Assembly (NCBI GenBank): GCA_037178675.1
Contig: JAYMGJ010000583.1
Coordinates: forward strand, 1-64,000
DNA length: 64,000 bases
Reading direction: 5' to 3'
Origin: Scleroderma bovista
Lineage: Eukaryota > Basidiomycota > Agaricomycetes > Boletales > Sclerodermataceae
The notes beneath the pieces were generated by a model. It did not search any database and was not told the DNA's origin. It saw only the letters and a program-made list of their open reading frames with translations. This document shows, one piece after another, positions 1-64,000 of the stretch (its first letter is position 1; each line of letters opens with the position of its first letter). The position numbers were made by a program, and so were the translations under genes.

Positions 1-483
1 CGACAATCTTCTTAGGGGCTCTAGGCGGCACCGCGGGAGCAAGGCCCTGCTGCGCATTGGCAAGGGCCTGGATACTGTTTTGCAGGTCGAGTTGGCCCTG
101 CGCAAACTGAAGGAGAATATTCTGAAGGGGATCGTGATGTTGCTGATCCATCTTCTAGTACGGGTGGTAGCGAGAGTAGGGGGCGCCTCGGGGACGTGCG
201 GGGTAGAGGTGGGAAGTGCGAAACGTACGGCAGTGGGCGAGCGGGAGGGCAGGTTCAGCCTCAACGTAATAGCGGGGGTTGTCGAGGAAGAGGTCTGCAA
301 GGGTGTTGACAACGAGGTTGTAGCGACGGAAGGCGGTGTACGTCTGCTCAACCCTTTTGAAGTCTGCTTCTCTGGCAGCTTCTTGAACAGGCGTAAAAGG
401 AAGGGGGTAACGGGTATCGTAAGTGACTGTCAGGCAACCTGCCTGACTAAAGGAGTACTCGTAGGGAGGTATGGTGACTAGGT
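1..483 (-). pseudogene. Gypsy-A gag, N-terminal part (copy 1)
   Basis: The minus strand translates to the same gag N-terminus as 9607-9080: an early PPYEYSFSQAG stretch, a middle YNLVV.TLA.LFLDNP segment, the RYHPY motif, an in-frame TAG, then MDQQ and a Gln/Leu-rich helical segment (LQNSIQALA). The start codon seen in the second copy is not obvious here. Gag is the structural protein that assembles the particle. The in-frame TAG is shared with the other copy, so it predates their separation or is a genuine boundary between a short leader ORF and gag. Confidence 0.6.
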
Positions 484-668
484 AGTGGGGTAACGTAGGA
501 GTAACAATATATCGGGACTAGATCCCCACAGATATTCCAATGAACTAAGCGTAAGCTTCTGTTCGCCTGTCACGCTCGCCGGGTCAGGGCAGTGGCACAG
601 CTATGCAGAAACAAACGGCCACTGGCTGCAGATCATGGGTCTACCTCTCCATGGACAGAGGAACTACG

Positions 669-1344
669 TGTAACTATGGCTCAATCTCCTTGCGGGTGCG
701 AACCGCGCTTGAACGGGAGCCGCCCTACAGACACCAGGCTCGACCCTGGGCTGGTGTACGATACGTAAACGAGTTTGTACTAGAAACTCCCAAACCCAAG
801 TGGGCTACAGGGAATGGCACTAAAGGCTGGTCGTGTGCGAATGTGAAAGGTTTGAAACAAAGCTCCTTAACCCTGGAGTCCGGGTATAGTTTCCCTTTAT
901 AAGGCTGGGGAACAGCGCGTGGTAGACAACTAGTAGGTGGGTAGATTCGAGCTCTAGTGAGACAACCCTAAGGGCAAACAACCCAAAGAACTACCACACG
1001 TCGAGACTCTGAGGAGGAAATAGGAATCAAGCGTCTTAGAGCAAAAACCCAAAGAGAGCTCAAATGGAGAGCCTCTGGGTGCTGGATTGCAGCAGTATAT
1101 ATACTACACTACACGTGTCCTGTGCGAGGCTAGCCATGAGGCTGTTATGCTGTACGAGGCAGTGAGCACAGCTGCCATCCTGTGGTAAGGCTATGCTAAT
1201 GACATCAAGGGATACAGCATGTACAGCACGAGGGTAGTCTAGACAGACCTACAGATAAGGTACACTAGATAAGATACTACGGTACGATAAGATAAGATGT
1301 CATCTAATCGCAGATTAGATAAGATAAAAAGTTAGACCGTTACA
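669..1344 (-). repeat. Gypsy-A 5' LTR (copy 1)
   Basis: The segment is bounded by TGTAAC at 669 and GTTACA at 1344, a short inverted terminal repeat typical of LTRs, giving about 676 bp. A TATATATA box lies near 1095-1105. The same sequence recurs at about 9776-10475. The 1344 end is firm because flanking sequences diverge there; the 669 end rests on the TGTAAC match alone. No TGG-type primer site is evident next to the inner end. Confidence 0.65.
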
Positions 1345-2716
1345 GGTACTCCACCGAGTCCGAGTGGAACTCACACTTTTCAGGTTTGGCATAAAGCTTG
1401 TGCTGGCGCAGTCGCCGAAGCACTTCCCGAACTTGCTTGGTATGGTCCTCCATGTTGTCCGAGTAGACTAGGATATCGTCGAGGTAGACTATGACGCAGA
1501 CATCGAGCATGTCCGCGAAGACCGAGTTGACAAATCGCTGAAAGGCTGCAGGGGCATTGGTGAGACCGAAGGGCATCACCTGCCACTCGTACGAGCCATA
1601 GCGAGTCCTGAAGGCGGTTTTCCACTCATCGCCTTCAGCAATGCGAACTAGGTGGTAAGCATGTCTCAGGTCGATTTTAGTATAGACCTTTGCCCGACTC
1701 AGAGAGTCAAGTAGGTCAGAGATGAGAGGTAGAGGGTACCGATCCTTCTTTGATATTTTGTTGAGTCCTTGGTAGTCGATGCAAAGTCGGAGGGAGCCGT
1801 CCTTCTTCTTGACGAAGAGGACAGGGGCTGCATGGGAGGATGAGGTTGGACGGATGAAACCAAAGCGAAGGTTTTCATCGATGAATGCCCAAAGGGTTTC
1901 GAGCTCGACGGGGGAGAGAGAATAGAGTCTTCTGGGCGGTAATGGCGCTCCTTCTTCCAGTTCTATCTTGAGGTCATATTCCCAATGAGGCGCAAGTACC
2001 GATGCTTTCGCCTTACTAAAGACGTTGGCAAAGTCATGGTATGCCTCGGGGACAGAGGAAAGGTTGGGAGCAGCGTCGACCGACACAGTGCAAAAGCTGC
2101 CATCAGGCTTTAGCTGAATAGAGAACTGTTGAGAGCCATCTAGCTGACAAGCCTTCAGAAAGGCTGCAGCGTTGATGAGAGCAATAGGAGGTGCCCGAAG
2201 ACCAGGAGCCTGAGGCGAGTTGGTCGGGGAAGGAGATGAGACTGACCTATTGTCGAGTCTCAGTGCGCTCGGTGAGGGTGCTACAGGGTTGGGGAGTGAG
2301 CTCGGGGTTGGCACTTGCTGCGTAGATGTTCTAAACTTGATACTGCTTAGTACCCAGTCAATCGACGGATTGTATCGGGTGAGCCAGTTGTGTCTGAGAA
2401 CGATCTTACAGTCAGAGTCCAATGGGGTGACATAAAATGTCATCAGGGTGACGTCGCCAGAGGGAAAACGGATAGGTAGATTGGTTGCTTCAGTGATTAT
2501 GGTGGTGGTGGTACCGTCGAATAGACAGAGAACGATCGGGGATACTGAGTAGCGTGAAAGAGTGTTCATATTGGCAAATGACGGATCTACAAAACAGTGG
2601 GTAGAACCCGAATCTACTAACACAGGAAAGGAAGGCATAGTATGGTCAACAATTGTTACAGAGGGTCGGAGAGAGTTTGGATCAGAAAGAGTGGCTGCGT
2701 TGAGTTGGGCCTCCAT
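1345..2716 (-). pseudogene. Gypsy-B pol fragment: protease and reverse transcriptase
   Basis: A 458-codon minus-strand ORF starts at [16 protein letters not shown] and is open up to the point where the Gypsy-A LTR cuts it. It contains an aspartic protease motif ([12 protein letters not shown], about residue 33), the later [15 protein letters not shown] stretch, RT motifs [12 protein letters not shown] and [13 protein letters not shown], and the catalytic YLDD ([10 protein letters not shown]). It ends at [11 protein letters not shown]. The family match is the complete Gypsy-B pol at 18330-23796. RNase H, integrase and chromodomain are missing, so this is a truncated remnant. Confidence 0.9.
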
Positions 2717-2775
2717 AGGTGCACAGTCAGGAACAATGCAACTCCCACTCTGTGCGGAGTCTCAGGAGTTGCTAT

Positions 2776-2785
2776 CTATTTTTTT
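2776..2785 (-). promoter_or_regulatory. Candidate -1 frameshift site, gag/pol
   Basis: On the minus strand the gag frame ends GCA AAA AAA TAG. The A AAA AAA heptamer directly precedes the gag stop, and stepping back one base gives the frame that leads to the pol ATG region. The equivalent site in the full Gypsy-B element at 18330-18339 is A AAA AAT TAG. In this copy the pol frame has a TGA shortly downstream, consistent with decay. Confidence 0.5.
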
Positions 2786-3030
2786 GCCTCGGTGGAGGCC
2801 GTCGGTTTGGCTTCCGACATGTTCGTGGTAGTGGTGGTAGCTGCCCTAGCCTTGGCTGCTCGAGAGCCTGACTTGGGGCAGTCCTTGGCCTTGTGGCCAG
2901 TTGCACCACAGAACATGCACAGATTCATGTCAAACCTGTGCTTGCGTTCCTCAGAGGTCAGCTTGCCATCCTTGCCAAGCTTGTCCGAAAGCTCAGCAGT
3001 CTTGCCTGACTTGTTAGTTTTCTGAGTTGG
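2776..3030 (-). pseudogene. Gypsy-B gag C-terminus with CCHC zinc knuckle
   Basis: The minus frame reads LGKDGKLTSEERKHRF and then a CCHC knuckle, CMFCGATGHKAKDC, followed by a basic Ala/Thr-rich tail that ends in TAG at 2778-2776. The same order and wording occur in the Gypsy-B gag at 18150-18339. The knuckle binds the element's RNA during packaging. Similarity fades near 3030, so the rest of gag is lost. The ORF can be extended to 3210 but that part has no match to gag. Confidence 0.8.
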
Positions 3031-3179
3031 GGTTGACAATGAAGAGACAGATCGGACAATGCGCTCACCGATCGGTGGCAATACAGGACAGATAGAGAGA
3101 AACGGAGAAGGGAGTACATACAATAAACGGGTGGTGAACGCGTGGACGCGATCAGACAATAGGGTACAGGGTGATCGGG

Positions 3180-3365
3180 TGTCACAGTCGTGACACCTGC
3201 TTGAGATCACGAATGGTCAATTCTGATCGTGATCTGAAGCTTTGAAGCTCGAGTGTATTGTCAGTTTCTACTCGCTATATAAAGCATCGAACTCACCTCA
3301 GTTGACATTGATCTGGATCTTTGAGGAAGGTTGTTGAGGTCCGAGTCGACAAGGAAGCAATGACA
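3180..3365. repeat. Possible short LTR or other TE end
   Basis: The segment starts TGTCAC, ends AATGACA and contains TATATAAA near 3279. The TGTCAC..GTGACACC start resembles the Gypsy-B LTR start at 12695 and 25361. No matching target duplication flanks it and no second copy is in the window, so this stays a guess. The stretch 3031-3179 shows nothing I recognise. Confidence 0.25.
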
Positions 3366-3885
3366 GGCTGAGGCAAATGGCAAGGCTTCGTCAAGTCCGA
3401 TGTGACAAGCTGACGTAACGTTCAAAGTCGCAAGTCAATTATATAATCCAAGTCTCATCCCTTGGCAACCCTTCCAAAAGCTGCCATCGCTGTCATCTCT
3501 TTGTGGTCCAAGCTTCAAACGTATCAATGTCGCAAGGCTACCACTTTGAAGCCACTTCTTCATCCTGCGTATTCTTTCACCATGGAGCAGTGCAGTAACC
3601 AAATTGGTGCGATTCAACTGAGTCGAAATTTATCAATGCTCATTGATCCTGCAATCCTTTCTGAGTACAGGTGCCTCATACCCTCTCTGTTCTGTCCGAC
3701 ATCCTCGTCACATCTGCATGTGACCAATATGCCTTACCCGGTTCCGCAAATGCCAATGATCAATCGCAAAGTAGGGGTGGTGGAGTAGTTAGGTATCAAT
3801 CAATACTTCTTCATTGAAGAGTTGAGTTGAGTCAATGATGACATGCTGGTCATTCTGCATGCGATGGATGGAGAATCAGTTATGG
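3366..3885. other. No recognisable gene
   Basis: About 520 bp of mixed-composition DNA. The only ORFs are short (up to 108 codons), on both strands, with no motif I recognise. It may be intron or flank of the acidic ORF to its right. Confidence 0.4.
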
Positions 3886-4287
3886 TCAGACACCAGGTGA
3901 GTAGGGCTTTTCACCTGAGCAGGTCACACTTGATGATTTTTCTGCAGCACTGTCTCCCAGAGGGTTGCCAAGTTCTCCAAGATGCGAGATGCAGCAGTCC
4001 AGGTGAGGATCATCTCTTAGATCCATAATCGTCGAACAGGGCTCCTCAGAGTCTGATAGGTCTTCTTCATCAGAATAATCCACAGTGACAGTGCAAGCTC
4101 CAATGCACGGTGGTAAGTCGTCATTGTCCTCATCTTGGTAGGATTGACTCTCAGGCACGGTTTTGTAGATTGAGGATCTGTCGTCATCCGTCGAAGACTC
4201 CGTTGTTGAGCTGGATGTCTTATCATCCAAGGTATCACCCTCGACATCTGAAGTGTCATCATTGTCTGTGAATATCAAGTCGTGCAC
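3886..4287 (-). CDS. Hypothetical acidic Ser/Asp-rich protein, fragment
   Basis: A 133-codon minus ORF. The N-terminal half is rich in Asp, Ser and Thr (DDTSDVEGDTLDDKTSSS) and a later segment is again acidic (DYSDEEDLSDSEEPC). Composition looks coding-like and disordered, unlike the low-complexity shadow ORFs nearby, but there is no domain, and both ends are probably exon borders. Function unknown; it could be part of a host gene or transposon cargo. Confidence 0.35.
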   Translation of the reverse strand: MHDLIFTDNDDTSDVEGDTLDDKTSSSTTESSTDDDRSSIYKTVPESQSYQDEDNDDLPPCIGACTVTVDYSDEEDLSDSEEPCSTIMDLRDDPHLDCCISHLGELGNPLGDSAAEKSSSVTCSGEKPYSPGV

Positions 4288-4493
4288 TCACACACCATTC
4301 GAATACACAGGCACTCGGGTACAACTGAAACTCTCCGAAGGGTCTGACGTGGTGTCACTATCCTTGGAGTCGTTAGAAGCCTCTCATCCCAGAGCTCAGG
4401 TAAGTCGACATCAGGCTCGATCTACCACAAAGTTGATGGCTCCAAGTGACATGTCGACCCTTGAAGCTTGCGACCATTTGTGTTGGTCCTCAA

Positions 4494-4925
4494 TCATATC
4501 GTAATTGATGTCCACCCCGAAGGTCGATACTTCAGGCGGGCTTGCCTCCTTTGAAGGTATCTTGTTTGAGTCCGGGTAATTTCGGAAGAAATGTTTAACT
4601 TACTAAAATATCCACATCTACCTGTAGCACAACGAGCAATGTATTCTCCGACGTATGGCCCTCTTGCAAGGATGATTATTACTGCTTCCTTATGACTGCC
4701 ATGTGGGTGGTTTGCCAGCATACAAAGACATTGAGGTCGTAGAAACTGGTGGGATATATGTTGTCCTTGGTCGTTGATTGGCCTAATCAGTTGCTCAGCC
4801 ACTGGCAAGGTCAGGGCCATATAAAAGTATCCAACGCACCAATACCAGAGCTGCAATGATTCTCCAGCATCATCCAGCTCAAGAACTGCATTCCTAGCAG
4901 TGAATATCTTCTCTAAGAGGTTCAA
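4494..4925 (-). CDS. Hypothetical repeated protein fragment (copy 1)
   Basis: A 143-codon minus ORF. Residues about 1-110 match the plus-strand ORF at 43190-43520 almost throughout (shared NLLEKIF.ARNAVLELD, LTLPVAEQLIRPIN, CLCMLANHP, IIILARGPYVGEY, CATGRCGYFSKLN). Most differences are conservative or CpG-type, so the reading frame was kept after duplication, which argues for real coding sequence. The conserved Cys and Trp positions suggest a folded segment. I do not recognise the family. The other copy is cut by a Copia-A LTR right after the shared block. Confidence 0.45.
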   Translation of the reverse strand: MNLLEKIFTARNAVLELDDAGESLQLWYWCVGYFYMALTLPVAEQLIRPINDQGQHISHQFLRPQCLCMLANHPHGSHKEAVIIILARGPYVGEYIARCATGRCGYFSKLNISSEITRTQTRYLQRRQARLKYRPSGWTSITI

Positions 4926-5013
4926 TCACAAGTGTTCATGTGTCAAGGCATCACAGTTACAAGCTGGTGGCCTAATTAGATGCGTGTAAGTTATGAGACC
5001 GTCTTGCAGGCCC
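4571..5013 (-). repeat. Inverted repeat partner of 43098-43523
   Basis: About 430 bp matches the reverse complement of 43098-43523, from the GCCTGCAAGACGGTCTC end at about 5013 to AGTAAGTTAAACAT near 4588. In this copy the block abuts the truncated integrase of Gypsy-A at 5014; in the other copy it abuts a Copia-A LTR at 43524. It is therefore a unit older than those events. Confidence 0.75.
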
Positions 5014-5905
5014 CGACAGCATAATCTGGGGCAGGATTTCTATGCTTATCCGCCTGAAGCTTCATGTTGTGTTTAGCCTTCTCAGAAGATTCAACGACTT
5101 TGTTAAATATGGCAGCGAAGTCCCTAGCTGCTGGGGCTATTGTCTGCACTGGCTCTACACCCATGCGTGGGGAATAACTGCGGGTAATTCCAAACAGGGA
5201 ATCGGTAGTAACCTCCGAGACCATGTTGTTCCAGACAAACTGGGCAATCTTGATCCACTTAGCCCAATTGTTTTGACGATCGCTAACATAGGTCTGAAGG
5301 TACTGGTTGATTTCGCGGTTCAACCGCTCCATTTGTCTGTCAGTTTGCAGGTGAAAGGCAGTAGACATCTTGCGCTTTATGCCTAAAAGTCTGTACAACT
5401 CCCCCAGGAAGTTGCTCGCAAAGACCGATCCACAGTCAGATACTATGGTGCTAGGAAGTCCATGCTGGCACCAAATGTGATCTCTAAATAATTCAGCGGT
5501 TGTCAATGCAGTCTCTTCCTTAGTGCATGGTACAAAGACCACTTCTTTGGAGAACCGATCGACAACTACTAATATATAATTATAACTGAGGGATTCCGGC
5601 ATCTCAGTAAAGTCCATCGTGACATCAAGCCACGGTCCTTCTGGGACAGGGAGGGGAAGGAGACTTCCAGAAGTCTTCTGATTCGAAACCTTTGACTGTT
5701 GACACTTTTGACAGTGCTTTACATAGGTTTGGATCTGCTCCTTCATCCCTTTCCAGGTATAGTGCTTCCTGAGCGCATTAAACATAGCCTTGACACCCTT
5801 ATGTCCAGCAACAGGGGTGTCATGAAAGTCCGTGATTAGCGACTGGCGTTCCTCATAAGTCTGATCTGTAATGTCGATTGACTTAATAGATACAGGGTTT
5901 AACAA
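5014..5905 (-). pseudogene. Gypsy-A integrase
   Basis: The minus frame shows an HHCC zinc-binding domain (HDTPVAGHKG ... HCQKCQQSK) and the DDE catalytic core: D in DVTMDFTEMP, D in IVSDCGSVFAS, E in DRQMERLNREINQYL. A segment typical of Gypsy integrases (WAKWIKIAQFVWNN) follows. Integrase would insert the element's cDNA into chromosomes. The frame ends in foreign sequence (ACKTVS) at the truncation, so any C-terminal domain is missing. Its frame continues from RNase H with stops near 5951 and 5905. Confidence 0.9.
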
Positions 5906-5950
5906 GGCTTGATCCTAGTTATCTTTGGAGCTAGAGACGTAATAGTCCAA

Positions 5951-7039
5951 TCACCTACTAAGTGGGTCTGCAACGTGCATCTGGGTTCCTTTCTTATAAA
6001 TTAACGAGTAGTTGAAGCGCGTCATCCACATCTGCCAGTGCGCTTGACGCTTAGAGAGATTCTGTGACTTCGTGAAGTACATTAAATTATGATGGTCTGT
6101 GTAGATCTCAAAGGCATAAGGAGTGGCCTCGAGATAATGGCCCCAGGCCTCTGTTGCTTTTATAATGGCCAGCATTTCTTTGTTGTGAATAGGATAGTTG
6201 CGTTCCGGCGGTGTCATAGAGTGCGACATGTACGCTACTGGTCTGAATTCGCCGTCCTCGCACTTAACAGATATCACTCCCCCGACAGCAAACTCAGATG
6301 CATCAGTTTTGAGGCAGAATTCGCAGTCCTGGTCAGGGTACTGAAGTACTGGTGCACAAGTAAAGGCAGCCTTCAAGGCTTCAAATGCAGCGTGTTCCTT
6401 ATCACCGAAGTGGAACACAACATCTTTACACGTTAAGTCCGTCAATGGCCTAGCCATGATTGCATAATCTTTAATAAACCATCTATAGAAGTTGCCGAGA
6501 CCTAGGAATGCTCGAACCTGTTTGACATTCGTCGGCTCCGGCCACTTCAAAATAGCATTAACCTTTTCGGGGTCCATCTTTATCCCATCATGTGAGACTA
6601 TCATTCCAAGGAAGTCGACTTCAGTAACGTGGAAGTGACACTTCTTGGGTTTGACAAATAGGTCATTATCACATAAACATTTTAAGATTTCAAGCACGAT
6701 CCTGTCATGCTTTTCCTGATTGTCCGTGTTCGTAAATATCATTAGGTCATCAATATACACCATGCAGACATCTGACATATCATGGAAGATTTCATTCATC
6801 ATCTTCTGAAATGTCGCGGGTGAATTACATAGACCGAAATACATAACCACAGGCTTGAAAGCCCCTTTGTGTGTTACAAATGCAGCCTTCCACTCGTCGC
6901 CTTCCTTGATACGGACATTATTATATCCCCACCGAAGATCCATCTTCGTGAAGAGTTTACATCCTTTCAGCTTGTCAACAAGCTGACTGATCAAGGGCAG
7001 TGGGTAGTTATTTTTAATGGTCCATTCATTTAAATACAA
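5951..7039 (-). pseudogene. Gypsy-A reverse transcriptase and RNase H
   Basis: A 362-codon minus frame. The RT palm has KMDLRWGYNNVRI, the FGLCNSPATFQ motif and the catalytic YIDD (VYIDDLMIF). The RT connection reads FLGLGNFYRWFIKDY. RNase H follows with TDASEFAVGG, the HNKEMLAI motif (catalytic Glu) and YTDHHNLMYF, ending in DPLSR and TGA. RT copies element RNA to cDNA and RNase H removes the template. This is the longest preserved frame of the copy. It is separated from the upstream RT N-terminus by a frameshift near 7035. Confidence 0.92.
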
Positions 7040-7320
7040 TAGTCCTGAACCATGCGCTTTTTGCTGTCTTTTTTAGGGACAAAGAAGACAGGGGAAGTTT
7101 GAGGGGAAATGGACAGGCAAATATATCCTTTCGCAAGCTGATCGTCAACAAAGTCCTCAACTTCTTTTTGCTCATCCACCAACAGGGGTATCAAATGGCC
7201 TTTCTTAGGTGGGAAGTCTTCCCTGAGATCTATACCATGATCCCATGGCTTTCTAAGCGGCATGCATTCGGACGACTTCTTCGAGAAGACATCTAAATAC
7301 TCCCAGTATTCTCAGGGTAC
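7030..7320 (-). pseudogene. Gypsy-A pol linker and RT N-terminus
   Basis: The minus frame continues from the protease after a TGA at about 7312 (LVP stop EYWEYLDVFSKK), a linker typical of Gypsy pol, then reads PWDHGIDL, a poly-basic turn and SPVFFVPKKDSKKRMVQDY, the first RT motif. A frameshift near 7035 moves the reading into the next ORF. Confidence 0.8.
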
Positions 7321-8221
7321 AAGCTTCTGGGCTTCCTCGAGGGTTGTCTCATCGACAGCAACCTTTGACTTGTGAGCTTTCAAAGCCTGAATCCAAGTTT
7401 CCTGAGATTCGTTCTGACGTAATAATTTAGCAAAGCGTGTCTCCAACAGTGACTTGCACTCAGGGGGACACCTAGTTAAATTAACTTGTCCAGTTACCCA
7501 ATCAATATTGGGGTTATGCTTTCTAAGCCAGGTGTGGCCAAGGATAAGGGGGACCTTTCCAAGGCAAGTGACTGCACACCAGAGCTTTTCAGCATGTTTC
7601 CCAATACCAACTGTAAAGTAATACATAATGTGTGATATCGCCTTCCTGGTTGCTGGTGCCATCTATGTTAAGCACTGGAACAGGCTTTACCAGCTTAGAT
7701 AACTGCAAGCATCTATCAAGAGCCCAGCTCTTGTCAACAAAGCATCCAGTAGCACCACTGTCTAGCAGGGCATCTACTTCGATAGTGTTAAGAGGTCCGC
7801 GAATGCGGACGGGTATCGTCACTTCACGTTCTAAAGTGAAGGACCTTCGCAAGTCCAAGAAAGAGACTTCTTCAGTTCCAGTGGGGCTTTCTGGTTCCTC
7901 AGATGCCAAAGAAGAAGGAACAGTAGTATTCAACAGGGAATTAAGCACACACGATTTAACCTCTGGTGCCGAGCCCTTTGCAGGGACTCCCTTAGAGGGT
8001 TCAATAGATACAGACGAGTCACTACAGTCCATACTATCTACTGACAAAACAGAGTACTTGTTGAAGGAGACAGAAACAGGAGAAACTACAGAAGGTGATT
8101 TTTTATAGGTTTTTTGTATCTTATGAGAGAGAAGAGAGATGCGGTATTTATAAATATCCTGTGCTTCAGGGGATTTAGCACAGGAGAGATGATAGTCCAA
8201 GATCCTTACTGCACTGTCCAA
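7312..8221 (-). pseudogene. Gypsy-A aspartic protease region
   Basis: Two overlapping minus frames (8221-7589 and 7662-7312) together hold a Ser/Pro-rich N-terminal segment, the active-site motif LLDSGATGCFVD at about 7770-7735, and the later PLILGHTWLRKHNPNIDW stretch. A frameshift near 7630 separates the two halves. The protease would cleave the Gag-Pol precursor. The region starts in a different frame from the gag stop at 8263; whether that reflects programmed frameshifting or decay cannot be told from this copy. Confidence 0.8.
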
Positions 8222-8262
8222 TTCAGACTCAAGAGCGAGGGTGCCCGTTGTATCCTCACTCT

Positions 8263-9256
8263 CTAATCTTTTAAATTCTTGAAATAGTCCCTCATTTCAG
8301 AGAAGGACATGCTGCGAACAGCGTTGACACATTCATCATCAGGTTGGGGCTGTACAGCCCAGGTCTGCTGGGGTTGCCCTCGACGTGGGAGACGTGGTTG
8401 GCTACACTCATGAGCGATGTGGCCAAATCCCTGGCAATTACAGCATTGGAGCCCTTTACTCCATTGCTGACTTTGCTGCTGAGCAGCGCCGATATCCATT
8501 TGGGTGCCAGTGCCCGGTGTTACTCCATAAGAGGAGGAGCCACTCCTCTGCTGATAATAGTGGGCACCGCCCTGCATATTAATCAGGAAGAGCTCCTGAG
8601 CTCTTCCAACGGTTCTAACCGAGGTGGCTAGCTCCGCGTAGGTGGAGCGGTCCTTTGCCAAGAGATAGACCTGCTGGAGGACCTGCCTCTATACTGCCCT
8701 TTTGAGCAAGTCCCTAGCGTAAGCGTCGGGACAGCCACTCTCAACTTTAAGCGTCTCAAAGGTCGCGAGGAAGTCATCAACTCGCTGACGAGGGCCTTGG
8801 TGTAACTTCAGCAACTGGGACCTAGCCCAGTCAGCGTTGTTGCCAGGCACGAAGAACCCAGTTATTTCGGCCTGCAGCGCATCCCACATCGGGTACTCAA
8901 CTCCCAGACTAAGGTAATAGTCCAACTTTAGGTCCTTCAAACCTGGAGAGAACGGCCACCATGATCTCGCTATTTCTGGTAAGGAGACTGCTTCTCTGGT
9001 TCATCATGACCCACAACTTCATCTTGCTCCACCAAACTCTGAAGGCCTGGGGGGAGCCATCGTAATTCCCAGGTTCAGCGACAATCTTTTTGGGGGCGTG
9101 AGGCAGCACCGCGGGTGCCCCGGGGGCTTCAGGAGCAAGGCCCTGCTGTGCATCAGCAAGGGCCTGGATACTGTTTTGCAGGTCGATTTGCCCCTGCGCG
9201 AGCTGAAGGAAAATATTCTGGAGGGCATCTTGGTGGTGACCCTGCTGCTGATCCAT
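8263..9256 (-). pseudogene. Gypsy-A gag with CCHC knuckle
   Basis: The minus frames start with MDQQQGHHQDALQNIF, a Gln-rich helical segment, then a capsid-like domain (NYDGSPQAFRVWWSKMKLWV; later QLLKLHQGPRQRVDDFLATFETL) and a zinc knuckle, CCNCQGFGHIAHEC, near 8440-8400. Gag coats the RNA and forms the particle. A frameshift near 8930 and a TAG at 8689-8691 break the frame; the natural end is probably the stop at 8263. Confidence 0.85.
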
Positions 9257-9259
9257 CGT

Positions 9260-9607
9260 CTAATATGGGTGATAACGGGAGTAGGGAGCACCTTGGGGAC
9301 GTGCGGGGTAGAGCCAGGAAGTGTGAAATGTACGGCGACGTGCGAGCGGGAGGTTGGGTTCGGCTTCGACGTAGAAGCAGGGGTTGTCGAGGAAAAGGTT
9401 GGCGAGGGTGTCGACAACAAGGTTGTAATGGCAGAAGGAGACGTACCTCTGCTCAATCCTTTTGAAGTCTGCTTCTCTGGCAGCTTCTTGAGCGGGCGTA
9501 AGAGGAAGGGGGTAGCAGGTATCATAGGTGACTGTCAGGCGACCTGCCTGACTGAAGGAGTACTCGTAGGGTGGTATGGTGACTAACTTGTATGGTAACG
9601 TAGACAT
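9260..9607 (-). CDS. Gypsy-A short ORF upstream of gag
   Basis: A 115-codon minus ORF (MSTLPYKLVTIPPYEYSF...RYHPY) sits in the same frame as gag and is separated from its MDQQ start by one TAG. The TAG is present in both Gypsy-A copies, while many other positions differ. It could be a separate leader protein, the N-terminus of gag reached by stop readthrough, or a shared mutation. Its sequence has no domain I recognise. Confidence 0.5.
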   Translation of the reverse strand: MSTLPYKLVTIPPYEYSFSQAGRLTVTYDTCYPLPLTPAQEAAREADFKRIEQRYVSFCHYNLVVDTLANLFLDNPCFYVEAEPNLPLARRRTFHTSWLYPARPQGAPYSRYHPY

Positions 9608-9775
9608 AAGGTTATATCGGGACTAGATCCCCACAGGTGTTCCAATGAAATAAGCGTAAGACTCTGTTCGCCTGTCACGCTCGCCGGGTGAGGGCAGTGG
9701 CACAGCTATGCAGAGTACAAACGGTCACTGGCTGCAGATCACAGGTCTACCTCTCCACGGACGGAGGAACTACTG

Positions 9776-10475
9776 AGTAACTATTGCTCAATCTCCTTGC
9801 AGGTACGAACTGCGCTTGAATGGGAGCCACCCTACAGACACCAGGCACGACCCTGGGCTGGTGTATAATACATAAACGAGGTGGTACTAGAAACTCCCAA
9901 ACCCAAGTGGGCTACAGGGAATGGCACTAAAGGCTGGCCGTACGTGAACGTGAAAGGTGTGAAACAAAGCTCCTTAACCCTGGAGTCTGGGTATAGTTTC
10001 CCTTTATAAGGCTGGGGAACAGTGCGTGGTAGACAAGTAGTAGATGGGTAGATTTGAGCTCTAGTGAGACAACCCTAAGGGCAAACAACCCAAAGAACTA
10101 CCACACATTGAGACTCTGAGGAGGAAGTAGGAACCAAGCGTCTTAGAGCGAAAACCCAAAGAGAGCTCGAATGGAGAGCCTCTGGATGCTGGATTGCAAT
10201 GGTATATATACTACACTACACGTGTCCTGTGCGAGGTTATCCATGAGGCTGTATGCTGTACGGGGCAGTGAACACAGCTGCTATCCTGTGGTAAGGCTAT
10301 GTTAATGACATCTGGGGATACAACATGTACAGCACGAGGCTGTAGTCTAGACAGACCTACAGATAAGATGCACTAGATAAGATACTATGGTACAATAAGA
10401 TAAGATACTATGGTACAATAAGATAAGATGTCACCTAATCGTAGATTAGATAAGATAAAAAGTTAGACCGTTACA
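9776..10475 (-). repeat. Gypsy-A 5' LTR (copy 2)
   Basis: The segment matches 669-1344. The outer terminus reads TGTAACGGTCTAAC on the minus strand and ends at 10475, where Plavaka coding sequence begins. The inner end has mutated (AGTAAC instead of TGTAAC). TATATATA lies near 10203. A 23-bp unit with GATACTATGGTACAATAAGATAA is duplicated at about 10380-10425 here but not in copy 1. Confidence 0.65.
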
Positions 10476-12689
10476 CTCAGCCTCCACCTCTGCCTACAGC
10501 TGTTCCTACTATGACTGCTCAACCTCGAGCTTCATCACCAGTCAGTGATGCACCTCAGCACCCAAGTACTGGCCTACTTACACACACACTTCATTTTTTC
10601 AACACTCTTGCAAATAGTTTTGGGCTCTCTTGTCAGTACTATGGCCACCATCTTCCAACTCATGATCCAGAGGATGCGATAACATTACAGCACCTCAGTA
10701 TGATATCCCCCACTGAAGAGGGACCTGTTTCCACTGGACAGTCAGCTGGGAGCAGAGATCATGGACTTGTCTATCCTTATCCAAACAGGTCTTCATTTCT
10801 CCTTGGCAACTGGTATTGGAACTGTGGAATACAGAAATCCAAAGGAAGTTTTAAGGAGCTGATCAAGATTGTCAGCTCCCCTGAATTTTGACCTGACGAT
10901 GTTAATGGTACACGCTGGGACCTCATTGACACACAACTGCGAGCTGGTGCAGAAGAGACAGGACAGGGACCTTTTGAGGGTGCCAGCTGGACCAAGACCA
11001 CAGTCAGCATCAAAGTGCCATTTCATAAACAGACACCTGAACCAGGAGTTTACGATTATCATGTGGGCAACATGTATCACTGCAAACTTATGTCCGTCAT
11101 CCAAGAAAAACTTGCCAATCCACGACACGACGAGTTCTTTCACTATCAGCCATATAATCTCCTGTGGCAGCGTAGGGGATCTCCAGCACCGATCAATGTC
11201 CATGGAGAGCTGTATACATCAGAAGCTTTCCTCCAAGCCCACTGAGACCTCCAGCAGTCACCACCAGAACCTGGATGCGAACTTGAGCGTGTGATTGTCA
11301 CACTCATGTTTTGGTCAGATGCTACCCAGCTCATGTCCTTTGGTAACACAAAATTATGGCTGTGCTACATGTTCTTTGGAAATGAGTCAAAGTACAGAAG
11401 ATGCAAACCCTCTTGCTGCCTGTGCAGCCATGTTGCGTATTTTAACCATGTATGTAGTCGCATTCCATCAAACCCTTAACATCCCTCCTAAGCAGCATCT
11501 CCAGCTCCCTGATAGCTTTAAGGACTTTGCAAGCAGTCATTTCGGGGGTAAAGCACCGCCTGCCAACTTCATGGCCCATTGTCATTGCAAATTGTTGCAT
11601 GCACAGTGGTTGATCCTCCTTGACGAATTCCTTGAAGCATGGAAACACGGAATCATTATTCATTGCTGCAACAGTATTGAGCGAAGGTTTTATCCTAGGA
11701 TATTTACCTACTCCACTGATTATCCTGAAAAGTGTGTTATCTTGTATACTCATTAGCTTTCTATTATAGTTACACTAACCATTTTCTTAGGGTATTACTA
11801 GCTTCAATACGCAATCTGGGCCAATGCCCGTGTCCAAGATGTACCATTCCAATGAGTTGTGTCCATAATCTAGGGACGGCTTGTGACATGAAGGAACAAG
11901 GTACTCTGGTTCATATTGATGACCATGTCAGGCAAAACAAGATTCAAAGTGCACGTGCTCATATATACGAAGCTGGACTCGGAGTAACTAGTGTGGCTGT
12001 TGAAGATTTGCTGAAAGACCAATCCCTGGTGCCAACTTCCATATGTTTGTAAATCTACTTTCTTCCTCCTGTCATTAATCTTTGACAAGAATGCATTCTC
12101 CAACAAACTTGCGTGTCTCGGGTTCAAATTTTTTTGCATGCTAGTTGTCAATCTTATGCATGAGTTTGAGCTGGGCGTCTGGAAAGCCCTGTTCACTCAT
12201 CTAATACGTATTTTGGCCGCCGCTGCAGCCGGAGACACCTTAGTCAATGAACTTGATCGCCGTTACGGAATGGTTCTGACTTTTGGGAGTGACACTATCA
12301 GAAAGTTTACATCCAATACCTCAGAGATGAAGAGGATGGCCGCTCGTGACTTTGAGGATGTGCTTCAAGTAAGTCCACTGTTCATTCTTAGTCTCAGATT
12401 CTTACTAGATTGGTCAGTGTGCAATCCCACTATTTGATGCACTGCTTCCTGACCCACACAACAAAGATGTTTTGATCCTGCTATTTACATGTGCTCACTG
12501 GCATGCGCTTGCAAAGCTGCGTATGCACACCAACAAAATGCTCAAACTACTAGATCAAATCACTGTGTGTCTCAGAGGATATCTGCACAGTTTCCAACTG
12601 AAAACTTGTGCTGCATTTAACACCCGCGAGCTTAAGTGGGAAGCTGAACATTGTCAACGCCGTGAACTGAAAACCCCTGGGAGGTGTTC
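10476..12689 (+). pseudogene. Plavaka-type transposase gene copy 1, 5' and central part
   Basis: Exon pieces in order encode NRSSFLLGNWYWNCG, GTRWDLIDTQLRAG, PFHKQTPEPGVYDYHVGNMYHCKL, INVHGELYTSEAF, LMFWSDATQLMSFGN, CPCPRCTIP, and then LMHEFELGVWKALFTHL, FGSDTIRKFTSNTSEMKRMAARDFED, LLFTCAHWHALAKLRMHT and FQLKTCAAFNTRELKWEAE. This series is characteristic of Plavaka transposases, CACTA-related cut-and-paste enzymes of basidiomycetes. The N-terminal zinc-finger exon is missing because Gypsy-A inserted at 10475. A TGA interrupts the frame at 10889-10891. The gene is split again at 12690 by Gypsy-B and resumes at 26047. Confidence 0.85.
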
Positions 12690-12694
12690 GTCAG
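12690..12694. repeat. Target-site duplication of Gypsy-B, left (GTCAG)
   Basis: GTCAG immediately precedes the TGTCAC start of the 5' LTR and recurs directly after the 3' LTR at 26042-26046, marking a single insertion of Gypsy-B into the Plavaka coding sequence. Confidence 0.9.
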
Positions 12695-12943
12695 TGTCAC
12701 GACCGCGTGACGCCTCATGACTCCGCAAGGCCTCTAGTCTGTTGTAAACTAAAGTCCGATCGTAATCGCACACCTCCGACGCTATGTATCCATCTCCGCT
12801 CCAACAATTGACGCTCCGTCTCCTTTTAGTATATAGTTCCGCGTCTATGCCTCCGGTTATTGTATGCCTCCGTTCTGTTTCTGTTCCTGTTCCCTTTGTT
12901 CCCGTTTTAGATTAGATAACGATTACTAATAGCTGTGATCCAT
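12695..12943 (+). repeat. Gypsy-B 5' LTR, left part
   Basis: Matches the start of the 3' LTR at 25361 (CCGCAAGGCCTCTAGTCTGTTG, the TTTTAGTATATAG box, the pyrimidine-rich CTGTTCCTGTTCCC stretch). It is interrupted by the IS630/Tc1-like element at a TA dinucleotide and resumes at 16504. Confidence 0.92.
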
Positions 12944-12945
12944 TA

Positions 12946-13064
12946 CAGCTGTGTGCGAAAACCTTGTCAATACCCAAATATTTTGTGAGCTGCGTCGTGA
13001 GGTGTGCCCAAAAAGGAAATCAATCAGCTACAGGCTACCTGCCGCTACCGTGTGCTGTCGTTCA
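12946..13064 (+). repeat. Left terminal inverted repeat of IS630/Tc1-like element
   Basis: 119 bp matching the reverse complement of 16383-16501 with about three mismatches (for example CGCTACCG against TGCTACCA, CpG-type changes). The cargo gene ATG lies 46 bp inside it. Confidence 0.95.
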
Positions 13065-13110
13065 GCTCCTGCCTTACCATTCTGTCAGTGAACGGTCCAG
13101 ACAACCAGCA

Positions 13111-15087
13111 ATGGCCAAGAAGCAGCGAAAGGCCCCTAAGAAAGTTACTATAACCATCCCGGGACGCCCAGCTGTTCCTCAGACACCTGTTGACGACTGC
13201 GTTGACAAACAGCTGGCCCTCCCACTCAGCCGTTCTGTGGGATCCCCGCAGCTGCAAGCCAGCAGTGCCAAGGCACATGAAGAGATTCATCAGGCCTCAG
13301 TGACTGATAAAATCGACCTTACCGCTGACTCTGATCAGGAGGAACAAGGCTATATGCGTGCCTCTGATGTCGAGATCGAAGAGCATCCTCAGCAATCCAA
13401 AAATGAATCTTCGTGTGAGTCTCAAGTATGTTGGCCATGTTTTATGGCTAATCTGTAACTCGTGCAGTCATGTTTATCAATACGGATTCGACCTCATTTA
13501 GTTCCTCCACGGCTCGCAAGCGTGAGGAACCAGAATATGATGCACTGCAGTCAGAGCCCAGCACACCCCCATCCAGACCATACAAGAAGTCACGCGTTGA
13601 CATTGAAGATACCTTGACCGATGATTCCCCAGTGAAGAAGAATCGAAGGATGAAGAAAGCTCTCAAGAAACTCAAGAAACGATGTGTCAGCCCAGACGAG
13701 GACAATGAATCCACTGAAGAAGCCGAAGACGAGCCCAGGCTGTTCACCGTCTATGTTCAAGTCTGGTCAAGCTCAACAGAGCCACGAAAGTCGAACAAAA
13801 AGTCTGCCAAGGTATCGACGATCAATGTGGTTTCGAAAGGCCCCTTCAAGTGCAAGACGACCGATCCTTTTGCTTCCTTCATGTCTCGTGCTGCTGCGGC
13901 ATTGCCTTGTCGACTCTCGATGCTTCCTATTTCCAAGTTGGAGTGGAAGTTCGAGAACCAAGCACAGGGTGCGCCTCGCAAGAAGGTTGCTGATGAAGCA
14001 GGCTATGAAGCACTCGTTGATGCAGTCAATGCAAGACGGCGACAAGAAAATGTTGTAGTTTGGTTATACACACCTAAACCAAACAAGGATGACGAGGTAT
14101 GCATGTTTCATTGTGTACTATTGACTAAACAACATGTTGTACATAGGATTGGGACACTGGCGCCCCGGACCATGTCAACGAACCATTTGATTTTGATAAA
14201 GAGGTTGACGAAGAACCTTCTGGAAGTAAGGCCAAACTCGTGCGTTTACCCTATCAAATCCATTGTCAATTCATACCTGTTACTACGATGGCAGGACAAT
14301 ATGGTTCAGAAGGTCAAAGATGCACAGGCTGAGATTGAACGTATTTACCCAGTGGGAGGATGTCCGCTGTTCCCAGACAAGCGGGTTTGGCACGACAAGC
14401 GGACTGATGCATACTTCGAGCTCTCTCAAGTCCGAATCAAATTTTGGGCAGCAAGCATCGTAAGTGCAGAACTCGGAGCATTTTTATGGGTTTGGAACCT
14501 TTTGCTTTTAGGTTTCAGGACGGTGTGGTGTTACAGCTCCCCCAGTCTCAGCACATTTCGCAGAGAAGACTAAGTTGAAAGTTCCTCATCACGCTCCACA
14601 GCCGAAGCCAACTGGCCCAAACTCCAGTGACAATGACGGTGTCCATGCACCTGGCCACCTCGGTCCAAGTGCTCCTCCAAACCCTATGCTCTTCCCTGGG
14701 TTGAATCAAATTTACCCAGGGATCTATGTGCCACACGCACAGTTCAATCCCCAGATGCCTCATAATCCTTACCCGCCTCCCTTCCCCACTTTTCCAGGCC
14801 ACGGCACCTTTCAATACCCACCTCGGACTGCATCTATTTCATCGTCGCCTGGGTCCACAACATCCAACAAGGTCACGGTTGCAGAGTTCTGTGCCAAGTA
14901 CCATATCTCCCAAAGTGATCAAGATAAGCTTCTTTTGTTGGAGTACCGTCCAGGAAATCGTGCAGTCGAACATTTGGAAGAGCGAGAATGGAGGGAGATT
15001 GGTGGTTTCACGAGGCTTGGCTGGGAGGCATTCCTAGTGGCGCATAGAAAGTTTTGCAAGGCCATGAAGACAAATACTTGGGTGTGA
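13111..15087 (+). CDS. Cargo gene of IS630/Tc1-like transposon, five exons, 588 aa
   Basis: Predicted exons: 13111-13414, 13468-14096, 14147-14239, 14295-14459, 14512-15087. All introns are GT-AG (GTGAGT, GTATGC, GTGCGT, GTAAGT starts; 50-55 bp) and the joined frame is open for 588 codons, unlike every other gene here. The protein starts MAKKQRKAPKKVTITIPGRP, has an acidic IDLTADSD motif, a basic nuclear-localisation-like stretch (KKNRRMKKALKKLKKR), a central folded region (LFTVYVQVW...CRLSMLPISKLEWKFENQ), a Pro/His/Asn-rich linker and a helical C-terminus (KVTVAEFCAKYHISQSDQDK ... REWREIGGFTRLGWEAFLVAH). I do not recognise a named family; nuclear and DNA-associated is an inference. Intact state suggests youth or selection. 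Confidence 0.75.
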
Positions 15088-15238
15088 CTTTCACAGAGCT
15101 GATGGACCTGATCATTTCTTGTTACTGCATTGACACTTCTCACTGTGATTTCTTCACACCATCCCACAGTTCTTGTACGAACGTCTGGTATCCTTTGCAT
15201 TGGCATGAACAACGTGTATGATGTATAGTACAGCCTGA

Positions 15239-16364
15239 CTACTCAAAAATGTAACCTGCATGTTTGAACCAACCGTAAGCTTTTTCAGCAGTTATGCAGC
15301 TTGTAGCTTCCATCAGTGCAAGGATAGGTTCTTCGTCAAGACGTATCTCAGCTGCATGACGCCGTAAGTGCGCCTTGACTGTATGATGTCAGCATAGTCA
15401 GACATCAAGATCAAGCAAGTACAAAGCATACGACAGCTGAATGATTCTTCTATTGGCGTGAGATCCGGTGAGTAAGGAGGGAGGTACTTGATAATACACC
15501 CTGCATGCGTTGCATGGCGGTTAGTCCATCAGAAAGTATGCTGATACGTACCGGAATTTTCCACAAGGTCAACTAGAGCGTCATTGTGGTGGATACGACA
15601 GTTGTCAAGGATAAGGACAGATCATTCTGCTGGGAAAGCATTCATCTGTGGCAACTGAACAAGGTATATGCACTGTTATCAATTATGTGCAAATCACGTA
15701 CAACTTCCTCTGCAATGAAATCGTAGAATTGCTGTGCGTTGTAGGACCCCTCAATGACATGAGAGGCAATATAGCCTTCAGTGGTCAATGCAGCACATAA
15801 CGAATATCGGGTGCCTCGAACAAAGACATCCCTGAGCTGGGCACGTTTTCCACGGGGTGCACGTCCATAACGTCGGGCATAGGTCCGTTCATTTTTGCTT
15901 GTTTCATCAATGACAACAAATTCAGAGCCATCACCGATAAAGTTGTCCCGCAGATAGTCCTGGAATTCTCCACGACATGCTTCATTTCGTTCTGATGCAA
16001 GTTTCTGTAGAATTTTGCGAGACAAGCCAACACTATTGAGTGTACGAGAGAGTGATGAAGTGCTGATGAAAATGTCGTGTTCCACTGTGAGCCAAGTACA
16101 AATTTCATCAAGGTAGAGGTCGGGATCCTCGGAAAACATATCTTGCATGGCAGTCAAAAGAGCTCTTGTTATCGTTCGGGCACGCCCTCTCAGTGGGGAA
16201 GGTGGTCGATTGACAGAACCATGTTCTTCCAATATTTGTCTCCAGCGGTAGCAACTGCGAGAGGAAACGCCAAGAGCAAGGCAGAGATCCTCGAGATCCC
16301 ATCCTGAGTCCCAAAGACGAAGTGCACATTCTTTGAGATCACGGCTGATATGGCGGTAGGGCAT
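15239..16364 (-). pseudogene. IS630/Tc1-family transposase, four exons, one in-frame stop
   Basis: Predicted minus exons: 16364-15702, 15645-15552, 15500-15432, 15378-15239, with GT-AG introns of 51-56 bp and a joined 321-codon frame. It starts MPYRHISRDLKECALRLWDSG, a helix-turn-helix (DLCLALGVSSRSCYRWRQIL), then DDE_3-type catalytic motifs: D in VVIDETSKNERTYARRYGR, D in LILDNCRIHHNDA, E in YLPPYSPDLTPIEESFSC. The C-terminus reads EKAYGWFKHAGYIFE. The enzyme would cut at the TIRs and insert at TA. One TGA at 15624-15622, in front of SVLILDN, makes it inactive unless read through; CGA to TGA is the likely change. Confidence 0.9.
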
Positions 16365-16382
16365 GATATGAATCGTCAAGGT

Positions 16383-16501
16383 TGAACGACAGCACATGGT
16401 AGCAGCAGGTAGCCTGTAGCTGATTGATTTCCTTTTTGGGCACACCTCACGACGCGGCTCACAAAATATTTGGGTATTGACAAGGTTTTCGCACACAGCT
16501 G
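16383..16501 (-). repeat. Right terminal inverted repeat of IS630/Tc1-like element
   Basis: Inverted partner of 12946-13064. The transposase start codon at 16364 lies 19 bp inside it, so the TIR probably supplies the transposase promoter. Confidence 0.95.
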
Positions 16502-16503
16502 TA

Positions 16504-16933
16504 ACCTTTTGATCTGTTACGCTTATCACTGACCTCCGTTCCATGTATGTTACTCATCCATTTGTCATCCGCAGACTCTTACCTATGTCTCCGCTATGTT
16601 TCTCTCCGCTTCTCGGTTACTGTACATTCCCGATGTAAAGTATACGTACTCTGCATGCTGAGGGAATTGTCCCTCAGTTCGAATATCAGCTTGAATACCT
16701 CCTGCGAACTCTCCTCTGTCCCCTTGGCCTTCTGGCAAACCTGACCTTCGTCGGACCTCCGTCTCTCCATTCCTTAGTCCTCCGAAATACGAGGACACAG
16801 GTATCGCAAGGGCGCAGCACATACGCTGAAGCCAAGTCCTCAAACACTTCCGCATCTCCTCCACCTGTTGTCGACGACCCTTCATACTTATCTCCGCTCT
16901 TGTTGGAGTTCGTCGGAGGAAACAATTCTGACA
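16504..16933 (+). repeat. Gypsy-B 5' LTR, right part
   Basis: Continues the 5' LTR after the nested transposon and ends in TTCTGACA at 16933. It matches 25615-26041 closely. Gag begins 45 bp downstream. No TGG-type primer-binding site follows the LTR end, so the priming mode is not evident. Confidence 0.9.
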
Positions 16934-16978
16934 GTATATTCGAACTCACTCTTGCACACCTGCTCATTACTCCCAACC

Positions 16979-18339
16979 ATGACTAGTCAATCGATAATCA
17001 CTACCCGTGCTCAGTCTCGTGCGCTCGAAGAGCGCCAAGAGGCACTCAATGCGCCCTCTACTTCCCGTAACGATTTGGTCGAAGAAGGAGAGTTCCTCTC
17101 CTTCTCCAATCGCAATACTCCGCCTGGGGGCCCCGCCCCCGACCCAACTACTCCGACCCCTGCTGCCCGCCACCCCAACAACTCTGGAGTTTACTCCACA
17201 CGTCGTTTCGACAACGTCTTGGACATCTATGGCGATGGCTACCCTGGCAACGATGGCGGTGACGGCGGAGGTAGTAACCCGCCGTCCCCCAACCCGCCAG
17301 ACATCCCGCTACCAGACTCCCCTACCCCTTCCGCCTCAACTCCGACCCCGGACCCATTGCTCCTGTTTGCACAAGCGGTCCAAGCGCTGACCAAAGTCGC
17401 TACGGCATCTGCCGACCGCGACTCCTCTTCTGGTCGCACCAAAGTCCACGAACCTGACACGTTCGACGGAACCGATCCGCGCAAGCTCCGCGCTTTCCTT
17501 GTTCAGTGCGAATTGAACTTTCAGGATCGCCCAAAGGCGTTCGCCTCTGACCGTGCAAGGGTCACCTTCATGCAGTCCTACCTAAAGGGCATGGCCCTCA
17601 AATGGTTCGAACCAGACCTACCCAACTCCGCCAACCCCCGCGCCCGTCTGCTATGGATGGACAACTACGCCCAGTTCGTCTCCGAACTGAAGTCCAACTT
17701 CGGCCACACGACCCTGTCGGAGACGCCGAACATCAGTTGGACAACCTGTCCATGAAAGAAGGACAGAAAATCAACAAGTACGTGGTTGAGTTCAACCGCC
17801 TTGCTGGCCAAGTCCGCGGCTATGGCAACGGCGCCCTCCGCCACATTTTCTACAGCGGTCTCCCCAACCGCATCAAGGATGAAATCTCTCACGTTGGCAA
17901 ACCCCGCACCCTTGATGGTTACTGCACTCTCGCGCAGACCATCGATGCCAGGTACTGGGAGTGCAAATCTGAAGTTGTGCGCCAAGCCAAGACCTCCACT
18001 TCCTCTTCATCCAACTCCGCCTCCAAAGGCAACTCCTCCGCCTCGTCCGACTCCAAGGGTAAAACCAAGGAGAAGGACAACAAGAACAAGAGCTCCGAGA
18101 AGTCGAAGAGCTCCTCCGGCGCCAAGCCCGCCTCCTCCGAAACCCCCGCCCATCTTGGAAAGGATGGCAAGTTGACCGAGGAAGAGCACCAGCGGCACAT
18201 CAAAGATAAGCTCTGCATGTTCTGTGGACAGCCAGGCCATATGGCCAGGGACTGTCCAAAGTCCACCTCCAAGAGCTCTAAAGCCAAGGCCCACTCTGCC
18301 AAGGCTGTGACTCCTGCTGCTGCAGAGTCAAAAAATTAG
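16979..18339 (+). pseudogene. Gypsy-B gag
   Basis: Starts MTSQSIITTRAQSRALEERQ, followed by a Pro/Asp-rich disordered region, a capsid-type domain (VHEPDTFDGTDPRKLRAFLVQ, MKEGQKINKYVVEFNRLAGQ), a Ser/Lys-rich linker and a CCHC knuckle (CMFCGQPGHMARDC) near residue 430. A single-base loss near 17705 splits the frame into 16979-17755 and 17602-18339. The end, TAG at 18337-18339, lies directly behind a run of six A. Gag forms the particle; its frame is one base ahead of pol. Confidence 0.9.
18330..18339 (+). promoter_or_regulatory. Candidate -1 ribosomal frameshift site
   Basis: Gag ends TCA AAA AAT TAG. The heptamer A AAA AAT fits the X XXY YYZ rule for tandem slippage, the gag stop is the next codon, and the -1 frame (AAA AAA TTA GAC AGC) is open all the way into the protease. 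The related fragment at 2785-2776 keeps the geometry as A AAA AAA TAG. Whether an RNA structure follows was not computed. Confidence 0.6.
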
Positions 18340-21300
18340 ACAGCAGCTCCCAGAACTCCGCACAAGCTGGGGGTTGCGTTGACTCCGACTGTGCACCTAT
18401 GGAGTTACGCCTCAATGCGTCCGCTCTCTCCAATCCCAACTCCCTTATGCCCTCCGTCACGATTACGTCCGCCGTCGCTATTCCTCCTGTTTCCGCTCTC
18501 GTTGACTCTGGCTCTAGCCACTGTTTCATAGATAGCAAATTTGTTAATAAACACGCTCTTGAAACCTACGCAATCGCTCCGCTTGAACTCCGCCTCCTAG
18601 ACGGTTCTATGAACACCTTCATTACTAAAGCCATCAAACTCGACATTCAGTTCTCCACAGGCGAAGTCAACTCCGAAACATTCTACATAACTCCACTGGA
18701 TTCCTCCTGCGTGCTGGTCCTCGGACATAGCTGGCTCACCCACTACAATCCGTTGATTGACTGGGTTTTGGGCCACATTGAATTCCGTAAAGGCACACTG
18801 CGAATGCCCGCATCCCCGGTACCTCCTTCTGTTGAGTCCGCCTCTGCGACTGCCTCCACGGCTCCGCCACCAGAGGACTCATCTCCGCCCTCTGACTCCG
18901 ACTCGCCTCAGTTGACCACTCCCTACGTTTCGCTGATAGGCGCTGCTGCATTCGCGCGCGCTTGCAAACTCACGGGATCTACCAACTTCACATTGTACAT
19001 CCACCCAGAAGACGCAAAGCTCCACTCAGCCTCCGCTGCCACTCCTGTCGATTCTCCCAATCTCTCCGCTGTGCCAGAAGTCTACCATGACTTCGCTGAC
19101 GTCTTCAGCAAGGCAAAAGCTACCACACTCGCTCTGCATCGCAAGTATGATCTCCGAATCGATTTGGAGGAAGGCGCAAGCCCTCCACTGGGTACTGTGT
19201 ACTCCCTTTCACAGACTGAATTAGGGGCGCTCCGCACATTCATTGACGAGCACCTCTCCTATGGCTTCATTCGACAGTCGACCTCCGCTCATGGAGCTCC
19301 TGTCCTGTTCGTACACAAAAAGGATGGATCACTCCGCCTCTGCGTCGACTACAGAGGACTGAACAAAATATCAAAGAAAGACCACTACCCACTCCCTCTC
19401 ATCTCTGACCTCCTGGATTCCCCCAGCAAGGCAAAGATCTATTCAAAAATCGATCTCCGCCATGCGTACCATTTGGTCCGTATCGCTGAAGGGGATGAAT
19501 GGAAGACCGCATTTCGCATGCGGTATGGTTCCTTCGAGTGGAATGTCATGCCTTTCGGCTTGACCAATGCTCCCGCGGCTTTCCAGCGATTTGTTAACAG
19601 CATTCTCTCCGATATGCTTGATGTCTGTGTCGTCGTCTACCTGGACGACATCCTTATCTACTCCGAAGACATTGAATCACATCAAAAGCATGTCTGTGAA
19701 GTCCTCTGACGCCTCCGCAAGCATAATCTCTTTGCTAAACCGGAAAAGTGCGAATTCCATACCACCTCCACCGAATACTTGGGCTTCTGCCTCTCCCCCG
19801 ATGGCCTTTCCATGTCCGCCGACAAAGTCAAAGCCATTTCCGACTGGCCAGAACCCCGCAAGGTGAAGGACATCCAGTCCTTCCTCGGTTTTGCGAACTT
19901 CTACTGTCGCTTCATCTTCAACTACTCCAACATTGTCGTGCCTCTCACGTGGCTTACCCACAAAAACATTCCTTGGAATTTTGGTGAGGACTGTCGCTCC
20001 GCCTTTAACCTCCTGAAGAAGGCCTTCACCTCCGCTCCTATCCTTACCCACTGGGTCCCTGACACTCCGCTGACTGTGGAGACCGATGCTTCAGACTACG
20101 CCATCGCTGGAATCCTTTCCATCACTGGCTCTGATGAGGTCCTCCACCCTGTCGTGTACTACTCGCGCACTCTGTCTGCTCTGGAGCTGAATTATGACAC
20201 CCACGACAAGGAGCTTTTGGCCATTTTCGAGGCTTTTAAGCACTGGCGACACTACCTTGAGGGCTCCGCCACTCTGGTTGATGTGGTCACCGACCACAAG
20301 AACTTGGAATATTTCTCCAGCTCCAAGGTCTTGACCCGCCGTCAAGCCCACTGGTCGGAGTACCTCTCCCAGTTCAACCTCGCCATCGCTTCTGCCCTGG
20401 ACGCCTCAGAGCTAAGCCTGATGCCCTCACTAGACGCTGGGACGTCTACCCAAAAGAGGGGGATAGGGACTACGCTCGGATCAACCCACACAACCTCCGA
20501 CCCCTGTTCACCCAAGAACAACTCGCGTCCTCCCTTAGGGCAACAATTCTCCTCACTCCGGCAATCCGCACTGCCATCCTCATCGACGTGGAGCAACTCC
20601 ACAAAGACATCCTTGCAGCTCTCCCCTCTGATCCCATCACGCTCAGCCACAAGTCCGACTCATCCAATTCTTGGTGGTCATCAGACTCCGCTGGCCTACT
20701 CCGCCTTGATGATAGGATCTACGTGCCAGATGCTAATGATCTCCGCCTCAGAGTCCTCCGCTACAAGCACGACCACCCGCTCTCCGGCCACTTCGGCCAG
20801 AACCGCACTTTGGAACTAGTCCGCCAGGAATATACCTGGCCAGGTGTCCGCACCTTCGTAAAAGACTACGTAATTTCCTGCACATCCTGCGGACATGCTA
20901 AGGTCCCTAGGCATAGGCCCTATGGCCTATTAAAACAACTTCCGATCCCCGCTCGCCCATGGCATTCCATATCCATGGACTTCATCGAGCAACTACCCTC
21001 CTCCGATGGATTCACCTCCATCTTAGTCGTCGTGGACCGCCTCTCGAAGCAAGGAATATTCATTCTGACCTATGACACCATCACTTCCCCTGAGCTTGCC
21101 AAGCTCTTCGTCGTGCATGTGTTTTCCAAACATGGAGTACCCACCCATGTCACCTCCGACAGAGGTTCGGAGTTCGTTTCTCACTTCTTCCAATCACACG
21201 GAAAAGCACTCGGAATGACCTTACATTTCACCTCTGGCTATCACCCAGAAGGAGATGGTCAAACCGAGTGGACGAACCAAACACTCGAGCAGTACCTCCA

Positions 21301-21604
21301 AATCTACTGCAATTATCAACAAGACAACTGGGCCGAACTCCTCCCACTTGCAGAGTTCGCGTTTAATAACTCTCCCAGCGCAACCACTGGTGTCTCGCCC
21401 TTCTTCGCTAATAAAGGCTACCACCCTGACATCGCAGTAAACTCTGACTTCGGCCTCAGTTCCTCCCACGCTCAAGAATACACCTCCGACCTCAAGGAAC
21501 TCCATGAGTTTCTCCGCTCTGAGATGGCCCTTGCGCAACAGCGCTACCAAGGCCCTGCAGATGCGAAAAGATCAACTCCACCGGATTTTAAAATAGGTGA
21601 TGAA
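18333..21604 (+). pseudogene. Gypsy-B pol: protease, RT, RNase H, integrase core
   Basis: The -1 frame runs from the slippery site through MELRLNASALSNPNSL (18399). Protease motif LVDSGSSHCFID; RT motifs [25 protein letters not shown] and catalytic YLDD (YLDDILIYSED); RNase H TDASDYAIAG, DKELLAI and VTDHKNLEYF; then, after a 1-nt loss near 20397, PKEGD and the integrase: HPLSGHFGQNRT zinc domain with CTSCGHAK, core D in ISMDFIEQLP, D in HVTSDRGSEFVS, E in GDGQTEWTNQTLEQYL. TGA at 19707-19709 replaces an Arg position (CGG in the fragment at 1345-2716). The frame is cut at 21604 by a foldback-like element. Confidence 0.93.
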
Positions 21605-21899
21605 CATCAGCAAACCAACCCTCCCCTGGACAGTACTGGACAGTACTGGCCAGTTACCCTAGAGCCCCAGCTACTCCTAGCAAGGTACCTAACTGGCTAG
21701 CACTGTCCAGACTGTCCCAGCACTGGTTCCAGGCTGTTCCAGCTGTCCCAGACTGTTCCAGTAGTACTATCAACAGCATCCATACTATACTGCTTGTACT
21801 TGAAACCTTTCGAGCACTTATTTCATGCAATATTAATGTCAAGGAATTTATATTGATTCAATAAACAAACTACAGAACAAGACTAAATATTATATACAT

Positions 21900-22470
21900 T
21901 GAGGTCGTCGTCGTCGTCGTCGATGGCCGCGACGTCAACGCAGGTGGTGGGGGTAGTAGCGGCGACCGCGTCGAGGTGATCGTCGTTGTCGTTGCTGGTG
22001 CCGCATCGACGACGCAGGTGGTGGGGTCGTCGTCGTCGTCGGCAGTGCCTGATGGTGGTGGCCGCGCGTCATCGACGCTGCTGGTGGGGTATCGTCGTCG
22101 ACGCAGGCGGTGGTGGTGGCTGCTTCGTCGACGCTGCTGGTGGGGTCGTCGCCGTCGCTGGTGGTGGTGGCCGCGTCGTAATCGACGACGGTGGTGGTGA
22201 TGGTCGCGTCGCCGACGGTGGTGGTGGGGTCGTCGTCGTCGCTGGTGGTGGTCGCGTCGTCGTCCCTTGTGGTGGCCTCGTCGTCGATGAGGTTGGCAGT
22301 GGTGGTCGCGTCGTCGACGTTGGTGGTGGCCTCGTCGTCATCGACGTTGGGGGTGGTCGCGTCGTCGACGCTGGTGGTGGCCTCGTCGTCGTCGCGTCGA
22401 CGTTGGTGGTGGTGGCCGCGTCGTCGTCTACGCTGGTGGTGGTGGCTGTTGGGTGGTGGTGTGGAAGACG
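21900..22470 (+). repeat. Left triplet-repeat arm (GTC/GGT)n
   Basis: Degenerate tandem units such as GTCGTCGACGCTGGTGGTGG. The plus strand is G/T-rich. ORFs through it are low-complexity products of the repeat. Confidence 0.9.
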
Positions 22471-22600
22471 GAGAGGAATAAAGACTTAAAGAAATTTTTG
22501 AAGTGTGTGTGTGTGCGCGTATTTGTGTAGTTGATTATATCAGCATATTGAACTACCAATTTCCTAATAGTATTTACCACGTCACTACACGCCTCGCCCA

Positions 22601-23110
22601 CAGCCACACCATCGACGCGACCACGGCATCAGCGACGACCCCACCACGGACGACGGCGACGACACCAACCACCACCACCACCACCACCACCACCACCACC
22701 AGCGTCGTAGACCAGACGACGACGACGGCTAGGCCACCACCACCACCCATCACCACCACTCCACCAGCGTCGACGGCCACCACCTTGAACGCGAGGACAA
22801 CGACGACCCCACCACCACCAACGATGACCCCACCGCCACCAACGACGACCCTCACCATCAACGTTGACGACGACGACGATCCCCCACCACCATCCCCAGC
22901 GTCGACGGCGGCGACGCGACCACCCACAACCCCAGCGTCGACGGCGGCGACGCGACCACCCACAACCCCAGCGTCGACGGTGACGACGCGACCACCCCCA
23001 TCCCCAGCGTCGTCCGACGATGACGCCCACCCCGATGCCCACCAACCCCCCAGCCACAACGGCGCTGACCACCGCGCCAGCGCAGCGTCGACGATCACCC
23101 CCCCTCCGTT
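22601..23110 (-). repeat. Right triplet-repeat arm, inverted (CCA/GAC)n
   Basis: Degenerate repeats of CCACCACC and CCAGCGTCGACGGCGGCGAC, including an internal run of (CCA)n at about 22665-22700 and a 39-bp unit repeated three times at about 22890-23005. Its reverse complement matches the left arm in composition and unit (GTCGACGCTGG). Confidence 0.9.
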
Positions 23111-23343
23111 CGACAGCCACCCCGAATATATTATTTAGTTATATATGATGTATTCTGTAGTTTTAGTTCTAATACACTTATTTTTTTTTTATACTCTGTA
23201 CTGAATACTTGAATGGAGTGACTAGGAACCAGACTGGCACGGAGTCGGACAGACTGGAACAGAGTTGGACAGGCTGGGCGGTTGGCTAAGCGCTGTCAAG
23301 TGCTGTCAGCTCGGCTAAGCATTAGGGTTAGTTTGCTGATGAA

Positions 23344-23796
23344 GTCTATGTGAAGGCGAAGTATTTCAGGTCTACGCGCCCCTCCAAGAAGCTCTCCGAT
23401 AAGAATTTCGGACCCTTCAAAATAATAGCCAAACCTGGATCGCTCTCCTTCATGCTCCGACTCCCAGACACCATGAAGTCCGTGCACCCAGTATTCCACG
23501 TGTCTCAACTCGAGACCTCCCACCAAAGCAGTATTCCCAATCACGTCCAATCTCTGCCACCTCTGATTGAAGTTGACGGAGAAGTCGAATACGAAGTCGA
23601 AGAAATCCTAGACTCCAAGATCGACTGCAGAAGACGCCACTGCCAACTCCTCTACCTAGTCCGCTGGGCTGGCTACGCCGGTACAGATGAAGAAACGTCG
23701 TGGCTCCTTGCCACTGAGCTTGACCATGCGTGGGAGCTCGTTGAGGATTTCCATCACAAGTACCCAGGCAAGCCTGGTCCGCACAAGTCCGCCTAA
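23344..23796 (+). pseudogene. Gypsy-B integrase C-terminus with chromodomain
   Basis: Resumes pol after the foldback insertion: the KAKYFRSTRPSKKLSDKNFGPFKI segment is the GPF/Y module of Gypsy integrases; HPVFHVSQLE follows; then a chromodomain (EYEVEEILDSKI ... YLVRWAGY ... ETSWLL ... AWELVEDFHHKYP) ends the protein. In chromoviruses this domain steers integration toward marked chromatin. Stop TAA at 23794-23796. The frame is intact in itself but detached from the rest of pol. Confidence 0.92.
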
Positions 23797-23917
23797 GTCA
23801 CTCCGCCACCTCCGAACTCACTCTGTTACGTTTGAAATCTACAAGGCAACCCATTCAAATAAAATTGTAGTACAAAATACAACAAACAAAAAAATATATA
23901 TATATGTAGTTAGTCCA

Positions 23918-25200
23918 TTAATCCTCCTCTCCCTCCGCATCCGCCATCCCCTCTGTGTCATCTCCATCTGCTCTGTTCTCCTCCTCCTGCTCCGCCGCTG
24001 TGATCTCCTTTTGTGTCATCCCCGTCGACGACCCCTGGATGAACTGGCGCCGCTTGACCATGATTCGGTCCATTTCGGCCATCCGCCTTTCTTCCATCGC
24101 TGCGCGCCTCCTCTCCAACTCCAGTCGCTCCCGCTATAGCTCGAGCCGCTCCCTCTCGATCACCATCCGCTCTCGCTCTCGTGCCTCAGACGCCCCCATC
24201 CGCTCGGCGAGCTGCGCTAGCGTCTGGGTAAGCATACCCAGCGCGTCGCGCTGTTCCTCCGCCATCGCTTTGGGCACCCCGAATACCTCCTCTTCGTCCG
24301 CCTCATCCTCCTCCGTCGTGTTCTGCGCCTTCTTGCGCTTGCTTGCCCCCTTTGGCGACATGTTCGCCTCGCTCCGCTGTCGTCTCCTCGCCACCCGTTT
24401 TGATGCCACCGCTCTGCCGTTCTCCATCCCACTCCCTGCGACCGTGGAAGCCTCCGCCACTTTCCCTGCTGTGCTCCAAGAGCAGGACTTGCGTGCGCCC
24501 TGGCATGGCACGCACGCCATCGCTTTCGACTTCGCCTGGGCCACGCACCCTGCTGGGTTATTGAGGTGGTCTTGACACCGCGCACATGGGGCACGCCTCC
24601 CGTCTGCTGCCACTGCTGGCACCGCCGTCGCACCACCGCTACCTTGAGTGGCCGCGATGGCCTCCGCTCGCGCCTGCAATCTCTGTTGTTGCTCCCGTGC
24701 CTTCCGCGCCTCGAACTCCTGCCTCTGTCGCTCTATATGCGCCTCCTGCAGCGCCTCGATGCGTCTCTCGCATGCTCTCTCCTCCTCCGCCTTCCGTTCT
24801 TCCTCCGCTTTGCGCGCTGCTTCCGCCTTCGCTTCTTCCTCCGCCTTGCAAGTCACCTCCGCTCTCGCTTCCTCCGCTTTGTGAGCCTCTTCGGCTCTGC
24901 GTGCCTGTTATGGCGTGTTTTCGTCAGCATCACACAACGAACAGTACGTTCACTACTCACCTCCTTCCTCTTCTGCACCTCGGCTCGCGCCTCCTCGACC
25001 TTCCGACGCTGTTCTGCTTCAACTGCCTTCCTCGCTATCTCCCTCCGCTCACGCTCCAGAAACTTCGCTGTCGCGTTGGCTTCGTCATCTTCCGAATCGG
25101 TGACCAGCTCGTGGTCTTCTGCTTCCTTCCAGTCTTGTTGCTGCTGCTCGGCGGGGATGGTTGTGGTGTGTTGGAAAGCCATGTTGTGGTAGAAGGACAA
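23918..25200 (-). pseudogene. Antisense ORF of Gypsy-B (two exons, about 408 aa, one TAG)
   Basis: Exon 1 25200-24961, GT-AG intron 24960-24905 (GTGAGT...CAG), exon 2 24904-23918; both are in one frame. The protein has an N-terminal Gln/acidic region, a long Ala/Glu/Arg-rich coiled coil (KAEEEAKAEAARKAEEER), a Cys-rich module (CARCQDHLNNPAGC ... CVPCQGARKSCSW), a basic patch, an acidic patch and a second coiled coil. A TAG at 24136-24134 interrupts exon 2, after which coiled-coil sequence continues (RERLELERRRAAMEERR) to TAA. It lies opposite to gag-pol between pol and the 3' LTR. The Cys module suggests zinc and nucleic-acid binding, an inference. Confidence 0.75.
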
Positions 25201-25360
25201 GGTGTTTGAACAATGTGGACAACATGCGTCACACTCTTATACGCACCCACGGTAAATTTCCAAACTCCGATCAGAAGCTTATCTCAGCAGAACAATGCCA
25301 AACCTGCGAAGTCCATATGCACAAAGGCCCTCAAGGGTTCAGGCCCTAAAGGGGGGATAC

Positions 25361-26041
25361 TGTCACAACCGTGTGACACCTCGTGACTCCGCAAGGCCTC
25401 TAGTCTGTTGTAAACCAAAGTCCGATCGTAATCGCACACCTCCGATGCTACATATCCATCTCTGCTCTGACAATTGACGCTCCGTCTCCTTTTAGTATAT
25501 AGTTCCGTGTCTATGCCTCCGGTTATTGTATGCCTCCGTTCTGTTTCTGTTCCTGTTCCCTTTGTTCCCGTTTTAGATTAGATAACGATTACTAATAGCT
25601 GTGATCTGTTAACCTTTTGATCTGTTACGCTTATCACTGACCTCCGTTCCGTGTATGTTACTCATCCATTTGTCATCCGCAGACTCTTACCTACGTCTCC
25701 GCTATGTTTCTCTCCGCTTCTCGGTTACTGTACATTCCCGATGTAAAGTATAAGTACTCCGCACGCTGAGGGAATTGTCCCTCAGTTCGAATATCAGCTT
25801 GAATACCTCCTGCAAACTCTCCTCTGTCCCCTTGGCCTTCTGGCAAACCTGACCTTCGTCGGACCTCCGTCTCTCCATTCCTTAGTCCTCCGAAATACAA
25901 GGACACAGGTATCGCAAGGGCGCAGCACATACGCTGAAGCCAAGTCCTCAAACACTTCTGCATCTCCTCCGCCTGTCGTCGATGACCCTTCGTACTTATG
26001 TCCACTCTCGTCGGAGTTCGTCGGAGGAAACGATTCTGACA
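25361..26041 (+). repeat. Gypsy-B 3' LTR
   Basis: 681 bp from TGTCACAACC to GATTCTGACA, preceded by a purine-rich tract (AAAGGGGGGATAC) that would prime plus-strand DNA synthesis. It is uninterrupted and so shows where the nested transposon landed in the 5' LTR. Differences from the 5' LTR are mostly C/T or G/A. Confidence 0.95.
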
Positions 26042-26046
26042 GTCAG
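26042..26046. repeat. Target-site duplication of Gypsy-B, right (GTCAG)
   Basis: Identical to 12690-12694. Plavaka coding sequence resumes after it. Confidence 0.9.
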
Positions 26047-27565
26047 CAACAGCTACTGCATCAACATCTCAGGTGACATGGAGACTGAAGACCTTCAATT
26101 TGCAAACTTACAAGGTGCATGCACTGGGTGACTATTCGAGCTCAATAAGCAAATTTGGCACCACAGATTCTTATAGTACTGAGCCGGTAATTAAATGTGC
26201 AAGATATATCCTTCACTACTGCTGATATGGTAAACAGGGAGAACTCGAACACCATATCTCGAAGGCAAGATATCGTCGAACTGATGGAAAGGAATGCGTG
26301 AAACAGATGGCCAGCATCGAACGTTGTGAAGCACAGATACGTCACACTCAAGACCTGAATGACCCACCACCATTGGGTACCAATGTTGAAGAAAGGGTTG
26401 CCGCTACACCAGATGCTCATTTTCATATTGGCAAATCTCAAAACTTCCCTGAAAACTTCCCTATGTTCTTGCGCAAACACCCTGACGACCTGGCTATTGT
26501 TGTATGTTGGCCATCATTGTAGTGGCTACATAGGTCACATCAGTGATAGGATTTTCTCCCAAAACTTAAACAATACCTTCTTCCTAAAATCAAGGAGGTT
26601 TTATTTCAGGAAGATGGACTCAATCTTTCTGAGGATAATCTAGAGTCTGTCTGGGGTGCTGCGTCGAACTCAATTCCTTCAGATGGTCAAGTTTACATAG
26701 CGGCTGATTGTTTGTATAAGCACAGTCTGATGCGTCTCAACTACACAACATACAATGTCTGCAGAGCACAGGATATCATCAACCCCTCAACCACTCACTG
26801 CAATATTATGCTTTTGGCTGAGCACGGCACCAGCGAAGTTGGCTTGCATTCACAGCACCTGTATCTTTATGCCCACATCCTTGGCATCTTTCATGCTAAT
26901 GTCACCTATGTTGGCCCTGGCATGGTCAACTACCGTTCACGTCGGGTCAATTTTCTGTGGGTCCGATGGTATCAGTATGTGGAGGAAGGCACTGGCTGGG
27001 ATGTATCAAGGTTAGATCGTGTATGCTTTCCACCCATGGTGGACAGGCATGCATTTGGCTTCGTTGATCCGGACGATGTCCTTCGAGGGTGCCATATGAT
27101 ACCACAGCTTTCGCATGGCCCATGGCACCTGGATGGCTCAGGGATATCTCTTTGTGCGCATGATGCCACAGATTGGCACTTCTACTATGTCAACCGGTCT
27201 GTTTCTTTACTCTCTAGCCTTTTCCTACTGACAACTTATTGGCAATATTTAGGTTTGTTGATCGTGACATGGTCATGCGATACCACTGGGGCTTAGGAGT
27301 CGGACATGTATACGCACATGATCAAGGAGTTAGCAACGGAATCCCGCAGGAGTCAACCAGTGAAGGAGGTGAACACGACCCAGCAACAGGCAAAAATGAC
27401 GATGTCCACTACTCCCCAGATGCATTGGATGGTGATGAAAATGGTGAGGATGAATGCCCGGACCAGGCCATTGATGATGATTCTCACAAAGAATCTGGAT
27501 CCGAGAGTGTGCAGTCCACCGATGATGATATCAATGACTATGACACTTTGGACTATCAGAACTAA
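26047..27565 (+). pseudogene. Plavaka-type transposase gene copy 1, 3' part
   Basis: Continues copy 1: HALGDYSSSISKFGTTDSYSTEP, then MASIERCEAQIRHTQ, DPPPLGTNVEERVA, a segment FLPKIKEVLFQEDGLNLSED, and the C-terminal Plavaka block (LYLYAHILGIFHANV ... RRVNFLWVRWYQY ... HAFGFVDPDDVLRGCHMIP ... DWHFYYVN). A GT-AG intron at about 27198-27252 precedes FVDRDMVMRYHWGLGVGHVY, followed by an acidic Asp/Glu tail and TAA at 27565. Stops in the segment around 26220-26300 show decay. Confidence 0.85.
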
Positions 27566-27662
27566 TCTTCGCGGTCCAGTCTTTCATGACAAGTTATCCC
27601 CTTTGCAACTAATGATGGAGTTAGAGCATAGTATCTGAACGCCTTTGCAGGTCACTAGTATC

Positions 27663-28058
27663 ACCGCAAATCGGGATAGCTTTCAACTTATAGCCAAGCT
27701 CACCAAGTAAACTCCGAATCCAGGTAACTTGGTGAGTGCAATTGCTCAGAGCCATGTATTCGGCCTCAGTGGTTGAGTATGCAATGGTCTTCTGTGCATG
27801 AGAAGTCCAACTGATCAAGCCATCTGCAAGTTTCAGGTAGAAGCCTGTCTGCGAGAGGCGAGAGATAGGGTCTGATCCCCAATCTGAGTCCATGCATGCA
27901 ATCAGGCCAGCACCAGATCCACCATTGTATACTAGGGAGTATGTAGGTGTCCCAATTAAGTAGCAACAGATATAAAGCACCTTGTTGAGGTGGTCCTGGG
28001 ATGGGTTCATGGCATGGTGCAAGAGATGTGTGACTGCAAAAGCAATGTCGGGCTTCCC
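27663..28058 (-). pseudogene. Copia-A fragment: RT thumb and RNase H
   Basis: The minus frame reads PDIAFAVTHLLHHAMNPSQDHL, YNGGSGAGLIACMDSDWGSDP, TGFYLKLADGLISWTS, TTEAEYMALS, TWIRSLLGELGYKLKAIPICGD: the end of Copia-A pol as at 37470-37860. It ends abruptly on both sides, without LTRs, between the tail of Plavaka copy 1 and the broken end of Plavaka copy 2, so it was placed by rearrangement, not by normal integration. Confidence 0.88.
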
Positions 28059-28356
28059 ACTTAAGCTCACTGGTGTTAAATGCAGCACAAGTTTTCAGTT
28101 GGAAACTGCGGAGATATCCTCCGAGACACACAGTGATTTGATCTAGTAGTTTGAGCATTTCGTCGGTGTGCATATGCAGCTTTGCAAGTGCATGCCAGTG
28201 AGCACATGTAAATAGCAGGATCAAAACATATTTGTTGTGTGGGTCAGGAAGCAGTGCATCAAATAGTGGGATTGCACACTGACCAATCTAGTAAGAATCT
28301 GAGACTAAGAATGAACAGTGGACTTACTTGAAGCACATCCTCAAAGTCATGAGCAG
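28059..28356 (-). pseudogene. Plavaka copy 2, segment with HWHALAKL motif
   Basis: Matches the reverse complement of 12362-12640 (LLFTCAHWHALAKLHMHTDEM ... FQLKTCAAFNTSELKWE), including the preceding intron. It carries about ten substitutions in 260 bp against copy 1, far more than the neighbouring 30405-32300 block. The copy ends here; the downstream part is absent. Confidence 0.85.
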
Positions 28357-30404
28357 TGTGAGTCAAAGTGAGGATTTGGGTCGGAGTGATAACCCAAACA
28401 CAACACCAACAAAGGACTACGAAAATGTGCGAGTGGTGGTTTACCTCCGTGGTGTCCAGAGAGGATGTGCTGAGGAGGGGGGAAGGGGATCTACACCAAC
28501 AGGGTGATGCAGACGATGATGCAGGATACTCCTGGGGTACAGGAGCTATAGATGATGAAGGGGATAGGGGTCTGGACTCTTCCTAAAGCCTAGGAAGTGT
28601 CAAAGCAGGGATTGGGCTGACAGAGACTGAAGTAGCGATACTACACCTAGAGGTTGGTGCAGCAAAGGGGCAGAGATGCCTCTGATGTCCAGAGGCAAGG
28701 AAGATAGACTGGTATGAAGCCTAGACTCCGCTTGAGCCTAGTAAAAAGAATAGATCTTGAATAACTTGGATAAACTTGACAATATTGAGCCTTTAGACCT
28801 TCACTGAAGCCTACAAGGACTCAAGGACTGAAGGGATACTGATTGAGAGAGTCTGAGAGAGGGATAATTTCGTGCAATTGGGTCTTCTTTCACTGGGCTG
28901 AGCCCAGGGGTTTAAATACATGGGGGGGCACAGCATTAAAGTACAAAAAGAGAAGGGAGTAAGCAGAATTTGTCAAGGATTGGTAAGGGATTGGTAAGAG
29001 CTTTGTAAGGGGTTTGTAAGTGATCAGTAAGCAAGGGATAAGCAGGAATGAGTAAGCTGCATGACAAGATTGATTGGTAAGGGAGTGAGTTATCAGCTGA
29101 GTAATATACCAAAAATGCGAAAGGGATAGAGTAATACTGATGACAAGAGAGCATCAGTAAGCAAGGGATGAGTCACTGCATAGCAGAAGGAGTCATTGAT
29201 GCACAGCCTAAGAAGTTTGATGGGGGGGCTGTGTACCATCAGGAATTTGATGGGACAACAATGGGGAAGATCTGAGATAAACAGGGGGATTGATCCGAGA
29301 CAAAACAGCCACAAGAAGGGTACCAGGGGTCCAGAGGTCTTTTGGGGGGTCAGCATACACTAAGGTATAGTGCATGTGTTCTAGCGCCACTGAAGCGCAA
29401 CCATGGGCTTCCTTGATGAGCTCTCTTCTGGGAAAGAACAAGAGAGGTTCTTCTTCCTAATAGCACTATAAAGTGGGGGCATAACTGTCATGGTGCTGGG
29501 GAATGTTGTCTGAAAGTAGGGAAGCGGATAGAGTATTGAATTCAATGCATCCAGGGAAGTGAGATGAACAACAGAGGAAGATGGACATGGCAAGTATCTG
29601 GGAGGAAGGGACCATAGGCTGAGGGCTCAGGGGACACAGAGACGACCAGAGAAGACTTCTCAAGCTTGACAATAGACCTAAGATGACCAAAGTATGTCCT
29701 TGACGCAGGACTGACGAGGAGAACGCGCTGATCGAGAACAAGAGGGACTGAGGGAGCAGGCTGGGAAGATATGTGCCAGGCAGTGCACGGGAACTCTGGG
29801 AGAGGCTGTCCTAAGAGCAGGACATAGTGGAGATCTGCAGCAATAGCAGAGAAATGATCCAGAGAAAATATGGACTCCATAGTGAGCGATGAAGCAAATG
29901 TCTGGATTGCAGGGGGAATATCTCTGTGGGAAATGAACAGATTTGCGTCAGAACTTGACAGGCAGATAGACCACATTCTAGGCTCTCTGACGGTATAGTC
30001 ACGTGCCTGATAGCTTCAGAAATGATGGAGCTATTCAAAATATCGGAATGCCGGCACTGGGCGCCTAAAAATGACATTTGGGCGCTAAAAATCATTTCAT
30101 TTCATTCTCCTTCATTTCTCCATCAATTCTTCAGCTTCTTTAATCATTCTGGTATGGGAGTTGGACTGCAGATGTGTGCATTCCTTTCTCATACGACAAT
30201 TGATGTTATTCCTTCAGTTTCTTCTGCTTCTTGGCAGTTCTTGTGTGAGGGATGACTGCCAGACGTTGGCATTCATCTCTTGCTCCAGGATAGTTTTCTT
30301 GTGTGATAGATGGCTACGATGAGGGTCCGTCGTGCTTATCCTTCATAAGGATCATTCAATATAGGTGTTATCTTCCATGTTCACTGTACCAAACCTGTTT
30401 GGTG
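28357..30404. mobile_element. R-family element R1, solo LTR or non-autonomous
   Basis: About 2.05 kb that starts TGTGAGTCAAAGTG and ends at CCAAACCTGTTTGGTG, shared over its length with R2 (40190-42290) and more distantly with R3. It splits Plavaka copy 2. Its right end lacks the last bases (CATGACA) seen in R2 and about 18 bp of Plavaka sequence are missing, so no duplication is visible. A TTTAAATA box lies near 28912. A minus ORF of about 145 codons (29976-29542; GQPLPE.PCTAWHISSQP) recurs in all three copies but has no recognisable domain. Confidence 0.7.
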
Positions 30405-32511
30405 TGAGGTATTGGACGTAAACTTTCTGATAGTGTCACTCCCAAAAGTCAGAACCATTCCGTAACGGCGATCAAGTTCATTGACTAAGGTGTCTCCGGC
30501 TGCAGCGGCGGCCAAAATACGTATTAGATGAGTGAACAGGGCTTTCCAGACGCCCAGCTCAAACTCATGCATAAGATTGACAACTAGCATGCAAAAAAAT
30601 TTGAACCCGAGACACGCAAGTTTGTTGGAGAATGCATTCTTGTCAAAGATTAATGACAGGAGGAAGAAAGTAGATTTACAAACATATGGAAGTTGGCACC
30701 AGGGATTGGTCTTTCAGCAAATCTTCAACAGCCACACTAGTTACTCCGAGTCCAGCTTCGTATATATGAGCACGTGCACTTTGAATCTTGTTTTGCCTGA
30801 CATGGTCATCAATATGAACCAGAGTACCTTGTTCCTTCATGTCACAAGCCGTCCCTAGATTATGGACACAACTCATTGGAATGGTACATCTTGGACACGG
30901 GCATTGGCCCAGATTGCGTATTGAAGCTAGTAATACCCTAAGAAAATGGTTAGTGTAACTATAATAGAAAGCTAATGAGTATACAAGATAACACACTTTT
31001 CAGGATAATCAGTGGAGTAGGTAAATATCCTAGGATAAAACCTTCGCTCAATACTGTTGCAGCAATGAATAATGATTCCGTGTTTCCATGCTTCAAGGAA
31101 TTCGTCAAGGAGGATCAACCACTGTGCATGCAACAATTTGCAATGACAATGGGCCATGAAGTTGGCAGGCGGTGCTTTACCCCCGAAATGACTGCTTGCA
31201 AAGTCCTTAAAGCTATCAGGGAGCTGGAGATGCTGCTTAGGAGGGATGTTAAGGGTTTGATGGAATGCGACTACATACATGGTTAAAATACGCAACATGG
31301 CTGCACAGGCAGCAAGAGGGTTTGCATCTTCTGTACTTTGACTCATTTCCAAAGAACATGTAGCACAGCCATAATTTTGTGTTACCAAAGGACATGAGCT
31401 GGGTAGCATCTGACCAAAACATGAGTGTGACAATCACACGCTCAAGTTCGCATCCAGGTTCTGGTGGTGACTGCTGGAGGTCTCAGTGGGCTTGGAGGAA
31501 AGCTTCTGATGTATACAGCTCTCCATGGACATTGATCGGTGCTGGAGATCCCCTACGCTGCCACAGGAGATTATATGGCTGATAGTGAAAGAACTCGTCG
31601 TGTCGTGGATTGGCAAGTTTTTCTTGGATGACGGACATAAGTTTGCAGTGATACATGTTGCCCACATGATAATCGTAAACTCCTGGTTCAGGTGTCTGTT
31701 TATGAAATGGCACTTTGATGCTGACTGTGGTCTTGGTCCAGCTGGCACCCTCAAAAGGTCCCTGTCCTGTCTCTTCTGCACCAGCTCGCAGTTGTGTGTC
31801 AATGAGGTCCCAGCGTGTACCATTAACATCGTCAGGTCAAAATTCAGGGGAGCTGACAATCTTGATCAGCTCCTTAAAACTTCCTTTGGATTTCTGTATT
31901 CCACAGTTCCAATACCAGTTGCCAAGGAGAAATGAAGACCTGTTTGGATAAGGATAGACAAGTCCATGATCTCTGCTCCCAGCTGACTGTCCAGTGGAAA
32001 CAGGTCCCTCTTCAGTGGGGGATATCATACTGAGGTGCTGTAATGTTATCGCATCCTCTGGATCATGAGTTGGAAGATGGTGGCCATAGTACTGACAAGA
32101 GAGCCCAAAACTATTTGCAAGAGTGTTGAAAAAATGAAGTGTGTGTGTAAGTAGGCCAGTACTTGGGTGCTGAGGTGCATCACTGACTGGTGACGAAGCT
32201 CGAGGTTGAGCAGTCATAGTAGGAACAGCTGTAGGCAGAGGTGGAGGCTGAGGAAGGATGTCACAATACCAGGCTGGAAGACAGAGCGGTTCATGCATCA
32301 AGGGCGACACTCAGCAAGCGACATGTTATCAGCTACCATCTCTACATTGTGTACAATGGCCTGGGCATTGATAGCAGCGACTTCTTGATCAGCTAATATC
32401 AGTGTGTCCGATGTATCCTGCAACAGTAGTGTGCATGAGCTGCAGCAGCCCATCAAATATAACAGAGTGTATTAACCTTTTGACAATTATTCCCCTGCAG
32501 TTGGTGTCCGT
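30405..32511 (-). pseudogene. Plavaka copy 2, central part
   Basis: Reverse complement of 10476-12330, with every ORF translating identically to copy 1 in the shared block and the same TGA after IVSSPEF. It extends further upstream than copy 1 (to 32511), showing the gene sequence uninterrupted where Gypsy-A hit copy 1. Order, motifs and role are as for copy 1. Confidence 0.88.
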
Positions 32512-32660
32512 TGTGTGCCTAAGTGAGGGAAGAGGTCAGAACAACCAACAACCAACACCAAATGATAGCAATATGCAAGTGGTGGTCTTCCTTTGCGTTT
32601 CTGGTATTTAATCTCCTCAGGGGGATGTGCTGCACGCCTTCAGGCAGGATGCAGGAGGGA

Positions 32661-32665
32661 AGGGA
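32661..32665. repeat. Target-site duplication of Copia-A copy 1 (AGGGA), left
   Basis: AGGGA precedes the 5' LTR and recurs at 38424-38428 after the 3' LTR. Confidence 0.9.
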
Positions 32666-32808
32666 TGTTGAAGTCGCACGTGCACCCGGCGTAAACCGTT
32701 GACGAAGTGTGCACAAGACTGCAACCCATATTAGTGTAGACTTAGTAATAGTCCAAACAGGTGAGTTGGAGTAGCAGTTCCTCTACGTACATAGGTATTG
32801 CTTCAACA
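32666..32808 (+). repeat. Copia-A copy 1, 5' LTR with internal deletion
   Basis: 143 bp; compared with the 289-bp 3' LTR it lacks the middle 146 bp, from CTCTTTAGAG to the GCA before AACAGGTGAG, including the TATATAAA box. Both ends are intact. Confidence 0.93.
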
Positions 32809-32822
32809 GGTTATGAACCCCG
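32809..32822 (+). promoter_or_regulatory. Copia-A primer-binding site (decayed), copy 1
   Basis: GGTTATGAACCCCG directly follows the LTR. The copy 2 version GGTTATGAGCCCTG is exactly complementary to CAGGGCTCATAACC, the anticodon stem-loop of initiator tRNA-Met; this copy has two mismatches. Confidence 0.65.
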
Positions 32823-32899
32823 TGAGTGCACTGTGTGCAGTAATGCACCAGACAGCGCTCCAGCTCCCTGAGCGTCGCTTTAACTACCTTGACGCTGTG

Positions 32900-33070
32900 G
32901 ACCACAGTGAGCTCCTAGCTGAGCCCCTGCACAGCCACAAGGCGAAGTCGGTCGACGACTTGCGCCAGACAGTGAGCTCCTAGTTGAGCACCTGTACTGC
33001 CACAGGCAAAGTTCGTCGATGACTTGCGCCAACCATGGCAAACATCGTCGACGACTTGCGCTGGCATACC
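32900..33070 (+). repeat. Copia-A leader tandem repeats
   Basis: A unit of about 70 bp containing CAGTGAGCTCCTAG, a TGAGC.CCTG stretch, GCCACA and GTCGACGACTTGCGCC occurs twice with a third partial copy. The same array occurs in copy 2 at about 50945-51110. Located between primer site and gag, possibly packaging or structural RNA. Confidence 0.6.
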
Positions 33071-33192
33071 CTAGTCATGAGCTAGCTGTTGACAGAAGTG
33101 CTTTCACTAGCACTCAGGTGTTTTCTTCTTTTCTTGATTGTCCGTTGTCGCATTCACTTGCTGACTCCGTTGACTCCCAACAGAATATCACC

Positions 33193-36100
33193 ATGTCCAG
33201 CGCTATCGACAAGATGGTTCCCGTGTTCACTGGCTCCAACTGGCAGCAGTGGCACACTTCTATGCAGGCCTACCTCCGGGCACAAGGCCAATGGTATGTC
33301 TACTCGACGACGCAACCCATTGCCGGTCATGATGACCATAAGGAATGGGACGACAACATCGAGAGAGTGCTCGGTAATATCACCTTGCACCTTGCCCCCT
33401 CTATCCAGGTCGCTGTCTCCAACCTCGACAACGTTAAGGACGTCTGGGACCACCTAAAGAAGAACTTCGGTGCCCCCAGTATCGGCTCCGCCTACGCCGA
33501 GCTTAGCAAGCTCCTGGCAACTACCATCCCCGCTGGCTCTCACCCCGCTCTGGCTATCACCAAGGTGCTCAGCCACTTTGCTTATCTCAAGGACGCCAGC
33601 TTCGAATTCCCTGCCCCTGTGCAGGCTATGATTATTCTTTGCAAGCTCCCTCCCACTATGGAGGTCGTAGCTCAGATTCTCAGCCAAACGTCGCCAGACG
33701 AGATTAAAAATCTGAAGCCCGACGGGATCATAAAGGCCACCACGCTCTCCTTCGAGCAGAAAGGCACCTCTTCGTGCGCCGGTGGGAAGGGCCCCCAGGC
33801 CAACAAGCTTAGCGCTGTGAAGCGCAAGCCGGCTGACCCCAAATTCGCCCAGCAGCAGCAGCAAGGCAGGTCCAACGGCGGTGCGAGCGGAAACGCTCCT
33901 GCCCAAGGACAGGGAGGCCGCACTCGATGCGGCGGCAAGAAGGCTCGTGCTCACCGCGAGAACAGGCCGCCTTCGCCACTTATGTCCACTATGATGGACC
34001 AGAGCCCACCGTCGACCCTCGCGCCCTGGCTCACACCCCCAGTGCTGCCCACTACGGCCCCCCCGCTTTCGATAATACTATTCGGGCCTTCGATTTGGCA
34101 CACCGTCTGGGGGTAGAGCCCTCCTGCCAAACCATCTGCACCCTCGACCAAGTTGTGTCAATGGCAAGTGCGAACCTGGACCAGCCCGAGGCTGGTCCCT
34201 CCTCGTTGAAGCGCCCTCGTCTCGAGGAGCATCACGATGTATGAGGAGGATGCCATCTCCCATGGGGATGAAGAGCCCTTCGCTCACGAGCCCTTCGCTG
34301 ATGACGAGTTCGATGAGATCGATGTGATGGTCCTCGACCGCTACAACGCGATGTCGATGGCGATGGGCGCGGAGGCCAGCCTTTTCAGGCAAGTACCTTC
34401 TGCACGTGTGCTGATCGACACTGACATGCTCCCTTTACATGTGCGCTATACGCCGTCACTGTATATAGCGAGTAGTAACTATAATATGTCATGTCGTATC
34501 TCGAGTAAAGCATATATCTGTTCGTGTCTGAATGATACACGCTGTGCTGGCTGTAAGGGAAAAATGGTCGACAATAGCGAATTATCTGGTGCCTTCTGGC
34601 TCTTAGACTCTGGCGCATCATGCCACTTTACTGGTGACATAGGTGATTTCGCCTCCTACAACGCGCTAAAGCGAGCACACTACGCCAAAACCGCAAATGG
34701 TGTAGCACTAATTGCTGGCATTGGCACAGTATTACTCCGGTGCCTAGACCACAACTCTGGGGATGAGAAAGTTATTACACTCACCCAAGTGCTCCATATG
34801 CCAGGTGCTACTGCACGCCTTATTTCTATGGGCGAAATGCTCCAGCGTAACTATAGAGTCACTGGCAATAAGCGAGGCATTAGCCTTATTCATAAAGCTG
34901 AACGCCTATGGTTTGGGCCAGACCCAGAAGACGATCGCAACATCATTTTCGGGATTAGATCTATCCCAATAATTAGATCTAACTACATCGCCTCCGTGAG
35001 CAAAGTCGATTACGACATTATGCACTGGAGATTTGGACACCCCTCGAAGGAAGTACTCCGACGCGCGCAAAAACATATGCAGCGCTTTCCAGAGATACAC
35101 TTTCCAACTGAGGATTGTGTTTGCCCTGGATGTGCTCTTGGCAAGATGCCCAATCGAGCTTTCCCAGAGAACGAAAGACGTGCTTCTAAGCCCTTCGAGC
35201 TAGTGCACTCTGATCTCAAATCCTTCCCGGTTACGTCGTACCGGAAGTTTAAATATGTTATCACCTTCTACGACGACTATACCTCTCACGCCTGGACTAT
35301 GCCTCTTCGCTCCAAAGCTGCAGCGATTACGGCTGCCAAAGATTTCCTCGAAATGGTGCGCGTCCAACATGATATGCACATCGTTGGATGGATGTCTGAT
35401 GCCGGCGGAGAATATAAATCCGATCTGTTTGATTGAGCACTCCTTGAGAAAGGAATCAAAATATATCAAAGTGCTCCAAGAACCCCCATGCAGAATGGCC
35501 GCGCCGAGCGTTTAGGGTGCACTCTCATGGATAAAGCTGAGTCTATGCGGCATCAAGCCTGCATCCCTGACTCCTGGTGGGAATTTGCGTTCGCTCACGC
35601 AACTCACCTTTACAACCGTACTCTGGTAGCTCGCCTGCGATGGCGCACCCCCCATGAAATGCTTAAGGGGAAGATGCCTAACATCGACCACCTACGTGTA
35701 TTTGGCTGTGGAGCATTTGTATACCTCCCAGCCTCGGCTCGAGCAAATAAGATGGCTCCCAAGTCGGAGCTTATGACTTATGTCGGTGTTGCCCCTGGCA
35801 ATGAGCGCAACTTTTTGTTTATGTGCTCCACCAATGCAGTGTTTACCGCTGCTCATGCCGTCTTTGATGAGCGTCACTTCCCTCGCTGCCCCAAAAACAG
35901 GCGCGAACCTCTCGAGAACCCTTTCGGAATGGCAAATCCGAAACCTACCACCGATCGACCAGGGAATTCCCCTGATGATACCAACAGTGATGATGATGTG
36001 GAACACGACCATGGCTACCCACATCCCCAAGCGCAGGATGACGATCCAAAGCGCGAGGACCCTGAGGCTCCTGAGGAAGAGCCTAATCAAATAAATCCTC

Positions 36101-38088
36101 CCCGTACGCCATCTCCAGTGCCTCCACCGGCACCGAGAATGCCTTCACCGGCGAGAAATCTGCCACCTCCGGCACCGCAGCGCCCTGGCCGAGCTGAACG
36201 CTGCCAGAATGTGCCGTGACCCCCTGCAGTGAATATCCCTGCCCGCCCCCAACGTGAACGTAGAGCGCCATTGCGCCCCGGTAACGTGTATGGTGAGTGG
36301 CGACATCCCATTGAGCAACTCCGGGATATCGAAAGTGCCTCTCGATGGCAAGAAAAAGTGGGTGAGGCCCCTAGGCCCCCACAACCGGACACACCAGACC
36401 ATGTTCCTGGTGGTTTCCCCGACACCTCTGCAACGCCCAGTGAGGAAGATGTGCAAAAGATGTGCGAGGAAGGGGGAGCAAACCTAGTCCGTTATCTGAT
36501 GGGCAAAGCCCTCGAAACCCGCGACCCTCAATACGAGAGTGTCCACAACTGGTCCTATAAGGACATTGCTCGCTTACCCCAAGCTGAGCAGAAACTCTGG
36601 CGACTTGCTTGCCAAAAAGAGCTCGACGTGCTGCGAAAACGCAAAGTCTTTGAGCTAGTTGACCGTCCCCGAGACTGGAAGGTCATAAAGAATTGATGGG
36701 TCTTCGACGTAAAGTCGGATGGCCGCAAGAAAGCCCGCTTAGTAGCGAAAGGCTTCTCCCAGGTTGAGGGATTAGATTTCGACCAGGTCTTCTCACCAGT
36801 TGTGCGCTTTGAAACAGTGCGCCTCATGCTTGCGCTTGCCGCACTTGAGAACTGGTATATCACTGGACTCGATGTTCGGAGCGCCTACTTGTATGGCAAG
36901 CTCGACGAAGAGATCTACATGGAACAACCCGAAGGGTTTGCAGTTCCCGGGCAAGAGCGCAAAGTGCTCCGCCTCTGGCATGCCCTCTATGGCCTCAAAC
37001 AGGCCGGCCTAGCTTGGTGGCGCACACTCGATGAGTCTCTCAAAGAGCTCGGGTTTGAGCGCCTTAAGTCTGAAGCAGGCATCTTCTTCTACAAGAAGAA
37101 AGGCACCAACATCGTCATCGGTATTATCTACATTGACGACGCACTATTCTGCGGCCCTAACAAAGCTGTTGTTGATGCCATTAAGGCGCAGTTCATGCGC
37201 AAATGGGAGTGCAGAGACCTTGGAGAACCTAAGGAGTTCCTCTGAATGCGAATCACTCACAAAGGTCGCGCTATCCACTTGGACCAATGCGCGTACCTCC
37301 AAAAGATCATCGAACGCTGCGGCATGCTCAATGCAAAGTCCGCAAGCACCCCACTGCTGGCTGGCTACTATGCTGCCAAGAATACAGAGCCTGTTGATGC
37401 GGAACTCCGCTCCCGTTTCCAGACGGTTATTGGGTCCCTCCTGTACCTCATGTTAGGCACTAGGCCTGACATTTCCTTTGCAGTCACGCATCTCTCGCGC
37501 CATGCCACGAACCCATCCCAGGACCACCTGTCCAAAGCACTTTATATCTGTCGCTACTTGATTGGTACACCTAATTACTCCCTAGTGTACAATGGTGGAT
37601 CCGGTGCTGGCCTGATTGCATGCACGGACTCAGATTGGGGATCAGACCCTATCTCTCGCCTCTCGCAGACAGGCTTCTACCTGAAACTTGCAGATGGCTT
37701 GATCAGTTGGACTTCTTGTGCACAGAAGACCATTGCATACTCGTCCACTGAGGCCAAATACATGGCTTTGAGCGATTGCGCTCGCCAAGTTACCTGGATT
37801 CGAAGTTTGCTCGGTGAGCTCGGCTATAAGCTGAAAGCTATCCCGATTTGCGGTGATAATCAGGGGTCCATATTCATGGCATCCAACCCTGTAATGGAGC
37901 CTCGCTCCAAGCACATCGACATCTGCTACCACGGAATCCGCAAGTCAGTCACGAAAGGTAACGTGGAACTATTCTTTATTGATGGTGGTGAGAATCCCGC
38001 TGATCTGCTCACCAAGAACTTACCCCGCGAGAAATTCGCGAAGTTCAGAGCTCAACTAGGCTTACAGTTTCCCTCTGGCAGCATCTAG
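33193..38088 (+). pseudogene. Copia-A gag-pol polyprotein, copy 1
   Basis: One frame from MSSAIDKMVPVFTGSNWQQW. Gag: VWDHLKKNFGAPS, LSHFAYLKDA; no CCHC knuckle is seen, a Lys/Gln/Gly-rich stretch replaces it. Protease LLDSGASCHFTGD near 34605. Integrase HWRFGHPS ... CVCPGC, then D (HSDLKSFP), D (SDAGGEYKS), E (NGRAERLG). RT with catalytic YIDD at 37129-37140; RNase H with SSTEAKYMAL and HIDI; C-terminus LLTKNLPREKF. Lesions against copy 2: TGA at 35434, 36217, 36694 and 37243 where copy 2 has CGA, a 7-nt loss near 33966 and a 2-nt loss near 34229. Start chosen as the ATG right after a predicted splice acceptor (33181-33183). Confidence 0.93.
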
Positions 38089-38134
38089 CGCCTTATTCGC
38101 TGAAGTGCTCTACGTGCAGCACAGCGATGGGGAG

Positions 38135-38423
38135 TGTTGAAGTCACACGTGCACCTGGCGTAAACCGTTGACGAAGTGCGCACAAGACTGCGACCCATAT
38201 TAGTGTAGACTTAGTAATAGTCCTCTTTAGAGTAGATGTTACATGTCACACGTCACGTGTCACAGTCACGTGTCACACTATTTGTTGTATATAAACAGTG
38301 TCCATCGCTTATATAATATAACAGCTCTTAACCAGCTACCGCTACCATCTCTGGTTGTGCACTCCACGCAAACAGGTGAGTTGGAGTAGCAGTTCCTCTA
38401 TGTACATAGGTATTGCTTCAACA
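38135..38423 (+). repeat. Copia-A copy 1, 3' LTR
   Basis: 289 bp, TGTTGAAGTCACACG to GCTTCAACA, preceded by the polypurine-like GCGATGGGGAG. Contains TATATAAA near 38288 and AACAGGTGAGT near 38370, a strong splice-donor match. Confidence 0.95.
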
Positions 38424-38428
38424 AGGGA
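38424..38428. repeat. Target-site duplication of Copia-A copy 1 (AGGGA), right
   Basis: Identical to 32661-32665; R3 sequence continues beyond it. Confidence 0.9.
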
Positions 38429-40189
38429 AGGGCTTCTGATGGGGATGATATGCGACTGGGGATGGTATTGACTCCTCTTCAGCCTACCACAGTGGTTAGG
38501 AAGAGTCCTGGGATTGAAGAGCGATGATAGATTGATGATGGGGGGGTAATAGCAGTGATGGGACAACAGGGAAGCAAGGGGACAGTTCCTGCTTCAAGAA
38601 TGCGATGGACAGTGATGGGATGGAGTGGACAGAGATGCTAGACTGCGCTTCAGCCTAGAGAAATGATCAGATACAAGATATATCTGATAAACAGCAATAT
38701 AGGAGCTTTAGGCCAGCACTGAGTGACCTACAAGTCCAAAGACAAGGAGGGAGCTTATAGACAGTGAGGGAGAGTGAATGTGGTCGCTTTATTGAGGGGG
38801 AAGCAGACACTTCCTTGCAGCCTTTGGCTGCTGGTTTATATACAGGAGGGGCTGTGGCCCTGTAAGCACAAATGACTAAGTGCTTGGTAAGAGATTGGTA
38901 AGAAATTGGTAAGCGATTGATAAGCAGTGTAATCAGGCTGAGTCATCGATGGGGAGAGCCTGAACAAGCTGCTGAGCAAAGGGAAAGAGCAAAAACATAG
39001 GTAAAAAGGGGTGTATAACCAAGAATATGGAAAAATCATTGCATGGGGCCCAAAAGAGAGGGGGGGAAAGCATGGGATGAGTAGATCGAAGCTAAATGAG
39101 CATATGCGATGACATAATGCATATGAATCATAGGGGCATGAGTCATGAATTGATAAGCAGCATGATAAGCATGATTTGAAGGATGATTGGTAAGTGATTG
39201 GTAAGGGGAGTAATGGGGATTAGTAATGCCAAGAGGGGATGAATAATGCGCAGCAGAGTGAGTCAGAGTGAGTCAGAGTGAGCCAGAGTGACTCTGTGTG
39301 ACTCAGACAGAAGGGAAGCACAACCTGTGATTGATTGAACTTTAGATCTGGAGATGAGCTTCTGAAGCAGTGCCACTGATGGGAGTGGCTGGGGGATAAT
39401 AAAAGAATTGATCCTACCAGAAGAGCAGTGTCAGGGGGCCTGGAATGACAAGTAGAGTCACAGCTGGTCACAGAGTGTCACAAATCCCTTGGATTGAGCT
39501 TCTGTAGAGCAAAAACGTGAAATTTGGTGCTCCCAAAGTGCAGTCTTCCCTTGAGCAGTAAGGGGAAGGTTCTGTACTCTATTAGGGCTCCTAAGAAGGG
39601 TTATAGAGCACTGTTTCATTCGTGTTTGTTGCGGGATAGCAGGGAAGAGAATCGCAAGTAGCAGATTTGATGTGTCCAGGGAAGCGAGATGAATGATAGA
39701 GGGAGATGGATGTGACAGGACTCTGGGATGAAAGGACCATATGCAGAGGACTCAGGAGACACAGAGATGACCAGGTATGAATTTTCAAGTCTAACGATAG
39801 ACTTGAGACGACCAAAGTATGTGCGCGACGCAGGACTGACGAGGAGAACGTGCTGACCGAGAATGAGAGGGACTGAGGGAGAAGGCTGGGAAGATATGTA
39901 CCAGACAGTACACAGGAGCTCAGGGAGAGGCTGTCCCAAGAGCAGGACATAGTTGAGGTCTGCTGCAATAGTGGAGAAACGTTCCAGAGAAAATGCGGAC
40001 TCCATAGTGAGTGATGAAGTGGGTGTCTGGATTGCAGGTGGAATATCTCCGTGGGAAATAAACAGATATACATCGGAACTTGACAGGCAGATAGACCATG
40101 GTCTAGGCTCCATGATGGTATAGTCACATGATTGATAGCTTCAAAAATGGCAGAGCTATTCAAAATATCGGAATGCCGGCACTGGGCGC

Positions 40190-42290
40190 TGTGAGTCAAA
40201 GTGTGGATTTGGGTCGGAGTAATAACCCAAACACAACACCAACAAAGGACTACGAAAATGTGCGAGTGGTGGTTTTCCTCCACGGTGTCCAGAGAGGATG
40301 TGCTGAGGAGGGGAGAAGGGGATCTACACCAACAGGGTGATGCAGACGGTGATGCAGGATACTCCTGGGGTACAGGAGTAATAGAAGACGAAGGGGATAG
40401 GGGTATGGACTCTTCCTAAGGCCTAGGAAGTGTCAAAGCGGGGATTGGGTTGACTGAGACTGAAACAGCGATACTACACCTAGAGATTGGTGCAGCAAAG
40501 GGGCAGGGATGCCTCTGATGTCCAGAGGCGAGGAAGATTGACTGGTATGAAGCCTAGACTCCGCTTGAGCCTAGTATAAAGAACAGATCTTGAATAACTT
40601 GGATAAACTTGACAATATTGAGCCTTTAGACCTTCACTGAAGCCTACAAGGACTCAAAGACTGAAGGGATACTGATTGAGAGAGTCTGAGAGAGGGATAA
40701 TTTCGTGCAATTGGGTCTTCTTTCACTGGGCTGAGCCCAGGGGTTTAAATACATGGGGGGGCACAGCATTAAAGTACAAAAAGAGAAGGGAGTAAGCAGA
40801 ATTTGTCAAGGATTGGTAAGGGATTGGTAAGAGCTTTGTAAGGGGTTTGTAAGCGATCAGTAAGCAAGGGATAAGCAGGAATGAGTAAGCATAGGAAGCA
40901 TGAATAAGCTGCTGAGTAAAGGAATGAGTAAGCTGCATGACAAAATTGATTGGTAAGGGAGTGAGTTATCAGCTGAGTAATATACCAAAAATGCGAAAGG
41001 GATAGAGTAATACTGATGACAAGAGAGCATCAGTAAGCAAGGGATGAGTCACTGCACAGCAGAAGGAGTCATTGATGCACAGCCTAAGAAGTTTGATGGG
41101 GGGCTGTGTACCATCAGGAATTTGATGGGACAACAATGGGGAAGATCTGGGATTAATAGGGGGATTGATCCGAGACAAAACAGCCACAAGAAGGGTACCA
41201 GGGGTCCAGAGGTCTTTTTGGGGGGTCAGCATACACTAAGGTATAGTGCATGTGTTCTAGTGCTGCTGAAGCGCAACCATGGGCTCCCTTGATGAGCTCT
41301 CTTCTGGGAAAGAACGAGAGAGGGTTCTTCTTCCTAATAGCACTATAAAGTGGGGGGAATAACTGTCATGGTGCTGGGGGACGTCGTCTGAAAGTAGGGA
41401 AGCGGATAGAGTATTGAATTTGATGCATCCAGGGAAGTGAGACGAACAACAGAGGAAGATGGACATGGCAAGTATCTGGGAGGAAGGGACCATAGGCTGA
41501 GGGCTCAGGGGACACAGAGACGACCAGAGAAGACTTCTCAAGCTTGACAATAGACCTAAGATGACCAAAGTACATCCTTGACGCAGGACTGACGAGGAGA
41601 ACACGCTGACCGAGAACAAGAGGGACTGAGGGAGCAGGCTGGGAAGATATGTGCCAGGCAGTGCACGGGAACTCTGGGAGAGGCTGTCCTAAGAGCAGGA
41701 CATAGTGGAGATCTGCAGCAATAGCGGAGAAATGATCCAGAGAAAATATGGACTCCATAGTGAGCGATGAAGTGAACGTCTGGATTGCGGGGGGAATATC
41801 TCTGTGGGAAATGAACAGATTTGCATCGAAACTTGACAGGCAGATAGACCACGCTCTAGGCTTTCTGACGGTATAGTCACATGCCTGATAGCTTCAGAAA
41901 CGACGGAGCTATTCAAAATATCGGAATGCTGGCACTGGGCGCCTAAAAATGACATTTGGGTGCTAAAAATCATTTCTTCGCTTTCTCCTTCGTTTCTCCA
42001 TCAATTCTTCGGCTTCTTTGATCGTTCTGGTATGGGAGTTGGACTGCAGACGTGTGCATTCCTTTCTCATACCACAATTGACGCTATTCCTTCAGTTTCT
42101 TCTGCTTCTTGGCGGTTATTGTGCGATAGATGACTGTCTGCATTGGCATTCATCTCTTGCATCAGGATAGTCGTCTTGTGTGATGGATGGCTACGATGAG
42201 GGTCCGTCGTGCTTATCCTTCGCATAAGGATCATTCAATATAGGCGTTATCTTCCATGTTCACTGTACCAAACCTGTTTGGTGCATGACA
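40190..42290. mobile_element. R-family element R2, with 4-bp target duplication
   Basis: 2101 bp from TGTGAGTCAAAG to GTGCATGACA, flanked by GCGC at 40186-40189 and 42291-42294; the undisturbed sequence in R1 reads GGGCGCCTAAA at this place. Inside: a TTTAAATA box near 40744, a minus ORF at about 41850-41366, the palindrome CCAAACCTGTTTGG near the end. TG...CA ends with a short duplication fit an unusually long solo LTR; a non-autonomous element with other integration chemistry is the alternative. Confidence 0.75.
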
Positions 42291-42673
42291 GCGCCTAAAT
42301 TTGACATTTGGGCGCTAAAAATGATTCTTCCTTTTCTCCTTTGTTTCTCTATTGTTTCTTCTGCTTCTTTGGTTGTTCTGGTATGGGAGTTGGACTGCAG
42401 TAGGTTGCATTCCTCTCTCATACTGAAATGATCATCAATCCTTGGATTCTTCTGCTTCTTGGCGGTTCTTGTGTGATAGATGGCTATGATGAGCTTGTAT
42501 TCATTCTTCGCATAAGGATAGTCTTGACTTTGCGTGATATGGATAGCGAGGGCTGTCTGTATCCCTCAAGTCGGGACAATCTTTCAACAGATCTTGGGTG
42601 TGCGTTCGTCACATTAGTTTCATTGGCTAACTTTCTCCATGTCCACAGTACCAAACATGTTTGGTGCGTGACA

Positions 42674-42915
42674 CCATCATGGTGGACATCTGACAGATCT
42701 GGAGCACCAGGTATGACACCAGAAGAACCAACATGTTCACCCACATTGTCACTCGTAGTATGCCTCCTTTTTCTGTCACCCCAAACCAACTTGGCCTTTG
42801 CCAATGCACTGGAAAGACCTTTTTTTCTCTTCTTGCATGTCCGCTGATGGTTGGTATATGCGTTCAACTGTGCGAAAGCTCGTCCACAGGAACATTGGAT
42901 ATTGCCATGGTCCAT
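42674..42915 (-). pseudogene. Plavaka copy 2, N-terminal zinc-finger exon
   Basis: Minus frame from ATG at 42915: MDHGNIQCSCGRAFAQLNAYTNH with a further Cys, a C2H2-like finger, then KRKKGLSSALAKAKLVWGDRKRRHTT, a basic segment. This is the characteristic Plavaka N-terminus, which contacts DNA. R3 starts right at its end and the gene resumes at 32511. Confidence 0.8.
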
Positions 42916-43097
42916 TGCACTTCGGGGGCTCCTGATATCAACTAAGATGCTTCGACTTGAAGTCACAGAGGACGAGGCACAACTTTGACCATGGTGACAC
43001 TTGACGTGTAGTAAATCAGCACATAAAATCATTCTGGGAAATAGTTGTAATAATGGAAATTATGAAAGGGGGGAGAATTACATAAATTTGATTGGTT
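42916..43097. other. Upstream flank of Plavaka copy 2, nothing recognised
   Basis: About 180 bp, presumably 5' untranslated region or promoter of the Plavaka gene; no core promoter motif stands out. Confidence 0.35.
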
Positions 43098-43523
43098 AAA
43101 AGGGCCTGCAAGACGGTCTCATAACTTACACGCATCTAATTAGGCCACCAGCTTGTAACTGTGATGCCTTGACACATGAACACTTGTGATTGAACCTCTT
43201 AGAGAAGATATTCGCTGCTAGGAACGCAGTTCTTGAGCTGGACAATGCTGGAGAATCATTGCAGCTCTGGTATTGGTGCATTGGAGAATTTTCTATGGCC
43301 CTGACCTTGCCAGTGGCTGAGCAACTGATTAGGCCGATCAACAACCAAGGACAACATATATCCCACCAGTTTCTACAACCTCAATGTCTTTGTATGCTGG
43401 CAAACCACCCACGTGGCAGTCATAAGGAAGCAGTAATAATCATCCTTGCAAGAGGGCCATATGTCGGAGAATACGTTGCTCATTGTGCTACAGGTAGATG
43501 TGGATATTTTAGTAAGTTAAACA
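43098..43523 (+). repeat. Inverted repeat partner of 4571-5013, with ORF
   Basis: Contains the plus-strand ORF MNLLEKIFAARNAVLELDN...CATGRCGYFSKLN at 43190-43520, matching the minus ORF at 4925. It stops at the Copia-A LTR inserted at 43524 (AAACA before TGTTGAAGC). Unknown function; protein-level conservation with few disruptive changes. Confidence 0.7.
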
Positions 43524-43811
43524 TGTTGAAGCAATACTTATATACGTAGAGGAACTGCTACTCCAACTCACCTGTTGGGTGGAGTGCACAACCTGAGATG
43601 GTAGCAGTAGCTGGTTAAGAGCTGTTATATTATATAAGTGATGAACACTGTTTATATACAACAAATAGTGTGACACGTGACTGTGACACGTGACATGTAA
43701 CATGTAACATCTACTCTAAAGAGGACTATTACTAAGTCTACACTAATATGGGTTGCAGTCTTGTGCGCACTTCGTTGACGGTTTACGCCGGGTGCACATG
43801 CGACTTCAACA
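43524..43811 (-). repeat. Copia-A copy 3, 3' LTR
   Basis: 288 bp, the reverse complement of the Copia-A LTR (TGTTGAAGC at 43524, CTTCAACA at 43811), followed by CTCCCCCTCGC, the polypurine tract on the minus strand. Confidence 0.93.
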
Positions 43812-44025
43812 CTCCCCCTCGCTGTGCTGCATGTAGAGCACTTCAGCGAATAAGGTGCTAGATGCTGCCAGGGGGAAACTGTAAGCCTAGTTGAGCTCTG
43901 AACTTCACAAATTTCTCATGTGGTAAGTTCTTGGTGAGCAGATCAATGGGATTCTCAGCACCATCAATGAAGAATAGTTCCATGTTACCTTTCGCAACTG
44001 ACTCGCAGATTCCATGAAGGCATGG
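43812..44025 (-). pseudogene. Copia-A copy 3, C-terminus of pol
   Basis: The minus frame reads SVAKGNMELFFIDGAENP, then LLTKNLPHEKFVKFRAQLGL and TAG at about 43860, identical in layout to the end of copies 1 and 2. It is separated from its upstream part (46346-47966) by Copia-B material. Confidence 0.9.
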
Positions 44026-44384
44026 TATGACATGCTACAAAAAATGTTTGAGTCCCTCAGATTCACCTCCAGTGAGGGGAGATGGATTGTCCATCTTTTA
44101 AGCTGAAACAATCTAGAATCGTCTTGACATAGCAGCATTGGGACAAGGTAATGGTTCCTTGTTGATGGTCGTGGACAACCTCCATACCTAGGATTCACCA
44201 TGCTTTGCCTAAGTCCATTATTTCAAAATGGTCCAACAGCTGCAACTTGAGGCATTTGATGACATCAAGGCTCTTTGAGAAAATCAACTTGTTGTCAATG
44301 TAGACAGCAACAATCAATAGGTCACCATCCTCATCCTTGTAAAAAAGACTGTGGTTATCAGAGTACCAACTAACTGGAGCTTTA
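44026..44384 (-). pseudogene. Copia-B reverse transcriptase fragment
   Basis: The minus frame reads KAPVSWYSDNHSLFYKDEDGD, then LLIVAVYIDNKLIFSKSLDV (catalytic motif YIDN, second Asp lost), LLDHFEIMDLGKAW, GMEVVHDHQQGTITLSQ. This is Ty1/Copia RT but clearly different from Copia-A. Stops are present. Its continuation (PLETNMKLVKIDVPEVDAKMYQ) is found displaced at about 46345-46270. Confidence 0.8.
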
Positions 44385-44755
44385 TCACTTATCTATGACA
44401 TCATAGAGATAAGCAGAGACAATGTTCCTTCCAGAACGTTCTTATGGGTCAATCTAGACCGTTTCTTATCTCTTATCATACTTATGATGTACTGTGGTGT
44501 TCTACGAGTTTCTATGAGTTTCTACGAGTTTCCACAGGACTACTATGTTAGGAAGGTACTTATCTACCTGTCCTGTTATGGACATATGGACACTCCATAC
44601 TTTACATGGTCTGTGCGCAGCTCAGACATATAAATACCCTTATGATTCTTGATATAGAGTAGGATTTTACCCACTGTTTATCCTCTACTCTTATACAAGA
44701 GACTCTTAACCCACCTTTGGCATTCACTTCAAGTTTGAACCAACTAACAAGAGTA
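44385..44755 (+). repeat. LTR-like segment of Copia-B
   Basis: AT-rich, with TATAAATA near 44628, a pyrimidine-rich tail and an end at CTAACA. It lies between an inverted RT fragment and a plus-strand integrase fragment of the same lineage. No second copy is present, so boundaries are guesses. Confidence 0.35.
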
Positions 44756-44869
44756 AGTTAGAACTTCATTATCATTCTTGTTAGGCCCACTGTGCTTTCC
44801 CTGTGTATACACTTGGGCAGTGCTTCCCATTACCCTCGACCCTGAGCTCCCTCTTACAGCTTTCACGTC

Positions 44870-46115
44870 TCGAAAGACATCATTGGAAGCCGACCTTGAT
44901 GTCTGGCACCATTGACTTGGACATGTAAATGTTCAATCAATTTTGAAACTGCTAAAGAAAGGAATGGTTGATGGCATGGCTATCAGTGACTTGAAGGAAA
45001 TGCATGAAGATAAATGTGTACCTTGTCTTGAGGGGAAACAGCACTGCGCTGTGATTCCTTCCGAATCCAATGTCGAAAGTCCAAGGGTACTACACAGAAT
45101 GTACGTGAACGTCTGTGGACCCATGGAAACAACAGCATGGAGAGGCTACTGCTACTTTGTTACATTCATCAATGGCCATTCACATTGCCTTGTTGTCAAG
45201 TTAATACAGTTAAAAAATGAAGTGCCTAAGCTTATCAAAGAATACCTCGAGCGAGCAGAGGCAGAGATGGGCAAACGTGCAAATTATTTTCACAGCGACG
45301 GAGGCAGAGAGTACAAGTCAACTGCCCTACAAGACTATTTTAAATCAAAGGGAGTTCATCATGAAATGATGAACACATACACCACAGGAGAATGGAGTCT
45401 CTGAGCAGATGAACCACACTTTGGTCGAAATGGCTCATGCAATGCTCAGCGATGCTGGATTGCCCAACGGCTACTGGGGGATGTGATCCTCTACACTATG
45501 CATGTCCTAAATCACATCCCTACCTGCGCTATTGCCAAGAGTCTAATGCCGTGCAAAGCATTCACTGGGAACAGGCCATCAGTTGCACACTTGAGAATTT
45601 TCAGGTGTAAAGCACATGTCCACATATCTGACAAAAAATGTCACAAACTCAATGCTAAGTCTGTCAAATGCACCTTCTTGGGCTTTGCAGAGAACCAGAA
45701 GGCCTATGTTTGCATGCACCGCCCGAGTGGCTGCATTCTCGAATCTTGAGACATTGTTTTCGATGAAGGGAACCCTAATGCCCCCTCCTGCATCAAGATC
45801 AATGACCTGGGCCTAAATGTTGAAGAAACGAAACGGTCAGCGGTTGGAAGGACTCCTGAAGCCATGGAAACGACCCCATACTCACCTGTTGGGGATGGGG
45901 AGATAGCCAGTGCCAACGAGGACTTGGATGATGAATCCGTTGATGGGATACCTTCAGAAGGGGTCAATGACATTGAGAATGTGTTGATACATGCACCTGT
46001 TTCATCCGATCGCACTGGATCATCTCCAGATGGTGTTTTGAGCCACCAAATCACGAGGATTGAAGTTCCTGTCGAACAGCAGGTTAGTAAGGGTCAACAG
46101 CACATCAAACAGTGA
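44870..46115 (+). pseudogene. Copia-B integrase fragment
   Basis: The plus frame reads ADLDVWHH, TGA at 44913, LGHVNVQSILKLLKKGMV, CVPCLEGKQHCAV: the pre-integrase zinc region (His/His/Cys/Cys). The core follows: NVCGPM (first Asp replaced by Asn), FHSDGGREYKS, then EQMNHTLVEMAHAMLSDAGLP. Frameshifts lie near 45385 and 45478 and a stop near 45748; an acidic linker follows to 46113. TGA at 44913 replaces an Arg codon usual in WHRRLGH. Confidence 0.82.
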
Positions 46116-46345
46116 GAACATACCTTTGACGGACATTCAAGCCATCTGCCCACTCCACTGTTGCCATATCCAGTCCCAATCCCCCACTCCAGCTGTGAGG
46201 CACTCTTCTCATGCTCACAGAGCACCGATCTGCGACAACAACTTGCATTTCTTCATCAATGCCTACAAGAGTTGATACATCTTAGCGTCAACTTCGGGGA
46301 CATCAATTTTGACAAGCTTCATGTTGGTCTCAAGTGGGATGTCGA
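46116..46345 (-). pseudogene. Copia-B RT thumb piece and unassigned DNA
   Basis: At about 46345-46270 the minus frame reads PLETNMKLVKIDVPEVDAKMYQ, the RT segment that normally follows the Copia-B fragment at 44026-44384. It is fused in frame to Copia-A RNase H (SKHIDI). The part 46116-46269 shows nothing I recognise. Confidence 0.6.
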
Positions 46346-47966
46346 TGTGCTTGGAGCGAGGCTCTGTTACAGGGTTGGATGCCATGAATATGGACCCCTG
46401 ATTATCACTGCAAATTGGGATAGCTTTCAGCTTATAGCCGAGCTCACCGAGTAAACTCTGAATCCAGGTGACTTGACTTGGCAAGCGCAATCACTCAAAG
46501 CCATGTATTCGGCGTCAGTGGACAAGTATGCAATAGTCTTCTGCACATGAGAAGTCCAACTGATCAAGCCATCTGCAAGCTTCAGGTAGAAACCTGTTTG
46601 CGAGAGCCAAGAGGTAGGGTCTGATCCCCAATCTGAGTCCATGCATGCAATCAGGCCAGCACCAGATCCACCATTGTATACTAGGGAGTATGTAGGTGTC
46701 CCAATTAAATAGTGACAGATATACAGTGCTTTATTCAGGTGGTCCTGGGATGGATTTGCGGCATGGCATGAGAGATGGGTGACTGCAAGAGCAATGTTGG
46801 GCCTAGTGCCTAACATAAGGTACAGAAAGGACCACCATCTGGAAACGGGAGCAGAGTTCCGCATCAACAGGCTCTGTATTTTTGGTGGCATAGTAGCCAG
46901 CCGGCAATGGGGTGCTTGCGGACTTTGCATTGAGCCTGTTTGAGGCCATAGAGGGCATGCCAGAGGCAGAGCACCTCGCACTCTTGCCCGGGAACTGCAA
47001 ACCCTTCAGGTTGTTCCATGTAGATCTCTTCATCGAGCTTGCCATACAAATAGGCACTCCGGACGTCAAGTCCAGTAATATACCAATTCTCAAGTGCAGC
47101 AAGCGCGAGCATGAGGCTCACTGTTTCAAAGCGCATGACTGGTGAGAAGACCTGGTCGAAATCTAATCCCTCAACCTGGGAGAAGCCTTTCGCTACTAAG
47201 TGGGCTTTCTTGCGTCCATCCGACTTCACATCGAAGACCCATTGATTCTTAATGACCTTCCAATCTTGGGGATGGTCAACTAGCTCAAAGACCTTGCACT
47301 TTCACAGCACATTGAGCTCTTCTTGGCAAGCAAGTCTCCAGAGTTTCTGCTCAGCTTGGGGTAAGCGAGTGATGTCCTTGTAGGACCAGTTGTGGACACT
47401 CTCATATTGAGGCTCACTGGTTGTGAGGGCTTTGCCCATCAGGAAATGGACTAGGTTTGCTCCCCCTTCCTTGCCCATCTTTTGCACATCTTCCTCACTG
47501 GGCATTGCAGAGGTGTTGGGGAAACCACCAGGAACATGGTCTGGTGTGTCCGGTTGTGGTGGCCTAGGGGCCTCACCCACTGTTTCTCGCAATTGAGAGG
47601 CACTTTCGATATCCTGGAGTTACTCAACGGGATGTTGCTGCTCACCATACATGTTACTGGGGCGCAATGGTGCTCTATGTTCACGTTGGGGGTGGGCAGG
47701 GATATTCACTGCAGGGGGTCACGGCGCATTCTGGCAGTGTTTGGCTCAGCCAGGGCGCTGCAGTGCCAGAGGTGGCGGATTTCTAGCCGGTGAAGGCACT
47801 GGAGATGGCGTACAGGGAGGATTTATTTGATTAGGCTCTTCCTCAGGAGCCTCAGGGTCCTCACGCTTTGGATTGTCATCCTGCGCTTGGGGATGTGGGT
47901 AGCCATGGTTGTGTGTTCCACATCATCATCACTGTCGATATCATCAGGGGGGTTCCCTGGTCGATT
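46346..47966 (-). pseudogene. Copia-A copy 3, RT and RNase H region
   Basis: Minus frames cover the linker (PDTPDHVPGGFP, HNWSYKDITRLPQAEQKLWRLA), RT start (DGRKKAHLVAKGFSQVEGLDFDQ), RLMLALAALENWYITGLDVRSAY and YMEQPEGFAVPGQE. A deletion then joins YGLKQ directly to the region before the thumb, removing the catalytic YIDD. RNase H follows up to SKHIDI at about 46346. The left side stops at GGTCGAT (47966) against minisatellite DNA; gag, protease, integrase and the 5' LTR are missing. Confidence 0.88.
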
Positions 47967-49930
47967 AGACACTTCCAGACATTTCAGATAGTTTTAGAAT
48001 TGGACATGCCAGACATCTCATACACTCAAGGGATTTCAGGCATCTCAAGTAGTCCAGACTTTGTAGCCACCTCAGAAACATCAGACAGTTAGACACTCCA
48101 TACACTCCAGACATTATCAAACTAATCAGATCCTTCAAATAATATCAGACTGTCAGGCCATCAGACATCTCAGCTACTTTAGCTACATCAGCTACATCAG
48201 ATATTTCAGATACTTGACACACCTCAGAAAGTCCAGATAGTCAGACACTCCATACACTCCAGATATCTCATACATTCTAGAACTGTTCAGATATCTCAGA
48301 TAGTTTAAAAACTCTAGAAACCTCAGAAATCCCAGAAAGCCAGACACTTCATATACATCAGACTTCTTCCAATAATTTCAAACTATCAGAACATCAGACA
48401 TTTCAGATACTTCAAATACTTCAGCTACATCAGATACTTTAGATAGTTTAGACATCTCAGAAAGCCCAGATGGTCAGATACTCCATACACTCCAGACATC
48501 CCATACACTCTAGAATTTTCAGATACTTCAGCTAGTTCAGAAACTCTAGAATCTTCAGAATTCCCGGAGTCAGCCATTTCAACTATTTCAGATAAAATCA
48601 GACCAACCAGATGAATCAAACAACTTAAGACCATCAGATCATTAAACATTTCAGATACCTCAGCTATTCTAGCTACTTCAGAAATTTCAACTACTTCAGA
48701 GAGCCCAGATTGTTAGACACTCCATACCCTTTAGACATCTCATACCCTCTAGAAAATTTCAGATACTACTTTGGGAAGTCCAGACTCTCCAGCCACCTCA
48801 GAAGTCACAGAGAGTTAGATACTTCATATATTCCAAACATAATCTGAATAACAAGATATTTTAGATCACTGAGACTATCAGACATCTTGGACACTTCAGC
48901 TACTTGAGAGATCTTAAATACTTCAGAGACTTCAGATCATTCATAAACCTCAAATAGTCAAACTTTTCAGACGCTTCAGACTTTCTATACACTTTAGTAT
49001 TTTTTAGACATTTCTGATATTTCTGACACTCTAGACACCTCAGACATCCCAGATAGTCAAACACCTCATATATATCAGATACTTCAGATGGTCAGTGCAC
49101 CAGACATATTAGAAACTTCAGATGTCACATACACTCTAAGACTTTTCAGACACCTCAGGGGGCCTAGATACTTCAAACAACTCAGACATCCAAGATGATT
49201 AGATATTTCATATAATGTTAGTTACTTCAGAGACTTCAGAGACTTCAGATGGTCAGTGCACCAGACATATTAGAAACTTCAGATGTCACATTACACTCTA
49301 AGACTTTTCAGACACCTCAGGGGGCCTAGATACATCAAACAACTCAGACATCCAAGATAGTTAGATATTTCATATACATTAGACATAATCAGATAACCAT
49401 GATTTAAGACTAGTAGATCATTGGAACCTTAGATATCTCAGCTACTTCAGTAATTTCAGACACTCCAGACACTCTACTAGGTAGTCAATGTATCAGACAT
49501 ATCAGACATTCTAGATATTCTATACACTATAAGACATTTTAGATATCTAGACACCCAAGAACCCTCAGAGATCTCAGATAGTCAGATACTTCATAGTAGG
49601 CTTCAGACATGATCAGACTAATCAGATTCTTCAAATCATTTCAGACCATCCAAATATTAGACATTTCAGACACTTCAGATATTTCAGACACCTCAGAAAG
49701 CCCAGACATTCAGACACTGCATACACTACTACTACAAACATCCATACACTCACAAATTCAGACTAGCCAAATTCTTGAAGCAATTTACTACTAAGACCAT
49801 CAGATCATTAGTACTAGTAGACATTTGGCATATGTCAGCTACTAGTACTACTACTACTTCAAAGGCTACTATCTCAGATACTAGTACTTTAGTAAAATTG
49901 AGATGAACACATCAGGAAACCTACAAGTTA
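47967..49930 (+). repeat. Degenerate 9-bp minisatellite (TCAGAYAYT)n
   Basis: Nearly 2 kb of the motif TCAGACATT, TCAGATACT and variants, with longer phrases such as GACACTCCATACACTCC recurring at 48092, 48244 and 48477 (one change) at irregular spacing. In one phase it would encode Ser-Asp-Thr/Ile tripeptides, but stops and phase shifts are frequent. A 110-bp phrase around GATGGTCAGTGCACCAGACATATTAG is duplicated at 49090 and 49247. Confidence 0.85.
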
Positions 49931-50229
49931 GTACTTAATCATGCTTGATTTGGACTTAATCCCACTTCATTACTTAAATATTTCTGACAAGTTCCCAAGT
50001 CTAGTAATAAGATGACCAAGGACAACTTGCCAAGACACCTAAGTAAACTAAGTCAACTAAGCTAAATATAATGTGTAGCTGTCATCAAAAATGGTGGTTG
50101 CATTGTCGGCATTGTTGTCAGCTTGCATATAAGTCTTTACCGCAGTATATCAATTTATTACAATAGTTACTACATCAATTTGCTAGCAGTACTACTAACT
50201 ATGCTTGCCATCACTGTGCAGTGGTCAGC
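49931..50229. other. Unassigned AT-rich DNA
   Basis: No ORF or repeat of note; ACTAGTACTACTACTAC microsatellite-like bits occur just before it near 49840. Confidence 0.4.
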
Positions 50230-50470
50230 AGTCATCATACCATTGAGATATGGTAGTGGGGGAGCTGCCACTGCCATCATTGTCATGCTGGGGTTGGTGG
50301 TTGTCATACCATCAGGATGTGGCAGTGGGGGAGCCGCTGCTGCCAACAGTGTCATGCTGGTGCTGGTGGTGGGGTCATGGCGATGGGGCTGCCATTATTA
50401 TCATCATGCTGGTGGTGGTTGGGCCTGATGTGCTTGTGCTGGGTGGGTCGACCGTTGTTGCTGTTGTTGT
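50230..50470 (+). repeat. Tandem repeat, about 68-bp unit
   Basis: TCATACCATTGAGATATGG...GTCATGCTGGGGTTGGTG is followed by a diverged second copy starting TCATACCATCAGGATGTGG and a partial third. Gly/Leu-rich ORFs over it come from the repeat. Confidence 0.6.
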
Positions 50471-50572
50471 GCTGGTGCTGGTGTTGGGTCATGGTGGCCT
50501 GCTGTTGTCATGGATGCTGGTGGAGCAGCTGCACTATATTAATGTCAAGTTCAGTATGCAGATGAAGCAGAA

Positions 50573-50577
50573 GAGGA
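50573..50577. repeat. Target-site duplication of Copia-A copy 2 (GAGGA), left
   Basis: GAGGA precedes the 5' LTR and recurs at 56479-56483. Confidence 0.9.
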
Positions 50578-50852
50578 TGTTGAAGTCGCACGTGCACCTG
50601 GCGTAAACCGTCGACGAAGTGCGCACAAGACTGCGACCCATATTAGTGTAGACTTAGTAATAGTCCTCTTTAGAGTAGATGTTACATGTCACACGTCACG
50701 TGTCACACTATTTGTTGTATATAAACAGCGTCCACCGCTTATATAATATAACAGCTCTTAACCAGCTACCGCTACCATCTCAGGTTGTGCACTCCACCCA
50801 ACAGGTGAGTTGGAGTAGCAGTTCCTCTATGTACATAGGTATTGCTTCAACA
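50578..50852 (+). repeat. Copia-A copy 2, 5' LTR
   Basis: 275 bp from TGTTGAAGTCGC to GCTTCAACA. TATATAAA near 50719. It lacks one CACAGTCACGTGT block found in the 3' LTR of copy 1. CAACAGGTGAGT at 50800-50810 is a strong donor-site match. Confidence 0.95.
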
Positions 50853-51226
50853 GGTTATGAGCCCTGTGAGCGCACTGTGTGCAGCAATGCACCAGACAGT
50901 GCTCCAGCTCCCTGAGCGTCGCTTTAACTAGCTTGACGCTATGGACCACAGTGAGCTCCTAGCTGAGCCCCTGCACAGCCACAAGGCGAAGTCGGTCGAC
51001 GACTTGCACCCAACAGTGAGCTCCTAGTTGAGCACCTGTATTGCCACAGGCGAAGTTCGTCGATGACTTGCGCCAACCATGGCGAACATCATCGACGACT
51101 TGCGCTGGCATGACCTAGTCTTGAGTTAGCTGTTGACAGAAGTGCTTTCACTAGCACTCAGGTGTTTCTTCTTTTCTTGCTTGTCCGTTGTCGCATTCAC
51201 TTGCTGACTCCGTTGACTCCCAACAG
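50805..51226 (+). other. Predicted leader intron of Copia-A copy 2
   Basis: Donor CAG/GTGAGT lies in the U5 part of the LTR and acceptor TTGACTCCCAACAG lies 9 bp before the gag ATG, with a TGCTGAC branch-like motif upstream. Copy 1 keeps both sites at 32761 and 33183 with nearly equal spacing (423 against 422 bp). Splicing would remove the primer site and upstream ATGs. Predicted from sequence only. Confidence 0.45.
50853..50866 (+). promoter_or_regulatory. Copia-A primer-binding site
   Basis: GGTTATGAGCCCTG follows the LTR immediately and is the exact reverse complement of CAGGGCTCATAACC, the anticodon arm of initiator tRNA-Met (anticodon CAT within it). Drosophila copia and yeast Ty5 are known to prime from this internal tRNA region via a half-tRNA. 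Confidence 0.8.
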
Positions 51227-51235
51227 AATATCATC

Positions 51236-54200
51236 ATGTCTAGCGCTCTCGACAAGATGGTCCCCGTGTTCACTGGCTCCAACTGGCAGCAGTGGCACAC
51301 CTCTATGCAGGCCTACCTCCGGGCACAAGGCCAATGGTACGTTTATTCGATGACACAACCTGCTGCCGGTCACGATGACCGAAAGGAGTGGGACAACAAC
51401 ACCGAGAGAGCGCTCGGTAATATCACCTTGCGCCTCGCCCCCTCGATCCAGGTCGCCGTCTTGAACCTCAACAACGTTAAGGATGTCTGGGACCACCTCA
51501 AGAAGAACTTCGGTGCCCCCAGTATCGGCTCTGCCTACGCTGAGCTTAGCAAGCTCCTGTCGACTACCATCCCCACTGGCTCCCATCCCGCTCTGGCTAT
51601 CACCAAGGTGCTTAGCCATTTCGCTTATCTCAAAGATGCCGGCTTCGAGTTCCCTGCCCCCGTGCAGGCAATGATCATTCTGTGCAAACTCCCTCCCACT
51701 ATGGAGGTTGTAGCTCAAATTCTCAGCCAAACGTCGCCGGACGAGATCAAGAATCTGAAGCCCGACGGGATCGTCAAGGCCGCCACGCTCTCATTCGAGC
51801 AGAAAGGCGCCTCTTCATGCGCTGGTGGTAAGGGCCCCCAGGCCAACAAGCTTAGCGCTGTGAAGCGCAAGCCAGCTGACCCAAAGTTCGCCCAGCAGCA
51901 GCAGCAGCCCCAGAGGCAGCAGCAGCAGCAAGGTGGGTCCAATGGCGGTGCGAGCGGAAACGCTCCTGCCCAAGGACAGGGAGGCCACACTTGACGTGGC
52001 GGCAAGAAGGCTTGCGCTCACCGCGAGAATGCCCAACAAGCCACCTTCGCTACTTATGTCCACTACGATGGACCAGAGCCCACCATTGACCCTCGTGCCT
52101 TGGCCCACACTCCTGGCGCTGCCCACTACGGCCCCCCCGCATTTGATAAATACTATTCGGGCCTTCAACTTGGCACATCGCTTGGGGGTAGAGCCCTCCT
52201 GCCAGACCATCCGCACCCTCGACCAAGTTGTGTCAATGGCGAGTGCGAACCTGGACCAGCCCGAGGCAGGTCCCTCCTCGTTGAAGCGCCCTCGTCTTGA
52301 GGAGCGCATCACGATGTATGAGGAGGATGCCATCTCCCATGGGGATGATGAACCATTCGCCCACGAGCCTTTCACCGACGATGAGTTCGACGAAATCAAT
52401 GTGATGGTCCTTGACCGCTACAACGCAACGTCGATGGCAATGGGCGCGGAGGCCAGCCTTTTCAGGCAAGTACCTTCTGCACGCATGCTGACCGACACTG
52501 ACACACTCCCTTTACATGTGCGCTTTACACCGCCACTGTATGTAGCGAGTAGTACCTACAATATATCGTGTCGTGTCCCCTCGAGCAATGCATATATCTG
52601 TTCCTGTTCGAATGATGCTCGCTGTGCTGGCTGTAAAGGAAAAATGGTCGACCATAGTGAACTATCTGGTGCCTTCTGGCTACTAGACTCTGGCGCATCA
52701 CGCCACTTTACCGGTGACATAGGCGATTTCGCCTCCTATAATGCACTAAAGCAAGCGCACTACGCCAAAACGGCTAATGGTGTAGCACTAATTGCTGGCA
52801 TTGGCACAGTATTACTCCGGTGCCTAGACCACAACTCTGGGGATGAGAAAGTTATCACACTCACCCAAGTGCTCCATATGCCAGGCGCTACTGCACGCCT
52901 TATTTCTATGGGCGAAATGCGCCAGCGTAACTACAAAGTCACTGGCAATAAGCAAGGCATTAGCCTCATTCATAAAGCTGAACGCCTATGGTTTGGGCCA
53001 GACCCAGAAGACGATTGCAACATCATTTTCGGGATTAGATCTATCCCAATAATTAGATCTAACTACATCGCCTCCATGAGCAAAGTCGATTACGACATTA
53101 TGCACTGGAGATTTGGACACCCCTCGAAGGAAGTACTCCGACGCGCGCAAAAACATATGCAGTGCTTCCCGGAGATCCACTTTCCTACTGAGGATTGTGT
53201 TTGCCCTGGATGTGCTCTTGGCAAGATGCCCAATCGAGCTTTCCCAGAGAATGAAAGATGTGCTTCTAAGCCCTTCGAGCTAGTGCACTCTGATCTCAAA
53301 TCCTTCCCAGTTACGTCGTACCGGAAATTCAAATATGTTATCACCTTCTACGATGACTATACCTCTCACGCCTGGACTATGCCTCTTCGCTCCAAAGCTG
53401 CAGCAATTATGGCTGCCAAAGATTTCCTCGAAATGGTGCACGTCCAACATGATACGCACGTCATTGGATGGATGTCTGATGCCGGCGGAGAATATAAATC
53501 CGATCTGTTTGATCGAGCACTCCTTGAGAAAGGAATCAAAATATATCAAAGTGCTCCAAGAACCCCCATGCAGAATGGCCGCACCGAGCGTTTAGGGTGC
53601 ACTCTCATGGATAAAGCTGAGTCTATGCGGCATCAAGCCTGCATCCCTGACTCCTGGTGGGAATTTGTGTTCACTCACGCAACTCACCTTTACAACCGTA
53701 CTCCGGTAGCTCGCCTGTGATGGCGCACCCCCCACGAAATGCTTAAGGGGGAGATGCCTAACATCGACCACCTAGGTGTATTTGGCTGTGGAGCTTTTGT
53801 CTACCTCCCAGCCTCGGCTCGAGCAAATAAGATGGCTCCCAAGTCGGAGCTTATGACTTATGTCGGTGTTGCCCCTGGCAATGAGCGCAACTTTTTGTTT
53901 ATGTGCTCCACCAATGCAGTGTTTACCGCTGCTCACGCCGTCTTTGACAAGCGTCACTTCCCTCGCTGCCCCAAAAACAGGCGCGAACCTCTCGAGAACC
54001 CTTTCGGAAGGGCAAATCCGAAACCAGCCACTGATCGACCAGGGAATCCCCCTGATGATACCGACAGTGATGACAATGTGGAACACGACCATGGCTACCC
54101 ACATCCCCAAGCGCGGGATGACGATCCAAAGCGCGAGGAACCTGAGGCTCCTGAGAAAGAGCCTAGTCAAATAAATCCTCCCTGTACGCCATCTCCAGTG

Positions 54201-56144
54201 CCTCCACCGGCACCGAGAATGCCTTCACCGGCGAGAAATCCGCCACCTCCAGCACCACAGCGCCCTGGCTGAGCTGAACACCACCAGAATGCGCTGCGAC
54301 CCCCTGCAGTGAATATCCCTGCCCGCCCCCAACGTGAACGTAGAGCGCCATTGCGCCCCGGTAACGTGTATGGTGAGCAGCAACATCCTGTTGAGCAACT
54401 CCAGGATATCGAAAGTGCCTCTCGATGGCAAGAAACAGTGGGTGAGGCCCCTAGGCCCCCACAACCGGACACACCAGACCATATCCCTGGTGGTTTCCCC
54501 GACACCTCTGCAACGCCCAGTGAGGAAGATGTGCAAAAGATGTGCGAGGAAGGGGGAGCAAACCTAGTCCGTTATCTGATGGGCAAAGCCCTCGAAACCC
54601 GCGAGCCTCAATATGAGAGCGTCCGCAACTGGTCCTACAAGGACATCGCTCGCTTACCCCAAGCTGAGCAGAAACTCTGGCGACTTGCTTGCCAAGAAGA
54701 GCTCGACGTGCTGTGAAAGCGCAAGGTCTTTGAGCTAGTTGACCGTCCCCGAGACCGGAAGGTCATAAAGAATCGATGGGTCTTCGACGTGAAGTCGGAT
54801 GGCCGCAAGAAAGCCCGCTTAGTAGCGAAAGGCTTCTCCCACGTTGAGGGATTAGATTTCGACCAGGTCTTCTCACCAGTCGTGCACTTTGAAACAGTGC
54901 GCCTCATGCTTGCGCTTGCCGCACTTGAGAATTGGTATATCCCTGGACTCGACGTTCGGAGCGCCTACTTGTATGGCAAGCTCAATGAAGCGATCTACAT
55001 GGAACAACCCGAAGGGTTTGCAGTTCCTGGGCAAGAGCGCAAAGTGCTCCGCCTCTGGTGTGCCCTCTATGGCCTCAAACAGGCCAGCCTAGCTTGGTGG
55101 CGCACACTCGATGAGTCTCTCAAAGAGCTCGGGTTTGAGCGCCTTAAGTCTGAAGCAGGCACCAACATCGTCATTGGCATTATCTACGTTGACAATGCTT
55201 TATTCTATGGCCCTAACAAGGCTGTTGTTGATGCCATCAAAGCGCAGTTCATGCACAAATGGGAGTGCCGAGACCTTGGAGAACCTAAGGAGTTCCTCCG
55301 AATGCGAATCACTCGCAAAGGTCACGCTATCCACCTGGATCAATGCGTGTACCTCCAAAAGGTCATCGAACACTGCGGCATGCTCAATGCAAAGTCTGCA
55401 AGCACCCCACTGCCGGCTGGCTACTATGCCACCAAAAATACAGAGCCTGTTGATGCGGAACTCTGCTCCCGTTTCCAGATGGTTATTGGGTCCCTTCTGT
55501 ACCTTATGTTAGGCACTAGGCCCGACATTGCCTTTGCAGTCACCCATCTCTCGCGCCATGCCGCGAATCCATCCCAGGACCACCTATCCAAAGCGCTTTA
55601 TATTTGTCGCTACTTGATTGGTACACCTAATTACCCCCTAGTGTACAATGGTGGATCCGGTGCTGGCCTGATTGCATGCACGGACTCAGATTGGGGATCA
55701 GACCCTATCTCTTGCCTCTCGCAGACAGGTTTCTACCTGAAACTTGCAGATGGCTTGATCAGTTGGACTTCTTGTGCACAGAAGACTATTGTGTACTCGT
55801 CCACTGAGGCTGAATACATGGCTTTGAGTGATTGCGCTCGCCAAGTTACCTGGATTCGGAGTCTACTCGGTGAGCTCGGCTATAAGCTGAAAGCTATCCC
55901 GATTTGCGGTGATAATCAGGGGTCCATATTCATGGCATCCAACCCTGTAATGGAGCCTCGCTCCAAGCACATCGACATCCGCTACCAAGGAATCCGCGAG
56001 TCAGTCGCGAAAGGTAACGTGGAACTGTTCTTCATTGATGGTGCTGAAAATCCCGCCGATCTGCTCACCAAGAACTTACCACATGAGAAATTCGCGAAGT
56101 TCAGAGCTCAACTAGGCTTACAGTTTCCCTCTGGCAGCATCTAG
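51236..56144 (+). pseudogene. Copia-A gag-pol polyprotein, copy 2
   Basis: Gag starts MSSALDKMVPVFTGSNW and runs to TGA at 51992. One extra base near 52150 shifts the frame, after which protease (LLDSGASRHFTGD), pre-integrase (HWRFGHPS), integrase D (HSDLKSFP), D (SDAGGEYKS), E (NGRTERLG), RT and RNase H (SSTEAEYMAL) follow to TAG at 56142. TGA codons at 51992, 53718, 54270 and 54714 are CGA in copy 1. A 24-nt deletion near 55161 removes eight RT residues, between short AGGCA repeats, and the catalytic motif reads YVDN (55185-55196) instead of YIDD. Confidence 0.93.
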
Positions 56145-56190
56145 CGCCTTATTCACTGAAGTGCTCTACGTGCAGCACAGCGAGGGGGAG

Positions 56191-56478
56191 TGTTAAAGTC
56201 GCACGTGCACCCGGCGTAAACCGTCGATGAAGTGCACACAAGACTGCGACCCATATTAGTGTAGACTTAGTAATAGTCCTCTTTAGAGTAGATGTTACAT
56301 GTCACACATCACACGTCACAGTCACGCGTCACACTATTTGTTGTATATAAACAGCGTCCACTGCTTATATAATATAACAGCTCTTAACCAGCTACCGCTA
56401 CCATCTCAGGTTGTGCACTCCACCCAACAGGTGAGTTGGAGTAGCAGTTCCTCTATGTACATAGGTATTGCTTCAACA
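56191..56478 (+). repeat. Copia-A copy 2, 3' LTR
   Basis: 288 bp, TGTTAAAGTCGC to GCTTCAACA, preceded by the polypurine tract GCGAGGGGGAG. TATATAAA near 56344. Confidence 0.95.
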
Positions 56479-56483
56479 GAGGA

Positions 56484-56669
56484 AGGGGACTTACTGGCTG
56501 GATAAGGTATCCAGGAGTGAGGGTGGGCTGGTTGGACAGGCCCAGGTACCAAAGCTGTCACCCATGCTGGTCATCTGGGGGTGGGGGTAATAGGGATATG
56601 TGGATGGACATGCAATGAGAATCATGATAGCTAGCATAAATTATAATAAAGGGTGATGATGAACAACCA
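56484..56669. other. Unassigned flank
   Basis: About 190 bp to the right of Copia-A copy 2, with no ORF, motif or repeat that I recognise. Confidence 0.4.
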
Positions 56670-57955
56670 CAGCTGGATCCCACAAAGATATACACTATCA
56701 TGACACAACTCAATTATACCCTTTCAGAACTGTTTATAGTAACTGCTCATACAATGTGACAAGATTCATTGAGAAGGACACTGATTTACTAGTAGTAGAT
56801 GCCACTTTTGTCTCATTACTACACCATTTGTCCAATTCATTTGTTGCCAAACTTGTTTCAGGGCTGTCACTTGCAATGGAGAACCACTCAAAAGATGAGT
56901 CTATCACTGTGCAGGCACAAGTGGGCTTGCGCTCACTTCGCCAACCAACCCCCATTCTCTCTCCTGACAGCTCGCTTTCATGATCAGTGGGTGACAATGA
57001 ACAACCATAGCTGGATCCCACAAAGATATACACTGTCATGACACAACTCAATTATACCCTTTCAGAACTGTTTATACTACTGTTGAACCAAACACGATTA
57101 TGGACAATGTTGTTTATCCACCTCAACAACTCAGGGTTTCCTAATTCATTTGACAAGTGTCATGTCAAAGCACAGCTGCAGTCTTTGCTCATCCCTGATA
57201 TGATTGTTTCCTGCAGGAGCATCAAGTACCATCATGTCACCAACTATTCCCAAAGCAAAGGCATCAACTACTACTATATGCTCAGCCACCAGTCCATCTG
57301 GCTTTCATATGGTGCATGGAAGACTGTTGAGGATGGATTGAGGGTGGTGGAGAAGGGGCAGCATCAGCTGGTGCCTGGTGGTGGGATGGATGAGGATGAC
57401 AAGAGTGTGGTCAGTGGCAGTGATGCTGGGATGGAGTATACACATCAAGATGTGGTGCCTGACAATGAGAGCAAGGTCAACTTACTCATTGTGTGTGTTG
57501 GCACACATGGGGTTGTGGTACCAGGATGCCAATAAAGCAATGCAGTATGGAAGCTTGGGACTGCACTTGCCTAGCATTCAGGTGTGCCTGCATACATGGA
57601 TGAGGGGGAGTCTGGATGGGGTTCAGAGTGGGACAAGAAGGGCACAAGCAGTGGAATTGGTCCTGGTGCTGGAGGCTCACTTCTACCCACAAAGGAAGGT
57701 GGGATGATTGTGAACACTGTGCCTGCTGCGGTGGAGGAAGTCCCTACAAGTTGCAGCCATTGCTGGTGGCTGATCATGGTCTGGATTGTCACCAGCTGCA
57801 TACCCTCATTTGTGCTGCATTTCTTGGGGCAAATGCAGCATCTGAACATCTGTCTGGCATGGTGCAAGAAGCTCACCATCTTCATACTCAACACCATCAG
57901 CCAGGCATCATTGCAGCTACTAACCTAGTACAAGAGCTTTATCCCAACCAATGAC
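56670..57955 (+). pseudogene. Class V chitin synthase (myosin-motor type), decayed internal fragment
   Basis: Pieces in order: VTRFIEKDTDLLVVDATFVSL, HSKDESITVQAQVGLR and RQPTPI (end of motor domain), LDPTKIYTVMTQLNYTLSEL, TRLWTMLFIHLNNSGFPNSF, CHVKAQLQSLLIPDMI (motor tail), QSIWLSYGAWKTVEDGLR, GMEYTHQD, SGWGSEWDKK, KEGGMIVN, EEVPTSCSHCWWLIMVW and LAWCKKLTIFIL (start of the transmembrane part). These follow the layout of fungal chitin synthases fused to a myosin-like motor, which build cell-wall chitin at hyphal tips. No catalytic domain is present; stops and frameshifts abound, many Arg positions read Cys or His. A 90-bp piece (LDPTKIYT...) is duplicated at 56670 and 56997. Confidence 0.75.
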
Positions 57956-58197
57956 CATGCATGATTCAGGAGAAATGCAGTCCCTAGCTGGTACTTACAT
58001 CCTTCCATCCCTAGTAGTACTACTACCCTTGGTGTTTTCCCCTCTCATAGCATAGGTTCCACATTTTGTTTATGAATGGACTAGTAGTCATACATCCACC
58101 TTAGCAATATCTCATGTCATAGCATCAAGCACAAATCAGACTGTATCAATCACAATGAAATATAGAAAACTAGTAGTAAGGTGATATTAGTATCCTA
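57956..58197. other. Unassigned DNA
   Basis: AT-rich, with CTAGTAGTA repeats; no gene seen. Confidence 0.4.
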
Positions 58198-58389
58198 CTA
58201 TGACTGGTGAGGCAAAATCAAATGTCCTGACTTCATGGCCTCCATGTCTTCTTCAGCATACTGCATCACTAGTAGTATGAGGATGGCAGTTCCATCACCC
58301 ACCACTGTAAGGGGGTAGTCATTGTTGAACAACAATGGGGACTTTGTGGGGACAGTGAAGATATCTGAACCTTGTTTTGTACTGACCAA
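58198..58389 (-). CDS. Unrecognised short ORF, possible exon remnant
   Basis: 63 codons on the minus strand, MVSTKQGSDIFTVPTKSPLL ... VVGDGTAILILLVMQYAEEDMEAM ... LPHQS. Composition looks protein-like, but no family is recognised and no splice partner is clear. It may be a decayed exon of a host gene. Confidence 0.25.
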   Translation of the reverse strand: MVSTKQGSDIFTVPTKSPLLFNNDYPLTVVGDGTAILILLVMQYAEEDMEAMKSGHLILPHQS

Positions 58390-58489
58390 GTTGTTTAAGC
58401 ATTTTATTGCACTGATCTAAATTTACACATTGACCCAAAACACATATATTCAATAGCATTGAAAGGATGAAAGATGAAAGAGAAAATAT

Positions 58490-61400
58490 TTAAAAAGCTA
58501 ATTGAAATGCATGATAATCAGAAAATTTGTTTACATAAAATGCAGCAAAAGCAGAAAGTGAATCAGAATAGCTAAAATTATGTGGAAGATGATCTTTTCC
58601 ATAAATGCCAATCAAATGTGCAGGCCGCATTATGCTATCCAAATGAATGACACTAACAATTCTTTCATTATTTTCATTGAACTCTGGCTCCACCATCCAC
58701 ATGCCTGTGGATTGACAGGGTTCCTCCCCGATTACATCAAACCACTTCACCAAAGCACAAGGATACAATATATTGCGATATGAGAATGAAAAAAAAAGAA
58801 CCACCTGTGCAACAAACAGACCATGAAAGCCCACTAAAGATGGATTCTTTTCAACAAAAACACAATCATAGCGTGGTGGTCCATTTCTCCATGAGGGAGA
58901 TGCATATATGTGCTGATGCTGCATACCCTCAATTCCACAAAGGTCACTTGGAGCATGAAAGGTTGCAACTGCAGATTTGTAGGAATATGCTTTTTCCAAA
59001 ATTTGAGGACAGTTTTCAGGAATATCAACAACTTGACGATTGCGTTGCTGAAAAACAAATTGTGCAACAAGATCTGGTAACTCTGGGCAACCAATAGTAT
59101 TTCCCATTTCATCAAATGTTCTGTAATGTCATAGATCTAAGTTTAGATCAAAAATCATCAGCCAATAGTACTACTTTATAGTTTGAATAAAAAACCTACA
59201 AGGCTGCTTAGCCAATTCTACCATTGCTTCTGATATTTGAGAAGTATCAACATCTTCAACATCCTCTAAGCATGTATTGTCCTTAAACTTGTCATCCTCA
59301 TCAAAATCTACTGCCACTGTTTCAACTCCTGCTGGAACTAATGGAGTGTCAAGAAGACCTACTCAACAATTAAACTCATGCATATTATCAAACTAGCAGA
59401 ATACATTTACCTTTGGAAACCTGTCTAGCTTGAAAATTGACAATATTATCAAGACGTTGATTGATAACAAGCATTTGCCCTAATGTCTCATGATGGTTTG
59501 ACCTTCTCCAAGGCTTCTTAACAGCATCAATATGTTTGGACTCAGTGATAGAGGAGCAAAGACCATTAGGTGCACCAAATTGTTGCACCAGTTGCTGATA
59601 GTGCTGAAGAGCATGGATACGAGGAATAGATATACCATGAGGACATATTCCAACTTCTTGAAAAATGGTACGCTTGGTCTCAAAGCATTGAAGAGCATTT
59701 TGCATTGCATCCAAATCAGCTTTATCTAGAGTTGATTGTCGCACAATATAACAGAATTCCATAAATGCTGCAATTGCTTGTACCATTTTATCTGGTACAA
59801 AATCAACAATGGTAGGCAAAAAGGCCTGTTCCACAATGTCAAGGATAAAAGTAGTACAAGAGTATCCTAATACTACTTACTTTCATCAGAGCCTTTGAGT
59901 CATTTCCAGTCCACTGTTTAAATCCATGGCCTTGATGAAAGCATCTAAGACCTGGAAATGGTGGAGCAGCAGCAATACTACTCCTGGTAAATATTACACA
60001 TTATCACTCAAATGTCAGCAGTTCTTACTGACGATCAATCTCAGCTAGGATAGCAGCTGCATTGTCTTTATATGTCAACTCAATATATTGCTCAACCCAA
60101 GATACTAAATGATCCTTGAATGTCCCCTTGATAATTTGATGGAGGATATCAGGAGCAATGAGTTCATGGATATCTGCCCTAGGAAAAGCAGCTGTAAATG
60201 GCTAATATGTGGTTAAATAAAAGTAATATTGTAAGAATGTGAAGAACTTACCAAAATATCATCAACAACTCCATACTCTTTCCAAAGAACTTGAGAATGA
60301 AATGCATTTAGAAGGGCTCTGGTGTGTCTATGATGATGGGGGCGAACATCCTCCTTTCCATCCAAATTTTTACGATGTGCAGTACATCTAGACAATAGTA
60401 CTGTTAATGCATATAAAAGTGTTTACATAGAATACTCACTTTGGACACCATCCCTGAACAATGCAAGCCAGCAAAACTTGTTCTGGATAGTCAGCAATAT
60501 AAGGGCCAAGACCATATATTGCTCTTCAAAAATGCCCATCAGCACATAGAGTTATTTCAGGTTTTTCCATTGCTGGCTTCATAGTTTCAAACACAGCAGT
60601 TAAGGAAGTATGAAATAAATGGTGACGAAAAGTATGAAATTCAGGGTCTTTTTCAAATTCCCTGTCAGCTAGTATGATAATTTTTGTCTTGATTAAATTT
60701 GAATGTTCAAAGACAGTAATAATGTACTTACTTTTGGGAATAGCAAGAAACCCTAACAGACTCACTGCCTGTCCATGACCACAACGTGCACAATTGTGGA
60801 CATTACCAGTACTGATATAGATTGGCCAGTATTCATTGTTGCCAGTGGCAACTGACACAGTAGTCTTGTCACTTCCTAGAATAATAGGCACAAACATGGC
60901 ACCATGATTTTCTGGATTTTCTGAAAGTGCATTCTGAAATTACATAGTATGTTCAGAGGCTCTGCCAAATGCCTTAGTATAAATGATAATATAATACTTA
61001 CACACTGTTCCCATGCCCAATTCCCAGTCATAAAGTCTGACCAAACTCTCTGGTGACTATTTCCAAATGCTTGGCATGGTGCATAGTCAATAAAGTCCTT
61101 CACTTCTGGATTTGATAACTGCTTCTGAATCAGAGCCTTTGGATCTCTGATCCACATATCATATGTCCCTTTCTTCCAAGTTGGCACACTAGAATCTTCA
61201 TCCACAAGCTCTCCAGCATCAATGTGAGTTGCTGAAAGACATTGCCATGTTTCTTCAGGAGATATATCATCAATTAGATTATAGAGCTCTTTGTGATTGG
61301 AAAATGGTGGTGTTCCTCTTTCATGAGCTGCCCATATATCCATCAATTTATCAATTTGACCACCAGACATCTCATCATGATGGAATATAAAGTCTGCAAG

Positions 61401-61784
61401 CTCAAATTGAGTTCACTTGTTGAATGGATGCCATGGTCTATTTAAGTTTGGATCAACAGGTGGGCTTGGGGGACTATTGGGTGGAAGATCTTGACCATTT
61501 ACATCACAGGGTGTGCCTAAAGCCATTAGTCACCAGTGGACTCCCATTATATTTGATGATACCTTACCATCCAAGATGGGGTGAACTGTAAAATAAGAAC
61601 CCTGAGGAGGTTCTGAATTTGCTCCCTGAAAAGGGTTAAGGCGGGGCCTAGTTTTCCTCTGATGAGCATTATGAAAAGCATTCCTATGATGTGCAAGAGC
61701 AGCCTGAGTTGCAAAACCTTTGTGACAGGAAGGTACAGTAGGCTTGGCACAATAGAATTGCTTTGGCTGATATGTTGAAGCCAT
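58490..61784 (-). pseudogene. Plavaka-like transposase, second lineage, at least six exons
   Basis: Minus strand. Begins MASTYQPKQFYCAKPTVPSC with a C2H2 finger (ALAHHRNAFH), then LPPNSPPSPPVDP, FELADFIFHHDEMSGGQIDK, TYDMWIRDPKALI and NWAWEQC. Introns 61001-60934, 60731-60662 and 60439-60388 are GT-AG. Next MFVPIILGSDKTTVSVATG, EYWPIYISTGNVHN, FRHHLFHTSLTAVF, AIYGLGPYIADYPEQVLLAC, HRKNLDGKEDVR, WKEYGVVDDIL, VPDKMVQAIAAFMEFCYIVRQ, FGAPNGLCSSITESKHIDAVK, and the C-terminal RYDCVFVEKNPS ... FFSFSYRN ... YPCALVKWFD ... TGMWMVEPEF ... HLDSIMRPAHLIGIYG ending at 58490. TGA codons at 61530, 61413 and 60526 break it. It is only distantly similar to copies 1 and 2. Confidence 0.82.
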
Positions 61785-62137
61785 GACCTATGAGTATGCT
61801 GTTATTTATCTATCAAGAATGGAGGAGGAAATACTAGCACACTGGATCAACACTGTCATATAGAGTAAAGATGTCTACATACATGTTGATATTGATGGTA
61901 TAGATTCAGGTTTCAACTTGCAGGTGCAGTAGTAACAACAGCTAGTAATCTTATCATGTTTTACTTCAATAGTGACCCAGGAGTCTGGCAGTAAATGAGC
62001 TCACCCTGAGCACTCTGCTTGAATCAAATAGCTAATAACTAAAAGGACAATGTTATATTTACAAGGGAGTATCAAATAGTTTGATGTATGAACAAGTTGG
62101 TTGCTTTGTTGCACTTCATCAGAGGTACTTCATTGCA
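61785..62137. other. Upstream flank of Plavaka-like gene, nothing recognised
   Basis: About 350 bp of AT-rich DNA without ORF; presumably promoter or transposon end. No clear terminal inverted repeat was found by eye. Confidence 0.35.
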
Positions 62138-62310
62138 CAAGCACACAGGCATGCAGGCAAACACAAGCATGCAGGCAGATGCAAGCACACAGGCAGATGC
62201 AAGCACACAGGCAGACACAAGCACGCAGGCAGACACAAGCACATAGGCACTTTGTGGCACAAGCACACAGCCACTTCGTGACACAAGCACACAGCCACTT
62301 TGCGACACAA
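62138..62310 (+). repeat. Minisatellite, GCAAGCACACAGGCAGAT-type units
   Basis: About nine units of 16-18 bp (CACAGGCAGATGCAAGCA, CACAGGCAGACACAAGCA) followed by three longer CACAGCCACTT(C/T)G(T/C)GACACAAG units. His/Gln- or Cys/Leu-rich ORFs across it are products of the repeat. Confidence 0.85.
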
Positions 62311-62414
62311 ACAAACAAGACCTGTTTAAAATCGGCAACAAACAAACAAGTTCAACTTTGCTGTTGTTCCATGTGTTCTTTCGTCAATGGTAAGCACTCA
62401 ACCAACTAACAAAG

Positions 62415-64000
62415 ATGCCCACCCAGGGCTCTGGGATCGGCCAAACTCAGCAGAAACCGCTGAAGCCCAAAGATGCAAATGCAACACTGAAACAGCAAGA
62501 ACATGCTATTCAAGACATTGTGACAATCGAGAAGGACTTGCTTACCAAGCAACGGAACTCAAGCGCCAATGCCCATAAACCACCTGGGCCGGTGGAACCA
62601 AGGAACAACCTGTGAGCAAGGCTAGTTCGAGCACAGCAAACGCGAATGTAACTGCAGGTATGTACTTTGTTTCATGTGATTGACAGCCAGTCAACATGGT
62701 TAACGAAAATGGTCAGCCACGGCGAATGCAAAGATGGTACTGGGTATGTACTTTGTTGTTATGCGATTGAAACCAACTAGATAACACTGTTAGCAGCCAA
62801 ATGGCAATCCGAAGGCAACGAAAATACTGCAGACGCTGCCGCCAATGAAGACGCTGAGCTTGAAGACCAGGGGACCGGGAGGAGTGATAATTGGGGTAAG
62901 GGGAAAGAACGGCAGAGGAAGATGGGGGCGAGAGATGCCATTCGTCAAGAGAGAGATGCCATGAAGTGAGTTGATTAGCGTACTTCAAGTGCGACAGTCG
63001 CGAGACTCACCGACAATAGCCAGATGGATACAGACGAATTCGAGGGCAACGGTGGCCAGACGGATGCGGGCGAGTTTGAAGGTGACGACAGCCAGATGGA
63101 TGTCGACAAGGGAGAGAGCGATGAAGGTGGGGATCAAGAGAGATGCAGGAGGACGGAGAAGAAGGGCAGGGCTGTGGGCAATGAGAAGGCTGTGGGCAAC
63201 GAGGTGAGCAACGTGGGCAAGAGGAAGATAGCCGCCTAAGAAGGCAGTGCGACTGAGTCACCAACACCTGAACGGTAAGTGTGACTGTGACCTTCTCCCC
63301 GCTTCCCCCCACCACATCTACGCTACTGACATAAATCTTATCCGCACACCAATTCTTCACCACAGACCCCCATCGAAAAAGAATCATTTGTCACTCCCCT
63401 CGACTGGAACTCCACGATGTCCATCGGGCTTCCTTCCCAACTGGAAGGCTGGCAAGCACAGTTTGACTCAACTGGCGAAGCCTGCCTCCAAGTCCAGGCC
63501 GCCGAAGTCCTCAGGTACGTTCCACTCATTCGCCTCTGCATAATTCCTAGCTGATTCAAACATTTTAGATACTGGTCGTTCACAACCCTCTGGTAAGTCT
63601 TTTATTCATCTGTCTATGGTTTCTATTCTAATTGCCAATGACTTAAAGCCATCGCTTATAACCCCTACGGCGGCCTTTCAGATGGTGTCAAGGACGACAG
63701 ACGCCCACAAGAAACCAGGCCACTGGCAGGTTCTTGCCTCTCGTCTCGCGCTTCGCCCGTTGTTCAGATTACTTGTGCGTCCCCGCCTTCCGCAGCACTA
63801 ATGGTTCATCAACAGCCCTCCTCAAAATCTGGCACCAATAACTGTGCCGATAACGAGGAAGATTTGACAGCAAACGAGAAAGAGAGAGATGAGGATCTCG
63901 AAGCCGAAGACCAACCCAATCGTGCAAGTGGCGAGGAGGATGCACAAGACGACGTGATCACTCACGATCATCAGGGAAACAATGGCAGGTGCAATCAACT
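62415..64000 (+). CDS. Hypothetical multi-exon gene, 5' part, runs off window
   Basis: Starts MPTQGSGIGQTQQKPLKPKD with a Gln/Lys-rich helix (TLKQQEHAIQDIVTIEKDLL), followed by GT-AG-bounded pieces: donor at 62656 (GTATGT), acidic exon with EDAELEDQGTGRSDN and KGKERQRKMGARDA, then MDTDEFEGNGGQTDAGEFEG repeats and KRKIAA, a Ser/Pro/Lys-rich exon near 63366-63514, tiny exon DTGRSQPS near 63570, YNPYGGLSDGVKDDRRPQET near 63651, and an acidic exon after 63798. Disordered, charged N-terminal regions of this kind precede longer domains in many basidiomycete proteins; the domain would lie beyond 64000. Exon 1 does not join cleanly (a TGA at about 62613), so either a splice site was missed or the gene is decayed. 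Confidence 0.4.

What the first reader, a model, noticed from the sequence alone, without database searches (positions are those of the whole stretch)
12946..16501. IS630/Tc1-like transposon carrying an intact five-exon cargo gene
The TIRs (119 bp) and TA duplication delimit a 3556-bp unit that holds, besides a broken transposase, a second gene on the other strand whose five exons splice into an open 588-codon frame. Every other gene in the window is damaged, so the cargo is either very young or kept by selection. The protein has a basic N-terminus, an acidic IDLTADSD motif, a proline-rich linker and a helical C-terminal domain, but no family I recognise. Convergent genes starting just inside each TIR suggest that the TIRs act as promoters. 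It may be an accessory factor for transposition or a hitch-hiking host gene.
Basis: partly seen in the sequence, partly recalled or inferred. Interest (0 to 1): 0.8.

Follow-up and report, generated by a model that had tools for sequence, protein, structure and literature searches.

The report
Two-gene Tc1-like transposon family in mushrooms
A mobile DNA element in a mushroom genome carries, besides the enzyme that moves it, a second gene that has travelled with that enzyme through long stretches of evolution, which suggests that the element needs two proteins where its relatives usually carry one.

Summary
Window 12946-16501 is a complete 3556-bp Tc1-like (DD34E) transposon with 119-bp inverted repeats (116/119 identical), inserted at a TTAA in a retrotransposon LTR; an uninterrupted LTR copy at 25512-25711 shows that TA was duplicated. 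The five-exon, 588-codon gene is real. The four-exon transposase is broken by one in-frame stop.

The "cargo" reading should change. The second gene is a standing part of a transposon family. In this genome 36 of 39 related genes lie within 2.5 kb of a related transposase, all 36 tail to tail, in three deep lineages. In lineage A the two proteins diverged together (Mantel r 0.98). Ten of 32 database relatives share contig length with a transposase relative (0.07 expected). Amino-acid change is mostly constrained.

No Pfam family matches it. The predicted structure has a PB1-like and a possible SAM domain, both often self-associating; basic clusters are commoner than in the transposase.

Most likely it is an accessory transposition protein (DNA binding, nuclear entry, end pairing), working like PIF/Harbinger ORF1 but not a member of that family. 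The mechanism is inferred. I judge it a new variant of a known kind.

The parts
12946..13064 (+). left terminal inverted repeat (119 bp)
16383..16501 (-). right terminal inverted repeat (119 bp, 116/119 identical to the left)
12944..12945 (.). TA target duplication, left copy (within TTA)
   Evidence: empty-site comparison
16502..16503 (.). TA target duplication, right copy (within TAA)
   Evidence: empty-site comparison
13111..13414 (+). second (accessory) gene, exon 1; basic start and IDLTADSD (13312-13335, resembles a SUMO-interaction motif, recalled)
13468..14096 (+). second gene, exon 2; basic cluster about 13635-13682 and PB1-like domain about 13743-14073
14147..14239 (+). second gene, exon 3
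14295..14459 (+). second gene, exon 4; conserved YPVGG...WAASI block, fold not assigned
14512..15087 (+). second gene, exon 5 with stop; proline-rich linker and SAM-like domain about 14869-15069
15702..16364 (-). transposase exon 1 (HTH plus start of DDE_3 domain)
15552..15654 (-). transposase exon 2; contains the single in-frame stop at 15622-15624
15432..15500 (-). transposase exon 3 (catalytic E of DD34E)
15239..15378 (-). transposase exon 4 with stop
25512..25711 (+). uninterrupted LTR copy that serves as the empty site

Best explanation
The unit is a two-gene IS630/Tc1-type (DD34E) cut-and-paste transposon. The second gene is an old, standing component of the element. It most likely encodes an accessory transposition protein: basic clusters carry it (and perhaps the transposase) to the nucleus and to the long TIRs, and a PB1-like and a SAM-like domain multimerise it, so that it gathers transposase on both ends for cleavage and insertion at TTAA. 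Shown: anatomy, TA duplication, linkage, co-divergence, constraint. Predicted: folds. Inferred: DNA binding, transposase binding, multimerisation, requirement. Confidence that it is an element component rather than cargo: about 0.93. Confidence in the stated mechanism: about 0.4.
Confidence: 0.55

Rival explanations
1. The accessory protein does not act in the cut-and-paste reaction but counters host silencing of the element (works like the VANC proteins of Arabidopsis VANDAL transposons), which also explains long retention.
For: Same linkage and constraint data. VANC precedent seen in the search listing only (PMC10398659, PMC5735166).
Against: No DNA-methylation or chromatin data either way. 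No Pfam domain was found that would point to it. The conserved pairing does not tell the two apart.
Confidence: 0.2
2. The protein is an element-encoded regulator, for example a repressor or copy-number control that limits transposase.
For: Low copy number (13 paired lineage-A elements); self-associating domains are compatible.
Against: A pure repressor should be lost in the fittest copies, yet among the loci fetched I saw no TIR-bounded, recently amplified transposase-only copy.
Confidence: 0.12
3. A host gene captured once by this element and merely carried along (cargo).
For: Three of 39 relatives are not beside a transposase.
Against: Same tail-to-tail order in lineages with about 27-38% transposase identity; co-divergence; two of the three stray copies look decayed (C32 dN/dS 0.70 against C536, C233 with a stop) and the third (C595) looks like part of an interrupted copy.
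Confidence: 0.05
4. The five-exon model is an accident of open frames.
For: No RNA evidence was available.
Against: Homologue-guided recovery of introns 2-4, annotated homologues in 15 named species, dN/dS below 0.6 in 15 of 15 subfamily pairs.
Confidence: 0.01

Closest known systems
Single-gene IS630/Tc1/mariner elements with DD34E transposase
   Same: HTH plus DDE_3 transposase, DD34E spacing (counted by eye), TIRs, TA duplication.
   Different: A second convergent gene; elements of about 3-3.6 kb; 16 of 16 elements whose ends were read have TTA on the left and TAA on the right, which points to TTAA targets, where TA alone is usual (recalled).
PIF/Harbinger two-protein transposons (Ping/Pong, Harbinger3)
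   Same: A second element-encoded protein beside the transposase; there ORF1 was suggested to bind the TIR and to be required for nuclear localisation of transposase (PMC2836001, section 12).
   Different: Different transposase family and target duplication (family features recalled); second protein has no Myb hit in Pfam and a PB1/SAM-like model.
TBE and Tec elements of ciliates
   Same: DD34E Tc1/mariner transposase with extra ORFs, TIRs of about 80 bp in TBE (PMC7325037 section 8).
   Different: Three ORFs; extra proteins are a zinc-finger protein, a small ORF or a recombinase; ciliates only (same section).
PB1 and SAM domains

Membership tests
IS630/Tc1/mariner (DD34E) | HTH plus DDE_3 catalytic domain | tested here: met
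   DDE_3 E 2e-10 and HTH_28 above cut-offs
IS630/Tc1/mariner (DD34E) | DDE triad with 34 residues between second D and E | tested here: met
   counted by eye on spliced frames of the window copy and one lineage-B copy
IS630/Tc1/mariner (DD34E) | TA target duplication | tested here: met
   empty LTR site in the window
IS630/Tc1/mariner (DD34E) | terminal inverted repeats | tested here: met
PIF/Harbinger | 3-bp target duplication (recalled) | tested here: not met
   empty site TTAA becomes TTA...TAA, i.e. TA
PIF/Harbinger | Harbinger-type transposase domain | tested here: not met
   Pfam gives DDE_3
PIF/Harbinger | Myb/SANT-like second protein | tested here: inconclusive
   no Pfam hit; model resembles PB1 and SAM, a missing fold match excludes nothing
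TBE/Tec | three ORFs with zinc-finger protein or recombinase | tested here: not met
   two genes found between the TIRs; no such Pfam hit in the second protein
PB1 domain | PB1 fold | tested here: met
PB1 domain | OPCA acidic motif or basic-face lysine | tested here: not met
   by-eye reading of alignments, motif recalled
SAM domain | five-helix SAM fold | tested here: inconclusive
VANC-type anti-silencing | loss of DNA methylation on own copies | not testable with these tools
   needs methylation data

The most novel reading that the evidence does not exclude
Mushroom-forming fungi host an ancient branch of Tc1-type transposons that became obligate two-protein machines: transposase works only when a PB1/SAM protein, able to polymerise at both ends, assembles it on long TIRs at TTAA targets. 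The accessory gene was present in the common ancestor of at least three lineages, and many uncharacterised Agaricomycete hypothetical proteins would be its descendants.
Probability: 0.33. Interest if true: 0.77.

Novelty: new variant of a known kind. Interest (0 to 1): 0.62.

Why it matters
Tc1/mariner transposases are the textbook case of one protein being enough to move DNA, which is why Sleeping Beauty and Himar1 work in many hosts (recalled). A Tc1-type lineage that has kept a second protein over deep time asks what that protein does and why one protein stopped being enough. It also gives a function to test for a set of orphan proteins in Suillus, Paxillus and Pisolithus that are annotated only as hypothetical or uncharacterised in the database names I saw, and it warns that gene counts in these fungi may include transposon accessory genes.

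Tried and rejected
Host cargo gene: rejected on linkage, co-divergence and recurrence. Chance open frame: rejected. Known Pfam domain in the lineage-A protein: none up to E 1 in the window's own protein; two stray hits, each in one of 18 homologues, taken as noise. PDB sequence search with profile A1: only p63/p73 at E >= 0.13, taken as noise; profile A8: none; profile A6: two NusA chains at E >= 0.43, taken as noise. A Harbinger-like 3-bp duplication, suggested by TTA/TAA flanks, was rejected by the empty site. A conserved SUMO-interaction motif: a regular-expression scan found acidic-hydrophobic motifs in the N-terminal part of 12 of 32 homologues (many are truncated), variable in sequence, so it is left as speculation. 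Lineage C was not linked to A or B by sequence. Literature searches listed no paper whose title or abstract start describes a second gene in a fungal Tc1-type element; searches returned no paper at all, one search showed 15 of 317, all cover open-licence papers only, and of the papers listed in all searches I opened two (PMC7325037; PMC2836001 from one search).

Full report
What is there. The unit at 12946-16501 is flanked by 119-bp TIRs, 116 of 119 identical. Its flanks read TTA|CAGCTG and CAGCTG|TAA. The joined flanks match at least 40 uninterrupted copies of a repeat in the same genome (51.8 Mb, 850 contigs; 151 candidates, of which 40 were scored and listed), one at 25512-25711 of this window at 98%. 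The comparison shows that a TTAA was opened and its TA duplicated. Sixteen elements whose two ends I read, eleven of lineage A and four of lineages B and C and copy C777, all have TTA on the left and TAA on the right; the duplication itself was shown for the window copy only. Copies C43b and C191 share their flanks and so are one insertion, which leaves 15 independent ones.

Second gene. Exons 13111-13414, 13468-14096, 14147-14239, 14295-14459 and 14512-15087 give 588 codons. A spliced alignment of the Pisolithus microcarpus protein P0001 recovers introns 2-4 exactly and no stop or frameshift; it places intron 1 elsewhere, because P0001 begins late. With the window's protein as query, 7 of 13 other lineage-A copies were open by this aligner (C453, C135, C43b, C354, C43a, C191, C60), but for C43a only through a chain of 14 proposed introns, which I do not trust; C494, C535, C777, C536, C264 and the stray copy C32 showed one or two events, some of them in N-terminal stretches where the query aligns poorly; C233 was not run. 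The exact start codons of the divergent copies are not established.

Transposase. The minus-strand gene has four exons (16364-15239) with one in-frame stop in exon 2. DDE_3 and HTH_28 pass their Pfam cut-offs. The triad spacing is DD34E, counted by eye. Among 13 lineage-A copies the same aligner finds no stop or frameshift in 7 (C135, C354, C43b, C60, C777, C535, C536) and at least one in 6 (C582, C453, C494, C43a, C191, C264).

The pair recurs. Lineage A: 15 accessory matches, 13 beside a transposase; of the 14 transposase matches with at least 53% identity over most of the query, 13 have the accessory gene and C353 does not. Lineage B: 19 accessory matches, 18 beside a transposase. Lineage C: 5 of 5. 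In total 36 of 39, and 36 of 36 are convergent; stretches within 2.5 kb of the listed transposase hits make up about 0.7% of the genome. The exceptions are C32 (an 89% relative of the C536 copy, without TIRs or transposase), C233:35419 (a degraded fragment) and C595:86084 (apparently part of an interrupted copy). Some transposase matches have no accessory match: C722 and C504 lie at contig ends, C743 and C353 have none in the fetched DNA, C157 and C458 were not fetched, and the shorter transposase fragments were not examined.

Homology of the second genes. Lineage-A and lineage-B proteins are related over the C-terminal domain: profile-profile probability 87%, E 4e-6, after 20-22% and E 0.001 with less diverse lineage-A profiles. 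A lineage-B profile places 3 of 3 own-genome lineage-A exon-5 sequences tested and 15 of 32 database proteins above every one of 2000 shuffled controls, and hits 0 of 100 transposases; in reverse, the lineage-A profile finds 2 of 3 lineage-B C-terminal pieces, weakly (E 0.003-0.005) but above the shuffles. The PB1-like part gives only probability 4.7%, E 0.009, though in order over 114 columns. Lineage C shows the same gene order and a similar succession of parts by eye but no sequence link; its kinship to A and B is inference.

Other species. The 32 database relatives come from Pisolithus, Suillus and Paxillus (25 named, 15 species, all Boletales as I recall) and seven entries without a species name. 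Ten of the 32 have the same longest-contig length as one of 100 transposase relatives, against 0.07 expected when lengths are shifted; in the eight pairs where both proteins are named the species agree. Three of these contigs are shorter than 4 kb, which puts the two genes side by side; three exceed 700 kb and say little about closeness. Transposase relatives also occur in Agrocybe, Flammula, Artomyces, Mycena, Dendrothele and Gymnopus; whether those carry the second gene was not tested.

Co-divergence and selection. Distances between accessory proteins track those between transposases (Mantel r 0.976, p 5e-5, 13 pairs; for five subfamily representatives r 0.92 and only the true order of 120 reaches it). 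In the C354 subfamily all 15 pairs have dN/dS 0.17-0.56 in exon 5 of the second gene; against C535 it is 0.11-0.14, with dS of 2 or more and so close to saturation. Against this, C582 and C453 differ by 0 synonymous and 4 nonsynonymous changes in that exon, and C536, C264 and C32 give 0.7-3.2 among themselves, as expected of decaying recent copies. The counts are crude (Nei-Gojobori) and copies are not independent.

Activity. Three lineage-B copies of 2974 bp at different sites differ by 3, 4 and 7 bases; in the one I modelled both frames are open. Three 1098-bp deletion derivatives at three different sites keep both TIRs and the start of the transposase; in the one I read (L030) the start of the accessory gene is there too. 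This fits movement in trans.

How it probably works. By analogy with PIF/Harbinger, whose ORF1 was suggested to bind the TIR and to be required for nuclear localisation of transposase (PMC2836001, abstract and section 12), I propose that the accessory protein brings transposase to the nucleus and to the long TIRs and multimerises to pair the ends. This is inference from domains and linkage. An anti-silencing role, as for VANC proteins (PMC10398659 and PMC5735166, search listing only), is the main rival.

Known or new. Tc1-type elements with extra genes are known in ciliates (TBE, Tec; PMC7325037, two passages and section 8), and two-protein transposons are known elsewhere. I found no description of this family in the searches named under Tried and rejected. 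Hence a new variant of a known kind.

Noticed in passing
L029, L030, L031 (contigs C89, C338, C149), 1098 bp each: Non-autonomous deletion derivatives at three different sites that keep both TIRs and the start of the transposase; in L030, the one read, the start of the accessory gene too.
   Followed up: partly
L024, L041, L042 (contigs C69, C418, C472): Three lineage-B copies of 2974 bp with 3-7 differences at different sites: very recent transposition of a two-gene element; both frames open in the copy modelled (L024).
   Followed up: partly
A9 alignment: All 16 elements whose ends were read have TTA on the left and TAA on the right, pointing to TTAA targets (15 independent insertions, as C43b and C191 share flanks); the TA duplication was shown for the window copy only.
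   Followed up: partly
window 25512-25711 and 39 further places listed: A highly repeated LTR, whose listed copies match the joined flanks at 93-98%, is the insertion target of the element.
   Followed up: partly
L022 about 3920-4270 (contig C233) and L021 (contig C32): Stray accessory-gene copies without TIRs or transposase nearby; both look decayed.
   Followed up: partly
window 1343-2761, 4994-5914, 16778-20816, 32923-35433, 51864-56141: Pieces of Ty3-type and copia-type retroelements.
   Followed up: no
window 26550-27293 (+): A 248-codon open frame without a Pfam match.
   Followed up: no
P0036 (Pisolithus microcarpus 441 transposase): The database protein does not splice like the genomic copies and looks mis-annotated.
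   Followed up: no
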